Shown piece by piece: positions 1 to 64,000 of a DNA stretch of 64,000 bases. This DNA is from Planctomycetota bacterium (GTDB lineage: Bacteria > Planctomycetota > Phycisphaerae > UBA1845 > UTPLA1): contig QEVG01000005.1 in the NCBI GenBank assembly GCA_003576905.1, positions 142,424 to 206,423 on the forward strand, given 5' to 3'. A model generated the notes under the pieces. The model worked only from the letters and a program-made list of their open reading frames with translations, ran no database searches and was not told the origin of the DNA. The translations under genes and the position numbers were made by a program. Within the stretch, counting starts at the first letter, position 1. Each line of letters opens with the position of its first letter.

Positions 1-371
1 AGCCGCCTCCGGCCCAGTTTTACAGCGACGGTATTTACGATGGTAAAGACAATGAGGTTTTTACCAGCTATGACACAACCAACTGTCCAGCCGGTGGTCC
101 GGCGTCAAACCTGTCTCATCGGGTCTGTGACGCGAATCAACCGCTGCCGAATCAGGCCAATCATGGCCCGACGCTGGAGGACGAAAATCGGTTCGCCGAG
201 TTCATTCGATCGTTCCGCGCGAGTACGTATAGCCCGACGAATCCGAACGACATCATCCAGCCCCGGCCTGTCAAGGCCGACCGCTTCATTCTCTGGTCCG
301 CCGGCAAGGACGGCATCTGGGGCAACCTCGACGACGTGGCGAACTTCCAGGTGCTCTCGACCGAGCGCTAA
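1..371 (+). CDS. C-terminal end of a pilin-like (type II secretion pseudopilin-type) protein, partial
   Basis: Reading from base 3, an open frame enters from before the window and ends at a TAA at 369-371, giving about 122 residues. The tail contains the stretch KADRFILWSAGKDGIWG followed by NLDDVANFQ. This resembles the C-terminus of GspG-like pseudopilins and of planctomycete prepilin-like proteins, where a 'WSAGPDG' turn precedes an 'ddi' motif. The N-terminal methylation site would lie upstream and cannot be seen. A strong hairpin terminator follows about 45 bp downstream. The pilin link is an inference from the tail only; no partner secretion genes are visible here. Confidence 0.6.
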   Translation, partial: PPPAQFYSDGIYDGKDNEVFTSYDTTNCPAGGPASNLSHRVCDANQPLPNQANHGPTLEDENRFAEFIRSFRASTYSPTNPNDIIQPRPVKADRFILWSAGKDGIWGNLDDVANFQVLSTER

Positions 372-413
372 TCAGGACGCCCGTGCCGCTCAAACGGCAC
401 CACGCATGACGAC

Positions 414-449
414 AAAAAGGCCCCGGGCATCACCTGCCCGGGGCTTTTT
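414..449 (+). terminator. Rho-independent terminator after the pilin-like gene
   Basis: A GC-rich hairpin with arms CCCCGGGCA and TGCCCGGGG around a short loop is preceded by an A run and followed by a T run. It can also act for the minus-strand mqn transcripts that end at 500. Confidence 0.8.
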
Positions 450-499
450 CCGCGCCCCATTGCGCGAAACGTCGCACCCTACGGAGGCCGGTGTGCCCT

Positions 500-1777
500 C
501 TACGCAATCGGCCGATAGTAATAATCCCGCTTCTGCGCCCGCCAGCCTGCATCCTCGATCAGCCGGCGGATCTCCGGCTCCGCCAGCCGATAGGTCGTCC
601 CCGCCGCGCTGACGACATTCTCCTCCATCATCACGCTGCCCATGTCGTTCGCGCCGAAAAAGAGCGCCAGCTGCCCGATCTTCGGGCCCATCGTCACCCA
701 GCTCGACTGTATGTTCGGAATGTTGTCCAGGTACATCCGCGACAGCGCCAGCATCGTCAGGTATTCGTTGGCATCGGCGAGCAGCAGATGCTTCCCGTCA
801 TTTACCGGCCTGCGCCGCATCGCAAGCGCATCGCCCTTCCGGCCGGCCCGGCCCCCGACCGTGTCCCGCTCGCCAGAGCCCGCGAACGGATTCGGCCCAT
901 CACCGCCTTCATTTTGCCGTTTTGACGTTTCTTCCGGCAGCGGCTTCATCCGCCCCAGCGGCGTGTTGTCCGGCTGAAACGTCCAGCAGATATACGCTCC
1001 GAACCCGCCGCCGTTCCCCCGCGCCAGCGACTCATCCTGCAGCTCCCGCAGAAGCCGCAGATGCTCAAACCGCTCGTCCAGCGTCTCCATGTGCCCGAAC
1101 ATCATCGTGCAGCTCGTCTGCATGCCGAGCTTGTGGCACTCCCGCATGACCTCCAGCCATTCCGCCGTCCGCGTCTTCCCGATGCCGATCTTCTCCCGCA
1201 CCCGGTCGCTCAGAATTTCTCCGCCGCCCCCCGGCACGCTCGCCAGCCCCGCTTCCATCAGCCGCGCGAGCACATCGTGAATCGACATATTGAAAATCTG
1301 GTGAAACGCGAAAATCTCCGGCGGGCTGAACGCGTGAATGTGAATCGTCGGGTAGTTCCTGCGGATGAACCGCATCAGCCCCAGGTACCACTCAAAGCTC
1401 AGCCCCTCCGGCCCGTCCGCCGGCACCAGCCCGCCCTGCATGAGAAGCTGCGTCCCGCCGATCGCGATCAGCTCCTCGATCTTCTGCCCGATCTGCCCAT
1501 ATGTCAGCGTGTACCCCGCCGGAAGGTCCGTCCGCCCCGTGTTCATCCCCGGCGGGTCCGCCTTGAAGTTGCAGAAAATGCACTTCGCCGTGCACCAGTT
1601 CGCGTAGTTGATGTTCCGATCGACGACGTACGTCCGGTAGTCCTCCGGGTGCAGCCGCTCCGTCATCGCAAACGCCCGCGCCCCCAGCGCGTGGATCGAC
1701 TCCTCGAAGTACATCGCCCGCAGGTCATCGGTGGTCAGCCGCGCCGCCGCGGTGGGGGGTGTCTGAAGCAGCGTCAT
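500..1777 (-). CDS. mqnC: MqnC, cyclic dehypoxanthine futalosine synthase (radical SAM), with an extra loop
   Basis: Radical SAM enzyme that cyclises dehypoxanthine futalosine in the futalosine route to menaquinone; cytoplasmic. The 425 residues contain the CX3CX2C cluster motif (CTAKCIFC, about residue 63), the conserved GGTQLLMQGG, PGGGGEIL and TMMFGHMET blocks, and a C-terminal NIQSSWVTMGPKIGQLAL block that separates MqnC from MqnE. The family is usually about 360-380 residues. Here the segment between the 'FQPDNTPLGR' strand and the 'LDNIPN' helix is enlarged by roughly 40-45 hydrophilic Gly/Arg/Asp-rich residues (about 270-315). The start ATG overlaps the mqnA stop codon (ATGA), so the two are translationally coupled. 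MqnE lies about 13 kb away. Confidence 0.92.
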   Translation of the reverse strand: MTLLQTPPTAAARLTTDDLRAMYFEESIHALGARAFAMTERLHPEDYRTYVVDRNINYANWCTAKCIFCNFKADPPGMNTGRTDLPAGYTLTYGQIGQKIEELIAIGGTQLLMQGGLVPADGPEGLSFEWYLGLMRFIRRNYPTIHIHAFSPPEIFAFHQIFNMSIHDVLARLMEAGLASVPGGGGEILSDRVREKIGIGKTRTAEWLEVMRECHKLGMQTSCTMMFGHMETLDERFEHLRLLRELQDESLARGNGGGFGAYICWTFQPDNTPLGRMKPLPEETSKRQNEGGDGPNPFAGSGERDTVGGRAGRKGDALAMRRRPVNDGKHLLLADANEYLTMLALSRMYLDNIPNIQSSWVTMGPKIGQLALFFGANDMGSVMMEENVVSAAGTTYRLAEPEIRRLIEDAGWRAQKRDYYYRPIA

Positions 1778-2577
1778 GTCTCAAAAAGCCCGCGGCGCTC
1801 GGCCATGTGAAAGAACCGGTCCATGCCCGCCCGCATCCCCGGCGTCAGCTTGAATTTCATGATCTCGCACAGGTACTTCACCGCCAGCTCCGCCGGCCAG
1901 CCGTGCTCCGCCGCCGCCCGAAGCGCGATCCCCCGCGCATCCGATACGCCCTTGTCCCGCGCCGCGTTCAGGATCCGCGCCGCCCGCGACAGGTCCGCTT
2001 CCTTCCGCCCGTACCACGCCGCGAACACGAACGGCAGATCGGTCAGATGCTTCCACGCCGCCCCCAGGTCCACCTCAAAACCGAACCCCCGCGGCGCCCG
2101 TGTCACCACCTTGTCACCAATCAGCAGGATCGCGTCCACGCTCCGGTCGTCGTCCGGCGTCCCGCCGCCCCACGCCACGACCTCCACCCGCCGGTCGTAC
2201 AGCTCCAGCCAGATCAGCCGCGCCAATACGACCGACGTATGCGAATCCCCGTCCACGTGCAGCCGTTCCACCCGGTCCGGCGGACGACGCGAATACACCC
2301 GAACCGTCAGCGTCTCCCCGTCGCTCGCGATGCATCCGTCCGAGACCGCCCGTAGCCGCTCCCGGTTCCGCCAGTAATCCACCACCGGCAGAAGCGCCGC
2401 CTCGCATTCCCCCCCGTCCAGCATCCCGATCAGCCGGGAGGGCACCTCCGGCCGAACCGCCACCGCCTCATACCCCGGAAGGTACTCCCGCAGCGGACGC
2501 GAATTCAGAAATGATACGACGCCGAACGTGATGAGCCGTGGGGCAGGGGGGCTTGCCAGAACCGAGCTTTGCGACAT
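1774..2577 (-). CDS. mqnA: MqnA, chorismate dehydratase
   Basis: First enzyme of the futalosine menaquinone pathway: dehydrates chorismate to 3-[(1-carboxyvinyl)oxy]benzoate. It has the periplasmic-binding-protein fold of the MqnA/MqnD family. The opening GVVSFLNSRPL block, the EVPSRLIGMLDGGECEAALLPVVDY segment (quoted in part: EVPSRLIGML) and the later SHTSVVLARL block match MqnA. The frame is open for 44 codons further upstream, but I chose the start at 2577 because AAGGAAG lies just before this ATG. This gives 267 residues, close to the family's usual 260-280. The stop overlaps the mqnC start by 4 bp. No regulatory site is obvious upstream. Confidence 0.9.
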   Translation of the reverse strand: MSQSSVLASPPAPRLITFGVVSFLNSRPLREYLPGYEAVAVRPEVPSRLIGMLDGGECEAALLPVVDYWRNRERLRAVSDGCIASDGETLTVRVYSRRPPDRVERLHVDGDSHTSVVLARLIWLELYDRRVEVVAWGGGTPDDDRSVDAILLIGDKVVTRAPRGFGFEVDLGAAWKHLTDLPFVFAAWYGRKEADLSRAARILNAARDKGVSDARGIALRAAAEHGWPAELAVKYLCEIMKFKLTPGMRAGMDRFFHMAERRGLFET

Positions 2578-2783
2578 CTTCCTTGCTTTCTCTCGCGCCG
2601 GGCGGCCCGTGCCGGCAGGCGGATTATACGTCCCCCCGCCCGCCCGGCCATTCGCCCCGCGGCCCCACGGTATTTTCATCCGCTTTGAAAGCCACCGCCC
2701 CGCGCCCATTGCGGTATCACTCTGCGGACGCTACTTATTGTGTCGGGCTCGCGGATTGGCGTTTTGCGGCAAGGAGTCGCCTC

Positions 2784-2945
2784 ATGGATACCGGGACCGA
2801 AAACCAGTTTCAACTGGCCCTGATCGACCTCGCCTTTCAGTTCGTCGGCCTCTTTCTGAACATCATCCTCAGCCTCTTCCAGGGCATTACCACCGAGGCC
2901 CTCACGCAGCTCTTCAACAGCCTCTTCGGCGGCACGTCCGCCTGA
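2784..2945 (+). CDS. Small 53-residue membrane peptide, unknown
   Basis: A short frame with a well-placed AAGGAG at 2771-2776 before the ATG. The product has one long hydrophobic segment (about residues 13-35, LALIDLAFQFVGLFLNIIL) and a polar C-terminus ending FGGTSA, so it is probably a single-span membrane peptide. It is divergent from mqnA (start-to-start gap about 200 bp) and convergent with the DinB-like gene, 4 bp away. I do not recognise a family. The ribosome binding site and membrane helix support it being real; conservation elsewhere is unknown. Confidence 0.55.
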   Translation: MDTGTENQFQLALIDLAFQFVGLFLNIILSLFQGITTEALTQLFNSLFGGTSA

Positions 2946-2949
2946 CCCG

Positions 2950-3486
2950 CTACGGCACGTCCGCCTTCCGCCCGTCGCGCCGGTGCCCCTTCTCGTCGTA
3001 CAGGCTCAGGTCAACGTCCAGCAGCCATTTCGTCGTCGTCACGATCTGCCCCGTATGAAACGCGAAGTGCTCCACCACGTGCATCACCGCCGCCACCCCG
3101 CTCACCGTGTACGCCTGAATCCGGTACTCCCGCATCAGGTCATCCGGCGTCAGCCCCTCAATCACCCCGCAGACCTCGCGCACCGCCGCATCCAGCCCCG
3201 CGACGGCCTCCTCCTTCCGCACGCTCTCCCGCGCGTCGAATTCTCCCTGCCGATCGCGCTCGACCGGCCGCCCGGCCAGCCCCCCGAGAATCCACTGCCG
3301 GATGTTCCCCGTCAGGTGCAGCACCAGGTTCGCGACGCTGTTGCTCCGCTCGTTCGGCCGATACCACGCCTGCTCCTCCGAAAGGAGCGCCGCGCAGCGC
3401 TTTATCTGCGCCAGATGGTCCCGCAGCTTCTCCCCCGCATAGCCGCAGAACTCCCTGCATACATCCCTCTCGCTCATGCCCGCCAT
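2950..3486 (-). CDS. DinB/YfiT-like four-helix protein
   Basis: The 178-residue protein fits the DinB superfamily (DUF1572/DUF664 type), a four-helix bundle that often binds a metal through three histidines. Candidate ligands are in NLVLHLTGNIRQW (about residue 54), and in the HVVEHFAFHTGQI segment (about residue 141). The family includes thiol transferases and many proteins of unknown role, so no reaction is assigned. The start could be the first ATG (3486) or the fourth codon (3477). The pdxB-like gene starts about 40 bp away on the other strand, so the two probably share a divergent promoter region. Confidence 0.75.
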   Translation of the reverse strand: MAGMSERDVCREFCGYAGEKLRDHLAQIKRCAALLSEEQAWYRPNERSNSVANLVLHLTGNIRQWILGGLAGRPVERDRQGEFDARESVRKEEAVAGLDAAVREVCGVIEGLTPDDLMREYRIQAYTVSGVAAVMHVVEHFAFHTGQIVTTTKWLLDVDLSLYDEKGHRRDGRKADVP

Positions 3487-3526
3487 GATACGCCGCGCCC
3501 CCTCGCCCGGCTATGATGCCTCCGCC

Positions 3527-4654
3527 ATGCGCATCCTCATCGACGAAGCCGTCTGGCAGGCCCGCGCCCTCTTCTCCGATCTCGGCGAGATCCGCACCTT
3601 CTCCGGCCGCGCGCTCTCCCCGGACGATCTCCGCGCCGCCGATGCTCTCATCGTCCGCTCCGTCACCCGCGTCGATGCCGCGCTCCTCGCGGGGTCCCCT
3701 GTCCGCTTCGTCGGGACGGTCACCAGCGGCGCGGATCACATCGACACCGCACTCCTCGCCGAACGCGACATCCGTTTCGCCGACGCCGCCGGCACCAACA
3801 GCCGCCCCGTCGCCGAATATGTCCTCGCCGCCATCCTCCTGCTCTGCGAGCGCGCCGCGGTGGTTCCCGCCTCGCGTACCCTCGGCGTCGTCGGTGTCGG
3901 GCGGATCGGCTCGATCGTCCGTGAGTGGGCCGCCGCCCTCGGCATGTCCGTCCTCGCCTGCGATCCGCCCCTCGCCGCGTCCGGCCGCCCCGGTCTGGTG
4001 GACCTCTCCGCCCTCGCCTCCGCCGATATCCTCACCTTCCACGTCCCCCTGACCGACACCGGCCCATACGCCACCCGCGGCATGCTGGACCATGCCTTCC
4101 TTGCCCGCCTCCGCCCCGGAACCATCCTCATCAACACCGCCCGCGGAGAGATTTTCCGCCCGCCCGCCCTCCTCGCGTCGCTTCCCGGTTTGAGCCTCGG
4201 CCCCGCCGTCGTGGATGTCTGGCCGGGCGAGCCGCGGGTCGATCCTGCATGCGTCCGCGCGGCCGCCGTCGCCACGCCCCACGTCGCCGGCTACACCGCC
4301 GAGGCCAAGGAGCGTGCCGCCGTGTTGATCCGCGAAAAGCTCGCCGCCTGGCTCGGCCGGCCCGTCCGGCCGCCCCCGGCGCGGCCCCCGTCCGACGCCG
4401 GTGACATTACTGTGTCACCTGCAAAAAAGGCCTGGCCCGCCGCCGCCGAAGTCCTGTGCCGCGCCACCGGCATCCTCGACGCCGACCGCCGCTTCCGCGC
4501 GTCCCTCGCCGCAGAGGACCCCGCCGCCGCCTTTGACGCCCTTCGGGCCGCCTGCGCGCGGCGCAGAGAGTTCGCCGCGTTCCGCGTCCGCGGCCTCGAT
4601 GCCGGCGACCCCGCCGCGGTTTGGCTCTCGTCAGTCGGCTTTCGCCTGGGCTGA
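3527..4654 (+). CDS. pdxB: 4-phosphoerythronate dehydrogenase-like (PdxB) D-2-hydroxyacid dehydrogenase
   Basis: NAD-dependent dehydrogenase of the D-isomer-specific 2-hydroxyacid family. Visible features are the substrate-domain 'TSGADHIDT' block, the Rossmann motif GVVGVGRIG (about residue 125), the catalytic Arg in NTARGEIF, the Glu in VWPGEPRVD and the His in TPHVAGYT. The TPHVAGYT/AEAKERA block and the 375-residue length fit PdxB (about 380), which makes vitamin B6 precursors. The C-terminal part (after about residue 285) is weaker and Ala/Arg-rich. I chose the start MRILIDEAVW because PdxB begins this way; the frame extends 17 codons upstream into the divergent DinB-like gene. It could be another hydroxyacid dehydrogenase. 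Confidence 0.78.
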   Translation: MRILIDEAVWQARALFSDLGEIRTFSGRALSPDDLRAADALIVRSVTRVDAALLAGSPVRFVGTVTSGADHIDTALLAERDIRFADAAGTNSRPVAEYVLAAILLLCERAAVVPASRTLGVVGVGRIGSIVREWAAALGMSVLACDPPLAASGRPGLVDLSALASADILTFHVPLTDTGPYATRGMLDHAFLARLRPGTILINTARGEIFRPPALLASLPGLSLGPAVVDVWPGEPRVDPACVRAAAVATPHVAGYTAEAKERAAVLIREKLAAWLGRPVRPPPARPPSDAGDITVSPAKKAWPAAAEVLCRATGILDADRRFRASLAAEDPAAAFDALRAACARRREFAAFRVRGLDAGDPAAVWLSSVGFRLG

Positions 4655-5363
4655 GGGCCGCGCGCCCGGCCCGCTTTCCGCGTGAGTCCCGCGCCCGAAA
4701 GCTCGCATGAAAGAGGGCAGGGGCCTTCGTCCCGGCTGCCGGGCATCCCCGGCAGGCCGCGCAAAACCGGCCCCCGGCCCCCGAAAGCGGGGCGGCCCGA
4801 AGTCAGGATTTCCCGTAACCTGCGGCCCTGCAATAGGTTAAGGCTATGGTAAAAATGACGTTTTCAACCCCTGGACGGCTTGAATTGGTCATGCCCGTCC
4901 GGGTATGATGGTTGTCGAGGGTATGTGCCCGGTTTCGGGTGTCGCCCCGTGGTGCCTTTGCAGAGTCACCGCGCGGCGTGCATATCCTCAAAGCGTTCCC
5001 GCGGCGTCGTGCCGCGCGGGAGCGCCGATCGGGTGAAGCCCTTTACCGGCCTTTTGCAAGAGGGTCGGTCCTGCGGCTTCTAAAAGCGCGCAACGCTCCG
5101 CAAGAGTAACTTGCCGCCGCTTTTATGCAGGCCCGCTTGGTGTTCTCGGCAGTGCGGCGTGTCGGGTGCGCGGGTCAGGGTGGCTCGGGCGGTATGCAGA
5201 ACCGGCCGTGTCAGCCTCGCAATGGAAGGACGGTCCTTCACGCGAGGTTCGAGAGAAGTAACGAGCGACTCATCGCCCCCGGTAAGCATGGGTCGAAGAC
5301 ATCCGGCACTCCGCCGGCTGTCGTCAGAAAAAGTTGCTCGTGAGAGCAGGGAGATTTGAAGTC
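4655..5363 (+). other. 709-bp intergenic region with long leader of the next gene
   Basis: No convincing coding frame. It contains a good sigma-70-type promoter (4880-4909) and a GC-rich hairpin near 4998-5028 (arms around CCGCGGCG and CCGCGCGG). If that promoter is used, the next gene has a leader of about 450 nt. Confidence 0.5.
4880..4909 (+). promoter_or_regulatory. Putative sigma-70-type promoter
   Basis: TTGAAT at 4880-4885, an 18-bp spacer and TATGAT at 4904-4909. It points toward the exported dockerin-like gene at 5364. Confidence 0.5.
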
Positions 5364-6467
5364 ATGAATAAGAGCTCAATGTTTTTGGGCGCCGCTCTGC
5401 TGGCCGTTGTGACCTCGGTCACCGTCGCCCAGGAATCGGCCATCTGGATGGACGCCCGACCGAACAATGCGGCGGGTAATAGCGTGAACAATATTACGGG
5501 TTCCCTCGGTGCTGTGAATCCGTACATTCCCGACAACGTCAACGGCGGCCGCAAGGGCGCGGGCCAGATCCTTCGCCTCGAGCCGGTGCATGCGGATAGC
5601 TCGCACACCGCCAATCCGACGGCCTTCCCGAACCACGACGGCGACGGCGACCGCTCGACCGGTGACCTCTGGGTGTATGTGGACATGAACGATGATGCCG
5701 CCGGCACCGGCGACGTCCTCGCTTCGCTCGGTCTCGATCTCGACCTGACCGCGTCGGGCACCCTCGTCCGCAACACGATCAGCGCGATCAGCTTCGAGCT
5801 GTTCAACGACGGCTCGGTCTTTAACTCGGTCACCCCCACGGGCGGAACGCCCTGGAACAACAAGATCAACGGCTCGCTGGTCGCCGGCTCCCCGCCGGAT
5901 TGGGCCGGCGCCAAGGCCGTCCGCGTCCCGGTCGATCCGGGTCCTGTCTACAATGCCAGCCTCGGCCTCCAGCCGAACAACGGCGTCGGTGCCAACACCA
6001 CGCTGCCCTACCGCGTGGGCAAGCTCCGCGTCACCTCTGGCACGCGAAATTGCTCCTTTGGTGCTCCGTTCAATGCGAATTCGACTTTCACCGTCAAGAT
6101 GAAGGTCAACAACCTGCTCGTCGCCCGCGTCTTCAACGGCGCTGGTGATGTCCCCCCGCAGGAAAACATCAGCTTCGGTTATGACAGCCTCGGCGCGGTC
6201 GAGCTTCCGACCGTCAGCGGCAGCATGAACGGCGCGACCTCGGCCCTGCCCGACGCCACCATCGAGATCCGCATGAAGGGCGACTTCACGGGTGATGGCC
6301 GCGTAACTGGTGGTGACAACGGCGCTTACGCCAACGCCGCCAACGTCGATGCGAGCGATAACCTGCTCCAGACATTCTGTGGCGACTTCACGGGTGACAA
6401 CCGCGTAACGGGCGGTGATACCGGTGGATACAACGCTGCAACGACCGCTTCGGTAAGCTGTCCGTAA
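5364..6467 (+). CDS. Exported protein with two C-terminal dockerin-like repeats
   Basis: The 367-residue protein starts with a signal peptide (MNKSSMFLGAALLAVVTSVT, cleavage after about residue 22, VAQ). A beta-rich body of unknown fold follows. The C-terminus carries two near-identical repeats, GDFTGDGRVTGGDNGAY and GDFTGDNRVTGGDTGGY, about 34 residues apart. These match the Asp-rich calcium-binding loop of type I dockerin/EF-hand repeats. The start has GGAG about 11 bp upstream; an in-frame ATG 30 bp earlier lacks this. A hairpin follows the stop. It is probably secreted or surface-bound; its partner is unknown. The next gene is also exported but has its own promoter. Confidence 0.75.
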   Translation: MNKSSMFLGAALLAVVTSVTVAQESAIWMDARPNNAAGNSVNNITGSLGAVNPYIPDNVNGGRKGAGQILRLEPVHADSSHTANPTAFPNHDGDGDRSTGDLWVYVDMNDDAAGTGDVLASLGLDLDLTASGTLVRNTISAISFELFNDGSVFNSVTPTGGTPWNNKINGSLVAGSPPDWAGAKAVRVPVDPGPVYNASLGLQPNNGVGANTTLPYRVGKLRVTSGTRNCSFGAPFNANSTFTVKMKVNNLLVARVFNGAGDVPPQENISFGYDSLGAVELPTVSGSMNGATSALPDATIEIRMKGDFTGDGRVTGGDNGAYANAANVDASDNLLQTFCGDFTGDNRVTGGDTGGYNAATTASVSCP

Positions 6468-6483
6468 TTCGTTGAGATTCAGG

Positions 6484-6512
6484 CCCGGGGGGCAAGAAAA
6501 TAGCCCCCCGGG
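6484..6512 (+). terminator. Hairpin terminator
   Basis: Perfect 10-bp arms CCCGGGGGGC and GCCCCCCGGG around AAGAAAATA, 16 bp after the dockerin-like gene. There is no long T run, so termination is likely rather than certain. Confidence 0.55.
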
Positions 6513-6516
6513 ACCC

Positions 6517-6545
6517 TTGAATCGCTCGGTTCAGACTGGTAAACT
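6517..6545 (+). promoter_or_regulatory. Putative sigma-70-type promoter for the PEP-CTERM gene
   Basis: TTGAAT at 6517-6522, a 17-bp spacer and TAAACT at 6540-6545, directly after the terminator hairpin. It uses the same TTGAAT -35 as the promoter at 4880. Confidence 0.4.
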
Positions 6546-6716
6546 AGGAGACGAGACATAGGGTCTCGTCCAAAGAGAATCGATAGGTTATTTCTCGTCA
6601 GCTTCGCCAGTTTCGGTCGCCCCCAGAGGATGGATGACGGTCGGCCGGAAGCGAGGGGAAAAAGCGGGAAAGAAAAATTAGATCTCAGACATCTGAGAGA
6701 AAAGGAGATGGAGAAA

Positions 6717-7442
6717 ATGAAGGGTGCAAGAATCTTAGCATTGGCCGCCGCTGCGGTGATCGCAGTGAACGCCTCGGCGAACGCCGCCGGCCGTGTCTGG
6801 TTCGAAGCTGGCGCTGCCAGCCCGAATGGTACGGTCCTGTCGCAGCCCGGCTCCCCCGTGCTGGAACTCCAGTGCGACATCAGCCAGGGTCTCCGCTGTG
6901 ACTGGGTCATCACTGTCCTGTACGAGAACTTCGACGGTGGCGCGTTTAGCTGGGGACTCGATGTTGGTACGACGAGCCCTGAGGATGATGGCAAGTTCAC
7001 GATCAAGAACATTGCCCTCAACACTTCCAGCGCCCTCGTTGCTGGTGGCACCACCCTCGGCGGCATCAATCAGCCCGGTGGCTTGCTCATCAACGCTGCT
7101 GGTGGCGGAAACACCGCCGCGACGGGTGCTCCCGCTGGTCTCTATCAGCTGATGACGTTCACGCTGTCGAAGAACAAGCTGCCCGGCGAGCTCAACACGA
7201 GCCTTATCTATGCCGGTATCCAGGTGCCGGAGTTCGGCGGCAACGACGCCGAAGGTTTCGGTGCTTACGAAGTGATTCAGGTCGGCCCGAATGCTCCGGT
7301 CGCTGGCTACAATCCTTCGCCGTTCTACTGGCCGGGCATCGCCCTTCCGGGCGCTGTCATCGTCGTCCGCAACGTTCCTGAGCCCGCCACCCTCGGCCTG
7401 ATCGGCCTGGGCGCCCTGGCTCTGATCCGCCGCCGCAAGTAA
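6717..7442 (+). CDS. PEP-CTERM sorting-domain exported protein
   Basis: A 241-residue exported protein with signal peptide MKGARILALAAAAVIAVNAS and a textbook PEP-CTERM tail: VPEPATLGLIGLGALAL followed by IRRRK. The tail is a VPEP motif, a membrane helix and a basic end. Such proteins are recognised by exosortase and often end up in extracellular matrix or on the surface. The body is beta-rich and low in cysteine; its function is unknown. AGGAG at 6703-6707 sits 9 bp before the chosen ATG; an ATG at 6708 is in frame but directly abuts this site. A strong terminator follows. No exosortase gene is in the window. Confidence 0.88.
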   Translation: MKGARILALAAAAVIAVNASANAAGRVWFEAGAASPNGTVLSQPGSPVLELQCDISQGLRCDWVITVLYENFDGGAFSWGLDVGTTSPEDDGKFTIKNIALNTSSALVAGGTTLGGINQPGGLLINAAGGGNTAATGAPAGLYQLMTFTLSKNKLPGELNTSLIYAGIQVPEFGGNDAEGFGAYEVIQVGPNAPVAGYNPSPFYWPGIALPGAVIVVRNVPEPATLGLIGLGALALIRRRK

Positions 7443-7483
7443 TTGCCATCGGCTGATTTCAGAACGTCTGAGATAGTCAATCA

Positions 7484-7525
7484 CGCGGCCGAGTCGACAC
7501 CCGTCGCTCGGCCGCGTTCCTTTTT
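7484..7525 (+). terminator. Rho-independent terminator after the PEP-CTERM gene
   Basis: Ten-bp arms CGCGGCCGAG and CTCGGCCGCG, followed within a few bases by TTTTT at 7521-7525. Confidence 0.85.
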
Positions 7526-7734
7526 GCGCTGCCCCCATCTGTCTTATCGCCCCGTGCAGGACGCAGGTACCGTGCCCACAGAACCCTGAGCAAAGGCGAC
7601 CGCGGATTCCCGGCGCGGCCATCCGATCCCGCGCGAGCGCTGGGCAAGCAGTGTGGGCAAAGCCCGGGAGCGCCGCCGCGCCCGGGGGAGGACGCCGTTA
7701 TGCCGTCAATCCGTCATTCGCCCGACCCTGGGAC

Positions 7735-7840
7735 CATTCAGGTTGTTCAGGTTCCATTCAGCTTTCCTGCGCAAGGAAGGCCGACTTTCAGGCAAAAAAA
7801 ATATTATGCGTGCCCCCGTTCAGGTTTGCTTATCCGGACC
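7735..7840 (+). repeat. Dispersed intergenic repeat, copy 1 (about 106 bp)
   Basis: Nearly the same sequence occurs on the minus strand at 63848-63954. The two copies have the same length and roughly 85-90% identity by eye, with perfect runs at both ends (CATTCAGGTTGTTCAGGTT at the start and CCCGTTCAGGTTTGCTTATC near the end). It contains five TTCAGG-like motifs, a TTCCT-GCGCA-AGGAA hairpin and a central A/T-rich block. See copy 2. Confidence 0.85.
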
Positions 7841-8001
7841 TGCCCGTCCCCCCTCCGACCCCAGCCCGACCGGCCCGGTTTTCGTTCTTCCGGTTTTTTC
7901 TGCCCCCTGTTTTCCCTGTTCCCTGTTTCCTCACTCTTCCCTTCCCCCGCGTGTATAATCCCGTGAAGAACCGTTTTCCCACGTTTCTCGAGGGTATTGG
8001 C

Positions 8002-9249
8002 ATGACCCGTCATCCCGCACGGCTCTTGATCGCTTTTCTCGCCGCCTTGGGTGCGGCCGCTTTCCCCGCCGCGGTCCCGGTGCCCGCCCAGCAGGGCGGT
8101 GACTACCGCGAGGCCCTGGGCGACGCCGACCCCGGAGTCGTTGATTCGTGGGAGGGCGAGATCGACGTGCGACTGGGTTTGCTCAGCTCGGCGTATGGCT
8201 TGGACGCGGATACCGAGGCAGCATTGCGTGCCGAGATGAACGCCCGCCTCGTAAGTCAGATTGAGTACGAGCGCATGATGAATGCGGAAATGCAGAAACT
8301 CGCCGCTGAGATCCAGGCTGCTGGCGTCGCGTTTGAGGACGAAGAGAACCCCCTCGTTATTAAGTACAACGAAGCTTTCCTTTCTTTGACGCGGGGAATG
8401 CCGCTCGACGAGGCTCAAGTTGCGGAATGGCTGGATGCTCGTGTTCCCTCCGAGGTTGCACAGGAAGGGCGATCGCGCCTTAACGAACTGATTACCCGCC
8501 GGTTTACGGTGATGGCTACGCAGATGGAAGACACGAACCTTCTCTCAGGAAAGAAGGCCACGCTTTCGCAGGAAGCCCTCCAGATGACCGCTCAGGAGTC
8601 CCCCATTCACTCGCGGCCCATGCCGCCGGGCGATCTCGCCGAGGCCGTCGAGGCCCAGGACCGCGTCGACCGCCTCCAGCGCTACTCCGACCCCGGCCGC
8701 CCGAAGCGACGCAGCGAGCAGGCCGATGCCGCCGCCGCCGTGCCCGTCATTGCGGCCCCGGCCGTCTCCGAGCCGCCCCCGGTCCAGGTCGTCGCCCAGC
8801 CTGCTGCCGCCCCGGCCGCGCCGCCGGTTGCCCCGTCGCCGCCGCGGCCCGCCATTCAGCCCCCGGCCGACAGCAAGGCCGCCGCCGCGCCGCCGAAAGC
8901 CCCGGAGGCCGCCAAGCTCCCGCCCGTCCAGCCGGCCCCGCCGCTCGACGAATGGGAAAAGCACATGCTCGCCACCGCCGACAAGTACGGCTTCGACCAG
9001 GCCCAGTTGACCAACGCCCGCTCCGTCCTCAGCGACCTCCGCCGACGGGCATATCAGTACCAGGCCAGCCGGGCGGAGGACTACGCCCGCGCCGAGCTTC
9101 AGACCGATCCGAAGGTCCGCTCCGAGCAGTTGAAGGCCCTGAACAAGCCCCTCGACGCCCTCTTCGAGGAGCTGAAGCAGCGCCTGGAAAGCCTTCCGAC
9201 CCAGGCCCAGAAACAGCGCGCCGGCGCCCGGCCCCCCGCGAAAAAGTAG
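8002..9249 (+). CDS. Exported Pro/Ala-rich protein, unknown
   Basis: A 415-residue protein with signal peptide MTRHPARLLIAFLAALGAAA, cleaved near PVPAQQ. An Asp/Glu-rich helical region follows (about 35-190; 'VDSWEGEIDVRLGLLSSAYG'). A long Pro/Ala/Val linker (about 245-310) leads to a charged helical C-terminal domain (about 312-405) ending PPAKK. No enzyme motif is seen. The layout suggests a periplasmic or envelope protein with two helical domains on a flexible linker. I chose the start at the signal peptide; the frame is open 350 bp further upstream through the dispersed repeat, but nothing supports translation there. Function unknown. Confidence 0.7.
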   Translation: MTRHPARLLIAFLAALGAAAFPAAVPVPAQQGGDYREALGDADPGVVDSWEGEIDVRLGLLSSAYGLDADTEAALRAEMNARLVSQIEYERMMNAEMQKLAAEIQAAGVAFEDEENPLVIKYNEAFLSLTRGMPLDEAQVAEWLDARVPSEVAQEGRSRLNELITRRFTVMATQMEDTNLLSGKKATLSQEALQMTAQESPIHSRPMPPGDLAEAVEAQDRVDRLQRYSDPGRPKRRSEQADAAAAVPVIAAPAVSEPPPVQVVAQPAAAPAAPPVAPSPPRPAIQPPADSKAAAAPPKAPEAAKLPPVQPAPPLDEWEKHMLATADKYGFDQAQLTNARSVLSDLRRRAYQYQASRAEDYARAELQTDPKVRSEQLKALNKPLDALFEELKQRLESLPTQAQKQRAGARPPAKK

Positions 9250-9400
9250 TCCCGCCCGCCCGGCGGGTTTCGGCGCGGGTCGGCCCCGGCCGCGCCGGTG
9301 TCGTACATTTGGCATTCGTGAGATGCCGCCTTGGAGGCACTCGACGGGGCGCCGGCGAGCGTCCCCGGCCCGTCGGCTCGGCGTCCCGCCGCGGCCCCCT

Positions 9401-11374
9401 TTACGGCACGCAGTAGATCGACGCCGCGCAGTGGATCGCCCCCAGCCGCCGCTGCGTCTCCCCGCACAGGATGGGCACGACCTTGACACTCCCCCCGAAC
9501 GCCGCGCCGATCGCCCGCGCCGCCGCCGCGTCCACCTCGGCATAGACCCCGCCGTACGCCGGCATCAGGTACCGGTCCGGCAGGTGGAACCCGTTCACGT
9601 TGCACACGCTCCGCGTCTCGTCCGAAAGGCTCGGTACCGCCGCGACCCTCCAGCCCAGCCCCCGCAGCCGCGCGTGCAGCGCCGCCCGGTCCGCCGCCCG
9701 CCGCTGAAGCGCCTGGATGTACATCCGCGCCGCCGGATCGCGCGGCATGTCGTCCGGCGTGATCGACCGCGCCGCGAGGATGTCCATCGCCAGCAGCAGC
9801 CGCTCGAGGTTCGCCGGCCCGGAGTCGGTCGGCCCCGCCGAGAGCTTCTCGGCGACCTCCGGCGGGTACGTCCCGCCCGCCCCCGCCAGCCGCGCCAGCG
9901 CCGGCGCGACCAGGTCAACCAGCCGGTCGTCCGCGCCCGCCTCCGCCGCCGAGCGGGCGTCATCCGCCAGCTTCGCCTCCAGCGCCCCGGCCTTCGCCAG
10001 CGCCCGCGCCGCCGCCGCGACGATCAGCCGCGCCGCCGCCGCGTCGTCGTTCACCAGCGCCACCACCTGCCCCTCGTGCGTTCGGCAGCACAGCTCCATG
10101 TCGATGTGGAACGACACCGCCGGCAGGACGACCACCCGCGTCGGCCCGCCGCCCGCCGTGTAGACCGGCAGCTCTGCCAGCGCCGCGATCACCTGCTCCT
10201 CGCTCAGCCCCAGCGCCCGGTTCCGCGCGATCTCCGCCTCACCCACCAGCACGACCGCTCCCGTCGGCGTCGCCACGCACAGCACGTTGCCGCCCTGGAA
10301 CAGGAGCGGCGTCTGCGCCAGCGCGTGCCCCGCCGCCTCCAGCGCCGCGATCGTGCACGACTCCGCCGGATCGAGCACCGTCCGTTCCTCGCCGCGGCTT
10401 GCGTACCGCGGCACGAGCGTCGCGGCCGCGACCCGCCCGTCGGGCGTGCGCACGAAGCCCGGCTTGCCGTTGTCCTGCGCCCACTGCTGCGGCGTCCACG
10501 GCGACGCGACGAGCGTGAGCTGCCCGTCGCGCGTCAGCGGCCACGTGGCCGCGGCCTCCTCGGCCACAGCGTCCACCGCCGCGTAGCTGGTCGACAGGAT
10601 GAAGTCCGCCTCCGGCATCGCCGCGACCAGTTGCGCCGCGACGTCGATCGCGCTGCCGTCTCCCGGCCCGCGCCAGTAGGAGGCGTTGGCCAGTTGCATG
10701 CGCACCAGCCGCGCCGGCGCGGCGCCGTCCTCCGTTGCGAGCGTGATGGGCGATGTCAGCGGCAGCCCGGCGAACAGGGCCGATGGAAGCTCACGTGCCA
10801 GGTCCGTCCCCGCCGCATCGGCCCTGCCGCCGTCGAGGAGGTACCGGCTGATGATCCGAACCACCGCCGCCGCCCCGCGCTCCGTCGGGCCGATGGCAAG
10901 TGGCTTTCCCGGCTCGGCGGCGATCCGCCGTCGCGGCAGGGGGGTGTATCCGTCGAACAGGTCCGTGGGCAACCCCACGGCGCGAAGCATCAGGAGCTGT
11001 TCCTCGCCCGCCTCCTTGAACAGCGGCGGGCCGAGCATCTCGATGACCCGGGCCGTCGTCGTGAGCAGCCCGTCGCAGGCGAGACGCTCGGCGACATGGC
11101 GCGTCGCGGCATGCATCTCCGGCGGCACCGAAGCCCCTGGTGGAAGCGTGGGCCACTCTCCGACGACGCTCCGCGATGTCAGGTTCAGCCGGACACCCCG
11201 CAGCAGGGGCGCCTCTTCGCGCAGAGCCTTCTGCGCGGTCAGCGTGTCCGGGGGCAGTTCAACGCGGACGATCCGGATCTTCCCGTCGGCGGCCGATGAG
11301 GTCTGCGCTGGCGCCTGCAGTGCGACCACGATCACGGCGACTGCGGCGAGCGCAAGCGGTCCGAGGCGCGTCAT
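9401..11374 (-). CDS. Exported agmatine/peptidyl-arginine deiminase-fold enzyme
   Basis: A 657-residue exported protein (signal peptide MTRLGPLALAAVAVIVVALQ). It carries the motif set of the guanidino-modifying superfamily: WAQDNGKPGF (about residue 335; cf. WxRDxGP), QGGNVLCV, the HxD motif in FHIDMELCC, a late 'CNVNGFHLPDRYLMPAYGG' segment, and the nucleophile cysteine in LGAIHCAASIYCVP close to the C-terminus. Agmatine deiminases are about 370 residues, so this protein has a long N-terminal region plus an insertion of about 120 residues between the HxD block and the C-terminal block. Substrate is not predictable. The start has AGGAAG upstream and overlaps the stop of the preceding gene (ATGA), so they are coupled. 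Confidence 0.7.
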   Translation of the reverse strand: MTRLGPLALAAVAVIVVALQAPAQTSSAADGKIRIVRVELPPDTLTAQKALREEAPLLRGVRLNLTSRSVVGEWPTLPPGASVPPEMHAATRHVAERLACDGLLTTTARVIEMLGPPLFKEAGEEQLLMLRAVGLPTDLFDGYTPLPRRRIAAEPGKPLAIGPTERGAAAVVRIISRYLLDGGRADAAGTDLARELPSALFAGLPLTSPITLATEDGAAPARLVRMQLANASYWRGPGDGSAIDVAAQLVAAMPEADFILSTSYAAVDAVAEEAAATWPLTRDGQLTLVASPWTPQQWAQDNGKPGFVRTPDGRVAAATLVPRYASRGEERTVLDPAESCTIAALEAAGHALAQTPLLFQGGNVLCVATPTGAVVLVGEAEIARNRALGLSEEQVIAALAELPVYTAGGGPTRVVVLPAVSFHIDMELCCRTHEGQVVALVNDDAAAARLIVAAAARALAKAGALEAKLADDARSAAEAGADDRLVDLVAPALARLAGAGGTYPPEVAEKLSAGPTDSGPANLERLLLAMDILAARSITPDDMPRDPAARMYIQALQRRAADRAALHARLRGLGWRVAAVPSLSDETRSVCNVNGFHLPDRYLMPAYGGVYAEVDAAAARAIGAAFGGSVKVVPILCGETQRRLGAIHCAASIYCVP

Positions 11375-11802
11375 GCCGTCTTCCTCCTGCGTGACAGCAT
11401 CACCGCGGCCGCCGCGATCACCGCCGCAACGACGACCCAGTTCCACACGGCGGTCGTCGCGCCGCCGCCGGTTCTCGCGCCGGGCGGATCGGCCGCGGGC
11501 GATTGTCCGCTGCCGGCCGTCGGAAGCGCGCCGCCGGCCCCGCCAGTGACCGAAGCGCGCACAGTGCGGAAGCGACGCTGATAGTCGATGCGGACGATTC
11601 GATCGCCGACGCGTCCCAGGAACTCGTCGGGCAGGCAGAAGGCCTCAAGCGTGACGCCCGCAACCGGCTGCGCGCGAAGCTGCCGAATGATCTCCGCATG
11701 CGCGGCTTTCGCGCTCGCCGACGCCTCCGCCGGCGCGGTAGCCGTCTGGCCTGAAGCCATCGCCACGCCGACACCGCAGATGAAGATGTTGATGCCGCAC
11801 AT
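11371..11802 (-). CDS. Small exported protein with C-terminal membrane anchor
   Basis: The 143-residue product has a hydrophobic N-terminus (MCGINIFICGVGVAMASGQ; signal peptide), a short folded part with FCLPDEFLGRVGDRIVRIDY, a Gly/Pro/Ala-rich linker and a C-terminal helix VWNWVVVAAVIAAAAVML followed by SRRRKTA. The helix-plus-basic end resembles a sorting or anchoring tail, without an LPXTG or PEP motif. Its stop overlaps the start of the deiminase-fold gene by 4 bp, so the two proteins probably act at the same place in the envelope. Family not recognised. Confidence 0.6.
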   Translation of the reverse strand: MCGINIFICGVGVAMASGQTATAPAEASASAKAAHAEIIRQLRAQPVAGVTLEAFCLPDEFLGRVGDRIVRIDYQRRFRTVRASVTGGAGGALPTAGSGQSPAADPPGARTGGGATTAVWNWVVVAAVIAAAAVMLSRRRKTA

Positions 11803-12023
11803 CCTAGTGCCGTTATCCTCTGGGGGGCTATTCGAACCGAGCGCGGCCGATCTGTGAAGCGGGCGGCGGCGGGTTTTGCCGCTCCCCCGTCGATTTCCGC
11901 CGGTTCAAGCGGCGGCGTCAGCCCGGTCGATGCGCCATTCGGCCCGCCCCCGGCGCGCGGGCAGCGGACTCGGCTCTTTCCCGTGAACATCGGCGGGCAG
12001 GTGAAGTGCGGGTGTGCAAGGCT

Positions 12024-12029
12024 TATAAT
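12024..12029 (+). promoter_or_regulatory. Perfect TATAAT -10 element
   Basis: TATAAT lies about 50 bp before the gene at 12080. No good -35 is seen 16-18 bp upstream (GTGAAG). Confidence 0.4.
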
Positions 12030-12079
12030 GTGGCGGGTCACATGTGCGCGCCGTCAAACCGCGAGCGAGGGTTTTGAAC

Positions 12080-13744
12080 ATGAGGCGGACATGGCACATC
12101 CGGTTAGGGCTGATCGTCACGGGCGCTCTTGCCTGGGCCGAAGCGGGCGTGGCGCAGATTGATCATCGTGTCAACCAAGGAAACTCCGGAACCGCCGGTC
12201 GGGCGTTGGACGCGAATTCCGCCGTCGGCAGCAGCGGATTCAACCTCACGCGGCCGGGGCTTTCCTCGCCGGGAACCGCGTCAAACGCAATCATCACCGG
12301 CAATGTCACTGGCCTCGCCGGTTTCAAGGGCTATTCGCCGATCCCGTCGGTCAACGCGTTTCGCGACACGCTTCCGTCGTCGAATCTGTCGGGGTTTCAG
12401 GCCCGGTCGGTCGGAATCAGTGACGTCCAGGCGAGCCGGACGCTGCGGCCCACATACTTCTTCGATCAGACGCAGACAATCTCCGACCTCGGCTACATTC
12501 GCCAGGGCCTGAACCAGCCGGGCTCTTCGACGATCCGTTCGACGAGTCTCGCCCCGCCGGACAACTTCAAGTCTGACAATAACTCCGCGTACCTGCTTCA
12601 GCAGATTCGGCAGCCCGAGGATCTGCGCGTCAACATCTCGCGACCCGACCCGAAGCCGGGCATCTCGCAGACGGACCTCACGGGCAGTCCGCTCGCAAAA
12701 CCCGCTTCGACGGTTAACCCGACCTACCGCTCCGCGATGACATCGTCGATCTTCGGCTCACCGCTCCCGGCGGCGACGAGCCGGACGGGCTCCGGCCTGA
12801 GCGGAACGATGCCGGAAGACGATCTGCTTCGCCTTGCGGAGCGATCGGTGGCTGGAGATCCGGCCGATCGGCGGATCGAGGGGATGACGAATCCGCCGGA
12901 GACGACGCCCCAGGATGCCCCGCCGCCGCTCGACGTGCCCGTGGAAGTAGCAATTGCGGCGGCCCCGCCGGTCGAAACACCGGCAAATCTCGGCGCGGAC
13001 CGGTTTGCCGATCTGTATAATGCCGTCGGTGTGGCACAATCGATGGGCGTGAGCCGGCTCGGGTTCGACGTGACTGTTTCGCCCGCCTCACCTGCTGCAC
13101 AGCCTCAGGCGGCCCCAGCGCCGCCGCCCGAGGAATCGCGCCGGCCCGGCATTCCGAAGAGCCTGATGCGCAAGCCCAGCGAAGGGCTCAGCCAGTTAGC
13201 GACGGCAGCACAGTGGGCGTCGACCGTGATCGAAGATCCGATTCAAACGTTTGCGGGAGCCAATGAGAACCGCCTTAACCAGACGATGCGCCAGGGCGAG
13301 GATGAGCTGCACAAGGGGCGGTACTACAGTGCGGCGGGCCACTTCGAGATCGCCGCGGCGATTGATCCGATGAATCCGCTCCCGCTTCTGGCGCGGGGCC
13401 ATGCACTTGCGGCGGCCGGGGACTATCGTTCGGCGGTGCGATTCCTCCTTCAGGGTATTGAGCGCTTCCCGCAGATTGCGGCGTTTCGCATTGACCTGCC
13501 TGCCATGATCGGGCAGCCGGATGTGTTTGACATCCGCCGCGCGGACCTTGAAAGCAAGCTGGCGAAGACAGAGAACCCGGAATTGCGTTTTCTCCTCGGC
13601 TACCTGGAGTTCTATTCGGGTCTGCCGGAAGAGGGGCTCAAGAACCTTCGCATGGCGGCGACCGCGTCGCCCCCCGATAGTGTCATTGGCATGTTCGCTG
13701 ATCTGCTGACGGGCCAGCGCGAACTGCCGCCCCTTGCTAAGTAG
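12080..13744 (+). CDS. Exported protein with C-terminal TPR-like segment
   Basis: A 554-residue protein. MRRTWHIRLGLIVTGALAWA is a signal peptide cleaved near VAQ. The next 250 residues are rich in Ser/Asn/Thr/Pro and look disordered, with a Pro/Ala-rich stretch near residues 285-370. The C-terminal third (about 410-540) contains a tetratricopeptide-like pair, KGRYYSAAGHFEIAAAIDP and AAGDYRSAVRFLLQGIERFP, and a third weaker repeat. It is probably an envelope scaffold or adaptor; the exact role is unknown. The start was chosen at the signal peptide rather than 12 codons earlier. A terminator hairpin follows at 13886. Confidence 0.68.
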   Translation: MRRTWHIRLGLIVTGALAWAEAGVAQIDHRVNQGNSGTAGRALDANSAVGSSGFNLTRPGLSSPGTASNAIITGNVTGLAGFKGYSPIPSVNAFRDTLPSSNLSGFQARSVGISDVQASRTLRPTYFFDQTQTISDLGYIRQGLNQPGSSTIRSTSLAPPDNFKSDNNSAYLLQQIRQPEDLRVNISRPDPKPGISQTDLTGSPLAKPASTVNPTYRSAMTSSIFGSPLPAATSRTGSGLSGTMPEDDLLRLAERSVAGDPADRRIEGMTNPPETTPQDAPPPLDVPVEVAIAAAPPVETPANLGADRFADLYNAVGVAQSMGVSRLGFDVTVSPASPAAQPQAAPAPPPEESRRPGIPKSLMRKPSEGLSQLATAAQWASTVIEDPIQTFAGANENRLNQTMRQGEDELHKGRYYSAAGHFEIAAAIDPMNPLPLLARGHALAAAGDYRSAVRFLLQGIERFPQIAAFRIDLPAMIGQPDVFDIRRADLESKLAKTENPELRFLLGYLEFYSGLPEEGLKNLRMAATASPPDSVIGMFADLLTGQRELPPLAK

Positions 13745-14557
13745 AACCGACTCAGCGTAGCCGAGATCTGCTGCGACCGATCGCTTTCCGGGCGAACGGT
13801 CATTAGCGATGCGCCACATTCGGATTGATCCGTACGATCCGAAGAGATTCCCTGTTTTGTCATTGATGGTGATTGGCGCAAAAAGAAAGCACCGAGCGCC
13901 TCAAGGGCATTCCCGGTGCTTTCCGGAGGGGAAAGAAGCCGAATGAAATTGGCTCACCTTGCGAGCCTGATTTCGAACTTAGGACCTCCGGATAATCACG
14001 CTATCATTATGTCCCAGCACAATTATATGCTGCGTGCGACCGATATCCACTTTATCGGCAGGATTCTCCAAGTCCTACAATCGTTTCAATTGGCGCTGAC
14101 TCTACCTGATCATTTGCCGACGTCAAGGGTCTTATAAAAATTCCATTGGCGAGCAATTCACAGGCTGTGCCCGCCACTCTTATATACCCTTACACCGGCG
14201 TCGCGGTTCAATTATTGCAGAAAAAGCGATGAGGACTGGAATGTAAATCTATTTAATGAAGACAGTTACAGTCTGATTTGTCCCCGGGCACGAGCGAGAC
14301 TGGCTGGGTGCTCAATCCGAAATCCGACGTCGGGAGACGAGTCCGTTGAAGCTGCAGTTACGCTCTATCCGTGACCATTTCTGACTTTCCTTAGCTGAAT
14401 CGGGCTGTAGGTGAGCTGGGATCGTTGGTGTGATGCTGATCATTCACATACGCGCAGTCGTGCCGAATCGGCTTCTCGACAGACGCAGGCTTTTTGGGTA
14501 TCTAGGGGAGTTCGTCGAAAGACGGCCCGACCCGGTGGGAAGCCGGGTCAGGCGCGA
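13745..14557 (+). other. 813-bp non-coding region before tRNA-Arg
   Basis: It is less GC-rich than its surroundings, with no ribosome-bound frame. It holds the terminator at 13886-13922, a tRNA-like but defective sequence on the minus strand near 13957-14020, an A/T-rich block (14130-14280), and a hairpin GACCCGG/CCGGGTC at about 14529-14548 just before the tRNA. Confidence 0.5.
13886..13922 (+). terminator. Hairpin terminator after the TPR-like gene
   Basis: Arms AAAGCACCG and CGGTGCTTT enclose a 19-nt loop with a small inner stem. A and T flanks on both sides suggest bidirectional action. Confidence 0.65.
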
Positions 14558-14631
14558 GACCCCGTAGCTCAGCTGGATAGAGCGCAGCCCTGCGAAGGCT
14601 GAGGTCGGACGTTCGAATCGTCTCGGGGTCG
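14558..14631 (+). tRNA. tRNA-Arg(GCG)
   Basis: A complete cloverleaf: acceptor GACCCCG/CGGGGTC, D stem GCTC/GAGC, anticodon stem CAGCC/GGCTG with loop CTGCGAA, variable loop AGGTC, T arm GGACG-TTCGAAT-CGTCT, discriminator G. Anticodon GCG reads the Arg codon CGC. The Arg identity elements A20 and C35 are present. CCA is not encoded. A GCG anticodon is unusual, since most bacteria use ACG (inosine) for CGN codons. Confidence 0.92.
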
Positions 14632-14738
14632 GTTCACCGGCGGCAGGCGAGGCAGATGGGGGCGCCGGGTCTGCGTCAGTTATTTCAAAAGCCCTGAAGG
14701 CGCGACGGTTCCCTCGTCAGCCCGCTAAGATCGATTTG

Positions 14739-15977
14739 ATGATGACGCTGACGCTGCATCGATCGCCGCTTACCGACATCGCGCGAAAAGTCGAGTCCGG
14801 TCAGCGACTAACCTACGAGGATGGAGTGCGCCTTTATGCCGCGCGCGACATCCACGAGATCGGCCGCCTGGCGAACATGGTCCGCGAGCGGCTGCACGGG
14901 AACCGCGCCTACTACAACATAAATCGCCACATCAATTACACGAACTACTGCGTCCTGAGATGCAAGTTCTGTTCGTTTTTCCGGCCCTATGGAGGTGACT
15001 CCGCGGCCGCGCGAGGCGGCGCGGCCGGTGTCAGACAAGATGGCACGATCTCGCTGCCGATCGCCGACGGAAAGCCGGAGACGGATGCCTATGAACTGCC
15101 GGTCGAGAAGATCGCCGAGCTGGCCCGGCAAGCCCGCGACACCGGCGCGACCGAGGTCCATATCGTCGGCGGACTCCATCCCCGCCTGCCCTTCGAATAC
15201 TATCTCGACATGTGCCGCGCGATCCGTTCGGCGTGCCCCGAGATCCATGTCAAGGCCTTTACCGCCATCGAGATCATTCATTTCACGCGCATTGCGCGGC
15301 CGCGGCGGAGCATTCGTGATGTACTCGAGCTGCTGCGCGAAGCCGGCCTCGGAAGCCTGCCCGGCGGGGGGGCGGAGATTTTCGACGATCGGGTGCACGA
15401 CGAGGCATACCGGAACAAGGTGGGCGAAGCGGGCTGGTTCGACGTGCACCGCACGGCCCACGAGATCGGCATGTGCTCGAACGCGACGATGCTTTATGGG
15501 CATGTGGAGCGCCCCGAAGAACGTATCACCCACATGATCAAGCTTCGGGAACATCAGGACGCGTCGCTTGCCACTCGCGCGGCGTCGTTCAACTGCTTTA
15601 TTCCGCTGTCATTCATCCCGGAGGGGAGCGAGTTGGCAGGTCTGCCCGGACCGACGGGACTGACCGACCTGAAAACCCTGGCCATCAGTCGGTTGATGCT
15701 GGACAACATCCCGCACATCAAGGCCTTCTGGATCATGCAGTCCGCGAAGCTGGCGCAGGTGGCCCTGAACTTCGGGTGCGACGATCTGGACGGGACCGTG
15801 GTGTGGTACGACATCACCAAGCGCGAGGGGGGCGAGGGCGTTCGACATCAGGAGATGTCGGTGGAGCGGATGCGCCGGTTGATCCGCGAGGCCGGCCGCG
15901 TTCCCGTCGAGCGGGATACGCTGTATCGGCCTGTTGTACGCGGCGCGGAGCGCGAGGCTGCGGTCGCGTCACTCTAG
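14739..15977 (+). CDS. mqnE: MqnE, aminodeoxyfutalosine synthase (radical SAM)
   Basis: Radical SAM enzyme that joins the MqnA product to SAM-derived adenosine in the futalosine menaquinone pathway. It has 412 residues. The cluster motif CVLRCKFC follows NRHINYTNY (about residue 70). Family blocks include HIVGGLHPRLPFEYY, LGSLPGGGAEIFDD, NATMLYGHVE and IKAFWIMQSAKLAQVALNFG, the last being typical of MqnE and not MqnC. An insertion of about 25-30 residues rich in Gly/Ala/Arg lies right after the cluster motif (about 85-120), where the family usually runs from 'CSFYR' straight to 'L..EEI'. Tandem ATGs stand at 14739 and 14742. The 3' end overlaps the convergent membrane gene by 4 bp. Confidence 0.92.
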   Translation: MMTLTLHRSPLTDIARKVESGQRLTYEDGVRLYAARDIHEIGRLANMVRERLHGNRAYYNINRHINYTNYCVLRCKFCSFFRPYGGDSAAARGGAAGVRQDGTISLPIADGKPETDAYELPVEKIAELARQARDTGATEVHIVGGLHPRLPFEYYLDMCRAIRSACPEIHVKAFTAIEIIHFTRIARPRRSIRDVLELLREAGLGSLPGGGAEIFDDRVHDEAYRNKVGEAGWFDVHRTAHEIGMCSNATMLYGHVERPEERITHMIKLREHQDASLATRAASFNCFIPLSFIPEGSELAGLPGPTGLTDLKTLAISRLMLDNIPHIKAFWIMQSAKLAQVALNFGCDDLDGTVVWYDITKREGGEGVRHQEMSVERMRRLIREAGRVPVERDTLYRPVVRGAEREAAVASL

Positions 15978-17593
15978 GGTGTTTTTCCGCCGGGTTCGTG
16001 CGCCGGCTCGGCTCTGCGCCGAACGAAGTAATGCAGATAGCCGCCGTTTTCCAGTCGCGCGACGGCTGGAATATATTGCGCTTGCAACTCGGGGGTGAAG
16101 ATGTCGCCTTCGCGCTGCGCGATGTTCGGGTTCGGCGGCTTTGCAAAGTACTTGTCTCCCGCAGGCAACTGCCGCGCAAGGACCTGGATATTTCCCAGAA
16201 GCAGGTAGGTCGGCCGGCGCGAAAGTATGTACGGACCGTCATGTTTTTCGTGCCCGACCCAGCCGCCGCCGAGCGGCATTTCCCTGTGGGCAATGTGAGG
16301 GTCGGTCAGCCCGAGCATGTCGTAGACGGTAAGGCGCGAGTAATAGCCGACGGCGCCGATCGGCACGCACGCGACCGAGGCGTCCGGCGGGGCGTTCTCG
16401 TGAAGCCAGCGGCCCACGGCGATCCAGTCGGGCACTTCGACAGCGTGCTCGGTATAGAGCAGGTATTGCCGCGCCGCGCGGGGTTTGAACGCCAGCGACG
16501 CCGCGAGTGCAATAGTAATGACACACACAAGAACTCGGCCCGCGCCGGCGGGACTCCGCGGCAGGGTACGGGTGAGCCAACCCGGAAATTCGGCGAGAAG
16601 CTTGATCCACAGCATCAGCCAGAGCGGAATAACCGGCACGATGAACCGATGCATGGCAAGTCCGTCGCCGCCGACAAAGATCACCCCGGCGATGAGGGTG
16701 AGCCCCACGACGGCGAGACCCGCCGCTTCGCGATGGCGATAGAACAGCCACGGGCCGATGAAGGGCAGGGCCCACGCGGCGAATCCGCCGTTGTCGGAGA
16801 TGCACTCCCAGACATAGCGAGCCCCGGCGCGCCACACCGCGGGGCCGTGGCCCACCTTGGCGTAATAGGTATTCGGGAGCCAGTCGCCGTAATAGGCGCG
16901 CCGCCATGCCAGTTGCGCGAGCGCGATGAGTGTCAATACTGCGGCATACTCGGACAGGCGCCGCGCGTTGCCCCTCCCGGGCCGCGTAACGAAGTACAGA
17001 CCCGCGATAACGGCGACGGCAAGGCCCTCGGGCCGCGTCAATGCGCAGAATCCCGCGGCGAAACCGGCGGCCGGCGCCGAGGTTGCATGCCGCGTGAGAA
17101 TGAAAAGGAGCAGCAGGATTGAGAATGCGAATCCGCAGGTCTCCAGCCCTCCGAGTGCCCAGCATGCGACGCTCGCGCTGAGAGCGAAAAGAGCGGGAGC
17201 GGCAACGGCAAGCCCGGCGTTCCGTGCCAGCCCCAGGGGACTGGCAAGACGGATCATTACGATCACGCACCCGGCTGCTCCAAGAAATGACAATCCACGT
17301 GCGGCAATGGCGTAGTCGAGGCCGGTCCGTCCGATCCCTGCGCACAGCAGGACCCAGACAATGCTTGTGTATCCCTCGACCCGCTCGCCGGGATTCCAGA
17401 CGCAGCCACGGCCCTCCGCAAGATGGCGCGCGTATCGTGCCACGATAAAGGCATCGTCGCTGGTGAAGTCGTACCAGAGGGCGTGGAGAACGAGCGCGCC
17501 GAGAGTCGCCGCGGCAGGAAAAAACCTCGCCGGCGAATGCGGGCGGTCGAACATGCGGGATCGCGCGGTCGGCGTGAGACGCTGGTCCGTCAT
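15974..17593 (-). CDS. Polytopic GT-C-like membrane glycosyltransferase
   Basis: A 539-residue protein with about ten hydrophobic spans. The first extracytoplasmic loop carries YDFTSDDAFIVARYARHL followed by NPGERVEGYTS. The DD pair and the 'W/NxxxxVEGYTS' signature are typical of GT-C fold enzymes related to mycobacterial AftB and to ArnT/PMT-like transferases. These use a lipid-linked sugar donor on the outer face of the membrane. A soluble C-terminal part (after about residue 385) contains LPNTYYAK-like upstream and YDMLGLTDPHIAH motifs common in this group. Acceptor and sugar are unknown. It overlaps the mqnE end convergently by 4 bp and has no obvious operon partner. Confidence 0.72.
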   Translation of the reverse strand: MTDQRLTPTARSRMFDRPHSPARFFPAAATLGALVLHALWYDFTSDDAFIVARYARHLAEGRGCVWNPGERVEGYTSIVWVLLCAGIGRTGLDYAIAARGLSFLGAAGCVIVMIRLASPLGLARNAGLAVAAPALFALSASVACWALGGLETCGFAFSILLLLFILTRHATSAPAAGFAAGFCALTRPEGLAVAVIAGLYFVTRPGRGNARRLSEYAAVLTLIALAQLAWRRAYYGDWLPNTYYAKVGHGPAVWRAGARYVWECISDNGGFAAWALPFIGPWLFYRHREAAGLAVVGLTLIAGVIFVGGDGLAMHRFIVPVIPLWLMLWIKLLAEFPGWLTRTLPRSPAGAGRVLVCVITIALAASLAFKPRAARQYLLYTEHAVEVPDWIAVGRWLHENAPPDASVACVPIGAVGYYSRLTVYDMLGLTDPHIAHREMPLGGGWVGHEKHDGPYILSRRPTYLLLGNIQVLARQLPAGDKYFAKPPNPNIAQREGDIFTPELQAQYIPAVARLENGGYLHYFVRRRAEPAHEPGGKTP

Positions 17594-17707
17594 GCGAGAG
17601 AGCCCGGCGCAAGGGGGCCGGGAAACTGTCCGCCCCTGTTGGCTGCGCCGCCCGCCGCCGAAGAGGTCATGGAATCAGGGGTCAAATCGCGGCGTCAGAT
17701 GCGCGGA

Positions 17708-17902
17708 TCAATCATCGACATCCACGTCGACCTCCACTTCCTCGTCGTCGTCGTCGGGAAGGTACACGTCCACCTTCGTAAAAGGAGCGCGGACCCGAAC
17801 GTCCGGCTTGCGTTCCTGGACCTCTTCTTCATCCTCGCCGCAGGCGGGCATGAGCAGTCCGAGCATGATCAGTCCGACCCAAATGACGCATCGGCGCGGC
17901 AT
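17708..17902 (-). CDS. Small lipoprotein with very acidic tail
   Basis: The 64-residue product begins with a lipoprotein signal (MPRRCVIWVGLIMLGLLMPAC; lipobox LMPAC, Cys 21). It then has an acidic stretch, and ends PDDDDEEVEVDVDVDD. AGGAG stands 8 bp before the ATG. The mature protein of about 44 residues is largely charged, with 10 or more Asp/Glu in the last 16 residues, so it may bind cations or a basic partner at the membrane. It is not close enough to its neighbours to suggest an operon. Family not recognised. Confidence 0.6.
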   Translation of the reverse strand: MPRRCVIWVGLIMLGLLMPACGEDEEEVQERKPDVRVRAPFTKVDVYLPDDDDEEVEVDVDVDD

Positions 17903-18104
17903 GGCGTTCTCCTGTTGATTCGGTCGAGCCGTTCATCATGATACGCCCGGGCAATCCGGGATGAAACACCCGGGTTTTCCGCACGGGCGGACGACGACTT
18001 GCCCGGCGCGTCGGGCATTCCCCGCAAGCGCTCCGGGAACTGCCGGATCAGGCCCTGAGAGGATATACTGACATCGGCTATTTTCAGCCGACGGGACCCA
18101 TTCC

Positions 18105-19178
18105 ATGGACCTTCACAATCTGCTCAAGTTCGCGGTGGAGAGCAAGGCGTCGGATCTTCACATTCAGGCAGGCTCGGCGCCGATGCTGCGGATCGAGGGA
18201 GAATCGCGGTTTCTCGAATCCGAGCCGCTGACGAACGACGCGACGCGGGGGTTCGTGCTTTCCATCCTCCCGGAGAACCTGCGGGCCGACGCCGACCGCA
18301 ACATCCGCGAGGGAATTGACTTTTCCTACGATGCACCGGGAATCTCGCGGTTTCGGTGCAGCGCACATAGCCAGCTCGGCAGGTACGGCATCGTGCTTAG
18401 GGTCATCAAGGCACGAATTCCGACGTTTGACGAAATGAACCTGCCGCCGGTCGTTCAGGAGGTGGCCCTCTCTCAGCGCGGTCTGACCCTGGTCACGGGC
18501 ACGACGGGCTGCGGAAAGAGCACGACGCTGGCCGCGATGATCGACCTGATCAATCAGAAGTACCGCAACAAGATCATCACAATCGAGGACCCGGTTGAGT
18601 TCATACACACGAACAAGAAGTCGATGATCTCGCAGTTGGAAGTGGGGACGGACACAACGTCGTTCGACCAGGCGCTTCGGCAGGCGCTGCGGCAGGATCC
18701 GGACGTGATCCTCGTGGGCGAGCTTCGCGACGTCGAGACGCTACGGATGGCGCTGCGGGCGGCGGATACGGGGCACCAGGTTTTCTCGACGCTGCACTGT
18801 CAGAACGCGGCGCAGGCGGTGGAGCGCATCATCGCGATGTTTCCGAAGAACGAGCACGACATCCTGCTCTCCCAGCTCGCCGACTCGATCGAGGCGATCA
18901 TCTCGCAGCGGCTGGTCATGACCGCCGAGGGGAAGCGCCGCCCGGCGGTCGAGGTGCTCCGCGGCTCGCCGGTGACGGAGAAGTTCATCTTCGAGAACCG
19001 GCTGGGAGAGTTGCTGAGCTACATCGAGACGGGCGAATCCGGCATGCAGAGCTTCGATCAACACCTTCTCCGCATGTACAACGATAAGGTCATAACGGGC
19101 ACCGAGGCGCTGCGCTGGGCGACGAACCCGGAGGCCCTGGCGATGGCTTTCCGCGGCATTCGCCGAATCGGCGGCTAG
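18105..19178 (+). CDS. pilT: PilT-type twitching motility ATPase
   Basis: A hexameric AAA+-like ATPase of the secretion/pilus family that drives type IV pilus retraction. The 357 residues match PilT (about 345-370). Features are the N-terminal ASDLHIQAGSAPMLRIEG block, Walker A GTTGCGKST (about residue 132), the Asp box ITIEDPVEFIH, the Walker B region DPDVILVGELRD and the His box STLHCQNAAQ. The C-terminal GIRRIGG replaces the usual 'AMNPE' region end. PilU is possible, but the length and N-terminus favour PilT. A TATACT -10 element lies at 18064. No pilB or pilC is adjacent, although prepilin-like genes occur at 1-371 and 29689. Confidence 0.9.
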   Translation: MDLHNLLKFAVESKASDLHIQAGSAPMLRIEGESRFLESEPLTNDATRGFVLSILPENLRADADRNIREGIDFSYDAPGISRFRCSAHSQLGRYGIVLRVIKARIPTFDEMNLPPVVQEVALSQRGLTLVTGTTGCGKSTTLAAMIDLINQKYRNKIITIEDPVEFIHTNKKSMISQLEVGTDTTSFDQALRQALRQDPDVILVGELRDVETLRMALRAADTGHQVFSTLHCQNAAQAVERIIAMFPKNEHDILLSQLADSIEAIISQRLVMTAEGKRRPAVEVLRGSPVTEKFIFENRLGELLSYIETGESGMQSFDQHLLRMYNDKVITGTEALRWATNPEALAMAFRGIRRIGG

Positions 19179-19221
19179 AGTCAAGTGGGTCGGCCTGCCG
19201 GAGAGTGTCAATACATGGGCA

Positions 19222-19689
19222 CTATTCGCCGGCCACGGGGGCTTCTTTAAGAAATCGGCGCATCGCCTCGAGTGTCCTGGGGCTGATGTGATGCTCGATG
19301 CCCTCGGCGTCGGCCTCGGCATCGGGCCGCGCCACGCCCAGGGAGAGAAGGAACTCCAGCACGAGGCGGTGGCGCTCGCGCGCCCGCCGGGCCATCAGGC
19401 GTCCCTTGTCGGTGAGGAATATCGAGCGGTAGGGGGCCGACGTCACCAAGCCCTCTTTCCGGAGCCGGCTGATGCTCTTTGTGACGGTCACGTGGGTCAC
19501 GCCCAGATGCCGCGCGATATCCACGGCGCGGGCCTCGCCGCATTTCTGGATGAGGTCGTCGATCAGTTCGACATAATCCTCGGCGAGTTCGAGGGCGTGA
19601 TCCTGCCGGGTCCGGCGATGGCCGTTTGCCGAGCTCTCATGTACGGGATTCCTGCGAACGTGCTTTTTGCGGGCAAGTCGGTTCGGCAT
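19222..19689 (-). CDS. mntR: MntR-like manganese/iron-responsive repressor (DtxR family)
   Basis: The 155 residues match Escherichia-type MntR in length and layout. A basic N-terminus is followed by DYVELIDDLIQ, a winged helix with ARAVDIARHLGVTHVTVTKS, then FLTDKGRLMARRARERHRLV and AEGIEHHIS, which hold the His/Glu metal ligands of the dimerisation domain. It lacks a C-terminal SH3 domain, as in MntR. I started at MPNRLARKK; the frame is open 14 codons more. It is transcribed away from the metal transporter operon at 19921, with two palindromes in the shared intergenic region, so it very probably represses that operon and itself. Confidence 0.88.
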   Translation of the reverse strand: MPNRLARKKHVRRNPVHESSANGHRRTRQDHALELAEDYVELIDDLIQKCGEARAVDIARHLGVTHVTVTKSISRLRKEGLVTSAPYRSIFLTDKGRLMARRARERHRLVLEFLLSLGVARPDAEADAEGIEHHISPRTLEAMRRFLKEAPVAGE

Positions 19690-19834
19690 GGGATTCCTCG
19701 GCTGGGCCACGCGGCGCGATTGGCGGCACACGATGCGGCCGGCGACGTGCCCACGGTCGCATTCCCGGATTATTGCACGCGGCGGGGCGCGAATTCAAGG
19801 GTGAGTACACCTTGACGCCGATGCTCCTCAATTG

Positions 19835-19846
19835 TAGTATATGCTA
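19835..19846. promoter_or_regulatory. Imperfect palindrome, candidate MntR operator
   Basis: TAGTATATGCTA matches its own reverse complement at 10 of 12 positions, and it overlaps an A/T-rich -10-like region. It sits between the divergent mntR and transporter genes. Confidence 0.45.
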
Positions 19847-19855
19847 AATTATTTT

Positions 19856-19873
19856 GCCAGGACTTTACCTGGC
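19856..19873. promoter_or_regulatory. GCCAGG-N6-CCTGGC inverted repeat in the metal transporter leader
   Basis: Perfect 6-bp arms GCCAGG and CCTGGC around ACTTTA, 10 bp after the first palindrome. It could be a second repressor site or an RNA hairpin in the leader of the binding-protein gene. Confidence 0.45.
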
Positions 19874-19920
19874 ATGGCGGATCGGCTATGCTCAACGGGA
19901 AAGGGGGAGCGGAGAGTCCC

Positions 19921-20958
19921 ATGCGTCATTGGACCGTTCGGGTGACCTGTCTTTTTCTCGTCATGTCGGGGTGGCTGACCGTGCACGGCTGTGCGCCCGC
20001 GACCGAGGCCGCTCCGAAGGGCGGTCCGGCGCGGGTCGTCTGCACGGTCGGCATGGTGACGGATATCGTCCGGCGCATCGCGGGGGAGCGCGCGGAGGTG
20101 TCAGGCATCATCGGCGAGGGCGTGGACCCGCACCTGTATCAGGCGACAAGGTCGGATATCGCCGCGCTGCTGGGCGCGGATCTGGTCTTTTACAACGGCC
20201 TGATGCTGGAAGGAAAGATGGCCGACGCGCTGATCAAGGTCGGCCGGCAGCGACCGGTCTTCGCCGTGACGGAACTGCTGGACGAGTCGTTGCTGCTGGA
20301 GCCGCCGGAGTTCGCCGGGCACTTTGACCCGCACCTGTGGATGGATGTCTCGCTCTGGAAGAGGTGCGCCGAGATGGTGGCGCGGACACTGAGCGAGCGC
20401 GATACGGACGGCGCGGCGGCGTATCGGGCGAATTACGAGGCGCTTGCCGCGGAACTGGACGCGCTGCACGCCTATGCGAAACGGACCATCGCGACGATAC
20501 CGGCCGAGAGCCGCGTTTTGGTCACGGCCCACGATGCGTTCAATTATTTCGGCCGCGCATACGATATCGACGTGCGCGGGATTCAGGGAATCAGCACCGA
20601 GTCCGAGGCGGGAATCGCCGATATCAATCGCATTGTCGACATGCTCGTTCAGCGAAAAGTCCGTGCGGTCTTTGTGGAGTCGTCGGTGTCGGACAAGAAC
20701 GTCAAGGCGCTGATTGAGGGGGCGGCGGCGCGGGGCCATCGGGTGACTATCGGCGGCTCGCTCTTCTCCGACGCGATGGGTCGCCCCGGCACCTACGAGG
20801 GTACTTACGTCGGGATGATCGACCACAACGTGACCACGATTGCCCGCGCCCTGGGCGGCAGCGCTCCGGAGCGGGGCATGGCGGGCAAGCTTTCCGCGGC
20901 CGCGGCTGAAGGGAAATCGCTCCATACGGCGACGACCGCAACGGATACGGGAGGATAA
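19921..20958 (+). CDS. Manganese/iron/zinc ABC transporter binding lipoprotein (TroA/PsaA/YtgA type)
   Basis: A 345-residue cluster A-I metal-binding lipoprotein. The signal ends in the lipobox LTVHGC. Metal ligands expected for the family are visible: the His in VDPHLYQ, the His in [10 protein letters not shown], the [11 protein letters not shown] block, the Glu in [10 protein letters not shown] and the Asp in GMIDHNV. The absence of a long His-rich loop favours Mn/Fe over Zn. The start was chosen at MRHWTVRV; an earlier ATG 33 bp upstream is in frame. It is the first gene of a four-gene operon with the ATPase and two permease-repressor fusions, divergent from mntR. Confidence 0.9.
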
Positions 20959-21026
20959 CGGCCAGAGCCGGTCGAGCGCGCCGCTCCGAGCGGCGGCAGG
21001 CGCGGCGGGCGGTCCGAAGTCCACAT

Positions 21027-21842
21027 ATGCACGATCAAACGTCACCTTCTTCCGTTCAGCGCGCCTCGCCGGATCACGATCCGGCCTGCCCGGTCTCGAT
21101 CCACGATCTGACGGTCGCGTACCATCGTCGTCCGGTGCTGTGGGATATCGACTACGCGGGGCCGGAGGGTCAGCTTATCGGCATCGTCGGTCCGAACGGG
21201 GCCGGCAAGAGCACGTTGATCAAGGCCTGCCTGAATCTGGTTCCCATCGCGTCGGGCAGTGTAAGTTTCTACGGCAAGCCGTATCGCCAGCAGCGGCGGT
21301 TGGTGGGATATGTGCCGCAGCGTGAAAGCGTGGACTGGGATTTTCCGGCGAGCGTGCTCGACGTCGTCACGATGGGGCGCTATGGCCGGCTTCCGTGGTG
21401 TCTTCCGCCGACCCGAGAGGACCGCCGAGTGGCGCTGCATTGCCTTGAACAGGTGGGCATGGCGGATTACGCGCGGCGGCAGATCAGCCGGCTGTCGGGA
21501 GGGCAGCAGCAGCGCGTTTTCCTCGCGCGGGCCCTGGCCCAGGACGCACGCATCTACTTCATGGACGAGCCGTTCGCGGGGGTCGATGCCGCGACGGAAA
21601 CGGCGATCGTCGGGATTCTTCGCGAGCTGAGGGCTCGCGGACGCACCGTGCTGATCGTGCATCACGATCTTCAGACCGTCGCGGAGTACTTCAATCACGT
21701 CATCCTCCTCAACATGCGGATCATCGCCGCGGGGCCCACGGCGCAGGTCTTTACGCAGGAGAACCTGCAAAAAACGTACGGCGGGCGGCTGACGCTATTG
21801 GACAAGGCGGCGCAGGCGATGGCCCTGAACGGTAATCGATAA
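21027..21842 (+). CDS. Metal ABC transporter ATP-binding protein (TroB/MntB/YtgB type)
   Basis: A 271-residue ATPase with Walker [10 protein letters not shown] (about residue 57), Q-loop [15 protein letters not shown] (the 'VDWDFP' block is characteristic of Mn/Fe transporter ATPases), signature [15 protein letters not shown], Walker [15 protein letters not shown] and an H-loop in VHHDL. It energises uptake of the metal delivered by the upstream lipoprotein. Its TAA stop overlaps the next ATG by one base (TAATG), which indicates coupled translation. Confidence 0.93.
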
Positions 21843-23305
21843 TGTGCCCGGCATTCAGACAGAGAGAGCGCGACGAATGGCATTTGATGTCGCCGCGTGC
21901 GCGAGCGCTCGCCGCAATCGGAATGGCCGGGGTCCTCTGGTGCGGCGCGACGGTCGTCGCATCGGAGCCGGGGCGCTCCATTACGGACACCTCCATTCGA
22001 TGGCCGACGTGGCCGGAGTTGGCCCGGGCGCTCGCTCTTCGCGATTACAACACGCGTGTCGTGGTTCTTGGAACGGCGCTGCTGGGAGTGGCCGCCGGGG
22101 TCGTGGGCACATTTGCCTATCTTCGCCGGCGCGCCCTCATGGGCGACGCCCTCAGCCACGCCACGCTGCCGGGCATCGCGATCGTGTTTCTGCTGACCGG
22201 TGCCAAGAGCATGCCGCTGCTGCTGATGGGGGCAACGATTAGCGGCGTTCTGGGCGTGCTGGCGGTGCTCGGGATGCGGCGAATGCCGCGGATCAAGGAG
22301 GACGCGGCGATCGGAATCGTTTTGAGCGTCTTCTTTGGATTCGGCATGGTGCTTTTCGGGCTGATTCAACAGATGCAGACCGGCAACGAGGCGGGCCTGG
22401 CGGGGTTCATTTACGGCAAGGCGGCGGCGATGGTGGCGGGTGACGCCCGGCTGATCGGCGTCGTGGCGGCGGTCGTGGTCGCGGCCTGCGCGGCGCTGTT
22501 CAAGGAGTTTCGAGTCATCTGTTTCGATCAGGAATACGCTTCGTCGCAGGGTTTCCGCGTTCCGCTCATCGATCTGATCATGATGGGACTGGTGGTCATG
22601 ACAACGGTCGTGGGGCTTCAGGCGGTGGGGCTGATCCTGATCGTCGCGCTGCTGATCATTCCTGCCGCCGCGGCCCGGTTCTGGACCGATGACCTTTTGG
22701 TCATGGTGGCGCTGTCGGGGCTGTTCGGGGGCATGTCGTCCCTGATCGGCGCGACGCTCAGTGCGATTGTGTCGGGCCTTCCGACCGGGGCAATGATCGT
22801 TCTTTGCGCGGGTGTTTTCTTTTTTTTCAGCATGTTGATCGCACCGCGGCGAGGGGTGATTGCGTCGGCGGCGCGGCACTGGCTGCTCCGAAGGCGCGTC
22901 GCATATCAGCACCTGCTACGAGCCCTCGCTGAGTATGAGGAGACACACGGCGAAGGGGCGGCGATCGGCCGAAAGGACCTTTTCTCCGTCCGAAGCTGGT
23001 CCGCCGCGCAGGTGCGCCGAACGCTGGCGCGCGCGGTGCGGTCGGGCGATCTGGCGGTATTGGCGGATGGGTCCGTGCGCCTGACGCAGCGGGGCCGCGT
23101 CGAGGCACTTCGCATCCTGCGAAACCATCGACTGTGGGAACTCTACCTGATACGGCATGCGGACGTTGCGCCGTCGCACGTGGATCGCGACGCGGATGAA
23201 GTCGAACACGTTTTGTCGGAGGCGATCGTGCGCGATCTCGAGCGGGCGCTCGATGAAGTCGCGCGCGTGCCGCCTTCGCCGCACGTGCGGGAACCGGCGC
23301 CATGA
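21842..23305 (+). CDS. Metal ABC permease fused to a C-terminal DtxR-like repressor domain (YtgC-R type)
   Basis: 487 residues. Residues about 55-340 form an ABC-3 permease with eight or so spans; FAYLRRRALMGDALSHATLP is the diagnostic block. After LIAPRRGVI (about 335) the protein turns soluble. A winged helix follows (SAAQVRRTLARAVRSGDLAV), then VRLTQRGRVEALRILRNHRL, WELYLIRH and a DADEVEHVLSEAI helix. These match the DNA-binding and metal-binding domains of DtxR/MntR, with the His and the E..EH ligand pattern kept. Chlamydial YtgC-R has this design and is cleaved to free the repressor. The start could be 15 codons later (MSPRARAL). The stop overlaps the next gene (ATGA). Confidence 0.88.
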   Translation: MCPAFRQRERDEWHLMSPRARALAAIGMAGVLWCGATVVASEPGRSITDTSIRWPTWPELARALALRDYNTRVVVLGTALLGVAAGVVGTFAYLRRRALMGDALSHATLPGIAIVFLLTGAKSMPLLLMGATISGVLGVLAVLGMRRMPRIKEDAAIGIVLSVFFGFGMVLFGLIQQMQTGNEAGLAGFIYGKAAAMVAGDARLIGVVAAVVVAACAALFKEFRVICFDQEYASSQGFRVPLIDLIMMGLVVMTTVVGLQAVGLILIVALLIIPAAAARFWTDDLLVMVALSGLFGGMSSLIGATLSAIVSGLPTGAMIVLCAGVFFFFSMLIAPRRGVIASAARHWLLRRRVAYQHLLRALAEYEETHGEGAAIGRKDLFSVRSWSAAQVRRTLARAVRSGDLAVLADGSVRLTQRGRVEALRILRNHRLWELYLIRHADVAPSHVDRDADEVEHVLSEAIVRDLERALDEVARVPPSPHVREPAP

Positions 23306-24636
23306 CGGGATGGAACTGGCATCTCGACGGCTGGATCGTGCTGGCGGGCGTCCTCAGCGCATGTTCCTGCGCGCTGTTGGGCAACTATCTCGTGCTGCGC
23401 CGCATGAGCCTGATGGGCGACGCGATTTCACACGCGGTTCTGCCGGGGCTGGCCATTGCATTCCTGGTGACGCACAGCCGGTCGGCGGTGCCGATGTTTG
23501 CCGGCGCGGTCATCGCGGGCGTCGTGACGGCCGTCCTGTCGCAGGCAGTGAACCGGCACGGCAAGGTGGAACATGGGGCGGCGATGGGCGTCGTTTTCAG
23601 TGTACTGTTCGCGCTGGGGTTGATCCTCATTCGCCAGGCCGCCGATCATGTGGACCTTGATCCGGGCTGCGTTCTCTACGGGAACATCGCCCAGATTCCG
23701 CTTGAGGCGATCGGCGGACGCGTTCCGCCGCAGGTCGTGAACCTGGCCGTCGTGCTGGTTGTTGACGTGCTCTTCGTGGTACTTTTCTACAAGGAGCTGA
23801 AGATTTCCACGTTTGATCCGGAACTGGCGACGACGCTGGGGTACAACGCGGATACCCTGCACTACGCGCTGATGGTCCTCGTCTCCGTGACAACGGTCGC
23901 CAATTTCGAGTCGGTGGGGTCGATCCTGGTTATCGCCATGCTCATTGTGCCCGCCGTGACGGCGCACCTCCTGACGGACCGGCTGAGCGCCATGATCGGT
24001 GTCAGCCTGATGGCCGCGTGCCTGTCGGCGATCGGCGGCCATGTCTTCGCCGCCTTCGGTCCGGGCTGGCTCGGCATGAAGGCGGCGACCAACACATCCG
24101 CGATGATGGCCGTCGTAGCGGGACTGCTTCTCTGCGCGGCAGTGCTCCTGGCCCCGCGGCATGGACTCGTCAGCAGGCTTCTGCATCGCAGGCAGATGCG
24201 GATGACAATCCTTCGCGAGGATATTCTGGGTCTGCTCCATCGGTGGCAGGAGATGCGGGCCGAAGGCGGCAGGGCAATGACGCATCGCGAAGTGCTCGCG
24301 GCCGTTGGAGATACTCGTTCCGTGCGCCAGGCCATCCGTTCGCTGCTTCGAAAGCAGTTTGTCGAGAAGGCTTCCGGCCCCCCGGACGCGGGGCACACCT
24401 ACCGCCTAAGCGGAGACGGGCAGGCCCGAGCCGCCCGCCTGATTCGATCGCACCGACTGTGGGAATCCTACATCGATCGCCACTTCAACCTGCCGCCGGA
24501 CCATGTACATATGTCCGCGGAACGGGTCGAGCACTTCCTCACTCCGGAGTTGCGCCACGAAATTGAGGCCGACCTGACGTCTCCGCGAACGGATCCCCAC
24601 GGGCGCGAGATCCCGCCGGAGTCAATCGGGGGGTGA
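23302..24636 (+). CDS. Second metal ABC permease fused to a DtxR-like domain (YtgD type plus repressor)
   Basis: 444 residues. An ABC-3 permease (about 10-295) with NYLVLRRMSLMGDAISHAVL, then a cytoplasmic C-terminal part (about 296-444). That part holds a winged helix (MTHREVLAAVGDTRSVRQAI), then RLSGDGQARAARLIRSHRLW, ESYIDRHF, VHMSAERVEHFLTPEL and TDPHGREIP. The last block matches the 'CPHGxPIP' segment that ends the second domain of DtxR/MntR. In Chlamydia only YtgC carries a repressor domain, so a second fused copy is notable. It is the last gene of the operon and presumably forms the heteromeric membrane channel with the preceding gene. Confidence 0.87.
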   Translation: MTGWNWHLDGWIVLAGVLSACSCALLGNYLVLRRMSLMGDAISHAVLPGLAIAFLVTHSRSAVPMFAGAVIAGVVTAVLSQAVNRHGKVEHGAAMGVVFSVLFALGLILIRQAADHVDLDPGCVLYGNIAQIPLEAIGGRVPPQVVNLAVVLVVDVLFVVLFYKELKISTFDPELATTLGYNADTLHYALMVLVSVTTVANFESVGSILVIAMLIVPAVTAHLLTDRLSAMIGVSLMAACLSAIGGHVFAAFGPGWLGMKAATNTSAMMAVVAGLLLCAAVLLAPRHGLVSRLLHRRQMRMTILREDILGLLHRWQEMRAEGGRAMTHREVLAAVGDTRSVRQAIRSLLRKQFVEKASGPPDAGHTYRLSGDGQARAARLIRSHRLWESYIDRHFNLPPDHVHMSAERVEHFLTPELRHEIEADLTSPRTDPHGREIPPESIGG

Positions 24637-25084
24637 ACGGTCCCAGGGCACCGGAGGGACGGGGTACGGTGCCGTTCGGGCGATTTCAGATCAAACGGGC
24701 TGCGACTGAACCCTCTGGCCGCAAGCCGCCCTGCCGGCGGTGCGTCTCATACTCCCGAAACCTGGGATTTATCGGGTCTATCGGGTCTGTGTGGCCCCCT
24801 CCGGTTACGCAGTTCCGGTCGGCCCCTTATTTGCGGGACCGAACACGGGGCCTTTGGAACAGGGATTGCTCAATGGAGCATCGGCTGGGTTTGGCATGAT
24901 GGCGATGGTTTTGATATAAGAGTATATTTTTAAATAGTTTATGACGTTGTTGTGTGCCAAGTAGCCGGGTCGAGTGGCCCTGTTTCGGACCCGGCAATGT
25001 GCACTGAAACACACTTCGCTTGTGTGATAATACACAGCGATCCTGATTAGGGGTTGGAAATCGAGTCGGACCGGAGTCGCACTC
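24637..25084 (+). other. 448-bp intergenic region before the two-component operon
   Basis: No gene. It contains a short tandem repeat TATCGGGTC (about 24772-24790), a sigma-54-like element at 24855-24870, an A/T-rich block (24885-24950), and a possible extended -10 (TGTGATAAT) near 25023, preceded by an ACACA/TGTGT hairpin. Confidence 0.5.
24855..24870 (+). promoter_or_regulatory. Candidate sigma-54 promoter (TGGAAC-N5-TTGCT)
   Basis: TGGAACAGGGATTGCT has GG and GC exactly 10 bp apart. It matches the -12 TTGCT fully and differs at one core base of the -24 box. It lies 215 bp before the histidine kinase. Confidence 0.35.
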
Positions 25085-26509
25085 GTGTCCCGCATCCGCT
25101 GGTATCACTACTACTTCCTGCTCGCGCTGTTTGACGTCTTTGTCATTCTGCTGAGCCTCCACCTGCATAGCCGGACGGTCGCCAGCGCGTCTGAACTCAT
25201 CCATGCGGCTACGGACCTCGACGAGCAGTCACGGTGGCTGCAACTGGCGCAACAGAGAATCCTGGAATTGAACGCTCCCGGCAACGACCTCTTCCGTATG
25301 GAGGACTATCGCCTCCAGATTGCGCGGTTCGAGGTGGCTCGCCGGAACATGGACGAGGCGCTTCGGCAGGCGAGGAAGCTGCACATTCCCGTCGACCTGC
25401 CGACGCGTGAGATTGGGGAGATGGTGGCATCGGCGGAGACGGTCTTCGCGGAGTTCGCGTCGATCCAACGCGCGGATGTGACGGAGGACGTGAGGCGGGA
25501 GGCCATAGGCCGGGCCGGCAAGGCGATGGCACGGATGGATCAGTGGCAGCATGAATCGCTCTCGCGGCTGGGTCTGGTGCTCGCGAAAAACGCGGAAGTG
25601 CGCGATCGCCTTCTCCAGGAACACGAAAGCGACCTTCAGGCGCGCATTACCTATGAGCGGTATTTCATCGCGGCGGTCATCCTTATCCTTGTGGGCATTC
25701 TGTGGTTCGGCCGCCGATTGCAGGAATACGACCGTGCCCTTCAGGAACAGCGGCGCCGGCTGGCCGAGGAGCGCCGCGAGCGTCTGGCGGCGATCGGCGA
25801 ACTGTGCTCCAGCGTCGCCCATGGGATTCGAAATCCGCTCGCGGCGATCCGCAGTTCCGCGCAGCTTACTCTCGAGCTCGGCCGGATGGACGACGCCTCG
25901 CAGGCACGGCTCAAGGACATCCTGGAGGAAGGCAAGCGGCTGGGCGATCGCGTCACGGGCCTCCTGGGAATGGCGCGGGCCAACGCTGAGGGCTTTGAAT
26001 CGGTCAATCTGGGCGAACTGGTCGCAGGGGCGGTTATGGAACTGCGCCCGGAACTGGAGCGCCGGCAGATCGGAATTCAGGTCGAAATCGCTCCGGAGGA
26101 AATCCACGTGCACGGCGACCGCCATCAGCTTGCGCAGGTCGTTGTCGAATTGCTTTCCAATTCAATGGATCACGCCAAGGCGGGAGACTGCATCCACGTC
26201 GCCTGCCGCAGGCCGTCGGCCAACGGTACGGCCGCCATCGAGGTCGCTGACGAGGGGCCCGGCGTGCCGGAGGAAATCCGATCACGTGTTTTTGATCTGT
26301 TCTTTACGACGAAGCCGGGCGGAACGGGTATCGGGCTGGCGACGATCAAGCGATATGCCCGGCTGCACGGTGGGGACGTGACACTGGCGCCGTCTCACAG
26401 GGGAGCGCGGTTTCTCGTCACGCTTCCGGTGGCGCGCAGGGGTGATTCGGCGGCCCCGGAGGGGCATACGCCGCGGGATGAGCCGGAGGCACAAGCGGGC
26501 AAACAGTGA
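25085..26509 (+). CDS. Membrane sensor histidine kinase (NtrB-like)
   Basis: 474 residues from a GTG start. One membrane helix (about 7-27) is followed by a helical extracytoplasmic sensor of about 155 residues (30-190), and a second helix (about 192-210) leads without a HAMP domain into a short coiled coil. The kinase core has H-box SSVAHGIRNPLAAI (His about 247), N-box ELLSNSMDHAK (about 355), G1 DEGPGVP, F-box FDLFFTTKPGG and G2 GTGIGLAT. The 'GTGIGLA' type and the partner suggest an NtrB-like role. The response regulator follows in the same operon. The sensor has no recognisable ligand site. Confidence 0.88.
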   Translation: MSRIRWYHYYFLLALFDVFVILLSLHLHSRTVASASELIHAATDLDEQSRWLQLAQQRILELNAPGNDLFRMEDYRLQIARFEVARRNMDEALRQARKLHIPVDLPTREIGEMVASAETVFAEFASIQRADVTEDVRREAIGRAGKAMARMDQWQHESLSRLGLVLAKNAEVRDRLLQEHESDLQARITYERYFIAAVILILVGILWFGRRLQEYDRALQEQRRRLAEERRERLAAIGELCSSVAHGIRNPLAAIRSSAQLTLELGRMDDASQARLKDILEEGKRLGDRVTGLLGMARANAEGFESVNLGELVAGAVMELRPELERRQIGIQVEIAPEEIHVHGDRHQLAQVVVELLSNSMDHAKAGDCIHVACRRPSANGTAAIEVADEGPGVPEEIRSRVFDLFFTTKPGGTGIGLATIKRYARLHGGDVTLAPSHRGARFLVTLPVARRGDSAAPEGHTPRDEPEAQAGKQ

Positions 26510-26563
26510 ATGTCGAGCGGCGGCAGAGCCGGTCGCCGCTTGTCTGATTTCGGAGACAGTGCG

Positions 26564-27976
26564 ATGGCACGAATACTGGTTGTTGAAGATGAGCGCGTTC
26601 TTGCGAAGAACGTGCGCGAAAAGCTGGCGGCGCATGGACACGAGGTTCGAATCGCGCATAGCGGACGCGAGGCGACGGCGACCAATGCCGAGTTTCTGCC
26701 CGAGGTGGTGATTCTCGACCTGCGCCTGCCGGACACCGACGGGCTGAAGATCCTGCCGCAGCTCAAGGCGGAGTCGCCCTTCACCAACGTGGTGGTAGTC
26801 ACGGCCCACGGCAACGAGCGCATCGCGGTGGATGCCATGAAGGCGGGGGCGTGCGAGTATCTCACGAAGCCCGTCGACCTTGACGAGCTCCTCATGGTCG
26901 TGGGGCGGGTTGTCGATCTCCAGCAGATCAATGACAACCTGACGTTTCTCAAGAGCCGCGAGGAAGAGAGCAGCGGGCTGGACCGCATCATCGGCGATTC
27001 GGAACCGGTACGGGCGCTCAAGGAAAGCATCCGCCGGCTTACGCGAACCGAAGTGCTGAGCCTGCCCGATCCGCCGACGGTGCTCATCACCGGCGAGACC
27101 GGAACCGGCAAGGATCTCGTCGCACGGGCGATTCACTACCAGGGGCCGCGACGGGGCCGGCCGTTCATTCACGTCAATTGCACTGCGCTTCCGTCGACGC
27201 TGTTTGAATCCGAACTGTTCGGGCACGTACGCGGGGCATTCACAAGCGCGACCCAGGCGAAGCGCGGACTGTTTGAGGTGGCCCAGGGCGGAACGATATT
27301 CCTCGATGAAATCGGTCACCTTGAGGCCGACATGCAGGCGAAGCTGCTGCAGACCATCGAGCACCGCGAGATACGCCCGGTGGGCGCGACGCAGACACGG
27401 CCGATCAACGTGCACATCGTGGCGGCGACGAATCGAGACCTCTCGGCCGCCGTGGAAAGCGGCGAGTTTCGGCGCGACCTGTACCATCGCCTGCGCGTCG
27501 TGCACCTCCATCTCGCGCCGCTGCGGGACAGGCCGGAGGATATTCCGCTGCTTGCCACGCACTTCCTGAACCTTCACTGCCGGCGGTTCGGGCTCGGCGC
27601 GAAGCACTTTTCGGAAGAGGCCCTGCGCGCACTTCGCCGTTTTGACTGGCGCGGAAACGTCCGCGAACTGTCGCACACGATCGAGAGCTGTGTGCTCCAG
27701 GCGGATTCCGACGTGGTCGAGCCGGGCCACCTCCCGATGCCGGGCGAGGGCAAGGCGGCCGACATGACGATCGAGCTGCCGCACAACCGCGTGATTCAGA
27801 TGGATTTTGAGCGTGAGCGGCCCACCCTGGACGAGGTGGAGCACGCCATACTCGTTGCGGCGTTCGAATACACTGGCCAGAACCTGAGCCGGGCCGCGCG
27901 AATCCTTGGCATTACGCGGGAAGCCCTGCGTTACCGGCTTAACAAGTCGATGGAGACGACGCGCCATGCGCAGTAA
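26564..27976 (+). CDS. NtrC-family response regulator with AAA+ domain (GAFTSA variant)
   Basis: 470 residues. A receiver domain (ARILVVEDE, phosphorylatable Asp in [10 protein letters not shown] near residue 50, Lys in YLTKP) is joined to an AAA+ sigma-54 activator domain (Walker A GETGTGKD about 176, Walker [10 protein letters not shown] about 245). It ends in a Fis-type helix-turn-helix ([18 protein letters not shown]). The sigma-54 contact loop normally reads GAFTGA; here it is GAFTSA. The start at 26564 has GGAGA 7 bp upstream; the frame opens directly after the kinase stop. It is expected to act on sigma-54 promoters, several of which are candidates in this window. It overlaps the next gene by 11 bp. 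Confidence 0.9.
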
Positions 27977-29573
27977 CTCCGTAACTCGTTTCAGCGCACG
28001 TTCCTCGAACCGCGCCGCGTCTCTGCGCCCGAGAGCGCGCGGCCGGGCGCCGGCTATTCTCGCGTCGTGCCTGGTCTTTGTCTCCAGCGCGGAACAATCT
28101 GTCCGCGCGCAGCCCGCCGTGCTCGTGGATGCGACCGGCGAAGCGGTGATTCGTCGAACGGACCTTGGCGCGGATGGACCGCTTGATCCGGAGCTTCACC
28201 GGCTGCCCGATGTGGTCGAAATGCGGCTCGGCGCGTTTGCTCCGGTAGATCCTGACAACGCGCTTTTTGATGGAATATGGAATCCGTCCGGCGCGTTCAT
28301 GCGGTTCGACCTTGTGCTCGTGGGGTTGATCAATCCGCCCGGCCCGCTTGCATTCGATGACGACGATCCGGACTACGACCCCTTTCGATTTGGCCCGAAT
28401 CCGATCTTCGGATGGATTGAGTTTGATTTGGATGCGGATGAAGACACGGGGGGAGAATTGGAGTATCCGCAGAAGCGTTACCTGGGAAACGTCGGACGGT
28501 TCGGCGGACTTCCATCGGACGGGCGCTTCGCGGGTCGCGCCGCGAAGCACCACCACCAGTTTGACGGCGATGTGACGACGCCCCCATATGTCGATCGGAG
28601 CGGCGAGGAGTTTCATCTTTCGATCAACGCCGAAGACGTTGACGAGATATTCGTCCTCGTCGAAAAACCGGGCGGCACGACGGGACTCTTTGAGACGGGC
28701 GAGACATGGCTACTGCACGGTGACCTGTTTCATCGGGCCCACGGATTCGAGAGTTTCGCGTTCGGGTGCCCGGATCGACCCGGCCGCTACAAGCCGGAGG
28801 TGTGGATTCGATTTGAGCATGACGCGCCGTCGGATCGGACGACGGTGTCGCTCGTGTATCCCCTGACAAACGCGGGCAGCGCGGCCATGATCGACCCGGG
28901 GCACCCGGTTCAGCCGAACGACGGGTGCGACCAGAATCAGAACTCGATCGAAGAGGCGCTGGATGACCTTCAAGTCAGCGCGGAGTTTGCGGATCCGTGG
29001 GACCGGATGCAGCCGGAATTCGACCTTTTGGCAGGGTGGGAGTTCAACTCGATCGGAGATCACCTCGATCCGGCGCAGTGGCGCATTTGTGGCATCATCG
29101 GAACCGCGTACCAGGCCCTACAGGAAAACAATGCGCGGTACGCCTGGACGGACGTCTGGCCCGACCCGGTAACCGGCGACTTTGACGGCAGTGGCGGCGC
29201 GGACGCCCTGGACACGCAGCTTCTGAACACATTTATCCTGAATTATGACGGCGCGGCAGGTTTCGATGACGATGGAAGCTCGGTGAACGGCTCACTGGAA
29301 TGGCATGATTTTTCTCAGGGTTTTTGCGTCTATGACACAAACTACGATGGATTCGTCCATGCAAGTGATGCCGTGGTCATGGGGGACATGGACTACAACC
29401 AGTCGGTTCAGTTCGAAGATGTGGACGACTTCGTGCTGGCCCTCCTGGACCCGTCCCTGTACATGGACACACACAATGGGGCGTTACCGCACGCCCGGGG
29501 CGACCTGAACGGTGACGGCCAGGTGAATGCGGCGGATATCGCCGACTTTGTCGATATTCTGCTTTCTCCGTGA
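27966..29573 (+). CDS. Exported protein with C-terminal dockerin-like EF-hand repeats
   Basis: 535 residues. A long N-terminal region with Arg-rich start and hydrophobic segment (APAILASCLVFVSSA) looks like a signal peptide, cleaved near VRAQ. The body is acidic and beta-rich, with a recurring FDLDADEDTGGE-type segment. The C-terminus has three calcium-loop repeats: GDFDGSGGADALD, MDYNQSVQFEDVDDF and GDLNGDGQVNAADIADF, the last being a classic dockerin half. Its ATG lies inside the end of the NtrC-type gene, which suggests the regulator and this surface protein are made together. No enzyme domain is recognised. Confidence 0.72.
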   Translation: MRSNSVTRFSARSSNRAASLRPRARGRAPAILASCLVFVSSAEQSVRAQPAVLVDATGEAVIRRTDLGADGPLDPELHRLPDVVEMRLGAFAPVDPDNALFDGIWNPSGAFMRFDLVLVGLINPPGPLAFDDDDPDYDPFRFGPNPIFGWIEFDLDADEDTGGELEYPQKRYLGNVGRFGGLPSDGRFAGRAAKHHHQFDGDVTTPPYVDRSGEEFHLSINAEDVDEIFVLVEKPGGTTGLFETGETWLLHGDLFHRAHGFESFAFGCPDRPGRYKPEVWIRFEHDAPSDRTTVSLVYPLTNAGSAAMIDPGHPVQPNDGCDQNQNSIEEALDDLQVSAEFADPWDRMQPEFDLLAGWEFNSIGDHLDPAQWRICGIIGTAYQALQENNARYAWTDVWPDPVTGDFDGSGGADALDTQLLNTFILNYDGAAGFDDDGSSVNGSLEWHDFSQGFCVYDTNYDGFVHASDAVVMGDMDYNQSVQFEDVDDFVLALLDPSLYMDTHNGALPHARGDLNGDGQVNAADIADFVDILLSP

Positions 29574-29688
29574 GCCGACCGCCCCTTGGGCGGCTTCACC
29601 CCGAGGGCAATAAGCTTTAACATGAGTGAGGTTTTCCCGGAGCCCTCGCCGGTCGAGGGCGTGGAAGGAAATCTTTTTCACGTTGCGG

Positions 29689-30456
29689 ATGATCATTCGC
29701 TCATACCATGCCAGGGGAGTGACGCTCATCGAACTGCTTGTTTCGATGGGAGTGCTCGCGCTTGTGATCTCGGTCGTCATGCCGGCGATGAGCGCCGGCC
29801 GGCATGCCGCCAAGGATCTGGAATGCCGCGCGAACTTCCGCGAGGTGTGTCAGAAGTTCATTCAGTTCGCCGACGAGGGCGGCGTCGGACTCCGCGGAGA
29901 CAGCCAGCGCTTCGGCCCGGAACGATTCCTCCTCGAAGACTTCGTGGAATCGGTGTACGAAGTTCATGAGTTCTGGACGGGGCCCGAGGCTGAACGGATT
30001 GCCATGGACGCCTCACGCCAAGTGCTCATGTGTCCGGAAAGCCCCGCTCGGCTGGAGCGCCGCTCAGGCATTCCTTGCAGCGACGGCGCGGTGGGTCCGG
30101 CCAGGAACATCAGCGCGGCCTTCAACAAGCGGCTCGAGAAGAAAACGCGCATGGCGGGGACGCGTCCGGTGGCGACGACCGCCTATTTGACGAGTAATAT
30201 TCTCCAGTATCCTGACGTGCCGCTCGTCTTTGATGCGGCGGGCGATGAGGCGTCGGCGCGCGACGTTCCCGCCCTGTACTCGGCTCCGCCGATTCTGACC
30301 GACAAGACAACGGACATCTATGAGTCGGGCCGGAACTGGTTTCCTTCGTTCCGGCATCGCGAACGGATGAACGTGGGCTTCATCGGCGGCCATGTCCTTT
30401 CGTCCGGGCAGCCCACGACCGAACCGTGGTGGCGCTGGAGCTACCAGCCCGGTTAG
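29689..30456 (+). CDS. Prepilin-like protein (H-X9-DG-type, type II secretion N-terminus)
   Basis: 255 residues. The N-terminus RGVTLIELLVSMGVLALVIS is a prepilin cleavage and methylation motif (Gly | Val-Thr-Leu-Ile-Glu). The C-terminal HRERMNVGFIGGHVLS resembles the 'HxxxxNVxFxDGHV' end typical of the abundant planctomycete prepilin-like proteins. It is exported and inserted by a type II/IV pilus-type machine, but most members of the family have no known role. The frame opens 63 bp earlier; I chose the ATG nearest the motif. It follows the dockerin-like gene by 115 bp, with a small hairpin (CCGCCC/GGGCGG, 29580-29594) between. Confidence 0.82.
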   Translation: MIIRSYHARGVTLIELLVSMGVLALVISVVMPAMSAGRHAAKDLECRANFREVCQKFIQFADEGGVGLRGDSQRFGPERFLLEDFVESVYEVHEFWTGPEAERIAMDASRQVLMCPESPARLERRSGIPCSDGAVGPARNISAAFNKRLEKKTRMAGTRPVATTAYLTSNILQYPDVPLVFDAAGDEASARDVPALYSAPPILTDKTTDIYESGRNWFPSFRHRERMNVGFIGGHVLSSGQPTTEPWWRWSYQPG

Positions 30457-30837
30457 CCGCGGTCTTGCGGTCGGCTGCAATTCCGCTTCGTGATTCCGCG
30501 GGGCGCAACTTCCTTTCCTGTCGCAGCCTTTATGTGCATGAACGCACGACTTGTGTGCGATCCCAATCGCGCAAGCGCCCAATCGTAAGTGTCGAATCCT
30601 CCGGCATTCTCACGACGATCATTTCGACCGCGGTTATTCCATGCTCTGCATGCAGTTAGAGTCGCCTACGGATTTCGGCGCGGTCCATGCGTTTCTGGCA
30701 CGGGAAATGCACCACGTCCCGCCCAATGAGCGGCGGATTCAGGGCCGACTTTGAAGACGATTGAGTTCTTTGTGTTTGGCGAGTCGAGTTCAAGTGCGTC
30801 GGCCGCGGCCGCGCCGAAACCATCGGGGAGATCAAAA
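30457..30837 (+). other. 381-bp intergenic region with a sigma-54-like promoter
   Basis: The region holds the element at 30696-30711. A frame is open from a TTG at 30751 in phase with the next gene, so the true start could lie inside it. Confidence 0.5.
30696..30711 (+). promoter_or_regulatory. Candidate sigma-54 promoter (TGGCACG-N4-ATGCA)
   Basis: TGGCACGGGAAATGCA has GG and GC 10 bp apart and a perfect -24 box TGGCACG; the -12 box is ATGCA instead of TTGCA. It is 40-130 bp before the Asp/Asn-repeat gene. Confidence 0.55.
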
Positions 30838-31386
30838 ATGTCCAGTGCACACACGGTTGCCATGTGGTCCATTCTGACGGTGATGTCCTTCGGTCTGCTG
30901 GCGCAGTCGCCGACTTGTTCGCTTGACGCCGTCATCAGTATCCTCCGTCCGGACGGCGATGCGAACAGCAACGGCGTCGATGACGACGCGAACAGCAACG
31001 GGACGGACGACGATTCCAACAGTAATGGAACCGACGATGATGCGAACTCGAACGGCACGGATGACGACAACAGTTCCGCGCTTCGCATCGTGGCGGATCT
31101 GACCGGCCCGGGGCCGGCGCACGGAGATGCGGAATACCGGGAAGAGGGCGCGCGCCGCAGTTTGAAGGTCGAGCTTGAAGATGCCGCGGCGGGCAGCACG
31201 CATGACGTGCTTGTCCGGGGAATCCTGATCGGCCAGCTTACGATCGGCGCCCTCGGCGAGGGCGAGCTGGAGTTCGACACGAACATCGAGCCGGGGCACC
31301 TGCCCTGGCCGGCGAACCTGCCGACCGAATTGACGCCCGGCACCCAGGTTCAGGTCGGTCCGGCCAGCGGCGTACTCGGCTCCTGA
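30838..31386 (+). CDS. Exported protein with tandem DANSNG(T/V)DD repeats
   Basis: 182 residues. An N-terminal hydrophobic region (HTVAMWSILTVMSFGLLA) acts as a signal peptide, with a cysteine after the segment (SPTC). Four tandem nine-residue units follow (DANSNGVDD, DANSNGTDD, DSNSNGTDD, DANSNGTDD), which give an Asp/Asn-rich, probably calcium-binding linker. The C-terminal 95 residues form a small beta-rich domain, with 'HDVLVRGILIGQLTIGALGE' reminiscent of small planctomycete exported domains. A possible earlier TTG start lies at 30751. A sigma-54-like promoter stands upstream and a 14-bp hairpin terminator follows. Confidence 0.65.
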   Translation: MSSAHTVAMWSILTVMSFGLLAQSPTCSLDAVISILRPDGDANSNGVDDDANSNGTDDDSNSNGTDDDANSNGTDDDNSSALRIVADLTGPGPAHGDAEYREEGARRSLKVELEDAAAGSTHDVLVRGILIGQLTIGALGEGELEFDTNIEPGHLPWPANLPTELTPGTQVQVGPASGVLGS

Positions 31387-31405
31387 ATTTGCGCGGCAAT
31401 CCAAC

Positions 31406-31441
31406 CCGCAGGACCGGGCAACCAGCAGCCCGGTCCTGCGG
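31406..31441 (+). terminator. Strong hairpin after the DANSNG-repeat gene
   Basis: Perfect 14-bp arms CCGCAGGACCGGGC and GCCCGGTCCTGCGG around AACCAGCA. There is no T run, so it may be a terminator or an mRNA 3' stabiliser. Confidence 0.6.
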
Positions 31442-31660
31442 CGACGCAATGTGGCAATGCCATCCGCCGGATCGAGGTTTTTCTACGCGTTTCGAAACGT
31501 TACGCGGGGATCTCGTCGAGGCCCATTTCAGCACCTGTTGTTTGCGCCCCCGGTAATGCGTTCTGCGGCACAACTCCGGTTTTTCCGTATCAGTTGAAAC
31601 CCGAGTCCCGGTTCTGGATACTGGTGCGCTGGGTTTCCATGGAATGACCGGAGTCGTCTC

Positions 31661-32602
31661 TTGCGCGTGGCGTCAATCGGTGTCGTAGTGTTTGCCTCGA
31701 TTCTTGCCGGTTGCAGTGCGCCGTGTCCGACGGCAGCAGATGCCGACGATCAAATCCATGCTGTTTCAACCACGCGATCGCAACATTCGGACCTGGAAAA
31801 CGTCTTTCAGGTTACGAAAAAGCTCTACAGCGGCTCGGTGCCGGACGGCGATGAGGCATTTGACGAACTCCGCGCCATGGGAATCCACACTATCATCTCG
31901 GTCGACGGCGCGGCGCCGGACGTAGAGCGGGCGCGGGCGAGGGGGCTCCGCTATGTCCATCTGCCCATCGGTTATCACGGAATCGAGCCGGAACGGCGCA
32001 TGACCCTTGCCCGGGCGGTGCGCGATCTTCCGGGGCCGATCTACCTGCATTGTCATCACGGAAAGCACCGTGGGCCGGCGGCGGCCGCCGCCGCAGCCGT
32101 TGTGCTGGGTTTCCTCACGCCCGCGGAGGGGCTGTCGGTGCTTAAAGAAGCGGGTACATCGCCGCATTACACGGGGCTGTACGCGTGCGTCGTTGAGGCT
32201 GAGCCGGCGCCGAGCGACATGCTCGAGTCCGTCGCGCCCGAATTTCCGGAGATTGCCCCGATGCCGGGTTTCGTGAAAGCGATGGTCGAAGCGCAGGAAG
32301 CGTACGATCACCTGGTCGAGGTCCGCGATGCGAGGTGGACTGTTCCAGTGGCGAATCCGGATATCGTGCCTCTGGCCGAAGCGGGGCGATTGGAGAACCT
32401 CCTCCGGGCATTGCGTGAGGACCCAGAAGCTCGGCGCTACCCGGCCGGATTCTCGGATATGATGCGCGCCTCGCACGTGGCAACTATGTCGTTTGAAAGG
32501 GCTTTGGGTGGCGAACTGCCGCCGGCGACGCTGACGGAGCGGCTGCGCGTCGTTGGCAGTTCATGCAGGACCTGCCACGAGCGCTACCGGGACTCCCGCT
32601 GA
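31661..32602 (+). CDS. Lipoprotein with tyrosine-phosphatase-like domain and C-terminal CXXCH haem motif
   Basis: 313 residues. The signal ends in lipobox SILAGC. Residues about 45-180 match dual-specificity or protein tyrosine phosphatases of the 'ease-off' bacterial type: LYSGSVPDGDEAF, IISVDGAAPD, then the P-loop HCHHGKHRG, which fits HCX5R exactly, with a probable general-acid Asp earlier. After about residue 200 comes a helical region that ends in CRTCHERYRDSR, a c-type haem attachment site (CXXCH) near the C-terminus, as in cytochrome c'. The start is TTG at 31661, with GGAG 7 bp upstream; GTG at 31667 is an alternative. It is a periplasmic enzyme, with a link to electron transfer or haem sensing inferred. 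Confidence 0.72.
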   Translation: MRVASIGVVVFASILAGCSAPCPTAADADDQIHAVSTTRSQHSDLENVFQVTKKLYSGSVPDGDEAFDELRAMGIHTIISVDGAAPDVERARARGLRYVHLPIGYHGIEPERRMTLARAVRDLPGPIYLHCHHGKHRGPAAAAAAAVVLGFLTPAEGLSVLKEAGTSPHYTGLYACVVEAEPAPSDMLESVAPEFPEIAPMPGFVKAMVEAQEAYDHLVEVRDARWTVPVANPDIVPLAEAGRLENLLRALREDPEARRYPAGFSDMMRASHVATMSFERALGGELPPATLTERLRVVGSSCRTCHERYRDSR

Positions 32603-32690
32603 CCGGGGTTGGCGCGGGACCTTCCTTCATCCGCGCATCACTCCTCAGATACATGGCCTCGCGGGTCGGCGACCGCGAGCTGCGGGCCTG

Positions 32691-33500
32691 TTACAATCGG
32701 CGAATCCATTCCCGCACGATTTTCGCAAGGGCGTGGAGGTTCCCCTTCAGCTCGCCACCGGATCCCAACGAAACGAGGCAGCGATCGTCCGCGAGCCACT
32801 TGATCAGGCCCCTGGGGTCGGAGATGTCCATCTTGCCGATCGTATTGTCCTTTTTCCTGGCGCCCGTGTGAAGGACCATCTGGACTTGTTCCCGGCAGCG
32901 CCAGTTCAGCGTCGCGAACCAGTCCGATGTGCGGTAGCTGAGCGAGTTCCACTTGACCCCTTCACATATGCGCGGACTTGCTCCAAGCATGCACGCGCGA
33001 ACGAGTTGGATGTCGTTCTTGAACGGGTGCTTGAATTTGCGGAAATAATCTGCGGCGCCAGGGTCCGACCGCGATGCGGGTCTGGTCGGCGGCGCGGCGC
33101 GCTTTCCGTTCGACATTTTCGCCGGTCGCATCGTGGCAAGGGCGGCGTTCTCGGCGAGTCGCGCCCTTACGAGCCTCTTCACGAGCGCCGCAGGCAGGGG
33201 GCGATTCGTCTGAAATCGGATTGTCCCCTTGCTTGTGTCGCAACCTGCGAGGTCCCTTTCAAGGGCACTCATTACCGAGGGGCTCATCACGTAAAATGCG
33301 CAGTGGGCCGCGGTCGCGCCGTAGGAAACCAGCATTCGGCCGTCGTGACGAAACGCGGCAAGCTGGTAGCTGATGCACTCTTCGGCCCCAGGGGCGGCGG
33401 CTCGGATCGCGCTTCGCAGCTTCTGAAGCGCCTTCCGCTGCGCGGGGGCAAGGCGCGAGAGGTATTCGTCATGAGTCCGTGTCGGCGCACCGGCTTTCAT
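32691..33500 (-). CDS. Tandem DUF1801 (YdhG-like) protein
   Basis: 269 residues with two DUF1801 units. The first (about 8-110) has DEYLSRLAPAQRKALQKLR, EECISYQLAAFRHDG and a TIRFQTNRPLP strand, as in YdhG-type iron-chaperone or frataxin-like proteins. The second (about 135-265) has WNSLSYRTSDWFATLNW and DPRGLIKWLADDRCLVSL, the other common form of the family. Two different forms of the domain in one chain are unusual in my experience of the family. It is cytoplasmic; biochemical role is poorly defined. I chose the start MKAGAPTRT over one 13 codons earlier. Confidence 0.7.
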   Translation of the reverse strand: MKAGAPTRTHDEYLSRLAPAQRKALQKLRSAIRAAAPGAEECISYQLAAFRHDGRMLVSYGATAAHCAFYVMSPSVMSALERDLAGCDTSKGTIRFQTNRPLPAALVKRLVRARLAENAALATMRPAKMSNGKRAAPPTRPASRSDPGAADYFRKFKHPFKNDIQLVRACMLGASPRICEGVKWNSLSYRTSDWFATLNWRCREQVQMVLHTGARKKDNTIGKMDISDPRGLIKWLADDRCLVSLGSGGELKGNLHALAKIVREWIRRL

Positions 33501-33698
33501 GGCTGTAGACTCCGTTTCTTCCTCCCGGTTGCAGAGCAATCGTGTGCCATTGCATGAGTACGGAGCAATGGGAAACTCGGCGCGTCGAACACAACGGATC
33601 TGAATGATTAACGCAGATTGTGTACCTGGCGCAAAACGCGATTCATCAGGGACGCCGAGGGTGCCTCAATGGCACATCCGGGTTGTCGCGTTAGACGT

Positions 33699-34229
33699 TC
33701 AGCGCTGGATCTTTTCGGCCAGGAACGCGTCGAGCTGCTGGTAGCCTGCCTCCATGCCCTGCTCCATGCCGGACGCCAACGCGGTGTCGCGCGCCTGTCT
33801 GGAGTTGAAGGCAAGGGTCATCTTCATCGCTGTGCCGCCATCCGTGTCCGTCAGTTCGAGCGTGGCAACGAGTTCCCAGGGCTCGGGCGGACCGCCGTCC
33901 GGAGCGCAAGGACCGGCGCCGGGCGCCATTTCCATCAACTCCGTGTGGACAATCTTGTTCGGCGGGTCCACCTCGCGGTGTACTCCGCGAATGGTCAATG
34001 CCAGGTCGCCGTCCGGCCCGTTCCATTCCCATCTGTAGGCGCCGCCGACGCGCACATCCATCTCACACGTAGCCCATGACCATCCTGGCGGACAGAACAT
34101 CCAGCGACGAACCAGATCGGCCCTGGTCATGGCATCCCAGACCATGCGGCGCGGCGCATCGAAGGTGCGCGTCATGACGATCGTCGTGTCGGTGGGCGTG
34201 GCTACCTGAAGCGTGCCTGACTGTAGCAT
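33699..34229 (-). CDS. AHSA1/SRPBCC-domain protein
   Basis: 176 residues with the helix-grip fold of the activator-of-Hsp90/SRPBCC group: ITRTF-like opening (IVMTRTFDAPRRMVWDA), then WMFCPPGW, GGAYRWEW, and a C-terminal helix QGMEAGYQQLDAFLAEKI. Such genes often sit next to an ArsR-type regulator and bind small hydrophobic ligands. Here the regulator gene lies 12 bp upstream and is read in the same direction, so the two form an operon. Ligand unknown. Confidence 0.85.
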   Translation of the reverse strand: MLQSGTLQVATPTDTTIVMTRTFDAPRRMVWDAMTRADLVRRWMFCPPGWSWATCEMDVRVGGAYRWEWNGPDGDLALTIRGVHREVDPPNKIVHTELMEMAPGAGPCAPDGGPPEPWELVATLELTDTDGGTAMKMTLAFNSRQARDTALASGMEQGMEAGYQQLDAFLAEKIQR

Positions 34230-34241
34230 CGTTTGTCTCCT

Positions 34242-34610
34242 TCAGCGTTTGGGGTGTTCCGAGTCCCTGTCTCGTTCCTCGGCATGCATCTGATCGAGCA
34301 GGGCATCAAGCCGCAGGAAGTTTCGCTCCCAGTTCCTGCGGAATTGTTCCAGCCATTGGTCGGCATCTCCCAGCGGCCTGCCCTCGATCCGGCAGATATG
34401 CTCGCGGCCTACGACGCGTCGCCGCACGAGCCTTGCCCGCTCCAGCACCTTGACGTGCTTGGACGCGGCGGGAAAGGTCATCCTCAGCGGCGCGGCCAGT
34501 TCGCTGAGGTTCTGCTCCCGGTCGGCGAGGGAACGCAGGATCGCCCGGCGGGCCGGATGGGCCAGGGCATGAAAGACGCGGTCGAGGGCAGGCGAGCGAT
34601 CTGTAACCAT
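34242..34610 (-). CDS. ArsR-family transcriptional regulator
   Basis: 122 residues: RVFHALAHPARRAILRSL and the winged helix LSELAAPLRMTFPAASKHV, then LERARLVRRRVVGREHICRI. No metal-binding ELCVCDL motif is present, so it belongs to the SRPBCC-linked ArsR group, which does not sense arsenic. The start ATG lies inside a palindrome (34605-34616) that recurs upstream (34644-34655), so the gene is probably autoregulated. It heads the operon with the SRPBCC gene. The frame extends upstream, but I chose this start because the family begins here. Confidence 0.86.
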   Translation of the reverse strand: MVTDRSPALDRVFHALAHPARRAILRSLADREQNLSELAAPLRMTFPAASKHVKVLERARLVRRRVVGREHICRIEGRPLGDADQWLEQFRRNWERNFLRLDALLDQMHAEERDRDSEHPKR

Positions 34611-34616
34611 ATGGTT
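34605..34616. promoter_or_regulatory. AACCATATGGTT operator, site 1
   Basis: A perfect 12-bp palindrome overlapping the ArsR start codon, part of the direct repeat AACCATATGGTTTAATA. The same 17-bp repeat recurs 39 bp further upstream with one change. Confidence 0.6.
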
Positions 34617-34643
34617 TAATATACATCGCGACGCGCAAAAATC

Positions 34644-34655
34644 AACCATTTGGTT
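34644..34655. promoter_or_regulatory. AACCATTTGGTT operator, site 2
   Basis: An 11-of-12 copy of site 1, again followed by TAATA, 39 bp upstream. The pair fits autorepression by the adjacent ArsR-type regulator. Confidence 0.6.
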
Positions 34656-34750
34656 TAATAATTTGTGCGCGCGGTATCGATGCGCGGTTACACCCGGCCA
34701 GGCCGGTTCCCGTTGGTGGACGGACGTCAAGCCCCCGATATCCTCGTGAC

Positions 34751-35320
34751 ATGGAAGCAAGGCCCCGGATCGACCCTGAGCAGCTATGGCGGACTCGAGA
34801 GCCTATCGTGCTTGCCCCACACGACCCGGGCTGGCTCGCCGCCGCGGCGGACGAGGGCCGCCGGATCGCAAATGCATGCGGGCCGGCGGTTGTTCGCGTC
34901 GAGCACATCGGCAGCACTGCGGTGCCCGGCCTGATCGCCAAGCCCGTAATTGATCTCATGCCGCTTCTCAAGTGTTTCGACGACGGCTACGCTTGCGTCG
35001 CGCCGATGCGGGCATTGGGCTACTGGTACGCGGGCGAGTTCGGGATTGCGGGGCGGCACCTGTTCATTAAGGGTTCGCCGCGAACGCATCACGCGCACAT
35101 GCTGGTTGAAGGGTCGATCGAGGCACGGCGTCATGTGGCCGTCCGCGACATCTTGCGGACACATCCCGAGGCGTCCGCCCGATACGCGGCACTGAAAAAG
35201 GAACTTGCCCCGCGCTTCGGTGACGATCGGGAGGGTTTCGCCGAGGCGAAGGGGGCATTCATGCGCGAGATTTTCGTCCTTGCGGGCCTGCGCGACGAAG
35301 CGCCCGGCCCGGCGCGTTGA
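34751..35320 (+). CDS. GrpB/UPF0157 family protein
   Basis: 189 residues with VRVEHIGSTAVPGLIAKPVI and LMPLL, the nucleotidyltransferase-like signature of the GrpB family, followed by RHLFIKGSPRTHHAHML and a C-terminal FAEAKGAFMREI helix. Some members relate to dephospho-CoA kinase in eukaryotes; the bacterial role is uncertain. It is divergent from the ArsR gene with 140 bp between. The protein appears complete. Confidence 0.85.
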   Translation: MEARPRIDPEQLWRTREPIVLAPHDPGWLAAAADEGRRIANACGPAVVRVEHIGSTAVPGLIAKPVIDLMPLLKCFDDGYACVAPMRALGYWYAGEFGIAGRHLFIKGSPRTHHAHMLVEGSIEARRHVAVRDILRTHPEASARYAALKKELAPRFGDDREGFAEAKGAFMREIFVLAGLRDEAPGPAR

Positions 35321-35332
35321 ACTCCGCCCCGC

Positions 35333-35539
35333 TCAATCAGACCTGAGCGACGCCATGTCGATACAGAATCGGTACTTCGCGTAAGATTTGGGCAGCCGCT
35401 CGCAGGCATCGTTCACCTTCTGGATTGGGATGACCTCAACATCTGCGGGGATGTTGTGCTTCCAGCAGCAGTCGAGCATCTCCTGCGTCTGAGGGATGCC
35501 GCCGATATCGCATCCGTTGGGTGTCGAAGGCGACCACAT
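35333..35539 (-). pseudogene. C-terminal remnant of a zinc alcohol dehydrogenase (CAD/YahK type)
   Basis: The last 60 codons read GCDIGGIPQTQEMLDCC, then IPADVEVIPIQKVNDACERL and KYRFCIDMASL. This is the conserved C-terminus of the NADP-dependent CAD/YahK alcohol dehydrogenases, which are about 350 residues long. Upstream of the 'IGGI' block the frame continues but shows no relation to the family (no GHE zinc site, no Rossmann motif). The gene is thus broken near 35520-35540, exactly where the probable integrated element begins. Several changes (CC, C in FCID) also suggest decay. Confidence 0.75.
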
Positions 35540-35541
35540 GA

Positions 35542-35606
35542 GGACACAGCTTTGTCCGGCTGCATGCGGACAAATAGCCGTCGCTGCTAAGGACAGAACT
35601 TTGTCC
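35542..35606. promoter_or_regulatory. Cluster of GGACA/TGTCC half-sites, operator-like
   Basis: Five half-sites in 65 bp. GGACACAGCTTTGTCC (35542-35557) and GGACAGAACTTTGTCC (35591-35606) share the same spacing, and TTTGTCCG/CGGACAAA (35551-35574) is an inverted repeat with perfect 8-bp arms. It lies about 100 bp before the small HTH gene, so it is a natural target for that regulator. Confidence 0.5.
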
Positions 35607-35708
35607 GCTATCCCAGAAGGGACCAGAAGCGTCGCCGCGCTCTGGCGGCGGGCGACGCATGCAAAAGACTTGACATCGAAAGGCGGATTTGTGACAATTG
35701 ACACAAGC

Positions 35709-35927
35709 ATGAGCAATCGAAAGAATAAAGCGACCATATCCGACGTGCTGCGGCAAGCGATAACTGCCAGTGGAAAGACGTACCTGGAGTTGGAGCGCGA
35801 AACGGGCGTGCATCGAGCATCGATCATGCGATTCGTTACCGGGGAGCGGACCCTACGGCTCGATATGGCAGACAAGTTAACCGACTGTCTTGGAATTGTG
35901 GCTTCGGTCCGGCCGAAAAGGAGCTGA
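35709..35927 (+). CDS. Small helix-turn-helix (XRE-like) protein
   Basis: 72 residues: ISDVLRQAITASGKTYLELE then RETGVHRASIMRFVTGERTL, which is the paired helix-turn-helix of lambda-Cro/XRE-like regulators, and a short 'DKLTDCLGI' helix. It could be the element's repressor or excisionase-type factor. The start MSNRKNK is the only one that gives a compact domain; the frame stays open for 71 codons upstream with no recognisable content. It is followed 2 bp later by the next ATG, and AAGGAG for that gene lies in its last codons. Confidence 0.7.
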   Translation: MSNRKNKATISDVLRQAITASGKTYLELERETGVHRASIMRFVTGERTLRLDMADKLTDCLGIVASVRPKRS

Positions 35928-35929
35928 GT

Positions 35930-36694
35930 ATGGACGGTATGGCAATGGTGGAGCATCGATTGCAACGCATGGAACGACATCAGCGCATTCTTTACGGCTG
36001 GATGGTCGGCATTGTCGCCTTGGCGGGTTTGACTCTAGCAATGGGGCAGGCAGCGCAAACGTCCCGGCCCGCAACTACCGAAGATCGCAGTGATTCGAAG
36101 CGACCAAGAGAGGACTTTCGTTTTGTGGAAACTGCTGAACGCATCCAACTCTTCGATCAAGACGAGAAACTCCGCTTAACCCTTGGCGAGTGTGGCGATG
36201 GTGTAGGACTTGCCATAGCGGATAGTCGGGGGCAGGCGCGTCTTGTGCTGGCAGTCGGGGATGGTGGTCCCTATTTGTCAATGTTCGATGATCGAGGTCA
36301 GGAGCGAGTCGGACTCATGTTTCTTGATGACGGGCAGTATCCGCTGGTTCGAATGTTCGACAAAAATGGTAAGGGTAGCGTTTTACTCGCTTCTGAAAAT
36401 GAAGGGGCGACGTTGCGGTTTTCAGACAGTAACGAACGGATTCGCACTGCAATTGGCCATACTATTCATGGAAGCACAGTTGTGATGTTTGATGACAATG
36501 GGAAGGAACGAATAGATGTAGGTACGAATAAGTTCGGACCGTCAATCAGAATATTGGATCAGGAAGGCCATGAACGGGCGACCTTGGGCGTATCGCTCAT
36601 AGAGGGAAAACGGGATGGCGCAGTTACGCAACGGCCCGAGTCGTCATTCATTCTCTTCGACCGCTCAAGCTCCGTTATTTGGAAGGCACCCTAA
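35930..36694 (+). CDS. Membrane-anchored protein with beta-repeat ectodomain, unknown
   Basis: 254 residues. A membrane helix (about 21-43, ILYGWMVGIVALAGLTLAMG) is followed by an extracytoplasmic part built of about seven repeats of roughly 25 residues of the type 'FDxxGxERxxLG'. Examples are IQLFDQDEKLRLTLGE, LSMFDDRGQERVGLMF, VMFDDNGKERIDVGT and IRILDQEGHERATLGV. It is likely a beta-solenoid or beta-barrel stalk. Its codon use and lower GC differ from chromosomal neighbours. AAGGAG stands 8 bp before the ATG, which is 2 bp after the HTH gene, so they are co-transcribed. Function in the element is unknown. Confidence 0.65.
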   Translation: MDGMAMVEHRLQRMERHQRILYGWMVGIVALAGLTLAMGQAAQTSRPATTEDRSDSKRPREDFRFVETAERIQLFDQDEKLRLTLGECGDGVGLAIADSRGQARLVLAVGDGGPYLSMFDDRGQERVGLMFLDDGQYPLVRMFDKNGKGSVLLASENEGATLRFSDSNERIRTAIGHTIHGSTVVMFDDNGKERIDVGTNKFGPSIRILDQEGHERATLGVSLIEGKRDGAVTQRPESSFILFDRSSSVIWKAP

Positions 36695-36750
36695 GGCGTA
36701 CGAAGCCCGAATCCGTTCTTTCAAAAATCAATCGAATATGAGATTTGAGT

Positions 36751-38529
36751 ATGGCAACCGTCTATCGAAAAACATTTACCAAGCCGCTGCCCGAAGGCGC
36801 AGAAATCTTTTCCCGCAAAGGCGAGCAATTCGCCCGCTGGAAAGATAGCAACGGCCGGACCCGTACCGAGCGGGTAACAATCGGCCGCGACGGCTCACCG
36901 CGCATCATCGCCGAGGCCGCGACATTCACCGCGAAGTATCGCGACGGGCAAGGGCATGTCATAGAGCTGCCGACCGGCTGCCGGGACGAAACTGCCGCCC
37001 GTGGCGTGCTGTCGCAACTGGTGCGACGGGCGGAGCTGGTGAAAGCGAACGTGATAACCGCCGACGAAAGCGCGGCGGCGGATCATCAGGACCGGCCGCT
37101 GTCGGAACACTTCGCCGCCTACATCGCACACCAGCGGGCCAAGGGACTTAGCGCCGTCCGAATCGAGAATACGCGCCGCCGTCTGGACCGCATCGCCGAG
37201 GGCTGCGACTTTCAACGGCTCGCCAAGCTAAGCGCCGCAGCTCTGGAAAAATGGCTTGCCGAGAAGAGCGCCGCGGGCATGTCGGCTGGCAATCGAAACG
37301 CATACCGGGAAGCAATCGTCGGCTTTGCCAATTGGTGCGTGCAGACATCCAGACTGGTGAGCAATCCATTCAACAGGGTGCCGAAGGCGGATGCGCGGGC
37401 AGACTGCAAGCGAAAGCGCCGGGCGCTGACCGAGGATGAATTACAGCGACTTCTCTACGTCGCTCGAAGTCGGCCGCTGGCGGAGTATGGCCGGGAGTCG
37501 ATGAAAGTTGAGCCGGACCCGAAGGCGGAGAAGCCAAAGCGGGCATGCTGGACTTTCGCACCGCTGACAATCGCGGACATGCCCGCAGCAATCGAACGCG
37601 CCCAAAAGCGATTCGAGAAGCGGTCAGACTTCATCGCCGAAGTGATAAAGCGCGGCCGGGAGCGGGCTTTGATTTACAAGGCGCTGGTGCTGACCGGGCT
37701 ACGCAAGGGCGAGCTGGCATCGCTGACTGTCGGGCAACTCGACCTGGACGGGCCGACGCCGTTTCTGGTGCTGCATGCGGCCGACGAAAAGAACCGCAAG
37801 GGCGCGGAACTGCCGCTACGGGCCGATTTGGCGAGCGACCTACGCGAATGGCTGGCTGATCGGCTGCAATCGCTCCAAGGCGAAGCAAGGCGGGTTGTCG
37901 GGGCTTCCGTGCCGCTGCGGTTGCCGCCCGAGTTGCCGCTATTCAACGTGCCGACTGGATTGGTGCGGATACTGGATCGGGACATGAAGGCGGCGGGGAT
38001 CGCCAAGCGAGACGACAGAGGCCGGACCGTCGATGTCCATGCACTTCGGCATACGTTCGGTACGATGCTGAGCAAGGGCGGAGTCGCGCCCCGAACGGCA
38101 CAGGCCGCGATGCGGCACAGCTCCATCGACCTGACGATGAACACCTACACCGACCCGCGCCTTTTGGACGTGGCCGGGGCCGTGGCCGCGCTGCCCGAAC
38201 TGCCGCTGGATGCGATGCCCAAGCACTCACCCGAAGTCGCCGTCGCAACCGGCACGGACGGCCGAAGCATTCCGACAAATGATGTCGATTCGCTTGCACC
38301 ACCGCTTGCACCAACTTCTGACAAAACGAGCATATTGGGGGCAAGGCCGGACAAGGCGGACCCAAGCGGGGGTGCCGACTTGGCGACATCGGCAATCGCC
38401 GTAAGTGTCGATGGCGACAGAAGAAATCGCCCGCCGTCATTCGCAGACAGCGGGCGTCAGAATGTCGGGGCGAGAAGATTTGAACTTCCGACCTCTGCGT
38501 CCCGAACGCAGCGCTCTAAACCAGGCTGA
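36751..38529 (+). CDS. Tyrosine recombinase / integrase whose 3' end lies in tRNA-Pro
   Basis: 592 residues. Residues about 110-205 form a core-binding domain (HFAAYIAHQRAKGLSAVRIE). The catalytic domain has Arg I in LTGLRKGELASL, HALRHTFG (HxxR), then MRHSSIDLTMNTYTDPRLL, with the nucleophile Tyr in NTYTD. An insertion of about 60 residues (about 250-310) sits between the N-terminal helix of the catalytic domain and Arg I. The last 22 or so codons are read from the antisense of tRNA-Pro (NVGARRFELPTSA), as often seen when an element uses a tRNA 3' end as attachment site. I chose the ATG at 36751. Confidence 0.88.
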   Translation: MATVYRKTFTKPLPEGAEIFSRKGEQFARWKDSNGRTRTERVTIGRDGSPRIIAEAATFTAKYRDGQGHVIELPTGCRDETAARGVLSQLVRRAELVKANVITADESAAADHQDRPLSEHFAAYIAHQRAKGLSAVRIENTRRRLDRIAEGCDFQRLAKLSAAALEKWLAEKSAAGMSAGNRNAYREAIVGFANWCVQTSRLVSNPFNRVPKADARADCKRKRRALTEDELQRLLYVARSRPLAEYGRESMKVEPDPKAEKPKRACWTFAPLTIADMPAAIERAQKRFEKRSDFIAEVIKRGRERALIYKALVLTGLRKGELASLTVGQLDLDGPTPFLVLHAADEKNRKGAELPLRADLASDLREWLADRLQSLQGEARRVVGASVPLRLPPELPLFNVPTGLVRILDRDMKAAGIAKRDDRGRTVDVHALRHTFGTMLSKGGVAPRTAQAAMRHSSIDLTMNTYTDPRLLDVAGAVAALPELPLDAMPKHSPEVAVATGTDGRSIPTNDVDSLAPPLAPTSDKTSILGARPDKADPSGGADLATSAIAVSVDGDRRNRPPSFADSGRQNVGARRFELPTSASRTQRSKPG

Positions 38530-38540
38530 GCTACGCCCCG
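38465..38540 (-). tRNA. tRNA-Pro(CGG)
   Basis: On the minus strand: acceptor CGGGGCG/CGCCCCG, D stem GCTC/GAGC, anticodon stem CTGCG/CGCAG with loop TTCGGGA, T arm GGAAG-TTCAAAT-CTTCT, discriminator A. Anticodon CGG reads CCG. CCA is not encoded. The 3' half overlaps the integrase stop region and is the likely attachment site. Confidence 0.93.
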
Positions 38541-39085
38541 TAGCGTGAGCCTTGCATCGTACCCTATCCGCCCGGGCACGCAAGGACTCCAACCGCAAAG
38601 GGGGGTGGCGGCGCGGCTTTGCTTCGGTCGGGCGACCGATTACGTCCGATTCGTCCGGGCCATGATTCCCGTCCAGACCTTCGGCCGCGGGGGAACGAAA
38701 CACACGTTAGCCTCGAGCCAGGAATTGGGGGTTGGGCGGTGGCAAGCGGCCAGAAGTGCAACGAGTAATTCGTGGGATTGGCCGTGCATGTTCGGCAGGG
38801 CTGTCGCCTTGTCTGGCGGGAGCGGTGGATGAATGGAACTTGGCGAAGGCATGCGTGGGAGTGTGCGTGGCATCGGTCAACTGAGGCACCCTCGCAGATG
38901 CGCCATGCGTGCCCCTGCGGTCCGGCGAGAGTGCGAAATCGATCGCCCGAAGGCCGGCGCAAATCGCGGTTTTTGAAACTTTTGCACGTGCCACCGCTTC
39001 CCTATAATCCGCACGAACTTCGGCTTTCGCGCAACGGACAGCTTACTGCCGTCGTCAGACACAACCTACGGAGACCTACGAACGC
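38541..39085 (+). other. 545-bp intergenic region before sdhB
   Basis: No convincing gene or RNA seen. Frames in all phases are short and lack ribosome sites. The last 100 bp hold a run CGCGGTTTTTGAAACTTTTG (38962-38981), followed 20 bp later by TATAAT (39003-39008), which could be the sdhB promoter. Confidence 0.45.
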
Positions 39086-39970
39086 ATGGCCGCACAGCAC
39101 GCCGAACATGCCCCCGGGGGCGCCGATCACGCCGGGCACCCTCACGAACAAGCCGTGACATTCAGAATTGCACGCCAGGACAAGCCCGGCGGGCCGCGCT
39201 ACTGGCAGACGTTTGAAGTCCCCTACACGCCGGGGATGAACGTGATCTCGGCCCTTCAGTACATCGCCGCGCACCCGAAGCCGCTCGGGGCAGACAGGCC
39301 GGTGCCCCCGGTCTCGTGGGATTGCAACTGTCTCGAGGAAGTGTGCGGAGCGTGCACGATGGTCATCAACGGCCGCGTGCGTCAGGCGTGTTCGGCGCTG
39401 GTGGACAATCTCGGCCGGACAGACGCGGGCGAGATCGAGCTCGAACCGATGAGCAAGTTCCCCGTCATTCGCGATCTCGTCGTGGATCGCACGCGAATGT
39501 TCCGGGGGCTTCAGCGTGTGAAGGCTTGGATCCCGGTTGATGGGTACCATCCGGCCGGACCTGGGCCGGTCCAGAGCCCGGAAGATCAGGAAGAGGCCTA
39601 TCCGCTTTCGGAGTGCATGACCTGCGGCTGCTGTATGGAGGTGTGCCCTCAATATGCGAAGGTTGAACTTGAGCGGCAGCCAGGCGAGAGCGATGGCGAG
39701 TTCGAGGCACGGTGCCACAGTGCCTTCGACAGGGCCTTCGTGGGACCGGCGGTTATCTCCCAAGCGGTTCTCTTCAACACGCATCCGACAGGGCGGATGA
39801 GTTCCCATGCCCGGCTGGAAGGCCTGATGGGTCCGGGGGGGATAACGGACTGCGGAAATTCCCAGAATTGCGTGAAAGTTTGCCCTAAGGAGATTCCCCT
39901 GACGCGTTCGATCGCCAAGGCGGGCCGGCAGACAAGCGTGTACGCAATCGAGCGCTGGCTGCTGAAGTGA
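39086..39970 (+). CDS. sdhB: Succinate dehydrogenase / fumarate reductase iron-sulphur subunit (SdhB)
   Basis: 294 residues. Electron-transfer subunit of complex II, on the cytoplasmic face of the membrane. It has the [2Fe-2S] motif in WDCNCLEEVCGACTM (about residue 78-90), the [4Fe-4S]-type cluster CMTCGCCMEVCPQY (about 178), and the third cluster motif CGNSQNCVKVCPKEI (about 256). The His-rich N-terminal start (AAQHAEHAPGGADHAGHPH) is unusual. The clusters fit the Bacillus/epsilon-type, menaquinone-linked group, consistent with the Mqn pathway in this window. No sdhA or sdhC lies beside it, so it is a lone gene here. A TATAAT stands about 80 bp upstream. Confidence 0.92.
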   Translation: MAAQHAEHAPGGADHAGHPHEQAVTFRIARQDKPGGPRYWQTFEVPYTPGMNVISALQYIAAHPKPLGADRPVPPVSWDCNCLEEVCGACTMVINGRVRQACSALVDNLGRTDAGEIELEPMSKFPVIRDLVVDRTRMFRGLQRVKAWIPVDGYHPAGPGPVQSPEDQEEAYPLSECMTCGCCMEVCPQYAKVELERQPGESDGEFEARCHSAFDRAFVGPAVISQAVLFNTHPTGRMSSHARLEGLMGPGGITDCGNSQNCVKVCPKEIPLTRSIAKAGRQTSVYAIERWLLK

Positions 39971-40001
39971 CCGATTCTTGCGAGCAAAGATGCCGTTTTT
40001 T

Positions 40002-40017
40002 TGGAACATTTTTTGCT
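40002..40017 (+). promoter_or_regulatory. Candidate sigma-54 promoter (TGGAAC-N5-TTGCT)
   Basis: TGGAACATTTTTTGCT has GG and GC 10 bp apart, a perfect -12 TTGCT and the same C-to-A change in the -24 box as the site at 24855. It lies about 190 bp before the MORN-like gene. Confidence 0.35.
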
Positions 40018-40203
40018 AGACACCCTCTTGCGGAATGCTTGGGGGTACGTAAGATTCCCTTCGCTGGGGGGAGAAAAGGAAGTGAATGGCCCCCTGACGG
40101 CACTATGTCCTTGCCTGCGGCGGAATCGCTTCGGCGTAGCGGTTGAATGTTCGAGCGAATGGCGCCCAGTCAGCATGAATGACTGAGTTGACGAGGTCGA
40201 CTC

Positions 40204-40593
40204 TTGTCGGGCTACCCAGATTCCCATCTCGCACGTCGCGACGGTTTCGGGCCTTTCCGCAAGCAAAAGCTCATTGCACTGATTCCGGTTGCGATCCTGC
40301 TCGGTTGGTTCTCTTACCTTTGGATCGTGAGCGGGGTGCTGGTGTCGGAAGAGCGGTACCCCAGTGGCAGGATCAAGGCCGAGGGCTATGTGAAACGACT
40401 GGGATGGACCGGCGAATATCGCCGACATGGAAGATGGAGAATCTACCATGAAAGCGGTCGGCCGGCGGGCGAGGGGACCTATCTGAATGGCGAGCCCCAG
40501 GCGGACTGGGTTTTCTGGGATGAAAGCGGACGTGTGGTGACAGACAGCCCGCATTTGACGACACGCTCGAATGAGGCGGGCGCAACTGACTAG
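40204..40593 (+). CDS. Membrane-anchored MORN/YwqK-like repeat protein
   Basis: 129 residues from a TTG start. One membrane helix (about 24-46, LIALIPVAILLGWFSYLWIV) is followed by about three short repeats of the MORN_2 type: YPSGRIKAEGYVKR, HGRWRIYHESGRPAGEGTY and ADWVFWDESGRVV. Such repeats fold into beta hairpins and are found in YwqK antitoxin-like and planctomycete surface proteins. No partner toxin is adjacent. The start codon is uncertain, as no ATG precedes the helix in this frame. Confidence 0.6.
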   Translation: MSGYPDSHLARRDGFGPFRKQKLIALIPVAILLGWFSYLWIVSGVLVSEERYPSGRIKAEGYVKRLGWTGEYRRHGRWRIYHESGRPAGEGTYLNGEPQADWVFWDESGRVVTDSPHLTTRSNEAGATD

Positions 40594-41304
40594 GCAGCGG
40601 CATCAAGGGGAGCCATGGGCCGGTCCGATCGTGGATCGGTTAAGAGAAAAGGGCACCAGGGACGTAGAGTGCGGCACACCAAAATTGCCGATTACGGCTT
40701 ATCGTCCCATAAGGTGGTGCCACCGGAAGGATCTGGATTGGCGGTACCAAGTTTCGCAGGTTATAGCTACAATGAGGGGGCGGCAAGGATTGCCGCCGCC
40801 GAATCTGCAGGACGCAGAGATAATCAGTTCTTCGGCGCTGTTGCCTCAATCGCCGTGAGGCAGTACGACACCGATAAACGTCGGTTGAGAACTGCTGTTT
40901 ACAGTTTGCGTGTTTCAAGGTATTTCACGGTTTCGGCAAGAGTTGCACCGCGTTTCATCAATCACCCTGTAAACGCTGTTTCCACCGAAAGTCGCGGTGC
41001 CGGTGTGACGAATGAGATGCGCCGTCTTAGCGGTCCGTGGCACGGAATGTGCGGTAGTCGATCGGAGCAGTTTCGCACGGGTGGAGCCTCTTTCGTCTTC
41101 ATGACGGGCGAGGGTCGGCGGGACTCTCCGGGTGTCTGAAAGGCAGTAGCGGCCTCAAGGCGGAGGCCGATGGTACGCGACGAGTGGATATGGTTAACCG
41201 GACGAACAGGCTATGAGGTCGAACGCCGGTGTGGTAAAGGCGCGATATCACCAGCAGAAACGCTTGATGACGCGCGAGAGCAACATGAGATTCGGGAGGC
41301 TGGT
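40594..41304 (+). other. 711-bp region without a supported gene
   Basis: A frame of 174 codons (40615-41139) has no ribosome site, no recognisable domain and an unusual composition. Two hairpins are visible: GCGGCA/TGCCGC near 40783-40799 and CGGCCTC/GAGGCCG at 41150-41169. The 3' end carries the leader of the DUF11 lipoprotein. Confidence 0.45.
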
Positions 41305-43587
41305 ATGAGAGTTCAAAGGTTCCGAGGTTTTGCATGCCTGATGTTGGCCGCTACGGCGGTCTCCCTTGTGGGGTGTCGAGAAAGCATGCCCCACTCCTTC
41401 ACATGGCCGGCGACGGGTGACACGATTCCCACGCACCCGAAGCCCCCGGAGGGCGGCTATTACTCCGACTGGGATCCCTACGCAGCGACGCTGGAGATCA
41501 CGCCCCTTGAGGCCGTGAATCCCGTGCGCACGCAGCACGTCCTGATCGCGACGGTTCGCGACAAGGAAGGCAAGCCGCTGCCGAATCGGCGCGTCGAGTG
41601 GATGATCGCCGACCAGAGTGTGGGCAGCATTGTTGAGGTGGACGAGAGCGGTTTCCGCGCCAGCCGCGGTTACAAGCTGACCAACAGCTACGCTATCTCC
41701 CACACCAACAACTACTCGCATACGCTCACCCGCGGCACGGATGATCCGTCCGACGATATCAACCTCGAGCCCGGCCAGACATGGTGCGTGATCACCTCGG
41801 CCGTCGAGGGCGACACCCACATCATCGCGTACTGCCCGGCGATTTATGACTGGACGAAGCACAAGGTCTTCGCCGTCAAGCACTGGTACGACGTTTCGTG
41901 GGAGTGCCCGGCTCCGGACACCAACATGGTCGGCACGCCGCACGAGATGGTCACCCGGGTCTTCAAGTACTCGGATGGCTCGCCGCTGGCCGGCTACCTG
42001 GTCACCTACAAGATCATGTCCGGCCCCGGCGGTCGGTTTGATCCCGGCGCCGCCAACACCGTCACGGTCAACACCGGTGACGACGGCATTGCCCGCGTGG
42101 TCCTGAACCAGGACACGCCGATGGAAGGCGTCAATGAGATCCAGATCGACATCAATCGACCTGAGAACGCCCAGTGCTGCAAGCCCGGCGCTCATATCGC
42201 GACCTGCAACACCACCAAGACCTGGCTGGCGCCGCAGATCGATATCACCAAGAGCGCTCCGGCCCGCGCCGAAGTCGGCGACGAGTTTGACTACAGCATC
42301 GTCGTCTCGAACCCGGCCCAGATGGCTGCCGAGAACGTCACCGTCCGCGACAATCTGCCGGACGGCATCGTGTACGTTTCGAGCAACCCGGCCGCGTCCG
42401 TCTCCGGTCAGGCCCTCAGCTGGAACCTCGGCACGCTGGCCGGCGGCCAGAGCGCCGCATTGTCGGTTCGCGTCCGCGCGACCCGAACGGGCACCTTCCA
42501 CAACTGTGCCGACGTGACCGCGTCGAACGGTCTGTCGGACAATGCCTGTGCCGATACGGTTGTCACGGCTCCGTCGCTGGCCCTGGTCCTCAACTGCCAG
42601 GCCGAGCTGATGCTCTGTGACAACGTTCCGTTCCGCGTGGTCGTCAGCAACAACGGCGACGGCACCGCGAAGAACGTCATGGTCACCGTGGATCTGCCGG
42701 ATGGTCTGGCGAGCTCCGACGGTCGCAACCAGCTCAGCTTCTCCGCGGGCAACCTCGGAGCGGGCCAGAGCAAGGAAGCCACCTTCAACGCCAAGGCCTC
42801 GCGCGTGGGTGATTACGGAGTCCGTGCGTCGGCCACCGCCGACGGCGGTCTGATGGCCGATTCCAACTGCTCGACGCGAATCGTTTCGCCGTCGCTGGCC
42901 GTTTCCAAGACCGGTCCGGATGTCCGCTACATCGGACGCCCCGCGACCTATCAAATCACCGTCAACAACACGGGCAACGTCCCGGCTCGCGACGTCATCC
43001 TGACTGACACGATCCCGGCCGGCCTCCAGTTCATCAGCGCCAGCGATGGCGGCCAGATGAGCGGCGGACGCGTCACGTGGAACCTGGGCACGATGGAACC
43101 TGGCTCTTCGAAGTCCGTTACGACGGAACTGAAGGCGACCGGCTTCGGCTCAGTGGTCAACACCGCGACGGTCCAGGCCTACTGTGCCGACGCGAACGCG
43201 TCGTACACGATGGAGGTCAAGGGTGTCCCGGCCGTTCTGCTTGAAGTGATCGACATGAACGATCCGATCGAAGTGGGCGGCACCGAGACGTACGAGATCG
43301 TGGTCACGAACCAGGGTTCGGCGCCCGACCTCAACACGAAGATCGTCGTCACGCTCCCGCCGGAGATGGATTACGTCTCCGCGTCGGGTCCGTCCGGCGA
43401 GCAGGCTTCGGTGGAAGGCAAGACCATTTCCTTCCCGCCGTATCCGTCGCTGGCTCCGAAGCAGCGCATCATCTACAAGGTCCAGACCAAGGCCAATGCG
43501 GTCGGCGACGTCCGCTTCCGGACCACGATGACCAGCGACATGCTTCAGACGCCGGTCGAGGAAACCGAGAGCACGCATATCTACTGA
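41305..43587 (+). CDS. Large DUF11-repeat lipoprotein (OmcB-like layout)
   Basis: 760 residues. Lipoprotein signal with Cys in VSLVGCRES. Residues about 55-300 form Ig-like (Big-type) domains (VLIATVRDKEGKPLPNRRVEW-type block, quoted in part: ATVRDKEGKPLPNRRV). Then come four DUF11 domains of about 105 residues (starting near 310, 422, 529 and 641), each with a 'YxIxVxNxGxxxAxNVxVxDxLPxG' pattern. The family occurs in chlamydial OmcB and in many planctomycete surface proteins, where it may form a structural coat or stalk. The start has a lipobox at the right distance; an upstream frame of 45 codons lacks support. A similar gene follows after a strong terminator. Confidence 0.85.
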   Translation: MRVQRFRGFACLMLAATAVSLVGCRESMPHSFTWPATGDTIPTHPKPPEGGYYSDWDPYAATLEITPLEAVNPVRTQHVLIATVRDKEGKPLPNRRVEWMIADQSVGSIVEVDESGFRASRGYKLTNSYAISHTNNYSHTLTRGTDDPSDDINLEPGQTWCVITSAVEGDTHIIAYCPAIYDWTKHKVFAVKHWYDVSWECPAPDTNMVGTPHEMVTRVFKYSDGSPLAGYLVTYKIMSGPGGRFDPGAANTVTVNTGDDGIARVVLNQDTPMEGVNEIQIDINRPENAQCCKPGAHIATCNTTKTWLAPQIDITKSAPARAEVGDEFDYSIVVSNPAQMAAENVTVRDNLPDGIVYVSSNPAASVSGQALSWNLGTLAGGQSAALSVRVRATRTGTFHNCADVTASNGLSDNACADTVVTAPSLALVLNCQAELMLCDNVPFRVVVSNNGDGTAKNVMVTVDLPDGLASSDGRNQLSFSAGNLGAGQSKEATFNAKASRVGDYGVRASATADGGLMADSNCSTRIVSPSLAVSKTGPDVRYIGRPATYQITVNNTGNVPARDVILTDTIPAGLQFISASDGGQMSGGRVTWNLGTMEPGSSKSVTTELKATGFGSVVNTATVQAYCADANASYTMEVKGVPAVLLEVIDMNDPIEVGGTETYEIVVTNQGSAPDLNTKIVVTLPPEMDYVSASGPSGEQASVEGKTISFPPYPSLAPKQRIIYKVQTKANAVGDVRFRTTMTSDMLQTPVEETESTHIY

Positions 43588-43620
43588 TAGCGGCTCTCAG
43601 AGAAATCTGAGCAACCTTAC

Positions 43621-43664
43621 GGGCGGCACGATCAGGGAATCCTGGTCGTGCCGCCCTTCTTATT
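43621..43664 (+). terminator. Strong terminator after the DUF11 lipoprotein
   Basis: Arms GGGCGGCACGATCAGG and CCTGGTCGTGCCGCCC with a GAAT loop, about 16 bp paired, then TTCTTATTT. Confidence 0.85.
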
Positions 43665-43788
43665 TGGAACTACAATCTGCCCGTCAGCACGTCTTCGCGG
43701 CAACGGAGGGGGCCGGCGGTCCGTGGAGACTCGGTGGGAAGTGCCATACCAGTGGCAGATAGGACCACGATTTCCAAAGGAGATGAAC

Positions 43789-45570
43789 ATGAACCGTCAA
43801 CCCCTCTTGATCCTCGCCTCGCTCGTCGCCGGGGCCGTTTTCATGGGCGCGGGCGCCCGGGCGCAGGACGCCCCGGATCCCTATCCGCACATGGCCCGGC
43901 GGACGGCCGGCACGTCGCGCGTCCAGCCGGCCCCGGCCACGGCGGCTCAGCCGTCGGCGCACTCCGCACCCGTCGTGTCTCGTCATGGCAATCTGAGGCC
44001 CGGCGTCATTGAAGGCGCCTACGTGCGCGGCGGTGCGCAGCCGTCTGTGCAGGTTGCGTCGGCTGTACCTTCGCGGCCGACGCCTGCGGCATCCGTCGCG
44101 GCCCCGGTCATGCACGCTGCGCAGGCTGCCGCCGTGGCCCAGTCCGGTGCATCGAAAGCTCCGGCGCCGCCAAGGGGTGCCGTGAATCGAACGGAGACGT
44201 TCTTCCCGTCCGGCTCGCGCGACAGCAGTTCGATCATGCTGGAGCGAAGCGTTCCGGCTGAAGTACGGACGGGCGATATGTTCACCTATGAGATCAAGCT
44301 GACCAACCAGAGCAACACCGAAGTCCGCTCCGTTGAGCTCCTCGAGCGAATGCCCGCCGGATTCAAGTATGCCAGTGCGACTCCGGCGCCCACGTCGGAG
44401 GAAGGCACGGAACTGCGGTGGTCGCTTGGCAACATGGGCCCCCGGCAGTCGACTTCGCTGCGCGTCACCGGGTCTGGCGACGCCACCGGCGAACTCAGCT
44501 ACTGCGCGACCGTGACCTTCCAGACACAGCTCTGCAACGCGAATCGGGTTGTCGAGCCGGCGCTCGAACTGACCATGACTGCGACGCCGGAGGTCATCCT
44601 CTGTGACCCGGTCACCCTTCGATACGTCGTTCGGAACACCGGCTCCGGCATTGCCCGCGGCGTAAAGGTCATCGCCGTGCTGCCTGCGGGCTGGAAGACG
44701 CAGGACGGCCGGTCGGGCGTGACGTTTGACGCGGGGGACCTGCGGGCCGGGCAATCGAAAGAGGCGACGCTTGTCGCCAAGGCCTCTGAGACCGGCAGTT
44801 TTACAAACACCGCGCGTGCGACGGAAGAAGGCGGACTTTCGGCCGAGGCCAGCGCGGACACACGCGTAACAGTGCCCAGGCTCGCATTAACCAAGACAGG
44901 GCCGGATATGCGCTATCTTGGCCGCCCGGCGACCTTTGAGCTAACGGTGTCGAATGACGGCGACGGCCCCGCGCGGGATACGGTCGTGGTCGATGACATT
45001 TCCGCCGGCACGCGGATCATCGAAGCGACACAGGGTGGACAGGTGTCCGGCGGGCGCGTGACCTGGAATCTCGGCACGCTGGAGCCCGGGGCGCGGCAGA
45101 CGTTGAGCGTTTCGCTCGTTCCTGGTCAGATCGGAACGGTGCGCAATACCGCGTTTGCCAAGGCCTACTGCGGCGAGGCAAGCGCGGAATCGTCGATGCA
45201 GGTTAGCGGCGTCTCGGCCGTTCTTCTCGAGGTGGTCGATAACGACGACCCCATCGAGGTGGGCATGAACGAGACCTACGACATCATCGTGACGAATCAG
45301 GGTTCCGCCGATGACACCAACATTGTCATCGAGTGCACGATTCCGGATGAGCAGGAGTATGTCTCGTCCGACGGCCCGACCACGGCAGCCGTCGCCGGCA
45401 AGGTCGTGCGCTTCGCGCCGCTGGCGCGGCTCGCGCCCAAGGCAAAGGCGGTATGGCGCGTCGTGGTGCGCGGTAATTCGGTGGGCGACGTACGATTCCG
45501 CACGACCCTGGACAGCGACCAGCTGGAAACAAACGTCGAAGAGACCGAAAGCACGCACATCTACGAATAG
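43789..45570 (+). CDS. Exported DUF11-repeat protein, paralogue of the preceding gene
   Basis: 593 residues. Signal peptide MNRQPLLILASLVAGAVF, cleaved near GARAQ. A long Pro/Ala/Ser-rich segment (about 30-140) leads to four DUF11-like domains (near 147, 260, 365 and 478). The last three domains resemble those of the upstream DUF11 gene closely: SLAVSKTGPDVRYIGRPATY there against LALTKTGPDMRYLGRPATF here, and both end in EETESTHIY. AAAGGAG lies 6 bp before the second of two close ATGs, which I took as the start. It is a surface structural protein by analogy; a tandem duplication with loss of the lipobox is likely. Confidence 0.85.
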   Translation: MNRQPLLILASLVAGAVFMGAGARAQDAPDPYPHMARRTAGTSRVQPAPATAAQPSAHSAPVVSRHGNLRPGVIEGAYVRGGAQPSVQVASAVPSRPTPAASVAAPVMHAAQAAAVAQSGASKAPAPPRGAVNRTETFFPSGSRDSSSIMLERSVPAEVRTGDMFTYEIKLTNQSNTEVRSVELLERMPAGFKYASATPAPTSEEGTELRWSLGNMGPRQSTSLRVTGSGDATGELSYCATVTFQTQLCNANRVVEPALELTMTATPEVILCDPVTLRYVVRNTGSGIARGVKVIAVLPAGWKTQDGRSGVTFDAGDLRAGQSKEATLVAKASETGSFTNTARATEEGGLSAEASADTRVTVPRLALTKTGPDMRYLGRPATFELTVSNDGDGPARDTVVVDDISAGTRIIEATQGGQVSGGRVTWNLGTLEPGARQTLSVSLVPGQIGTVRNTAFAKAYCGEASAESSMQVSGVSAVLLEVVDNDDPIEVGMNETYDIIVTNQGSADDTNIVIECTIPDEQEYVSSDGPTTAAVAGKVVRFAPLARLAPKAKAVWRVVVRGNSVGDVRFRTTLDSDQLETNVEETESTHIYE

Positions 45571-45632
45571 GCACGGCCCGCGCGCGGGCGGCACCTTCTG
45601 GGCCGCCGCGTGGCAGAATTGTCGCATTGATG

Positions 45633-45669
45633 AAAAAGGCCCACGGACCGGAGAATCCGTGGGCCTTTT
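45633..45669. terminator. Bidirectional terminator between DUF11 and Hsp20 genes
   Basis: AAAAAGGCCCACGGA and TCCGTGGGCCTTTT form a 13-bp stem flanked by A and T runs. It serves the plus-strand DUF11 gene and the minus-strand Hsp20 genes that converge on it. Confidence 0.88.
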
Positions 45670-45730
45670 AGTGGGTTTGTGCCGCCCACGGGGCGTCCGC
45701 GCGGATGCACGGACAGGCCTCTCGCGGCGG

Positions 45731-46213
45731 TCAGGCCGTCTTTACCGTGATGCGCCGTGCCTTTGCGTCCGGTCGCTTGGCCATTGTGACCGTTAGGACG
45801 CCGTCCTTGTAGGCGGCTTCGACCTTATCGGGGTCGACGCCCGTCGGCAGCGGGATCGAGCGCTGGAACGAGCCGTACTGCCGCTCCACGTAGTGATAAT
45901 TGCGGCGCTGCTCCTCTTTCTCTTGTTTCTTCTCGCCGCGAATCATCAAGACATTGCCCTCGACGCGGAGATCCACGTCCTTCGGGTTGATGCCCGGAAG
46001 CTCGGCCTTGACGGTGATCTCGTTGTCCGACTCCGCGAGATCGACCCGCGGACCGAAGAGAGACTGCCCCCGGTCCATCGGCGGGCCGAAGGGATCGGTA
46101 AAGAACCGCTCAAAAAGATGGTCCATCTCGTTACGGAATCGGGCAACAGCGTTCTCCGGCGAAGCGGTGCCAAGCCGGTCTTCTCGTTTTGACAACCATG
46201 GAATGATGTTCAT
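45731..46213 (-). CDS. Small heat-shock protein Hsp20 (third of three tandem genes)
   Basis: 160 residues: an ATP-independent holdase of the alpha-crystallin family. The alpha-crystallin domain runs from about residue 55 (VDLAESDNEITVKAELPGI) to 150, with the GVLTVTMAKR-type ending (the conserved 'GVL' in YKDGVLTVTM) and a C-terminal ITVKTA in place of the usual IxI tail. The N-terminal arm carries RFRNEMDHLFERFF, typical of the group. The start MNIIPWLSKR was chosen; the frame is open 14 codons more. It lies 77 bp after the second Hsp20 gene and shares its direction. Confidence 0.9.
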   Translation of the reverse strand: MNIIPWLSKREDRLGTASPENAVARFRNEMDHLFERFFTDPFGPPMDRGQSLFGPRVDLAESDNEITVKAELPGINPKDVDLRVEGNVLMIRGEKKQEKEEQRRNYHYVERQYGSFQRSIPLPTGVDPDKVEAAYKDGVLTVTMAKRPDAKARRITVKTA

Positions 46214-46290
46214 TGCAAATCCTCCCCGGGCGTCGGATCGCCCGGAACAATTCACAAAGTTTCGCCATTCCGTTTCGCCGCGCCGCTCCC

Positions 46291-46692
46291 TTAACGGGTT
46301 CGCACGGCGATCTTCCGAGGTCGAATGGCTTCCGACTTCGGAAGGTGCAGAGTCAGGACGCCGTCCTTCAACTCCGCCTCGATCTTGGACGATTCGATGC
46401 CTTCCCCGATCTCAAACGTGCGGTAGAAGTCACCGACGCCGTACTCCTGGTGCATGAAAGTTCGACCGCTCTCCCGGCTGCGGTCGACCCGGCCCTGGAT
46501 TGTCAACATGCCTCGCTCGAAGTTGACGTCGACATCCTCGGCCCGGACGCCGGGTAGGTCGGCCAGAATCACGAGTTCGCTTTCACGCTCAATGATGTCG
46601 CAGTTGGGAACATACGTTCGGCCCTCGCGGGTCCGCTCGGCCCGCGTGACCGGCAGTTCGCGTCGCTCCTGCGTGGTGATGTCAGATACCAT
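46291..46692 (-). CDS. Small heat-shock protein Hsp20 (second of three)
   Basis: 133 residues with a short N-terminal arm and an alpha-crystallin domain (VPNCDIIERESELVILADLP, then VNFERGMLTIQGRV and LKDGVLTLHLPKSEA). It ends IAVRTR, which keeps the IxI/V-type C-terminal contact only loosely. The lack of the aromatic-rich N-terminal arm found in its two neighbours suggests it forms smaller or mixed oligomers. It sits between the other two in the same direction with gaps of 77 and 91 bp. Confidence 0.9.
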   Translation of the reverse strand: MVSDITTQERRELPVTRAERTREGRTYVPNCDIIERESELVILADLPGVRAEDVDVNFERGMLTIQGRVDRSRESGRTFMHQEYGVGDFYRTFEIGEGIESSKIEAELKDGVLTLHLPKSEAIRPRKIAVRTR

Positions 46693-46783
46693 GGCAACCC
46701 ATCCTTTCCATCTATCCTCGGCCGCCTGAGGCGCGGCCGGAACTCATCCGCTTGTTCTCGTCCTTCATCGTCCGTCGTGCACG

Positions 46784-47218
46784 TTACGATGCCTTGATCT
46801 GGATCTTCCGAGGCTTGGCCTCTTCCGCCTTGGGAAGGGTGATTGTCAGCACGCCGTCCTTCAGCGCGGCCTCGACCTTCTCCTGGTTCACGGCGGTCGG
46901 CAACGTAAGCACGCGGGCGAACTCCCCGGTGCCGCGCTCGCGGCGATGATACGAGACATTGGTCTCGTCCTGCGATCCGCGTCGTCCCTTGATCGTCAGT
47001 TCATTGCCGACCACGAGGATCTCCAGATCGCTCATGGCCAGGCCGGGCAGCTCCGCCTCCGCGAACACGTTCTCCGCGTCTTCCCAGACGTTTATGGGCG
47101 GAAAGACGCGCGGGGTTGACGTCGTGAAGGGCGTGCCGTCCAGGAACGAACTGAGCAGGTGGTTCATCTCCCGCTCGAAACGGCTCGCCATCGGCAAGCT
47201 GAATCGGTGCGTAAGCAT
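46784..47218 (-). CDS. Small heat-shock protein Hsp20 (first of three)
   Basis: 144 residues. The N-terminal arm has RFEREMNHLLSSFLDG; the alpha-crystallin domain (about 45-138) has VFAEAELPGLAMSDLEILVV, FARVLTLPTAVNQ and LKDGVLTITLPKAEEAK, and the tail is KIQIKAS, a canonical I-x-I anchor. GGAGG stands about 8 bp before the ATG. It is first in the operon, 70 bp downstream of a near-consensus sigma-54 promoter, which is an unusual mode for Hsp20 genes. Confidence 0.93.
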   Translation of the reverse strand: MLTHRFSLPMASRFEREMNHLLSSFLDGTPFTTSTPRVFPPINVWEDAENVFAEAELPGLAMSDLEILVVGNELTIKGRRGSQDETNVSYHRRERGTGEFARVLTLPTAVNQEKVEAALKDGVLTITLPKAEEAKPRKIQIKAS

Positions 47219-47288
47219 GTGTTTTCCTCCACTTGGGAATGATCATGCCATCCCGCCACGCCGGTCGTGGCTTCCGTGGGGCTCTTGA

Positions 47289-47303
47289 TGCAAGCCCCGT
47301 GCC
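47289..47303 (-). promoter_or_regulatory. Near-consensus sigma-54 promoter for the Hsp20 operon
   Basis: On the minus strand the sequence is GGCACGGGGCTTGCA, preceded by C. It matches TGGCACG-N4-TTGCA at all positions except the first T, with GG and GC 10 bp apart. It lies 71 bp before the first Hsp20 start. Confidence 0.65.
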
Positions 47304-47489
47304 GAAGCGAAAGGTCCGAAAGCCTGTCCGTAACCTGCTGGTTTTTAAGCAGTTAGGAAAATGAACGGACGTGCCGCGCTTCACCGCCCGGCCATTCTGT
47401 CAGTGACAGGCCCTGCAAATCCGGCAGCGCGAAACGGCAGACATCGACCCGGCGACGAATTCGAACGCGGGGCGGCGAGGTCCAAAAGG

Positions 47490-47525
47490 AACGCCGGACG
47501 ACCCATCCATGAGTCGTCCGGCGTT
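47490..47525 (-). terminator. Terminator of the 463-residue cohesin/TSP3/dockerin gene
   Basis: On the minus strand, AACGCCGGACGAC and GTCGTCCGGCGTT (13-bp perfect stem) are followed by CCTTTT. Confidence 0.8.
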
Positions 47526-47579
47526 CTGGTTCGTTCAACGGCGGGGGAGGCCCCGCGTTCATCTGAACATCGGGTCGCG

Positions 47580-48971
47580 CTAGGGTTGGAGCAGGGCCAT
47601 AAACGGCTGGATGTCCTGAGCATCCACGACGGTGTTCTCGTCGCAGTCTGCGGCGCAGTATTCGTCGCTGCCAACAAACAATTCCGGCTCCAGTACGACG
47701 GCGACGAAGAGGTCTATATCGTCGGTATTGACGAATTCATCTCCATTCACGTCGCCCAGGCGGCGATTCACACAGGAATCGCAGACGTCACCCTTCCCGT
47801 CAAAGTCCACGTCGGACTGATCGCTGTTTGGATCGTCCGGGCAGTTGTCGCAATCGTCGATCACGCCGTCGGTGTCGGTATCCGCCTCGCACTCGTCCGG
47901 TGTGGCGTTTTCGTTGCAGTCGTTGAATTCTTCGCAATCGTCGGGCGTCCCGTTCTCGTTGCAGTCTTCTTCCTGGTCATCGGGAGTACCGTCGGAGTCG
48001 CAGTCCTCGCAGTCATCCGGCGTGCCGTTCATGTCGGCGTCCTCTTCACAGCCATCCGGAATGGTGTCGTTGTCGCAGTCGAGGTTGTCATCGAAGCCCG
48101 GGCATGCGTCCACGCAGTCCAGTACGCCGTCGCTGTCGGTGTCGATATCCGGCACGCCGCACCCACAGACGCCGGGCTCGGTCTTGTTTGGATCGGCGGG
48201 GCAGTCGTCGCAAGCGTCGCCTGCGCCGTCGCCGTCGCCGTCGACCTGGTCGGGGTTGCTGTTGGCGTCGCAGTTGTCACACGAATCGGGGAAGCCGTCG
48301 CTGTCCGTGTCCGGTCCGCCTGCGGAGCAGTCAATAACTCGCACTTCGGCGGTGGACACCTGGCCGAGGATATCCTCCGCGGCCTGCCCTCCGCTCGGGC
48401 AGTTGAAAACACGCGTCTCGCCGAAAACACCGGAACTCGGCAGGTAATCGACGACCGTGGCGGGGGAGGCGGAGAGAACCTTGAACTGGAATGTGGTCAC
48501 GAGTCCGCCGGGCGCGGGTGGCGCGCTGAATGTTCCGCCAAAGCCGCCGGCGGTGTACAGGGCCGTTCCGTCGGAGATGCTGGTGTTGATTCCGTCGGGG
48601 TCCGGGAAGAATCCGTCAAGGATGAAGGAATACGCCGAGCCGGTCGGATCGTTGCCGAGCAACTCGAGCACCGCAGGATCGTAGTCAAGGATCAGTTCGA
48701 TCGATGTGAAGCACTCGTCGGCGACCTGGTCCGTCTCGGCATAAAGCTCGATCTCGACGATCGTCGTTGCTCCGCCGTCCCAGGCGACAAGCGTCTGCGG
48801 GGGGGACATGCGGAGGTTGATCGCCGCGCGCGCAGACGCGGCGGAAAGAAACAGCGCCGCGATCGCGCCCATCAGCGCGAGCGTTCGGGGCCTGTTCGAA
48901 AGCCAGTTACAGTGCGAGTCAGACCGGTGAGAATCCATGGCGGTGCCCTTTTTCAGAATCCGCTGCTTCAT
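47580..48971 (-). CDS. Exported protein with cohesin-like domain, TSP3 repeats and C-terminal dockerin
   Basis: 463 residues. After a signal peptide (core LALMGAIAALFLSAASARA) comes a cohesin-like beta-sandwich domain (about 50-210; SPPQTLVAWDGGATTIVEIE and FTSIELILDYDPAVLELL). Calcium-binding TSP3 repeats (about 215-400; units like DTDSDGFPDSCDNCD and NENGTPDDCE) follow, then a dockerin-like pair (LGDVNGDEFVNTDDIDLFVA, then ADCDENTVVDAQDI). A cohesin-like and a dockerin-like domain in one chain raises the chance of self-assembly or of linking to the neighbouring proteins. Its first 210 residues closely resemble those of the next gene upstream, so the two arose by duplication. The true start may be 11 codons later (MDSHRSD). 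Confidence 0.82.
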   Translation of the reverse strand: MKQRILKKGTAMDSHRSDSHCNWLSNRPRTLALMGAIAALFLSAASARAAINLRMSPPQTLVAWDGGATTIVEIELYAETDQVADECFTSIELILDYDPAVLELLGNDPTGSAYSFILDGFFPDPDGINTSISDGTALYTAGGFGGTFSAPPAPGGLVTTFQFKVLSASPATVVDYLPSSGVFGETRVFNCPSGGQAAEDILGQVSTAEVRVIDCSAGGPDTDSDGFPDSCDNCDANSNPDQVDGDGDGAGDACDDCPADPNKTEPGVCGCGVPDIDTDSDGVLDCVDACPGFDDNLDCDNDTIPDGCEEDADMNGTPDDCEDCDSDGTPDDQEEDCNENGTPDDCEEFNDCNENATPDECEADTDTDGVIDDCDNCPDDPNSDQSDVDFDGKGDVCDSCVNRRLGDVNGDEFVNTDDIDLFVAVVLEPELFVGSDEYCAADCDENTVVDAQDIQPFMALLQP

Positions 48972-49066
48972 CGCTTCGTGACGGCGGGCCGCTCCCCCGA
49001 ATGCAGGAGAGCGGCCAACCGTCGGATTTCGCAGCGTTTATCAGCATCTCTACCGGTCGGAGGCGA

Positions 49067-51349
49067 TCAGGAGCGATACCGTCTCCTGCGTCCCGCGCGG
49101 TAGCCAATGATCGCAATCGGAGTCAGCAAGAGCGGCGCCACCGTGCTGGAGCTGGATGCACAGGTTGTGCCGGTCAAGCTGTACAACGCGTCCACTGTTT
49201 GATCCGCTTCCGCACCATCGGTCACTCGCTCATTGCCGGCCGGAATCCCCGGCGGGCCCTGACGAGCGATCAGATCGGGTCGGCAATCGCGGTTGAAGTC
49301 CGTCAGCGGTCGTCCCTCCGCGTCGACGTTGCCCGGCCTGCCGTTCAGCGGGCAGACGTCGTTGCAGTCCGGAACGCCGTCGCCCTCGGTGTCGGTATCG
49401 GCGACGCCGCAGCCGCACGCTCCGGGAGAGGTCTTGTTCGGGTCGGAGGGGCAGCCGTCGCAGTCGTCGATTACGCCGTCCTGATCACGATCGAGTTCGC
49501 AACTGTCCGGCGTGCCGTTGGTGTTGCAATCGGCAAATTCCTCGCAATCGTCCGGAGTGCCGTTCGTGTTGCAGTCGGCCTCGCAGCCGTCCGGAAGACC
49601 GTCCGAGTCGCAGTCGAAGTTGTCGTCATGCCCTTCGCACTGGTCCTCGCAATCAAGGACGCCGTCCCCGTCGTTGTCTTCGTCGGGAAGGTCACAACCG
49701 CAGATGCCGGGCTCAATCTTATCCGGATTCGTCGGGCAACCGTCAATGCAGTCCGGCGTTCCGTCGCTGTCCGTGTCGGTATCGGCGACGCCGCAGCCGC
49801 AGACGCCGGGCGCCGTCTTGTTCGGGTCTCCGGGGCAACCGTCGTTGCAGTCGGGCGTCCCGTCGCTGTCGGTATCCGTATCGGCAACACCGCATCCGCA
49901 CAAGCCCGGTTCGGTTTTATTCGGATCCGCTGGACATCCATCATTGCAGTCGGGCGTCCCGTCGCTGTCGGTGTCGGTGTCGGCGACACCGCATCCGCAC
50001 CGGCCAGGCTCCGTCTTGTTGGGGTCATTTGGACAACCGTCGTCGCAGTCGGGCGTCCCGTCGCTGTCGGTATCCGTGTCGGCAACACCGCATCCGCACA
50101 AGCCCGGTTCGGTCTTATTCGGATCCGTGGGACATCCATCATTGCAGTCGGGCGTGCCGTCACTATCGGTGTCGGTGTCCGCAACGCCGCACCCGCACAA
50201 GCCGGGTTCGGTCTTGTTGGGGTCCGTGGGGCATCCGTCACAGTCATCAATTACCCCGTCCGTGTCGAGATCGCGCTCGCACTCGTCGGGCGTGCCGTTC
50301 GTGTTGCAGTCGGCAAAGTCCTCGCATATGTCCGGCGTTCCATTTTCGTTGCAGTCGGTGAGCTGTTCGCAGTCATCCGGCGTGCCGCTGCCGTCGCAGT
50401 CCTCTTCCTGGTCGTCCGGCGTCCCGTCGGAATCGCAGTCTTCGGACTCGCAGTCGTCCGGCGTGCCGTTCGAGTTGGCATCGGCCTCACAGCCGTCGGG
50501 AACGCCGTCGGTGTCGCAGTCGTCGTTGTCATCGAAGCCGGGGCATTGGTCCTCGCAGTCCGGCACTCCGTCGGAATCGGAGTCGACATCCGGCGCGCCA
50601 CAGCCGCAGACGCCCGGCTCGGTCTTGTTCGGGTCGTCGGGGCAACCGTCGCAAGCGTCTCCTGCGCCGTCGCCGTCTCGGTCCGCTTGATCGGGGTTTG
50701 CGTTGTTGTCACAATTGTCGCAGGAGTCGGGAAAGCCGTCCGAGTCGGCATCCGGGCCGCCCGCAGAGCAGTCGATCGTGCGGATCAGAGCCGTCGAAAC
50801 CGTGCCAAGGATGTTCTCGGCAGCACCGCCGCCCATGGGGCATTCAAGAACCTGGGTCAATCCGAAGAAACCGGAGCTCGGCAGGTAATCGATTACCGTC
50901 CCGCTGGTGGCGGCGATAATCCGGAACTGGAATTTTGTGACCAGTGCGCCAGGGGCGGGCGGGGCCGTGTACGCCGCGCCGAATCCGCCGGCGGTGTAAA
51001 GGGCGTCCCCGTCCCCGATACTGGAGTTAATCCCATCGGGATCCGGCAGGAACCCTTCAAGGACGAATCCATAGTTGTTTCCCGAACTGTCGAAGCCGAC
51101 GAGTTCGACAAACGCCGGGTCGTAATCGAGGATCAACTCGATCGAGCTGAAGCACTCGTCGCTGCTCTGGTCGGTTTGTGCAAACAGCGAGATCTCGACG
51201 ATCGTGCTGTTGCCGCCGTCCCATGCAACGATGGTCTGCGGAGGTGAAAGAACCAGGTCAATGTTCGCGGCGGCCCGTTCCGAGAACCCGAGGGTTGAGA
51301 TCAATCCGGTAAATGCGGCGACGATCACCGCGCTTTTCTGCGCGTTCAT
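49067..51349 (-). CDS. Exported TSP3-repeat protein with cohesin-like domain and C-terminal anchor tail
   Basis: 760 residues. Signal peptide MNAQKSAVIVAAFTGLISTL. The cohesin-like domain (about 28-190; SPPQTIVAWDGGNSTIVEIS) is paralogous to the neighbouring gene. TSP3 repeats fill about 200-690, including five or six 33-residue units with DPNKTEPGLCGCGVADTDTD encoded by 99-bp repeats. The end is a sorting-like tail: a Cys in GTTCASSSS, a hydrophobic helix VAPLLLTPIAIIGY and the basic end RAGRRRRYRS. It lacks the dockerin of its paralogue and has an anchor instead. The frame opens 36 codons earlier, without a ribosome site. A long open frame on the other strand is a composition artefact. Confidence 0.82.
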   Translation of the reverse strand: MNAQKSAVIVAAFTGLISTLGFSERAAANIDLVLSPPQTIVAWDGGNSTIVEISLFAQTDQSSDECFSSIELILDYDPAFVELVGFDSSGNNYGFVLEGFLPDPDGINSSIGDGDALYTAGGFGAAYTAPPAPGALVTKFQFRIIAATSGTVIDYLPSSGFFGLTQVLECPMGGGAAENILGTVSTALIRTIDCSAGGPDADSDGFPDSCDNCDNNANPDQADRDGDGAGDACDGCPDDPNKTEPGVCGCGAPDVDSDSDGVPDCEDQCPGFDDNDDCDTDGVPDGCEADANSNGTPDDCESEDCDSDGTPDDQEEDCDGSGTPDDCEQLTDCNENGTPDICEDFADCNTNGTPDECERDLDTDGVIDDCDGCPTDPNKTEPGLCGCGVADTDTDSDGTPDCNDGCPTDPNKTEPGLCGCGVADTDTDSDGTPDCDDGCPNDPNKTEPGRCGCGVADTDTDSDGTPDCNDGCPADPNKTEPGLCGCGVADTDTDSDGTPDCNDGCPGDPNKTAPGVCGCGVADTDTDSDGTPDCIDGCPTNPDKIEPGICGCDLPDEDNDGDGVLDCEDQCEGHDDNFDCDSDGLPDGCEADCNTNGTPDDCEEFADCNTNGTPDSCELDRDQDGVIDDCDGCPSDPNKTSPGACGCGVADTDTEGDGVPDCNDVCPLNGRPGNVDAEGRPLTDFNRDCRPDLIARQGPPGIPAGNERVTDGAEADQTVDALYSLTGTTCASSSSTVAPLLLTPIAIIGYRAGRRRRYRS
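49735..50235 (-). repeat. Tandem 99-bp coding repeats (five near-identical units)
   Basis: Each unit encodes DGCPxDPNKTEPGxCGCGVA then DTDTDSDGTPDCN (33 residues). The nucleotide string GCAGTCGGGCGTCCCGTCGC recurs at 99-bp spacing. The units differ at a few synonymous and a few coding positions, so they are recent or are kept alike by recombination. Confidence 0.85.
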
Positions 51350-51467
51350 CGCGGTCCTGAGAATTGGGGCGGACAGGAACATCAATACTACTCCCATAAA
51401 GGCGGCCTGAACCCGGCAGCCCGGGCCGCAAACACCCCCCCAGGGTTTCAAGCACACTGTGCCGCGA

Positions 51468-51487
51468 CCCCGGCACGTTCGCCGGGG
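51468..51487 (-). terminator. Weak hairpin after the giant mosaic gene
   Basis: Seven-bp arms CCCCGGC and GCCGGGG around ACGTTC, 48 bp past the stop of the 2258-residue gene. No T run. Confidence 0.4.
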
Positions 51488-51534
51488 CCGCAGGCACGGG
51501 ACAAACTCAATCGTTCGACACCGTTTCCTTTCGA

Positions 51535-54500
51535 CTATTTCGTCGAGGAAAGCGGAGTCCGAGCGGTCATTGATTTCATGCGTGACGACAGGTTGTTCGG
51601 CAATCCATGCCGATTCTCGAAGATCTGGACGTCACGGTAATCAAAGACCTGGTCGGCGTTGAAGTCAACCGCCGCACCGATCTGCGGATCGAGTTCGGAG
51701 ATGCGTACCGCGACGCGACCTGCCGAAATCGGACCGCCCCGATTCGGGCCCGCGTCCAGCGGCGCCGCGCAAGTGCACGGCTTGGGCTGGATGGGGAATC
51801 CGAGGTCGGTGTTGAAGAACGTGAGGTCCGCCGTGTCCACCAGCGTGGACAGGCTGAAGTCCGCGTCACGCGTGCTTCCGTCGTACGGACATCCGCCGTC
51901 GGCGGCCGCCTGACCGAACGTGAACAGGAAGAACGTCAGGTCGTTGATGTCCACGTCGCTGTCGTTGTCGGTGTCGCCGCCGACAAGCACCAGCGTTGCG
52001 GCTGTCTGGAACTGTCCGGCGATGGGCACCAGGGCCTGCGTGTCGTACAACGTGTGCTGCTCATCCTTGGCGCAGATCTCGTCGTAATCGCCGCAGGGCA
52101 CCTCGATGATCGCCGTGCCCGTCGCTGGGTTTCCGGTGAAGTTCACGACCACGCTGACCGGATCGATGCAGACGCCCGCGTTCTTCGGGATGAACTTGAT
52201 GCACCGCGTGCGGCCGGCGCCGGCATTCACGTTCCGGAGCTGGACCGTCGCGGAGATGATGTTCGTCCCGGTCACGTTGACGTCGTACGTGCATGTCGAC
52301 GTGTTTCCGCAGAGGTCCGTCGCTGTGCAGGTCACGGTCGTCGTGCCCACCGGGAAGATGCCGTCCTCGTGCGAGCAGACCACCGGCACCAGCGGCTGGC
52401 TGGCAGCCGGGCCGCCGTAGGAAGCGCAGTTGTCGGATGCATCCAGGGTCGGCAGATCGACGAATGCCTGGCACTCGCCCGGATCGGCGTTGACCATGAT
52501 CGGTTCCGCCGGACAGTTGAGGAAATGCGGCGGTTCCTCGTCCGTTACCTCCGCGGTCGCCACGCAGGATGACGAATTGCCGCAGCAGTCGTACGCGGTA
52601 ATGGTCACGTTCAACTCGGCCGGGCACTCGGTGAGGTTACAGACTTCGACGTAGCCGTTGACGTGGTACAAGGTCTCATCCTTCTCGTCCTGGCTGATAT
52701 CGAAGTACACGTAGTAGATGTATTCGAAATCGCCGTCGGCGGACACATAGATCGGGCACTTCCCGCCACGGTCGCATCCGCCGGCTTCCACGTAGCATCC
52801 GTTGGAGTCGCAATCCCAGAGATCGCAGAGCTCCTGATCGCGGATGTCCGCGGAGAAGTTGACGGTGGTGCAGCAGGTGTTGGTGCCGACCGTGGTGTCC
52901 GTCGCGGTACAGGTGATGAACTCCGGCGGAGTCGTGTCACTCAGCGTGATCGACTGGGTGCACGTGCTCGTGTTGCCGCAGCAATCCTCGGCCGTCCAGG
53001 TACGGATGATGAAGACTCCCGATTCGCCCTGCATCTCCTCGCTGTCCTCATAGGTGGACGTCACGTTGGAGCAGCAGAAGTCGAAAGTCTCCGGTGTTCC
53101 GGTGATCTGGAGGTTGTCCGGAGTCTCGCCGCAGCCCAGCACGACATCACCGGGGCAGAAGATAACCGGTCCCGTCTCGTCGTTCAGCGTCACGACCAGG
53201 TCGTGGAATCCATAGACACCGCAGCAGTCGTAGGCCTCGACCCGTATCGTCGCCGTGCCCTGACACGTGTTGGGCACCAGAGTGAGATCGACCGAGCCCT
53301 CAACCAGGTATCCATCCTCAACCTCGGTCACGGTAATGTTGGACACGAAGCCAAAGGCGCCATTGGTGTCAATCAGGTAGGCGTCGAACGACCTCTCGTC
53401 CACGCAGCAGTCGCTGACGAGGGCGGAGAACTCAACGACCGCCGAGCACGATTCAGGGCCCGTCGAAGCAACCACGTCGTCGCCGGTGACCACCGGGCCC
53501 ATCGTGTTCTGAATGATGAGGACGTGCTTGCAGGTCGCGGTGTTTCCGAACGCGTCCGTCGCCTCGTAGATGCGGACGATGATCTTCGGTTCCTTGCAGC
53601 CGTCGCCGGGGCTGACGAACTCATCGGCCAGCGAGACTTCCACGAAACCGCAATCATCGGACGCCGAGCCGCCGATCTCCTCGAATTCCTCGAGGTTTTC
53701 GGCAGGCGGCGGGACCGCCGCGACGCACTCGAAGTACTCGGTAATCGGGCAGGTAATGACCGGGTCCACCGTGTCCACGAAGCAGATGTTCTGAACACAC
53801 GAACTCGAATTGCCGCATGTGTCGACTGCCGTCCACGTGCGGATCACGCACGGCGGGTTCTCCTGCTCGAAGTCGCTCGACGAGATGAATATCTCGCCCG
53901 CTTCGCTGCAGTTGTCCGTCGCCGTCGCCGAGCCCGTGATCGACGGATCGGTGTCTCCGCCGCACGGAAGATTGACATCGGCGGGGCATGTGATGATCGG
54001 CCCGGCCTCGTCGGCCACGGACGTTTCCAGGTCATGGGAATCCGAGTTTCCGCAGCAATCGGTCGCGGAAACCGTGACCACCACCGAGGCCGAGCAGCCA
54101 TCGAGGTCGGTCACGGAGACCGAGCCCTCGACAACCAGGCAGCCCTTGCCCTGGGAAACCGTGTATTGCGGCGTGCCGGCCACCGCGCCGGTTGCCACGG
54201 CACTGACGGTGATCGACATGCCTTCCGGATCGATGCAGCACTCCTCGCAGATCGCGGCGAAGAAGTTGACCGTTCCGACGCATTCGCTGTCGAGACCGCC
54301 CCACGCCTTGCCCGAAATCACCGGCGCCGTCGTGTCCACAACCGTAATGGTTTGGACGCACGTCGAGGTGTTGCCGCAGTCGTCCGTTGCGGTCCACGTT
54401 CGGGTAATTGTGTACTCGGGAGCGCATTCGCCCTCGGTAATCTCATCCGAGTACGTCACGTTGGGCTGTTCGGTGCAGTTGTCCGTGGCCGATGCCGTGC

Positions 54501-57500
54501 CCGTGTTGGCCGGGTCGGTCGGGCCGCCGTTGGGCCGGCCGCGCGGGGATGCCGCGTTTGCCGCCTCCATCGCGAACGGTTGAATCGGAGTCGGGACGTC
54601 TTCGCCCACGACGCCTGCAATTGTCAAACTGCCGGGAGCGGGGGGATTGGCCGTTGCACGCTCCTTGGAGGTGTCTGTGCAGAATACTTGCTGCGGAACG
54701 CAGACCGGCAAACCGCAGCATGTGTCGACCGCGCACACGGAGCCCGGAGGACAGTTTCCATCCGAGCACGGGGCGAGTCCCGCGCACGGCGTAGAACCAA
54801 TGACGCAGACGCCGCCGGCGCCGCCGCCCGAAAGGCGTACGCACACGCAGGCCGGATCGCCGAAGCACGGAACGAATGTCGCACAAGTCGCGCCTTCGCA
54901 CTCGGGGGCGTCGCAGATGCCGCTCGAGCACGAAATGTCGGCGTTGAACGCGCCGCCCTTGAAGGCGCAGTCCGCCGCGAATGTGTCGATGCACTCATTC
55001 GGACCGAGGCAGCAGGAGCCGAAGGCCGGCGGACCGCCGCTGCATTCCACGACGGCATCCTTCGGACAGAAGAGCGCCGGTGGCGTGGTGTCGGTCAAAA
55101 GGGCCGTCGCGGAGCAGCAGGCCGGCGAGCTTCGCGGATCGCCGTCGCGCGGGACACTGCCGCAGGAATTGAAGCAGCAGTCAACGGCATAGACGTGCAC
55201 CGTGATCTCTGCCGAGCAGCCGGGGTCCACGGAGAACGTCGCACTGCCGCTGACGCGTACCTCGGTCTTGCTGATGACCTCGGGGTCGGCGAAATCCACG
55301 CTCAAGGGCTTGTGGGAGAAGTGGATGTTGATGCCATCCGGGTGGATGCAGCAGTTGTCGGTGACCGTCGCGGAGAAGGTCACGACACCGTCACAATTCG
55401 CATCGAGCTCGCCGCCGTCCGCAGTGCAGACAGTGACCTCCGGGGGTGTTTCGTCCACGACCGTGATGGACTGCGAGCACTGGGCCGAGTTGCCGCAGGC
55501 ATCGGTCGCCGTCCAGACGCGGAAGATCGAGTACGAGGACGGGCACTGGCCCTCAAAGATCTGGTCCTGATGGGTTACTTCGACGTCTTCGCAGTTGTCG
55601 AATACCTCAGGAGTGCCGGTGAACTTGGGATCGGTCGAATCATCGCACTCGACGACAACCGAGCTTGGACACTTGATCAGGGGCGCCGTGTTGTCGAACA
55701 CGAAATTGCCCGTACCGATGAGATTGGTGTCAACCTCGGTGCCCTGGAAGCTCAGCGTGGAGGGCAGGGCGCCGCAGTCCACGAATTGCAGGCCCTGCGT
55801 GTTGACACAGTCCTGGCCCTGATTCACGGTGAACACGAGGATCGCCAGAAGGGCGTCTCCCTCGCGCGGAGCAAGGCCCGGACCCCACGGCTGCGAACAC
55901 GGGTTTGCCTGATTCGGCGGAACCGCTACGCCGCCGCTCAGGCCCAGAATCCCCGTATTAACGGTGCAGGAACCAAGGGCGCTGGCGATGCTGTTCGGAA
56001 TGTGTACGACGAACGGACCGACGCCGCAAGGCGGATCCGTCGCTCCGGAGCACTCGGTGTAGCAGCTTGCCACGCCGTTAAAGGTGAGCTGCGTCTCGTC
56101 GAAGTCGATGAAGGCCGAGAAGCCCGTCACCGGGTCAACCAAGTTGCGCATCCAGAGCTCGACCATGATCTGGTCGCCGCTGTCGCCGACGCAGTCCGGA
56201 ATCTCCAGCCGCAGCGTATTGGCCGGAGGGGTCGGATCGCAGACATCCCCGATGCCGTCCGTATCCGCGTCGGTCTGGTCCGGGTTGAAGTCGTTGTCGC
56301 AATTGTCATTGCAGTTCAACAGGCCGTCGCCGTCGTTGTCGGCGTTATCCTCCTCGTTGCAGCCGCAGGGGCCGGGCTCGAGCAGGTTCGGATTTTCCGG
56401 GCAGTTGTCACACGCATCGCCGGCGCTGTCGCCGTCTGCGTTGGCCTGATCGGCGTTAGCCGTGTTGGGGCAGTTATCGCAGGCATCGCCCACGTCGTCG
56501 CCGTCATTGTCAACCTGGTCGTTGTTGGAAACGAGCGGACAGTTGTCGACGCAGTCGGGCACGCCGTCCGAATCGGTGTCGATCGAATCATCGACGAGAC
56601 ATCCGCAGATTCCCGGATCGGTCTTGGCCGGGTCGGTCGGACAGCCGTCACAGACATCGCCGGCGCCGTCCATATCGACATCTGCCTGGTCGCTGTTCGA
56701 AGCCCCGGGACAGTTGTCGCAGACGTCGCCAACGCCGTCGCTGTCGGCGTCGGCCTGGTCGCTGTTGGATTCGAACGGGCAGTTGTCGATGCAGTCGGGC
56801 ACGCCGTCCGAGTCGGCATCCGCCGTATCCGAGTTGCCGCAGCCGCACAGGCCCGGCTCGGTCTTGTTGGGATCGTTGGGGCAGCCGTCGCAGGCATCGC
56901 CGGTGCCGTCCGTGTCGCTGTCCAGCTGATCGTTGTTGGCGTTCGCCGGGCAGTTGTCGCAGGCGTCGCCGACGCCGTCGGTGTCGCCGTCCTCCTGGCC
57001 GGGGTTCATGTCATCGGGGCAGTTATCGCACGCGTCGCCGACCGTGTCCTCGTCGCCATCCTCCTGGCCGGAGTTGGCACTCGATGGGCAATTGTCGCAA
57101 GCGTCGCCGACGCCGTCGCTGTCGACATCCGCTTGGTCGGGATTCGATTCATCTTGACAATTGTCGCACGCGTCGCCTGCGCCGTCGGAATCGGCGTCGG
57201 CCTGATCGTTGTTGGAATTGCTGGGGCAGTTGTCGATGCAATCGACGATCCCGTCTGAATCGGTATCGAGCGTGTCGCTCTCGCCGCAGCCGCAGAGGCC
57301 CGGCTCGGTTTTGTTTGGATCATTGGGGCAGCCGTCGCAGGCATCGCCGGTGCCGTCGGTGTCGCTGTCGGCCTGGTTACTGTTAGCCGCGTCGGGGCAA
57401 TTGTCACAGGCATCGCCGACGCCGTCGGTGTCCGCATCTTCCTGTCCGGAGTTCGCGTCATTGGCGCAGTTGTCGCACGCGTCACCGACGCCGTCGGTGT

Positions 57501-58311
57501 CGCTGTCCGCCTGGTTGGCGTTGGCGGCGCTTTCGCAGTTGTCGCACACATTGCCGACGCCGTCGGTGTCGCTGTCCGCCTGATCGGCATTGGCATCATT
57601 GGGGCAGTTGTCGCAGCCGTCACCGACGCCGTCGCTGTCGGCATCGCCGTTCGTTGCGCCGCAGCAAACGCGAGGAGAGGCGCTGTTGCGCGGCGTGGGC
57701 GTGCCCGTCGAGAAGTCGGCGGAGTTGTTATCGGTGTCGTCGCACCCGGCGCCGTTTCGGATGGCCGCCGTGGTGATGGTGAGGTTCGGACTGGTGGGAC
57801 CGGCCCCCTCGAAGCATGTCGAGCTGGCGCCGTAACCGACATAGTCCTCAACGGTCGCGTCCGCGCTGGGACATGCGGTGCCGTTGGTGATGAGCGTGTT
57901 GTTCCTGCGCAGGACGATCTTGCCTGCCGCCGTGCTCATGCCGATTGCGCCCGTCGCATCGGCCGCCGGCAACGCGGCGCCGCCGCCGCCTGCGGACTGG
58001 CCCTCGCGTACAAGGAAGTATCCGCCCGGCGGGATGATGCCGGAGAGATCGGTCTTCTGCCACGAAACGCCGGCGCTCGAAGCATACTGCACCGACCATC
58101 CGGTGACGTTCACCGGCGCAGCGCTTCGATTGTGGAGTTCGATGAAGTCGTGGGTGAAGGAAGCGCCGACTGCGCCGCCGCCTCCGTACACCTGGCTGAT
58201 GACCACGTTGCCCACGAATGCCTGAGCCGAAGGCGTGGCAATCGCGATTGCCGCCGCGAACGCCATTACGGCGGACAGGCAGCAGGTACCTTGATTCAGT
58301 TTCCGCTTCAT
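51535..58311 (-). CDS. Giant exported mosaic protein: LTD, TSP3, cohesin-like, HYR-like repeats and dockerin
   Basis: 2258 residues. The signal peptide is cleaved near SAQA (start MKRKLNQG). In order: a lamin-tail-type domain (about 30-185; VVISQVYGGGG, FIELHNRSAAPVNVTGWSVQ), many TSP3 repeats (about 205-690), a cohesin-like domain (about 695-880; LRLEIPDCVGDSGDQIMVEL), then about nine HYR-like immunoglobulin repeats (about 880-2020). These have units such as TPPEVTVCTADGG and VWTATDACGNSAQCSQSITV and carry conserved cysteines. It ends with a dockerin pair (GGDTDNDSDVDINDLTFFL, about 2108; VDFNADQVFDYRDV near the end). HYR repeats usually mediate adhesion, and LTD domains occur in surface-linked enzymes. 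No enzyme is seen. The antisense strand also stays open over 1500 codons, but as an artefact. Confidence 0.85.
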   Translation of the reverse strand: MKRKLNQGTCCLSAVMAFAAAIAIATPSAQAFVGNVVISQVYGGGGAVGASFTHDFIELHNRSAAPVNVTGWSVQYASSAGVSWQKTDLSGIIPPGGYFLVREGQSAGGGGAALPAADATGAIGMSTAAGKIVLRRNNTLITNGTACPSADATVEDYVGYGASSTCFEGAGPTSPNLTITTAAIRNGAGCDDTDNNSADFSTGTPTPRNSASPRVCCGATNGDADSDGVGDGCDNCPNDANADQADSDTDGVGNVCDNCESAANANQADSDTDGVGDACDNCANDANSGQEDADTDGVGDACDNCPDAANSNQADSDTDGTGDACDGCPNDPNKTEPGLCGCGESDTLDTDSDGIVDCIDNCPSNSNNDQADADSDGAGDACDNCQDESNPDQADVDSDGVGDACDNCPSSANSGQEDGDEDTVGDACDNCPDDMNPGQEDGDTDGVGDACDNCPANANNDQLDSDTDGTGDACDGCPNDPNKTEPGLCGCGNSDTADADSDGVPDCIDNCPFESNSDQADADSDGVGDVCDNCPGASNSDQADVDMDGAGDVCDGCPTDPAKTDPGICGCLVDDSIDTDSDGVPDCVDNCPLVSNNDQVDNDGDDVGDACDNCPNTANADQANADGDSAGDACDNCPENPNLLEPGPCGCNEEDNADNDGDGLLNCNDNCDNDFNPDQTDADTDGIGDVCDPTPPANTLRLEIPDCVGDSGDQIMVELWMRNLVDPVTGFSAFIDFDETQLTFNGVASCYTECSGATDPPCGVGPFVVHIPNSIASALGSCTVNTGILGLSGGVAVPPNQANPCSQPWGPGLAPREGDALLAILVFTVNQGQDCVNTQGLQFVDCGALPSTLSFQGTEVDTNLIGTGNFVFDNTAPLIKCPSSVVVECDDSTDPKFTGTPEVFDNCEDVEVTHQDQIFEGQCPSSYSIFRVWTATDACGNSAQCSQSITVVDETPPEVTVCTADGGELDANCDGVVTFSATVTDNCCIHPDGINIHFSHKPLSVDFADPEVISKTEVRVSGSATFSVDPGCSAEITVHVYAVDCCFNSCGSVPRDGDPRSSPACCSATALLTDTTPPALFCPKDAVVECSGGPPAFGSCCLGPNECIDTFAADCAFKGGAFNADISCSSGICDAPECEGATCATFVPCFGDPACVCVRLSGGGAGGVCVIGSTPCAGLAPCSDGNCPPGSVCAVDTCCGLPVCVPQQVFCTDTSKERATANPPAPGSLTIAGVVGEDVPTPIQPFAMEAANAASPRGRPNGGPTDPANTGTASATDNCTEQPNVTYSDEITEGECAPEYTITRTWTATDDCGNTSTCVQTITVVDTTAPVISGKAWGGLDSECVGTVNFFAAICEECCIDPEGMSITVSAVATGAVAGTPQYTVSQGKGCLVVEGSVSVTDLDGCSASVVVTVSATDCCGNSDSHDLETSVADEAGPIITCPADVNLPCGGDTDPSITGSATATDNCSEAGEIFISSSDFEQENPPCVIRTWTAVDTCGNSSSCVQNICFVDTVDPVITCPITEYFECVAAVPPPAENLEEFEEIGGSASDDCGFVEVSLADEFVSPGDGCKEPKIIVRIYEATDAFGNTATCKHVLIIQNTMGPVVTGDDVVASTGPESCSAVVEFSALVSDCCVDERSFDAYLIDTNGAFGFVSNITVTEVEDGYLVEGSVDLTLVPNTCQGTATIRVEAYDCCGVYGFHDLVVTLNDETGPVIFCPGDVVLGCGETPDNLQITGTPETFDFCCSNVTSTYEDSEEMQGESGVFIIRTWTAEDCCGNTSTCTQSITLSDTTPPEFITCTATDTTVGTNTCCTTVNFSADIRDQELCDLWDCDSNGCYVEAGGCDRGGKCPIYVSADGDFEYIYYVYFDISQDEKDETLYHVNGYVEVCNLTECPAELNVTITAYDCCGNSSSCVATAEVTDEEPPHFLNCPAEPIMVNADPGECQAFVDLPTLDASDNCASYGGPAASQPLVPVVCSHEDGIFPVGTTTVTCTATDLCGNTSTCTYDVNVTGTNIISATVQLRNVNAGAGRTRCIKFIPKNAGVCIDPVSVVVNFTGNPATGTAIIEVPCGDYDEICAKDEQHTLYDTQALVPIAGQFQTAATLVLVGGDTDNDSDVDINDLTFFLFTFGQAAADGGCPYDGSTRDADFSLSTLVDTADLTFFNTDLGFPIQPKPCTCAAPLDAGPNRGGPISAGRVAVRISELDPQIGAAVDFNADQVFDYRDVQIFENRHGLPNNLSSRMKSMTARTPLSSTK

Positions 58312-59074
58312 CGTTACTCTCCTTACTTCCTTACTCATTTGAAATTCGAACTCGCGGGGAATGTGTCCATAGAGACACCACCAGCCTCCGCCTGAAGGAT
58401 CCCCCAGCTAGTGTTGTTCGATACGGCCGCGATACTTCCCCACCACAAAGCCTACTTTCGAGCGGAAAAGACAGTTCAACTGCCAGGTTTCCGTCGAAGC
58501 CCAATGGTCTTGCCGACAGGCAAGCTGTGCGAGAGTGGCTTGGGCATCCCTGCCTTAATCGAGTCCGATTATGACAAATACATGTCCGCCGTTCAATACG
58601 GATTTGCCTTTTTGCGCAAATTGAGCGCACACATCGCGACGCGAAGAACACCGGAATTAGGGATATGTTCGGACCTCACCCGGCCGGAAATTATCAGCCC
58701 TTCACCCCGATGGCCCGGAAATGTGGGACGTGTCCATCGCAAAAACACGCCGCCGCACTTTTTGAAAATGTCTGGAGTATTGCACTTGTCGCAGAATCGC
58801 GCAAGCAGGCGAGGACTTCAGCGACCAGTGCTCCAGGCCGTGTGTACCCCCAGGGGCTTGCTCCTTTGGCACTTTGTCGTCAAAAGTGCTTGACGCGTCA
58901 GGATTAAGCGAATAAGCTGGTTCCTTGGAAGAAGTTGGTTGCAGGGGGGACGCACGTTTTCATTGACCGCACCTCGCCGGGCGTCCAGGGAACACGATTG
59001 CGCGAACTCTCACGTTTTGTCGCTTTACCCGGGGTACCGGGTGTTCTGCTCTCGCATTCTTTAGGAGGCTATTC
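58312..59074 (+). other. 763-bp intergenic region between two divergent TSP3 genes
   Basis: It is divergent, so it must hold promoters for both. Toward the plus-strand gene a CTTGACG near 58888 is followed by AATAAG, a weak sigma-70-type pair. A 160-codon frame (58411-58893) has no recognisable content. No operator is evident. Confidence 0.45.
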
Positions 59075-60049
59075 ATGGCCAGTCTGAACCGACATGTGAT
59101 TTATCTGGGGGTGGTTCTCGCTGCGGCCGCATTTTTCGGCATTTCGCCATCGGCGAACGCGCAATGCACCTATTACGAGGATCTCGACGGAGACGGGCTC
59201 GGGGATTCAGGTAGCACCTGTGATTCTCCGACATGCGATCAGCCAGGTGATTGCCCTGGCTTTGTGGACAATGACTTGGATTGTGATGACAACGACGACA
59301 CGGTCGGCCAACTGACGTTTTACGAAGATGTCGATGGCGACGGGCTTGGTGACCCCGGCAGCACGGAGCTGGGTTGTACGCCTTCGCCGGGATACGTGGC
59401 GGATGACACGGACCTTTGCCCCAATGATCCGGACAACGACATTGACGGCGACGGAATCTGCGGCGATCTCGATGTGTGCCCGAACGATGCGAATAACGAC
59501 ATCGACGGCGACGGCATCTGTGGAGATGTAGATGCCTGTCCGAATGATCCGGACAACGACGCCGACGGTGACGGTGTCTGTGGCGACGTAGATGCCTGCC
59601 CCGGCTTCGACGACAACGCCGATGCCGATGGCGACGGTACGGCCGACGGTTGCGATACCTGCCCGAACGACGCGGCGAACGACGCCGACGGTGACGGTGT
59701 CTGTGGCGACGTGGATGGTTGTCCGGCCGACGCCGCCAAGGACGCACCAGGGGCGTGTGGTTGTGGTGTAGCTGATACGGATACCGACGGCGACGGTACG
59801 CCCGATTGCAACGACGGATGTCCGGGCGACGCCAACAAGACTGCCGCCGGTGTGTGCGGCTGTGGAGTTGCGGACACCGACACCGATGGCGACGGCACTC
59901 CGGATTGCAACGATTCCGATGATGGTGGCGATGGCCCCGGTCCCCAGCCGACGCCGAATCCCTGTGGCGCTTGCGGCGCCGGCACGGCGACGATGATGCC
60001 GCTGATGGTTCTTGGCTATTTCGGCATCCGCAGGAATCGCCGCAGATAG
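59075..60049 (+). CDS. Exported TSP3-repeat protein with Cys-Gly anchor tail
   Basis: 324 residues. AGGAGG lies 7 bp before the ATG. Signal peptide (YLGVVLAAAAFFGISPSANA), then two EDLDGDGLGD-type calcium loops, then a run of TSP3 units (NDPDNDIDGDGICGDLDVCP, repeated; later DADGDGVCGDVDGCP and CGCGVADTDTDGDGTPDC). The C-terminus reads NPCGACGAGTATMMPLMVLG then YFGIRRNRRR: a Cys-Gly motif, a hydrophobic segment and a basic end, which looks like a sorting signal. The same kind of tail ends two other proteins in this window. A hairpin terminator follows. Function is probably structural; the calcium load may stiffen the chain. Confidence 0.85.
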   Translation: MASLNRHVIYLGVVLAAAAFFGISPSANAQCTYYEDLDGDGLGDSGSTCDSPTCDQPGDCPGFVDNDLDCDDNDDTVGQLTFYEDVDGDGLGDPGSTELGCTPSPGYVADDTDLCPNDPDNDIDGDGICGDLDVCPNDANNDIDGDGICGDVDACPNDPDNDADGDGVCGDVDACPGFDDNADADGDGTADGCDTCPNDAANDADGDGVCGDVDGCPADAAKDAPGACGCGVADTDTDGDGTPDCNDGCPGDANKTAAGVCGCGVADTDTDGDGTPDCNDSDDGGDGPGPQPTPNPCGACGAGTATMMPLMVLGYFGIRRNRRR

Positions 60050-60101
60050 TCCCCGGGTGGAACGATCAGTACGCCCGCAATATGATTGCCCGACAATTCA
60101 G

Positions 60102-60133
60102 CGCCCGATCGGCTTACCGCCGGTCGGGCGTTT
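60102..60133 (+). terminator. Rho-independent terminator after the TSP3 gene
   Basis: Arms CGCCCGATCGGC and GCCGGTCGGGCG (one G-T pair) around TTACC, followed by TTTCT. Confidence 0.8.
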
Positions 60134-60241
60134 CTATTCGTGCCGAAACACGCCTGGCGTCGAAATGCCGCGGCGGAGTGAATGGCCAACCTGTTCGAAC
60201 CGTATGTACGTCGTGCGGTTGAATGCGACAGGAATCTGGTG

Positions 60242-60967
60242 ATGAGAAATCCGCTCCGCATCGCACTGGTCGGTGACTTTGATCCGACCGTCGTGGCCCA
60301 CCAGGCGATCCCACGTGCCATTGCCCTGGCCTCCGCGGCTGACGGGATTCCGGCAGCCATTGAATGGATCGATACGCAGCGGCTCGGTTCAAATGGCGCG
60401 GAGCTGCTCGCCGGGCACGACGCCGTGTGGGTCGTTCCGAACAGCCCCTACCGTAATGGGGAAGGAGTGATCGCGGCGATTCGCCACGTGCGGAACACGC
60501 ATGTCCCCTTCCTGGGGACGTGCGGGGGGTTCCAGCACGCGGTGATCGAGCTGGCTCGGAATGCGGCGGGTATCGCGTCGGCAACCCATGCCGAGGAGCA
60601 CGCGGACGCTGCTGAGCTTGTTGTGTCGGCGCTGGCGTGCAGCCTCGTCGAGAAATCCGGCGAAGTGATGCTGGCCGAAGGGTCGCGCCTGCGGCAAATA
60701 TACGGAGCGGCGCGCACGATTGAAGGGTATCACTGCAATTACGGGCTGAATCCGAATTATCGCGAAAGGCTTGAGAGGGCCGGCGTGCGGTTCAGTGCCG
60801 TCGATGCGGCAGGGGACGTGCGGGCACTCGAATGGCCGGACCACCCGTTCTTCGTTGCGACGCTGTTTCAGCCGGAGCGCGCTGCCCTGCGCGGCGAGGC
60901 CCCGCAGGTGGTACGTGCGCTATTGAGAGCGGCGTGTCGGACTGGCCCCCAAGGATTCGAACCTTGA
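60242..60967 (+). CDS. CTP-synthase C-terminal (class I amidotransferase)-like protein without catalytic His
   Basis: 241 residues resembling the glutaminase half of CTP synthase: RIALVGDFDP at the start, PFLGTCGGFQHAVIELARN with the nucleophile-type Cys (about residue 98), then HCNYGLNPNYRERLERAGVR and HPFFVATLFQPERAAL. In active enzymes the last block reads '(Q/F)HPE'; here it is FQPE, so the catalytic His is replaced by Gln and glutamine hydrolysis is unlikely. It matches the known but uncharacterised 'CTP synthase C-terminal region-related' family. I chose the start MRNPLRIALV. The last 26 bp overlap tRNA-Gln on the other strand, giving the tail GPQGFEP. Confidence 0.75.
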   Translation: MRNPLRIALVGDFDPTVVAHQAIPRAIALASAADGIPAAIEWIDTQRLGSNGAELLAGHDAVWVVPNSPYRNGEGVIAAIRHVRNTHVPFLGTCGGFQHAVIELARNAAGIASATHAEEHADAAELVVSALACSLVEKSGEVMLAEGSRLRQIYGAARTIEGYHCNYGLNPNYRERLERAGVRFSAVDAAGDVRALEWPDHPFFVATLFQPERAALRGEAPQVVRALLRAACRTGPQGFEP

Positions 60968-61012
60968 CAAACAGATCCAGAGTCTGTCGTGCTACCGTTA
61001 CACTAGGGGCCA
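60942..61012 (-). tRNA. tRNA-Gln(CTG)
   Basis: On the minus strand: acceptor TGGCCCC/GGGGCCA, anticodon stem ACAGA/TCTGT with loop CTCTGGA, T arm CAAGG-TTCGAAT-CCTTG, discriminator G. Anticodon CTG reads CAG. CCA is not encoded. The amidotransferase-like gene converges into it and overlaps by 26 bp. Confidence 0.93.
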
Positions 61013-61128
61013 ATGGCTCTTCGGGAGTGTAGCCCGAGGCGGCAGGGTGTCAAGGAATCGCGCCGGGTGCCTGCCGCACGCATGCGTGATAACACGGGTC
61101 CGGCACCTGACGTTCAGCCCTCATGCCT

Positions 61129-61686
61129 TTAATCGCTTCTGCGAGGTCGCCGGCGCCATCGACCGCCGGCGACCAGCATCGCGAACGTCACGACGCTCAT
61201 CGGCGCAAAGCCGAGTCCGCACGCACTGCTGACAATCCCCACCGCGACGAGTTCAAACAGATCCGGCTCCTTGGGCGGTTCCACCAGGCCGATCGCCGTC
61301 GTGGCGTTCTCCTCTTCGAGACTGCCGGCGTTTCCGCCCGCAAGGGTGACGCGGCCAAGCAATGACGCCTGCGGGCATCCCACGGGCGTGGTCACGCGGT
61401 AGGTGAGCTGCGTCGTGCCTCGGAAGTCGAGCTGCGGCACAAAGACAAACTCCAGCGGACCAACCTGCTCCAGGATTCCTCCGAGCGGATACTGGAAGAC
61501 GCTGACCGTGCCCGTGCCGAGGTCGGTCACGTCGAGCTGAAAGGCGACCGGCTGGGCCGTCGTAACGAGGACGAGCTGATCGCTGAGCTTCGGACAATTG
61601 GTCTGCGCGATCGCGCCGCTGGGCGCGAGGAGTGTCAATACGCAGGCACACAAAGCGGCGACGGGTCTGAAACGGTTCCCCCTCAT
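61129..61686 (-). CDS. Exported Ig/cadherin-like protein with Cys-Gly anchor tail
   Basis: 185 residues. Signal peptide (ALCACVLTLLAPSGAIA). A single beta-sandwich-like domain (about 30-115) ends in VPQLDFRGTTQLTYRVT, the pattern of bacterial cadherin/Ig repeats ('Y.P...F.G....TY.V'). A polar linker (EEENATTA) leads to the tail SSACGLGFAPMSVVTFAMLV then AGGRWRRRPRRSD. The ACG(x)G, hydrophobic segment and Arg cluster match the tail of the TSP3 protein at 59075. It is probably membrane- or surface-anchored. No partner gene is adjacent, and the RDD gene is in the same direction but 186 bp away. Confidence 0.65.
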   Translation of the reverse strand: MRGNRFRPVAALCACVLTLLAPSGAIAQTNCPKLSDQLVLVTTAQPVAFQLDVTDLGTGTVSVFQYPLGGILEQVGPLEFVFVPQLDFRGTTQLTYRVTTPVGCPQASLLGRVTLAGGNAGSLEEENATTAIGLVEPPKEPDLFELVAVGIVSSACGLGFAPMSVVTFAMLVAGGRWRRRPRRSD

Positions 61687-61871
61687 TTGGCTTTCCCCCG
61701 GATCGTCTTCGCCGACCTCGCCCGCGCCGAGCGCGGGACGGCGGCGGTCCCTCCATCTCCACTATACGCCGACGGGAGGCCGGATTGATGCGCGAAACAG
61801 GGGAACTTCCGCGCGATCCAGCGGGCTTTGTTCCGGTTCGGCGTTATCGGAAGCAGTCGGCGCGGGGGCGG

Positions 61872-62495
61872 TCATGCCGGAGCGGCGGTCGACAGCGGCT
61901 CCGGGATCGGGGCCTCGGCCGGCTCGACGTCGGCATAGCTCAGGGGCCATGCGCCGAGAAGGCGGGTGCGCCAGGCGACCCTTGCGGGGCCGGCGGGCAC
62001 GGCGCGGGCGCGCACGACCCAGGTGCCGGACCAGACGTCGTGCGGAGCGCGGCGGCGGGGGTCTCGGGCGCAGGCCAGATAGGGCAGGCCGAGGAAGACC
62101 ACGGTGGGGAGGGCGATGAAGAAGCGGCGGGCGAGGGCCTGCCACGATGGGGCCGCGCCGGCGGCATCGACGACGCGGGTGCCGGTGAGGAGGTGGCCGA
62201 CGGTGCGTCCGCCGAGGCGCCGCACTCCGACGTGGTACAGGAAACAGCCCGCCATCCAACTGAGAAACAGCGGCCGCGCGACGGGCTGCATGTGCTCGTT
62301 TACACGCTGCTGCTTCTGGCGCGAGGGCGGCAGGGCGCGGACCTCGGCCGGAACGTATCGGAACGAGAGTGCCGTCCATGTAACACTCAGGACGAGTGCA
62401 AGCAGGAGGAAGTCGGCCAGGGCGGCCAGCCAGCGGCGCAGGGGCGACGCATAGTCGCAGTCGCGAAAGTAGACGGCCGCTGGGCTCTGGGTCAT
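61872..62495 (-). CDS. RDD-family membrane protein
   Basis: 207 residues with an RDD-type layout: an Arg in SPLRRWLAALADFLLLALVL (first span), a second span SWMAGCFLYHVGVRRLGGRT leading to GHLLTGTRVVDAAG (the characteristic 'G(R/K)xxxGLRVVD' loop), and a third span FIALPTVVFLGLPYLA followed by RAPHDVWSGTWVV (the 'HDxxxGTxVV' motif with the second Asp). RDD proteins are often ion transporters or membrane scaffolds. The C-terminal 35 residues are unrelated and Pro/Ala-rich. I chose the start MTQSPAAVY; the frame opens 87 codons earlier with no support. Confidence 0.82.
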   Translation of the reverse strand: MTQSPAAVYFRDCDYASPLRRWLAALADFLLLALVLSVTWTALSFRYVPAEVRALPPSRQKQQRVNEHMQPVARPLFLSWMAGCFLYHVGVRRLGGRTVGHLLTGTRVVDAAGAAPSWQALARRFFIALPTVVFLGLPYLACARDPRRRAPHDVWSGTWVVRARAVPAGPARVAWRTRLLGAWPLSYADVEPAEAPIPEPLSTAAPA

Positions 62496-62776
62496 GGGCC
62501 CGAGTATAGCCCCTGGCGCGGGACCGAGAAGCCGGTACGCCGGGCGGGCGGGCGGCTTACCGGCGGAACGACCCAACGCGTCCATGCCGGGCCGGGCAAT
62601 AATGCGAATGTCCGCAGCGACCGGGGACGATGCAGATTCCGGAAGCCGGGGCCCGGCGGGCGCGCCGGCGCGCGGACGCCTCGAACAGGTTGAATTAGCG
62701 CCGACGAGGTGTCTAGAATTACGATGACCATCGGGCGCCCCTGAGGGATGCGCCACATGCCCAGGAAGGGACTTTC

Positions 62777-63691
62777 GTGACCACCGGCTACCTGCGAGCC
62801 GTGATTTTCCTCGCGGCTCTCCTGATATTCCTTGTCGCGGATCCCGCCATGGCGTGGGGGCCGGCCACCCACGTCAAGCTGGCTTCCGAACTTCTGCTCA
62901 ATCTCGGGCTTATTCCGACGGCCATCGCGGCAATCATCGCCCGGCACCGGCGGTACTTTGTCTATGGCAACGTGGCCACGGACACGGTATTCGCCAAGAA
63001 GATGAGCCAGGTCAAGCAGGTCTGCCATCGGTGGTCGACGGGCTTTTCGCTGCTCGAACGGGCGGAGTCCGACGCGGGCCGGGCCTTTGCCTACGGATAT
63101 CTCTGCCACCTGGCCGCGGACACGGTGGCGCACAACAAGTTTCTACCGAGGCAGATGGCGGTGAGCCGTTCGACGATCTCGTTCGGGCACCTCTACTGGG
63201 AAATCCGGGCGGATGCCCGGGTGGACGGGCCGTACTGGAGCCAGCTTCGCCGGGCGCTGCACCTGAAGTATCCGGAACCGGAATGCCTTCTCGAAACGCA
63301 TCTGCAACGGACGCTCCTGTCCTACAAGACCAACCGGGTGCTGTTCAAACGCATGAACCTCCTGGCGTCGGAAAACGCCTGGCGGCGCAGCGTTGATTTC
63401 TGGGAGAAGCTGTCGCGCTTCAGCCTGGAGCGGTCGGTGGTGGAGAGCTACCACGCCGAGTCGCTGGGCCGGATCGTCGACGTGCTCCGCAGCGGCGCCC
63501 GGTCTCCGGTATTGCACGAGGATCCCAATGGGAACTTCGCGCTCGCCTACGCGAAGGCCCAGCGCCGACAGCTTCGGCAGATGAAGCGGGCGGGCATCCC
63601 GCATGCGCACGTCATTGAAGAGGCGACGTTCTGCCACGCGCCGGCGTGCGCGCCGCGGGCGCTTTCGGCGGCTGAGGGCGGGGGACTGTAG
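62777..63691 (+). CDS. Zinc-dependent phospholipase C-like protein
   Basis: 304 residues from a GTG start with GGAAGGG upstream. After a signal peptide (core VIFLAALLIFLVADPAMA), the mature chain starts WGPATHVKLASELL. In phospholipase C/alpha-toxin the mature N-terminal Trp and a nearby His bind zinc, and this position fits. Further candidate ligands are the Asp in YGNVATDTVF, HRW, CHLAADTVAHNKF and the His/Glu in GHLYWEIRADARVD. The rest is helical with a Cys-rich tail (FCHAPACAP). It is probably a secreted or periplasmic metal-dependent hydrolase; many relatives in environmental bacteria are untested. Confidence 0.8.
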   Translation: MTTGYLRAVIFLAALLIFLVADPAMAWGPATHVKLASELLLNLGLIPTAIAAIIARHRRYFVYGNVATDTVFAKKMSQVKQVCHRWSTGFSLLERAESDAGRAFAYGYLCHLAADTVAHNKFLPRQMAVSRSTISFGHLYWEIRADARVDGPYWSQLRRALHLKYPEPECLLETHLQRTLLSYKTNRVLFKRMNLLASENAWRRSVDFWEKLSRFSLERSVVESYHAESLGRIVDVLRSGARSPVLHEDPNGNFALAYAKAQRRQLRQMKRAGIPHAHVIEEATFCHAPACAPRALSAAEGGGL

Positions 63692-63847
63692 CGCTGCGTC
63701 GCGATTCCGTTTTTCGATCCAAGATGCCGCGCGCGATACGCAGGTCCGAACCGCGCGCGGCCGTTCAGTCGGGAGGCACGGGGGCAACCGCGTCGACGCC
63801 CGCGGGGCGCGAGGACCGGGCGGGGCGCCGCGGGGCGTTGCCTGTTG

Positions 63848-63954
63848 GGTCCGGATAAGCAAACCTGAACGGGGGCATGCACAAATTATTTTTATCCTGA
63901 GAAACGGCGTTCCTTGCGCAGGAAGGCTGAATGAAACCTGAACAACCTGAATGC
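63848..63954 (-). repeat. Dispersed intergenic repeat, copy 2 (inverted relative to copy 1)
   Basis: The reverse complement matches 7735-7840 over the full length. Conserved parts are the TTCAGG array at the outer end, the TTCCT-GCGCA-AGGAA hairpin, the A/T-rich centre (which varies most) and the CCCGTTCAGGTTTGCTTATC block. In this orientation it does not precede any gene in the window; it lies after the 3' end of the phospholipase C-like gene, antisense to it. Confidence 0.85.
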
Positions 63955-63964
63955 ATTCAGGTTT
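63945..63964. repeat. Perfect 20-bp palindrome at the edge of repeat copy 2
   Basis: AACCTGAATGCATTCAGGTT reads the same on both strands. It joins the first TTCAGG motif of the repeat to an inverted copy of itself. Copy 1 lacks the outer arm. Confidence 0.85.
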
Positions 63965-64000
63965 GGGGCGGGGCGGGGCGCGAACGGTGAGTTGCGGATT

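Follow-up and report, generated by a model that had tools for sequence, protein, structure and literature searches.

A metal importer locus with two tailed permeases

The window (the whole stretch of 64,000 nucleotides that was analyzed) contains a complete ABC-3-type metal importer, the adjacent genes of which lie on one strand and the domains of which (PF00950, PF01297, and PF00005) all scored far above their cutoffs (Table 1). The substrate-binding protein carries a lipoprotein signal, with a lipobox read from the sequence and a likely start at position 19921, and the start ATG of permease B overlaps the stop codon of permease A. The predicted cargo is manganese or iron, with Mn/Fe transporter ATPase models ranking top for the ATPase, yet under their cutoffs; this prediction is uncertain, because the best NCBIfam model for the binding protein was a zinc-type one (AztC; 195.9 bits, below the cutoff of 350).

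The initial annotation had proposed that both permeases end in a DtxR-type winged helix and metal-binding domain. Indeed, a profile search placed PF00950 and PF02742 in one reading frame in both permease ORFs, with the metal ligands kept, but PF01325 was not reached by either tail. The PHGxxIP block noted in the second permease is present in the B tail, as DPHGxxIP. With the complete, divergently encoded MntR, which had likewise been recognized correctly, the two tails make up the three DtxR domains reported for the locus, and no fourth was found in the 4.7-Mb assembly. This MntR contains both PF01325 and PF02742 and matches Escherichia coli MntR (2h09; E value, 4.6e-36), although its start codon is uncertain.

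Since a predicted, palindromic MntR-type operator overlaps the promoter-like site of the importer operon, gene control of the importer is plausibly the job of MntR. At least seven of the eight half-site bases were kept in 18 of 26 upstream regions (each P < 0.05 versus base shuffles), the motif having initially been spotted by eye in five of these 26. A search of the window's own genome returned three places within one mismatch, fewer than for a reversed control pattern, indicating scarcity rather than a regulon. Three further promoter-like sites were seen nearby on the minus strand.

Table 1. Positions of genes, domains, and sites at the importer locus
Feature	Positions	Strand	Details
MntR, divergent, E. 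coli type, no SH3-like domain	19222..19731	-	PRK11050, 193.9 bits (cutoff, 153)
Promoter-like site of importer operon, TTGACG-17-TAGTAT	19812..19840	+	Consensus match only
Predicted MntR-type operator TTGTAGTATATGCTAAAT, half-sites TAGY-N4-GCTA	19832..19849	+	Overlaps -10 box
Substrate-binding protein, ZnuA family	19888..20958	+	PF01297, 259.3 bits
Importer ATPase	21027..21842	+	PF00005, 94.1 bits; Walker A and LSGGQ present
Permease A membrane domain	22052..22840	+	Residues 71-333
Permease A continuous helix, membrane end to tail helix 1	22856..22948	+	Residues 339-369, AlphaFold2 model
Permease A tail, winged helix and metal domain	22874..23302	+	Residues 345-487
Permease A recognition helix, variable	about 23003-23041	+	
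Permease B membrane domain	23338..24144	+	Residues 13-281
Permease B continuous helix, membrane end to tail helix 1	24166..24255	+	Residues 289-318, AlphaFold2 model
Permease B tail, winged helix and metal domain	24178..24633	+	Residues 293-444
Permease B recognition helix, variable	about 24316-24351	+	

Metal sites and DNA-reading helices of the tails

The tails have retained their metal site, while their DNA-reading helix has drifted. In the A tail, ligands H429, E433, D452, E455, and H456 were found in all 112 sequences compared (the window and those of P0002 to P0112 shorter than 560 aa, leaving out P0001, identical to the window, and P0113 to P0120). Similarly, D307, H384, E388, H403, E410, and H411 of the B tail were present in 120 of 120 sequences (the window and P0122 to P0240, without the near-identical P0121), with E407 in 111 of these. 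Metal-ligand columns in both alignments had entropies of 0 to 0.53 bits, versus 3.43 and 2.30 bits for A389 and A393 and 3.35 and 3.02 bits for B339 and B343, the positions hand-aligned with P39 and Q43 of DtxR/IdeR. B343 is a glutamine in the window's own permease B, a letter outside the six commonest of that column.

The same pattern emerged from 15 paired loci, i.e., those of 25 with both tails and an MntR (3 lacked one tail, and 7 had no MntR above 100 bits in the stretch). Helix-turn-helix (HTH) identity was 0.32 for A, 0.35 for B, and 0.68 for MntR, against metal-domain identities of 0.72, 0.56, and 0.67, respectively, yielding differences of -0.40 (-0.46 to -0.34), -0.21 (-0.26 to -0.16), and +0.01 (-0.03 to 0.05). 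For the recognition helix alone (35 to 48), the B contrast was small (-0.14 [-0.19 to -0.09] versus -0.04 [-0.10 to 0.04] for MntR, ranges that just touch). The mean net charge of the HTH was +3.6 in A, +3.2 in B, and +3.1 in MntR, and because the fused HTH keeps this positive charge, along with some common arginines, it may still bind DNA loosely.

Other fused tails behaved alike, with HTH-minus-metal differences of -0.40 in 39 Bacteroidota and -0.37 in 8 mostly Pirellulaceae sequences (including one from Planctomycetaceae and one from an unplaced planctomycete), compared to +0.03 in 20 MntR sequences. At six loci where a fused tail has a free DtxR next to it, HTH and metal-domain identities were 0.50 and 0.59 for the free protein and 0.27 and 0.60 for the fused one. 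The HTH was also variable in 25 divergent free DtxR-like frames, an impure set (L135 probably represents a piece of tail from a cut permease; four of the frames are 347 to 366 aa long); at matched metal-domain identity (0.45 to 0.70), the contrast with this set shrank to 0.34 (free) versus 0.24 (fused). All 53 single-chain A+B proteins fetched have a single tail; in 42 of them, it is sandwiched between the two permeases. Their six ligand columns are invariant; the HTH-metal difference was -0.46 in the 42 sandwiched proteins and -0.36 in the other 11. In a mixed alignment for a single-chain protein, the consensus seems to place B relatives on the A half. Among 80 named loci, no chlamydial locus, sought as a control for a DNA-reading fused tail, was found.

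AlphaFold2 models of both permeases contain one unbroken helix of 30 to 31 residues running from the membrane domain into the tail, with no linker, and this joint is gap-free in eight of eight aligned tails. The B model retains the winged-helix fold, and its DtxR fold is clear, less so that of the A tail, the metal region of which is invariant yet modeled at low confidence (pLDDT of 53 to 58 at 441 to 460). For the B tail, both the top sequence hit (6.3e-12) and the top DtxR-family Foldseek hit were DR2539, a Mn-dependent DtxR-type repressor from Deinococcus (8pvt, 8pvz, and 8pw0) that shares the PHGxxIP block; unlike the tail, DR2539 is a free protein that binds DNA, and its structure was determined on promoter DNA (title of 8pw0).

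Distribution and origin of the double fusion

A survey of relatives for one or two fusions, as the initial annotation had proposed, recovered the double fusion in 22 of 41 genomes (21 of 40 without its own) and, under a looser criterion, in at least 31 of 294 genomes sampled phylum-wide; it is thus common in related Planctomycetota and not peculiar to this genome. All 25 two-permease loci (window included) contain one or more open frames with a tail (two in 22 of them). A tail was also present in all 240 permeases among the best matches (the best 120 of 5,208 and the best 120 of 7,544), two of which are the window's own proteins. With tailed frames open across these loci and matches, an annotation artifact or frameshift was ruled out. 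Among these loci, single tails occur in L035 and L042, which come from the same genus and have only B, and in L040, which has only A; the A-B pair is therefore not obligatory, and we rejected strict pairing as a requirement.

In an unrooted tail tree (subsampled to 97 of 158 rows, with weak deep branches), a branch (SH-aLRT, 99) separated 28 free regulators from every fused tail used, so independent fusions of two free repressors are not favored. Rather, the A and B tails probably stem from duplication of one old fused permease gene; the duplication put forward initially is thus probably right, both trees (the permease tree being subsampled to 75 of 136 rows, its deep branches also weak) fitting an old fused permease that was then duplicated.

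Single permease-repressor fusions are already known, orthologous ones having been reported in 11 phyla according to a review (PMC5599777); what is added here is the fusion of both permeases and the drifted DNA reading. Neither the double fusion nor such drift in fused tails was found in a literature search that did not extend to the original chlamydial papers (among them Thompson 2012), and the earlier impression that the double fusion is undescribed seems to hold within that scope.

Proposed metal sensing on the importer and its alternatives

Because the metal residues are kept while the DNA-reading helix has drifted, the tails likely throttle the pump itself, not genes. Specifically, we lean slightly toward a reading in which the tails stay attached, respond to metal in the cytosol, and directly inhibit transport (trans-inhibition) instead of being freed as repressors. 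Fusion and metal ligands are seen in both permeases, and we infer that the tails lie on the cytosolic side and that their ligand is the importer's cargo. Mn(II) (or Fe(II)) from the cytosol would bind the tails and pair or stiffen both beneath the transporter, and the metal-bound tails would keep the ATPases or permeases from cycling, an effect comparable to that of methionine on MetNI and of molybdate on ModABC. Slow braking would then fall to MntR, through transcription, and fast braking to the tails. Duplication of the fused permease gene would supply two sensors per heterodimer, where an ancestral homodimer would carry two identical ones.

Ligand invariance, HTH drift (in paired loci, other fused tails, and single-chain proteins), the continuous helix in the models, the presence of a free MntR with a predicted operator and promoter-like site, and the precedent of other ABC importers all favor trans-inhibition. 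Speaking against it are the small B contrast in the recognition helix alone, the HTH variation in free DtxR-like frames, the retained winged-helix fold and positive charge, the single-tail relatives, the low-confidence A metal model, and the uncertain cargo. In addition, the one relative for which we found studies, chlamydial YtgCR, acts as a repressor that is released and binds DNA.

That system (ytgABCD of Chlamydia trachomatis) likewise encodes, in one ORF, a metal ABC permease with a DtxR-like domain at its C terminus, and, in two papers (PMC7755916 and PMC5599777), YtgR is described as being cleaved off YtgC and repressing its own operon. It differs in that only one permease is fused, the tail being cleaved to give an iron repressor, whereas here both are fused and a free MntR is present; the tails described here also have a drifted DNA-reading helix, the comparison with Chlamydia drawing on published descriptions. 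By this precedent, the tails would be cut off to act in soluble form as repressors that depend on metal, singly or in A-B heterodimers, in line with the DtxR fold of the B tail (less clear in A) and the positive charge. We consider this unlikely, given the drifted recognition helices, the free MntR and operator-like site already at the locus, the models without a flexible linker, and the two cuts that would be needed in 42 of the 53 single-chain proteins.

Slightly less probable still is that the tails accept metal where it leaves the transporter on the cytosolic side, catching or relaying imported ions as a built-in chaperone without regulation. Near-invariant ligands on both permeases and a location at the cytosolic end would fit, but some relatives have lost one tail or the other, which suggests that the tails are accessory and do not form a conduit, and the listed relatives with solved structures are named as regulators. 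We give poor odds to a repressor that binds DNA while attached to the importer: membrane anchoring has been raised as a possibility for YtgC (PMC5599777), and the winged-helix fold and positive charge are retained, but the DNA-reading helix has drifted, and tail helix 1 continues rigidly from the permease in the models, so that a tail dimer would have limited access to DNA. Of the self-sensing transporter proposed in the initial annotation, sensors for the likely cargo on both permeases stand, while release or DNA tethering is weakened; DNA-contact residues were largely lost in both tails, an outcome named beforehand as refuting. Least probable of all, by analogy with the controlled proteolysis of transporters treated in a review (PMC10710835), is that metal binding exposes the importer to, or hides it from, a protease.

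Trans-inhibition by the importer's own cargo, through an attached cytosolic ligand-binding domain, is described for the ABC importers MetNI and ModABC in the same review, and the feedback by cargo proposed here would be analogous. In those importers the regulatory domain sits on the ATPase, in contrast to the permeases here. To our knowledge, that domain is not of the DtxR family. Discussion of how manganese and iron importers are controlled has mostly centered on gene expression; if trans-inhibition by the tails is true, a transcription-factor sensor moved onto a pump would directly exemplify how a repressor domain can become an allosteric brake, with a bearing on how YtgCR-type permease-repressor fusions outside Chlamydia are read.

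More tentatively, and with somewhat more doubt than belief, we speculate that fused DtxR domains are widespread built-in metal gauges that gave up DNA reading, spanning Planctomycetota, Verrucomicrobiota, Bacteroidota, Ignavibacteriota, and others. In this scenario, two tails closed by metal would form a cytosolic clamp, the two being the same in a homodimer and one each of A and B in a heterodimer, and the released chlamydial repressor would be an exception or reversion, not the model for the family. The Mn importer PsaBC of Streptococcus pneumoniae (7kyp and 7kyo) differs from the importer described here, its chains of 258 to 290 residues being too short for a sensor tail.

Architecture of the importer locus

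The locus combines a divergently encoded MntR with an importer made up of a ZnuA-family binding protein, an ATPase and a pair of ABC-3 permeases, A and B; the frames of the ATPase, A and B abut or overlap. As the initial annotation had claimed, both permeases end in a winged helix and a DtxR metal/dimerisation domain (together, the "tail"): PF02742 scored 55.4 and 69.2 bits in the two, with a cut-off of 27. The complete MntR that it had placed beside the importer likewise stood up, at 193.9 bits against an equivalog cut-off of 153. Beyond these three proteins, PF02742 matched nothing else in the assembly (4.7 Mb, 97% complete). At an E value of 0.01, MntR reached PF01325, the DtxR DNA-binding model, and neither tail did.

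Positions of features at the importer locus, with one site elsewhere in the same genome (G000)
Feature	Position	Remark
PilT/PilB-like ATPase	18105-19178	Upstream flank; ORF translation only
Importer locus, MntR included	19222-24636	
Promoter-like site TTGACG-17-TAGTAT	19812-19840	Importer operon
MntR-type operator-like palindrome TTGTAGTATATGCTAAAT	19832-19849	Overlaps promoter-like site
ATPase stop/permease A start	21842	
N-terminal extension of permease A	21842-22030	~55 residues; signal-like helix (18-32) predicted with low model confidence
Permease A stop/permease B start	23302-23305	
Histidine kinase and NtrC-type response regulator	25085-27976	Downstream flank; ORF translations only
Perfect MntR-like palindrome TTGTAGCCGTGGCTACAA	G000:C8:74477-74494 (L153:1501-1518)	Between two divergent ORFs

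Distribution and origin of tailed permeases

A two-permease locus of this kind was present in 25 of the 41 genomes in the set of relatives (own genome included). As to whether one fusion or two is usual, both permeases were tailed at 22 of these loci, only B at two (L035 and L042, from the same genus) and only A at one (L040). One further genome (L067) had a single tailed permease, and the remaining 15 had no such locus around PF02742 matches, the only regions surveyed, so that importers without any tail would escape. In a phylum-wide sample of 294 genomes, 93 matched permease B at an E value of 1e-20 or better; as lower bounds, the listed match extended into the tail, to query residue 400 or further, in at least 72, while at least 31 (own included) held two tail-reaching matches no more than 4 kb apart and at least 4 held two that were farther apart or on separate contigs.

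Precomputed Pfam annotation placed a tail in the best 120 of 5208 and the best 120 of 7544 permease homologues, although each list includes the window's own protein and a tailed query biases toward tailed matches. Named homologues were mostly from Phycisphaerae/Phycisphaerales, Tepidisphaeraceae or unspecified Planctomycetes; one close homologue (P0129) is labelled "cyanobacterium TDX16", a record that may be contaminated by a planctomycete contig. Among the best 80 of 585 loci from named genomes, tailed by construction since the scan used the tail pattern, both permeases were tailed in 6, A was tailed and B bare in 3 (all Verrucomicrobiota), one (L135) had a tail frame only, and 70, including many from Saprospiraceae, Ignavibacteria and Pirellulaceae, had one tailed permease and no near partner recognised in the stretch, many of these stretches ending at a contig boundary. 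At L128, a distant second permease lay on the opposite strand. Operons with one tailed permease would presumably form homodimers with two identical tails.

Of 357 fetched proteins, 53 exceeded 700 aa, and all 53 fused A and B in one chain with one tail each, ordered A-tail-B (42) or A-B-tail (11); the set came from best matches to tailed queries, and tail-less or two-tailed chains may exist unseen. Some lineages thus show that one tail suffices per chain of two permeases. By eye, a leader resembling the N-terminal extension of permease A seems to precede the B half in single-chain relatives.

In quick, subsampled and unrooted tree searches with weak deep branches, permeases A and B formed separate clades, the tailed A of Verrucomicrobiota grouping with A (98) and their bare B with B (99), and single tailed permeases were placed around both; one branch of the corresponding tail tree (99) separated 28 free regulators from the fused tails. 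The bare A of L035 and L042 and the bare B of L040 nested within tailed relatives, which reads as tail loss; both kinds of loss fall within one family. The simplest story suggested by these sequences would be an old fused permease, its duplication and the occasional loss of one tail.

Metal ligands and DNA-reading helix

Among the residues aligned with DtxR/MntR ligands, H429, E433, D452, E455 and H456 were invariant in 112 A tails (D448 in 111), and D307, H384, E388, H403, E410 and H411 were invariant in 120 B tails (E407 in 111); six ligand columns were also invariant in the single-chain proteins. The columns matching P39 and Q43 of DtxR/IdeR (hand-aligned), variants of which were solved on DNA according to the titles of 7b24 and 7b25, varied widely: their entropies were 3.43 (P39) and 2.30 bits (Q43) in A, and the corresponding values in B were 3.35 and 3.02 bits. 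Loss of DNA-contact residues in both tails, a result that the initial annotation named as counting against its reading, largely holds for the family columns but not for every letter here, since the window's own B retains Q at the Q43 column.

The MntR proteins of the same loci served as a control at the 15 loci with an A tail, a B tail and MntR (regions in B. subtilis MntR numbering: helix-turn-helix [HTH], 25-50; recognition helix, 35-48; wing, 52-63; metal domain, 74-118). Mean pairwise identities for A, B and MntR were 0.32, 0.35 and 0.68 in the HTH, 0.72, 0.56 and 0.67 in the metal domain, and 0.30, 0.30 and 0.82 in the wing. HTH identity minus metal-domain identity was -0.40, -0.21 and +0.01, with the tails' bootstrap ranges clear of that of MntR. 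With the recognition helix alone, the difference was -0.41 (-0.49 to -0.32) for A, only -0.14 (-0.19 to -0.09) for B and -0.04 (-0.10 to 0.04) for MntR, the ranges of B and MntR touching. Enlarged sets gave -0.33 (A, n=29) and -0.26 (B, n=31), and the same drift was seen in 39 Bacteroidota tails (-0.40), and 8 mostly Pirellulaceae tails (-0.37), versus +0.03 for 20 MntR proteins; in the single-chain proteins the difference was -0.46 (A-tail-B) and -0.36 (A-B-tail). At six loci where a free DtxR adjoins a fused tail, HTH and metal-domain identities were 0.50 and 0.59 (free) versus 0.27 and 0.60 (fused); judged by sequence, the helix is recognisable in the former and not in the latter.

Against the drift reading, 25 divergent free DtxR-like frames, an impure set, gave 0.29 (HTH) and 0.36 (metal); with metal identity matched at 0.45-0.70, the gap shrank to an HTH identity of 0.34 (free, 59 pairs) versus 0.24 (fused, 538 pairs); and the tails' HTH retains a positive charge resembling that of MntR.

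Proposed mode of action, cargo and control by MntR

A known relative of these fusions is chlamydial YtgCR, in which, according to excerpts of PMC7755916, PMC6504234 and PMC5599777, the tail is cleaved and repression is iron-dependent; one permease is fused there, whereas both are fused here. An excerpt of PMC5599777 also credits Thompson 2012 with permease-repressor fusions in 11 phyla. Release of a sandwiched tail, as in A-tail-B chains, would require two cuts. We place first, at slightly better than even, the reading that the tails directly inhibit transport. Four things favour it: a fixed sensing part, drift in the DNA-reading part, a joint that looks rigid, and the presence of MntR. Metal-bound tails would act in place, the identity of the metal and the pairing of the tails being part of the proposal. 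Trans-inhibition in MetNI and ModABC, as excerpted from PMC10710835, acts through domains on the ATPase.

The transporter parts resemble both zinc and Mn/Fe models: the top NCBIfam model of the binding protein was zinc type AztC (195.9 bits, under its cut-off of 350), followed by Mn/Fe models, and Mn/Fe models, also under cut-off, ranked first for the ATPase. Because MntR is present and the B tail resembles Mn-dependent regulators, the cargo may be manganese or iron.

The TTGTAGTATATGCTAAAT site was the sole match in the window at up to 3 mismatches. TAGC-N4-GCTA, which resembles the MntR box of E. coli, was first spotted by eye in five of 26 upstream regions; a motif keeping 7 or all 8 of its half-site bases occurred in 18 of the 26 (14 of the 17 of those with a divergent MntR), with a plain base shuffle as the control. 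The locus thus already encodes a metal repressor of the DNA-binding kind, and the operator-like motif at the importer is its likely target. Of the two ORFs flanking TTGTAGCCGTGGCTACAA, one looks by eye like a protein of the phosphodiesterase/alkaline-phosphatase type and the other resembles an esterase; neither has an obvious metal link. At three loci (L057, L058 and L062; one of these genomes is 75% complete), MntR was present (149-209 bits) and the importer was absent from the fetched stretch; MntR may have other targets there.
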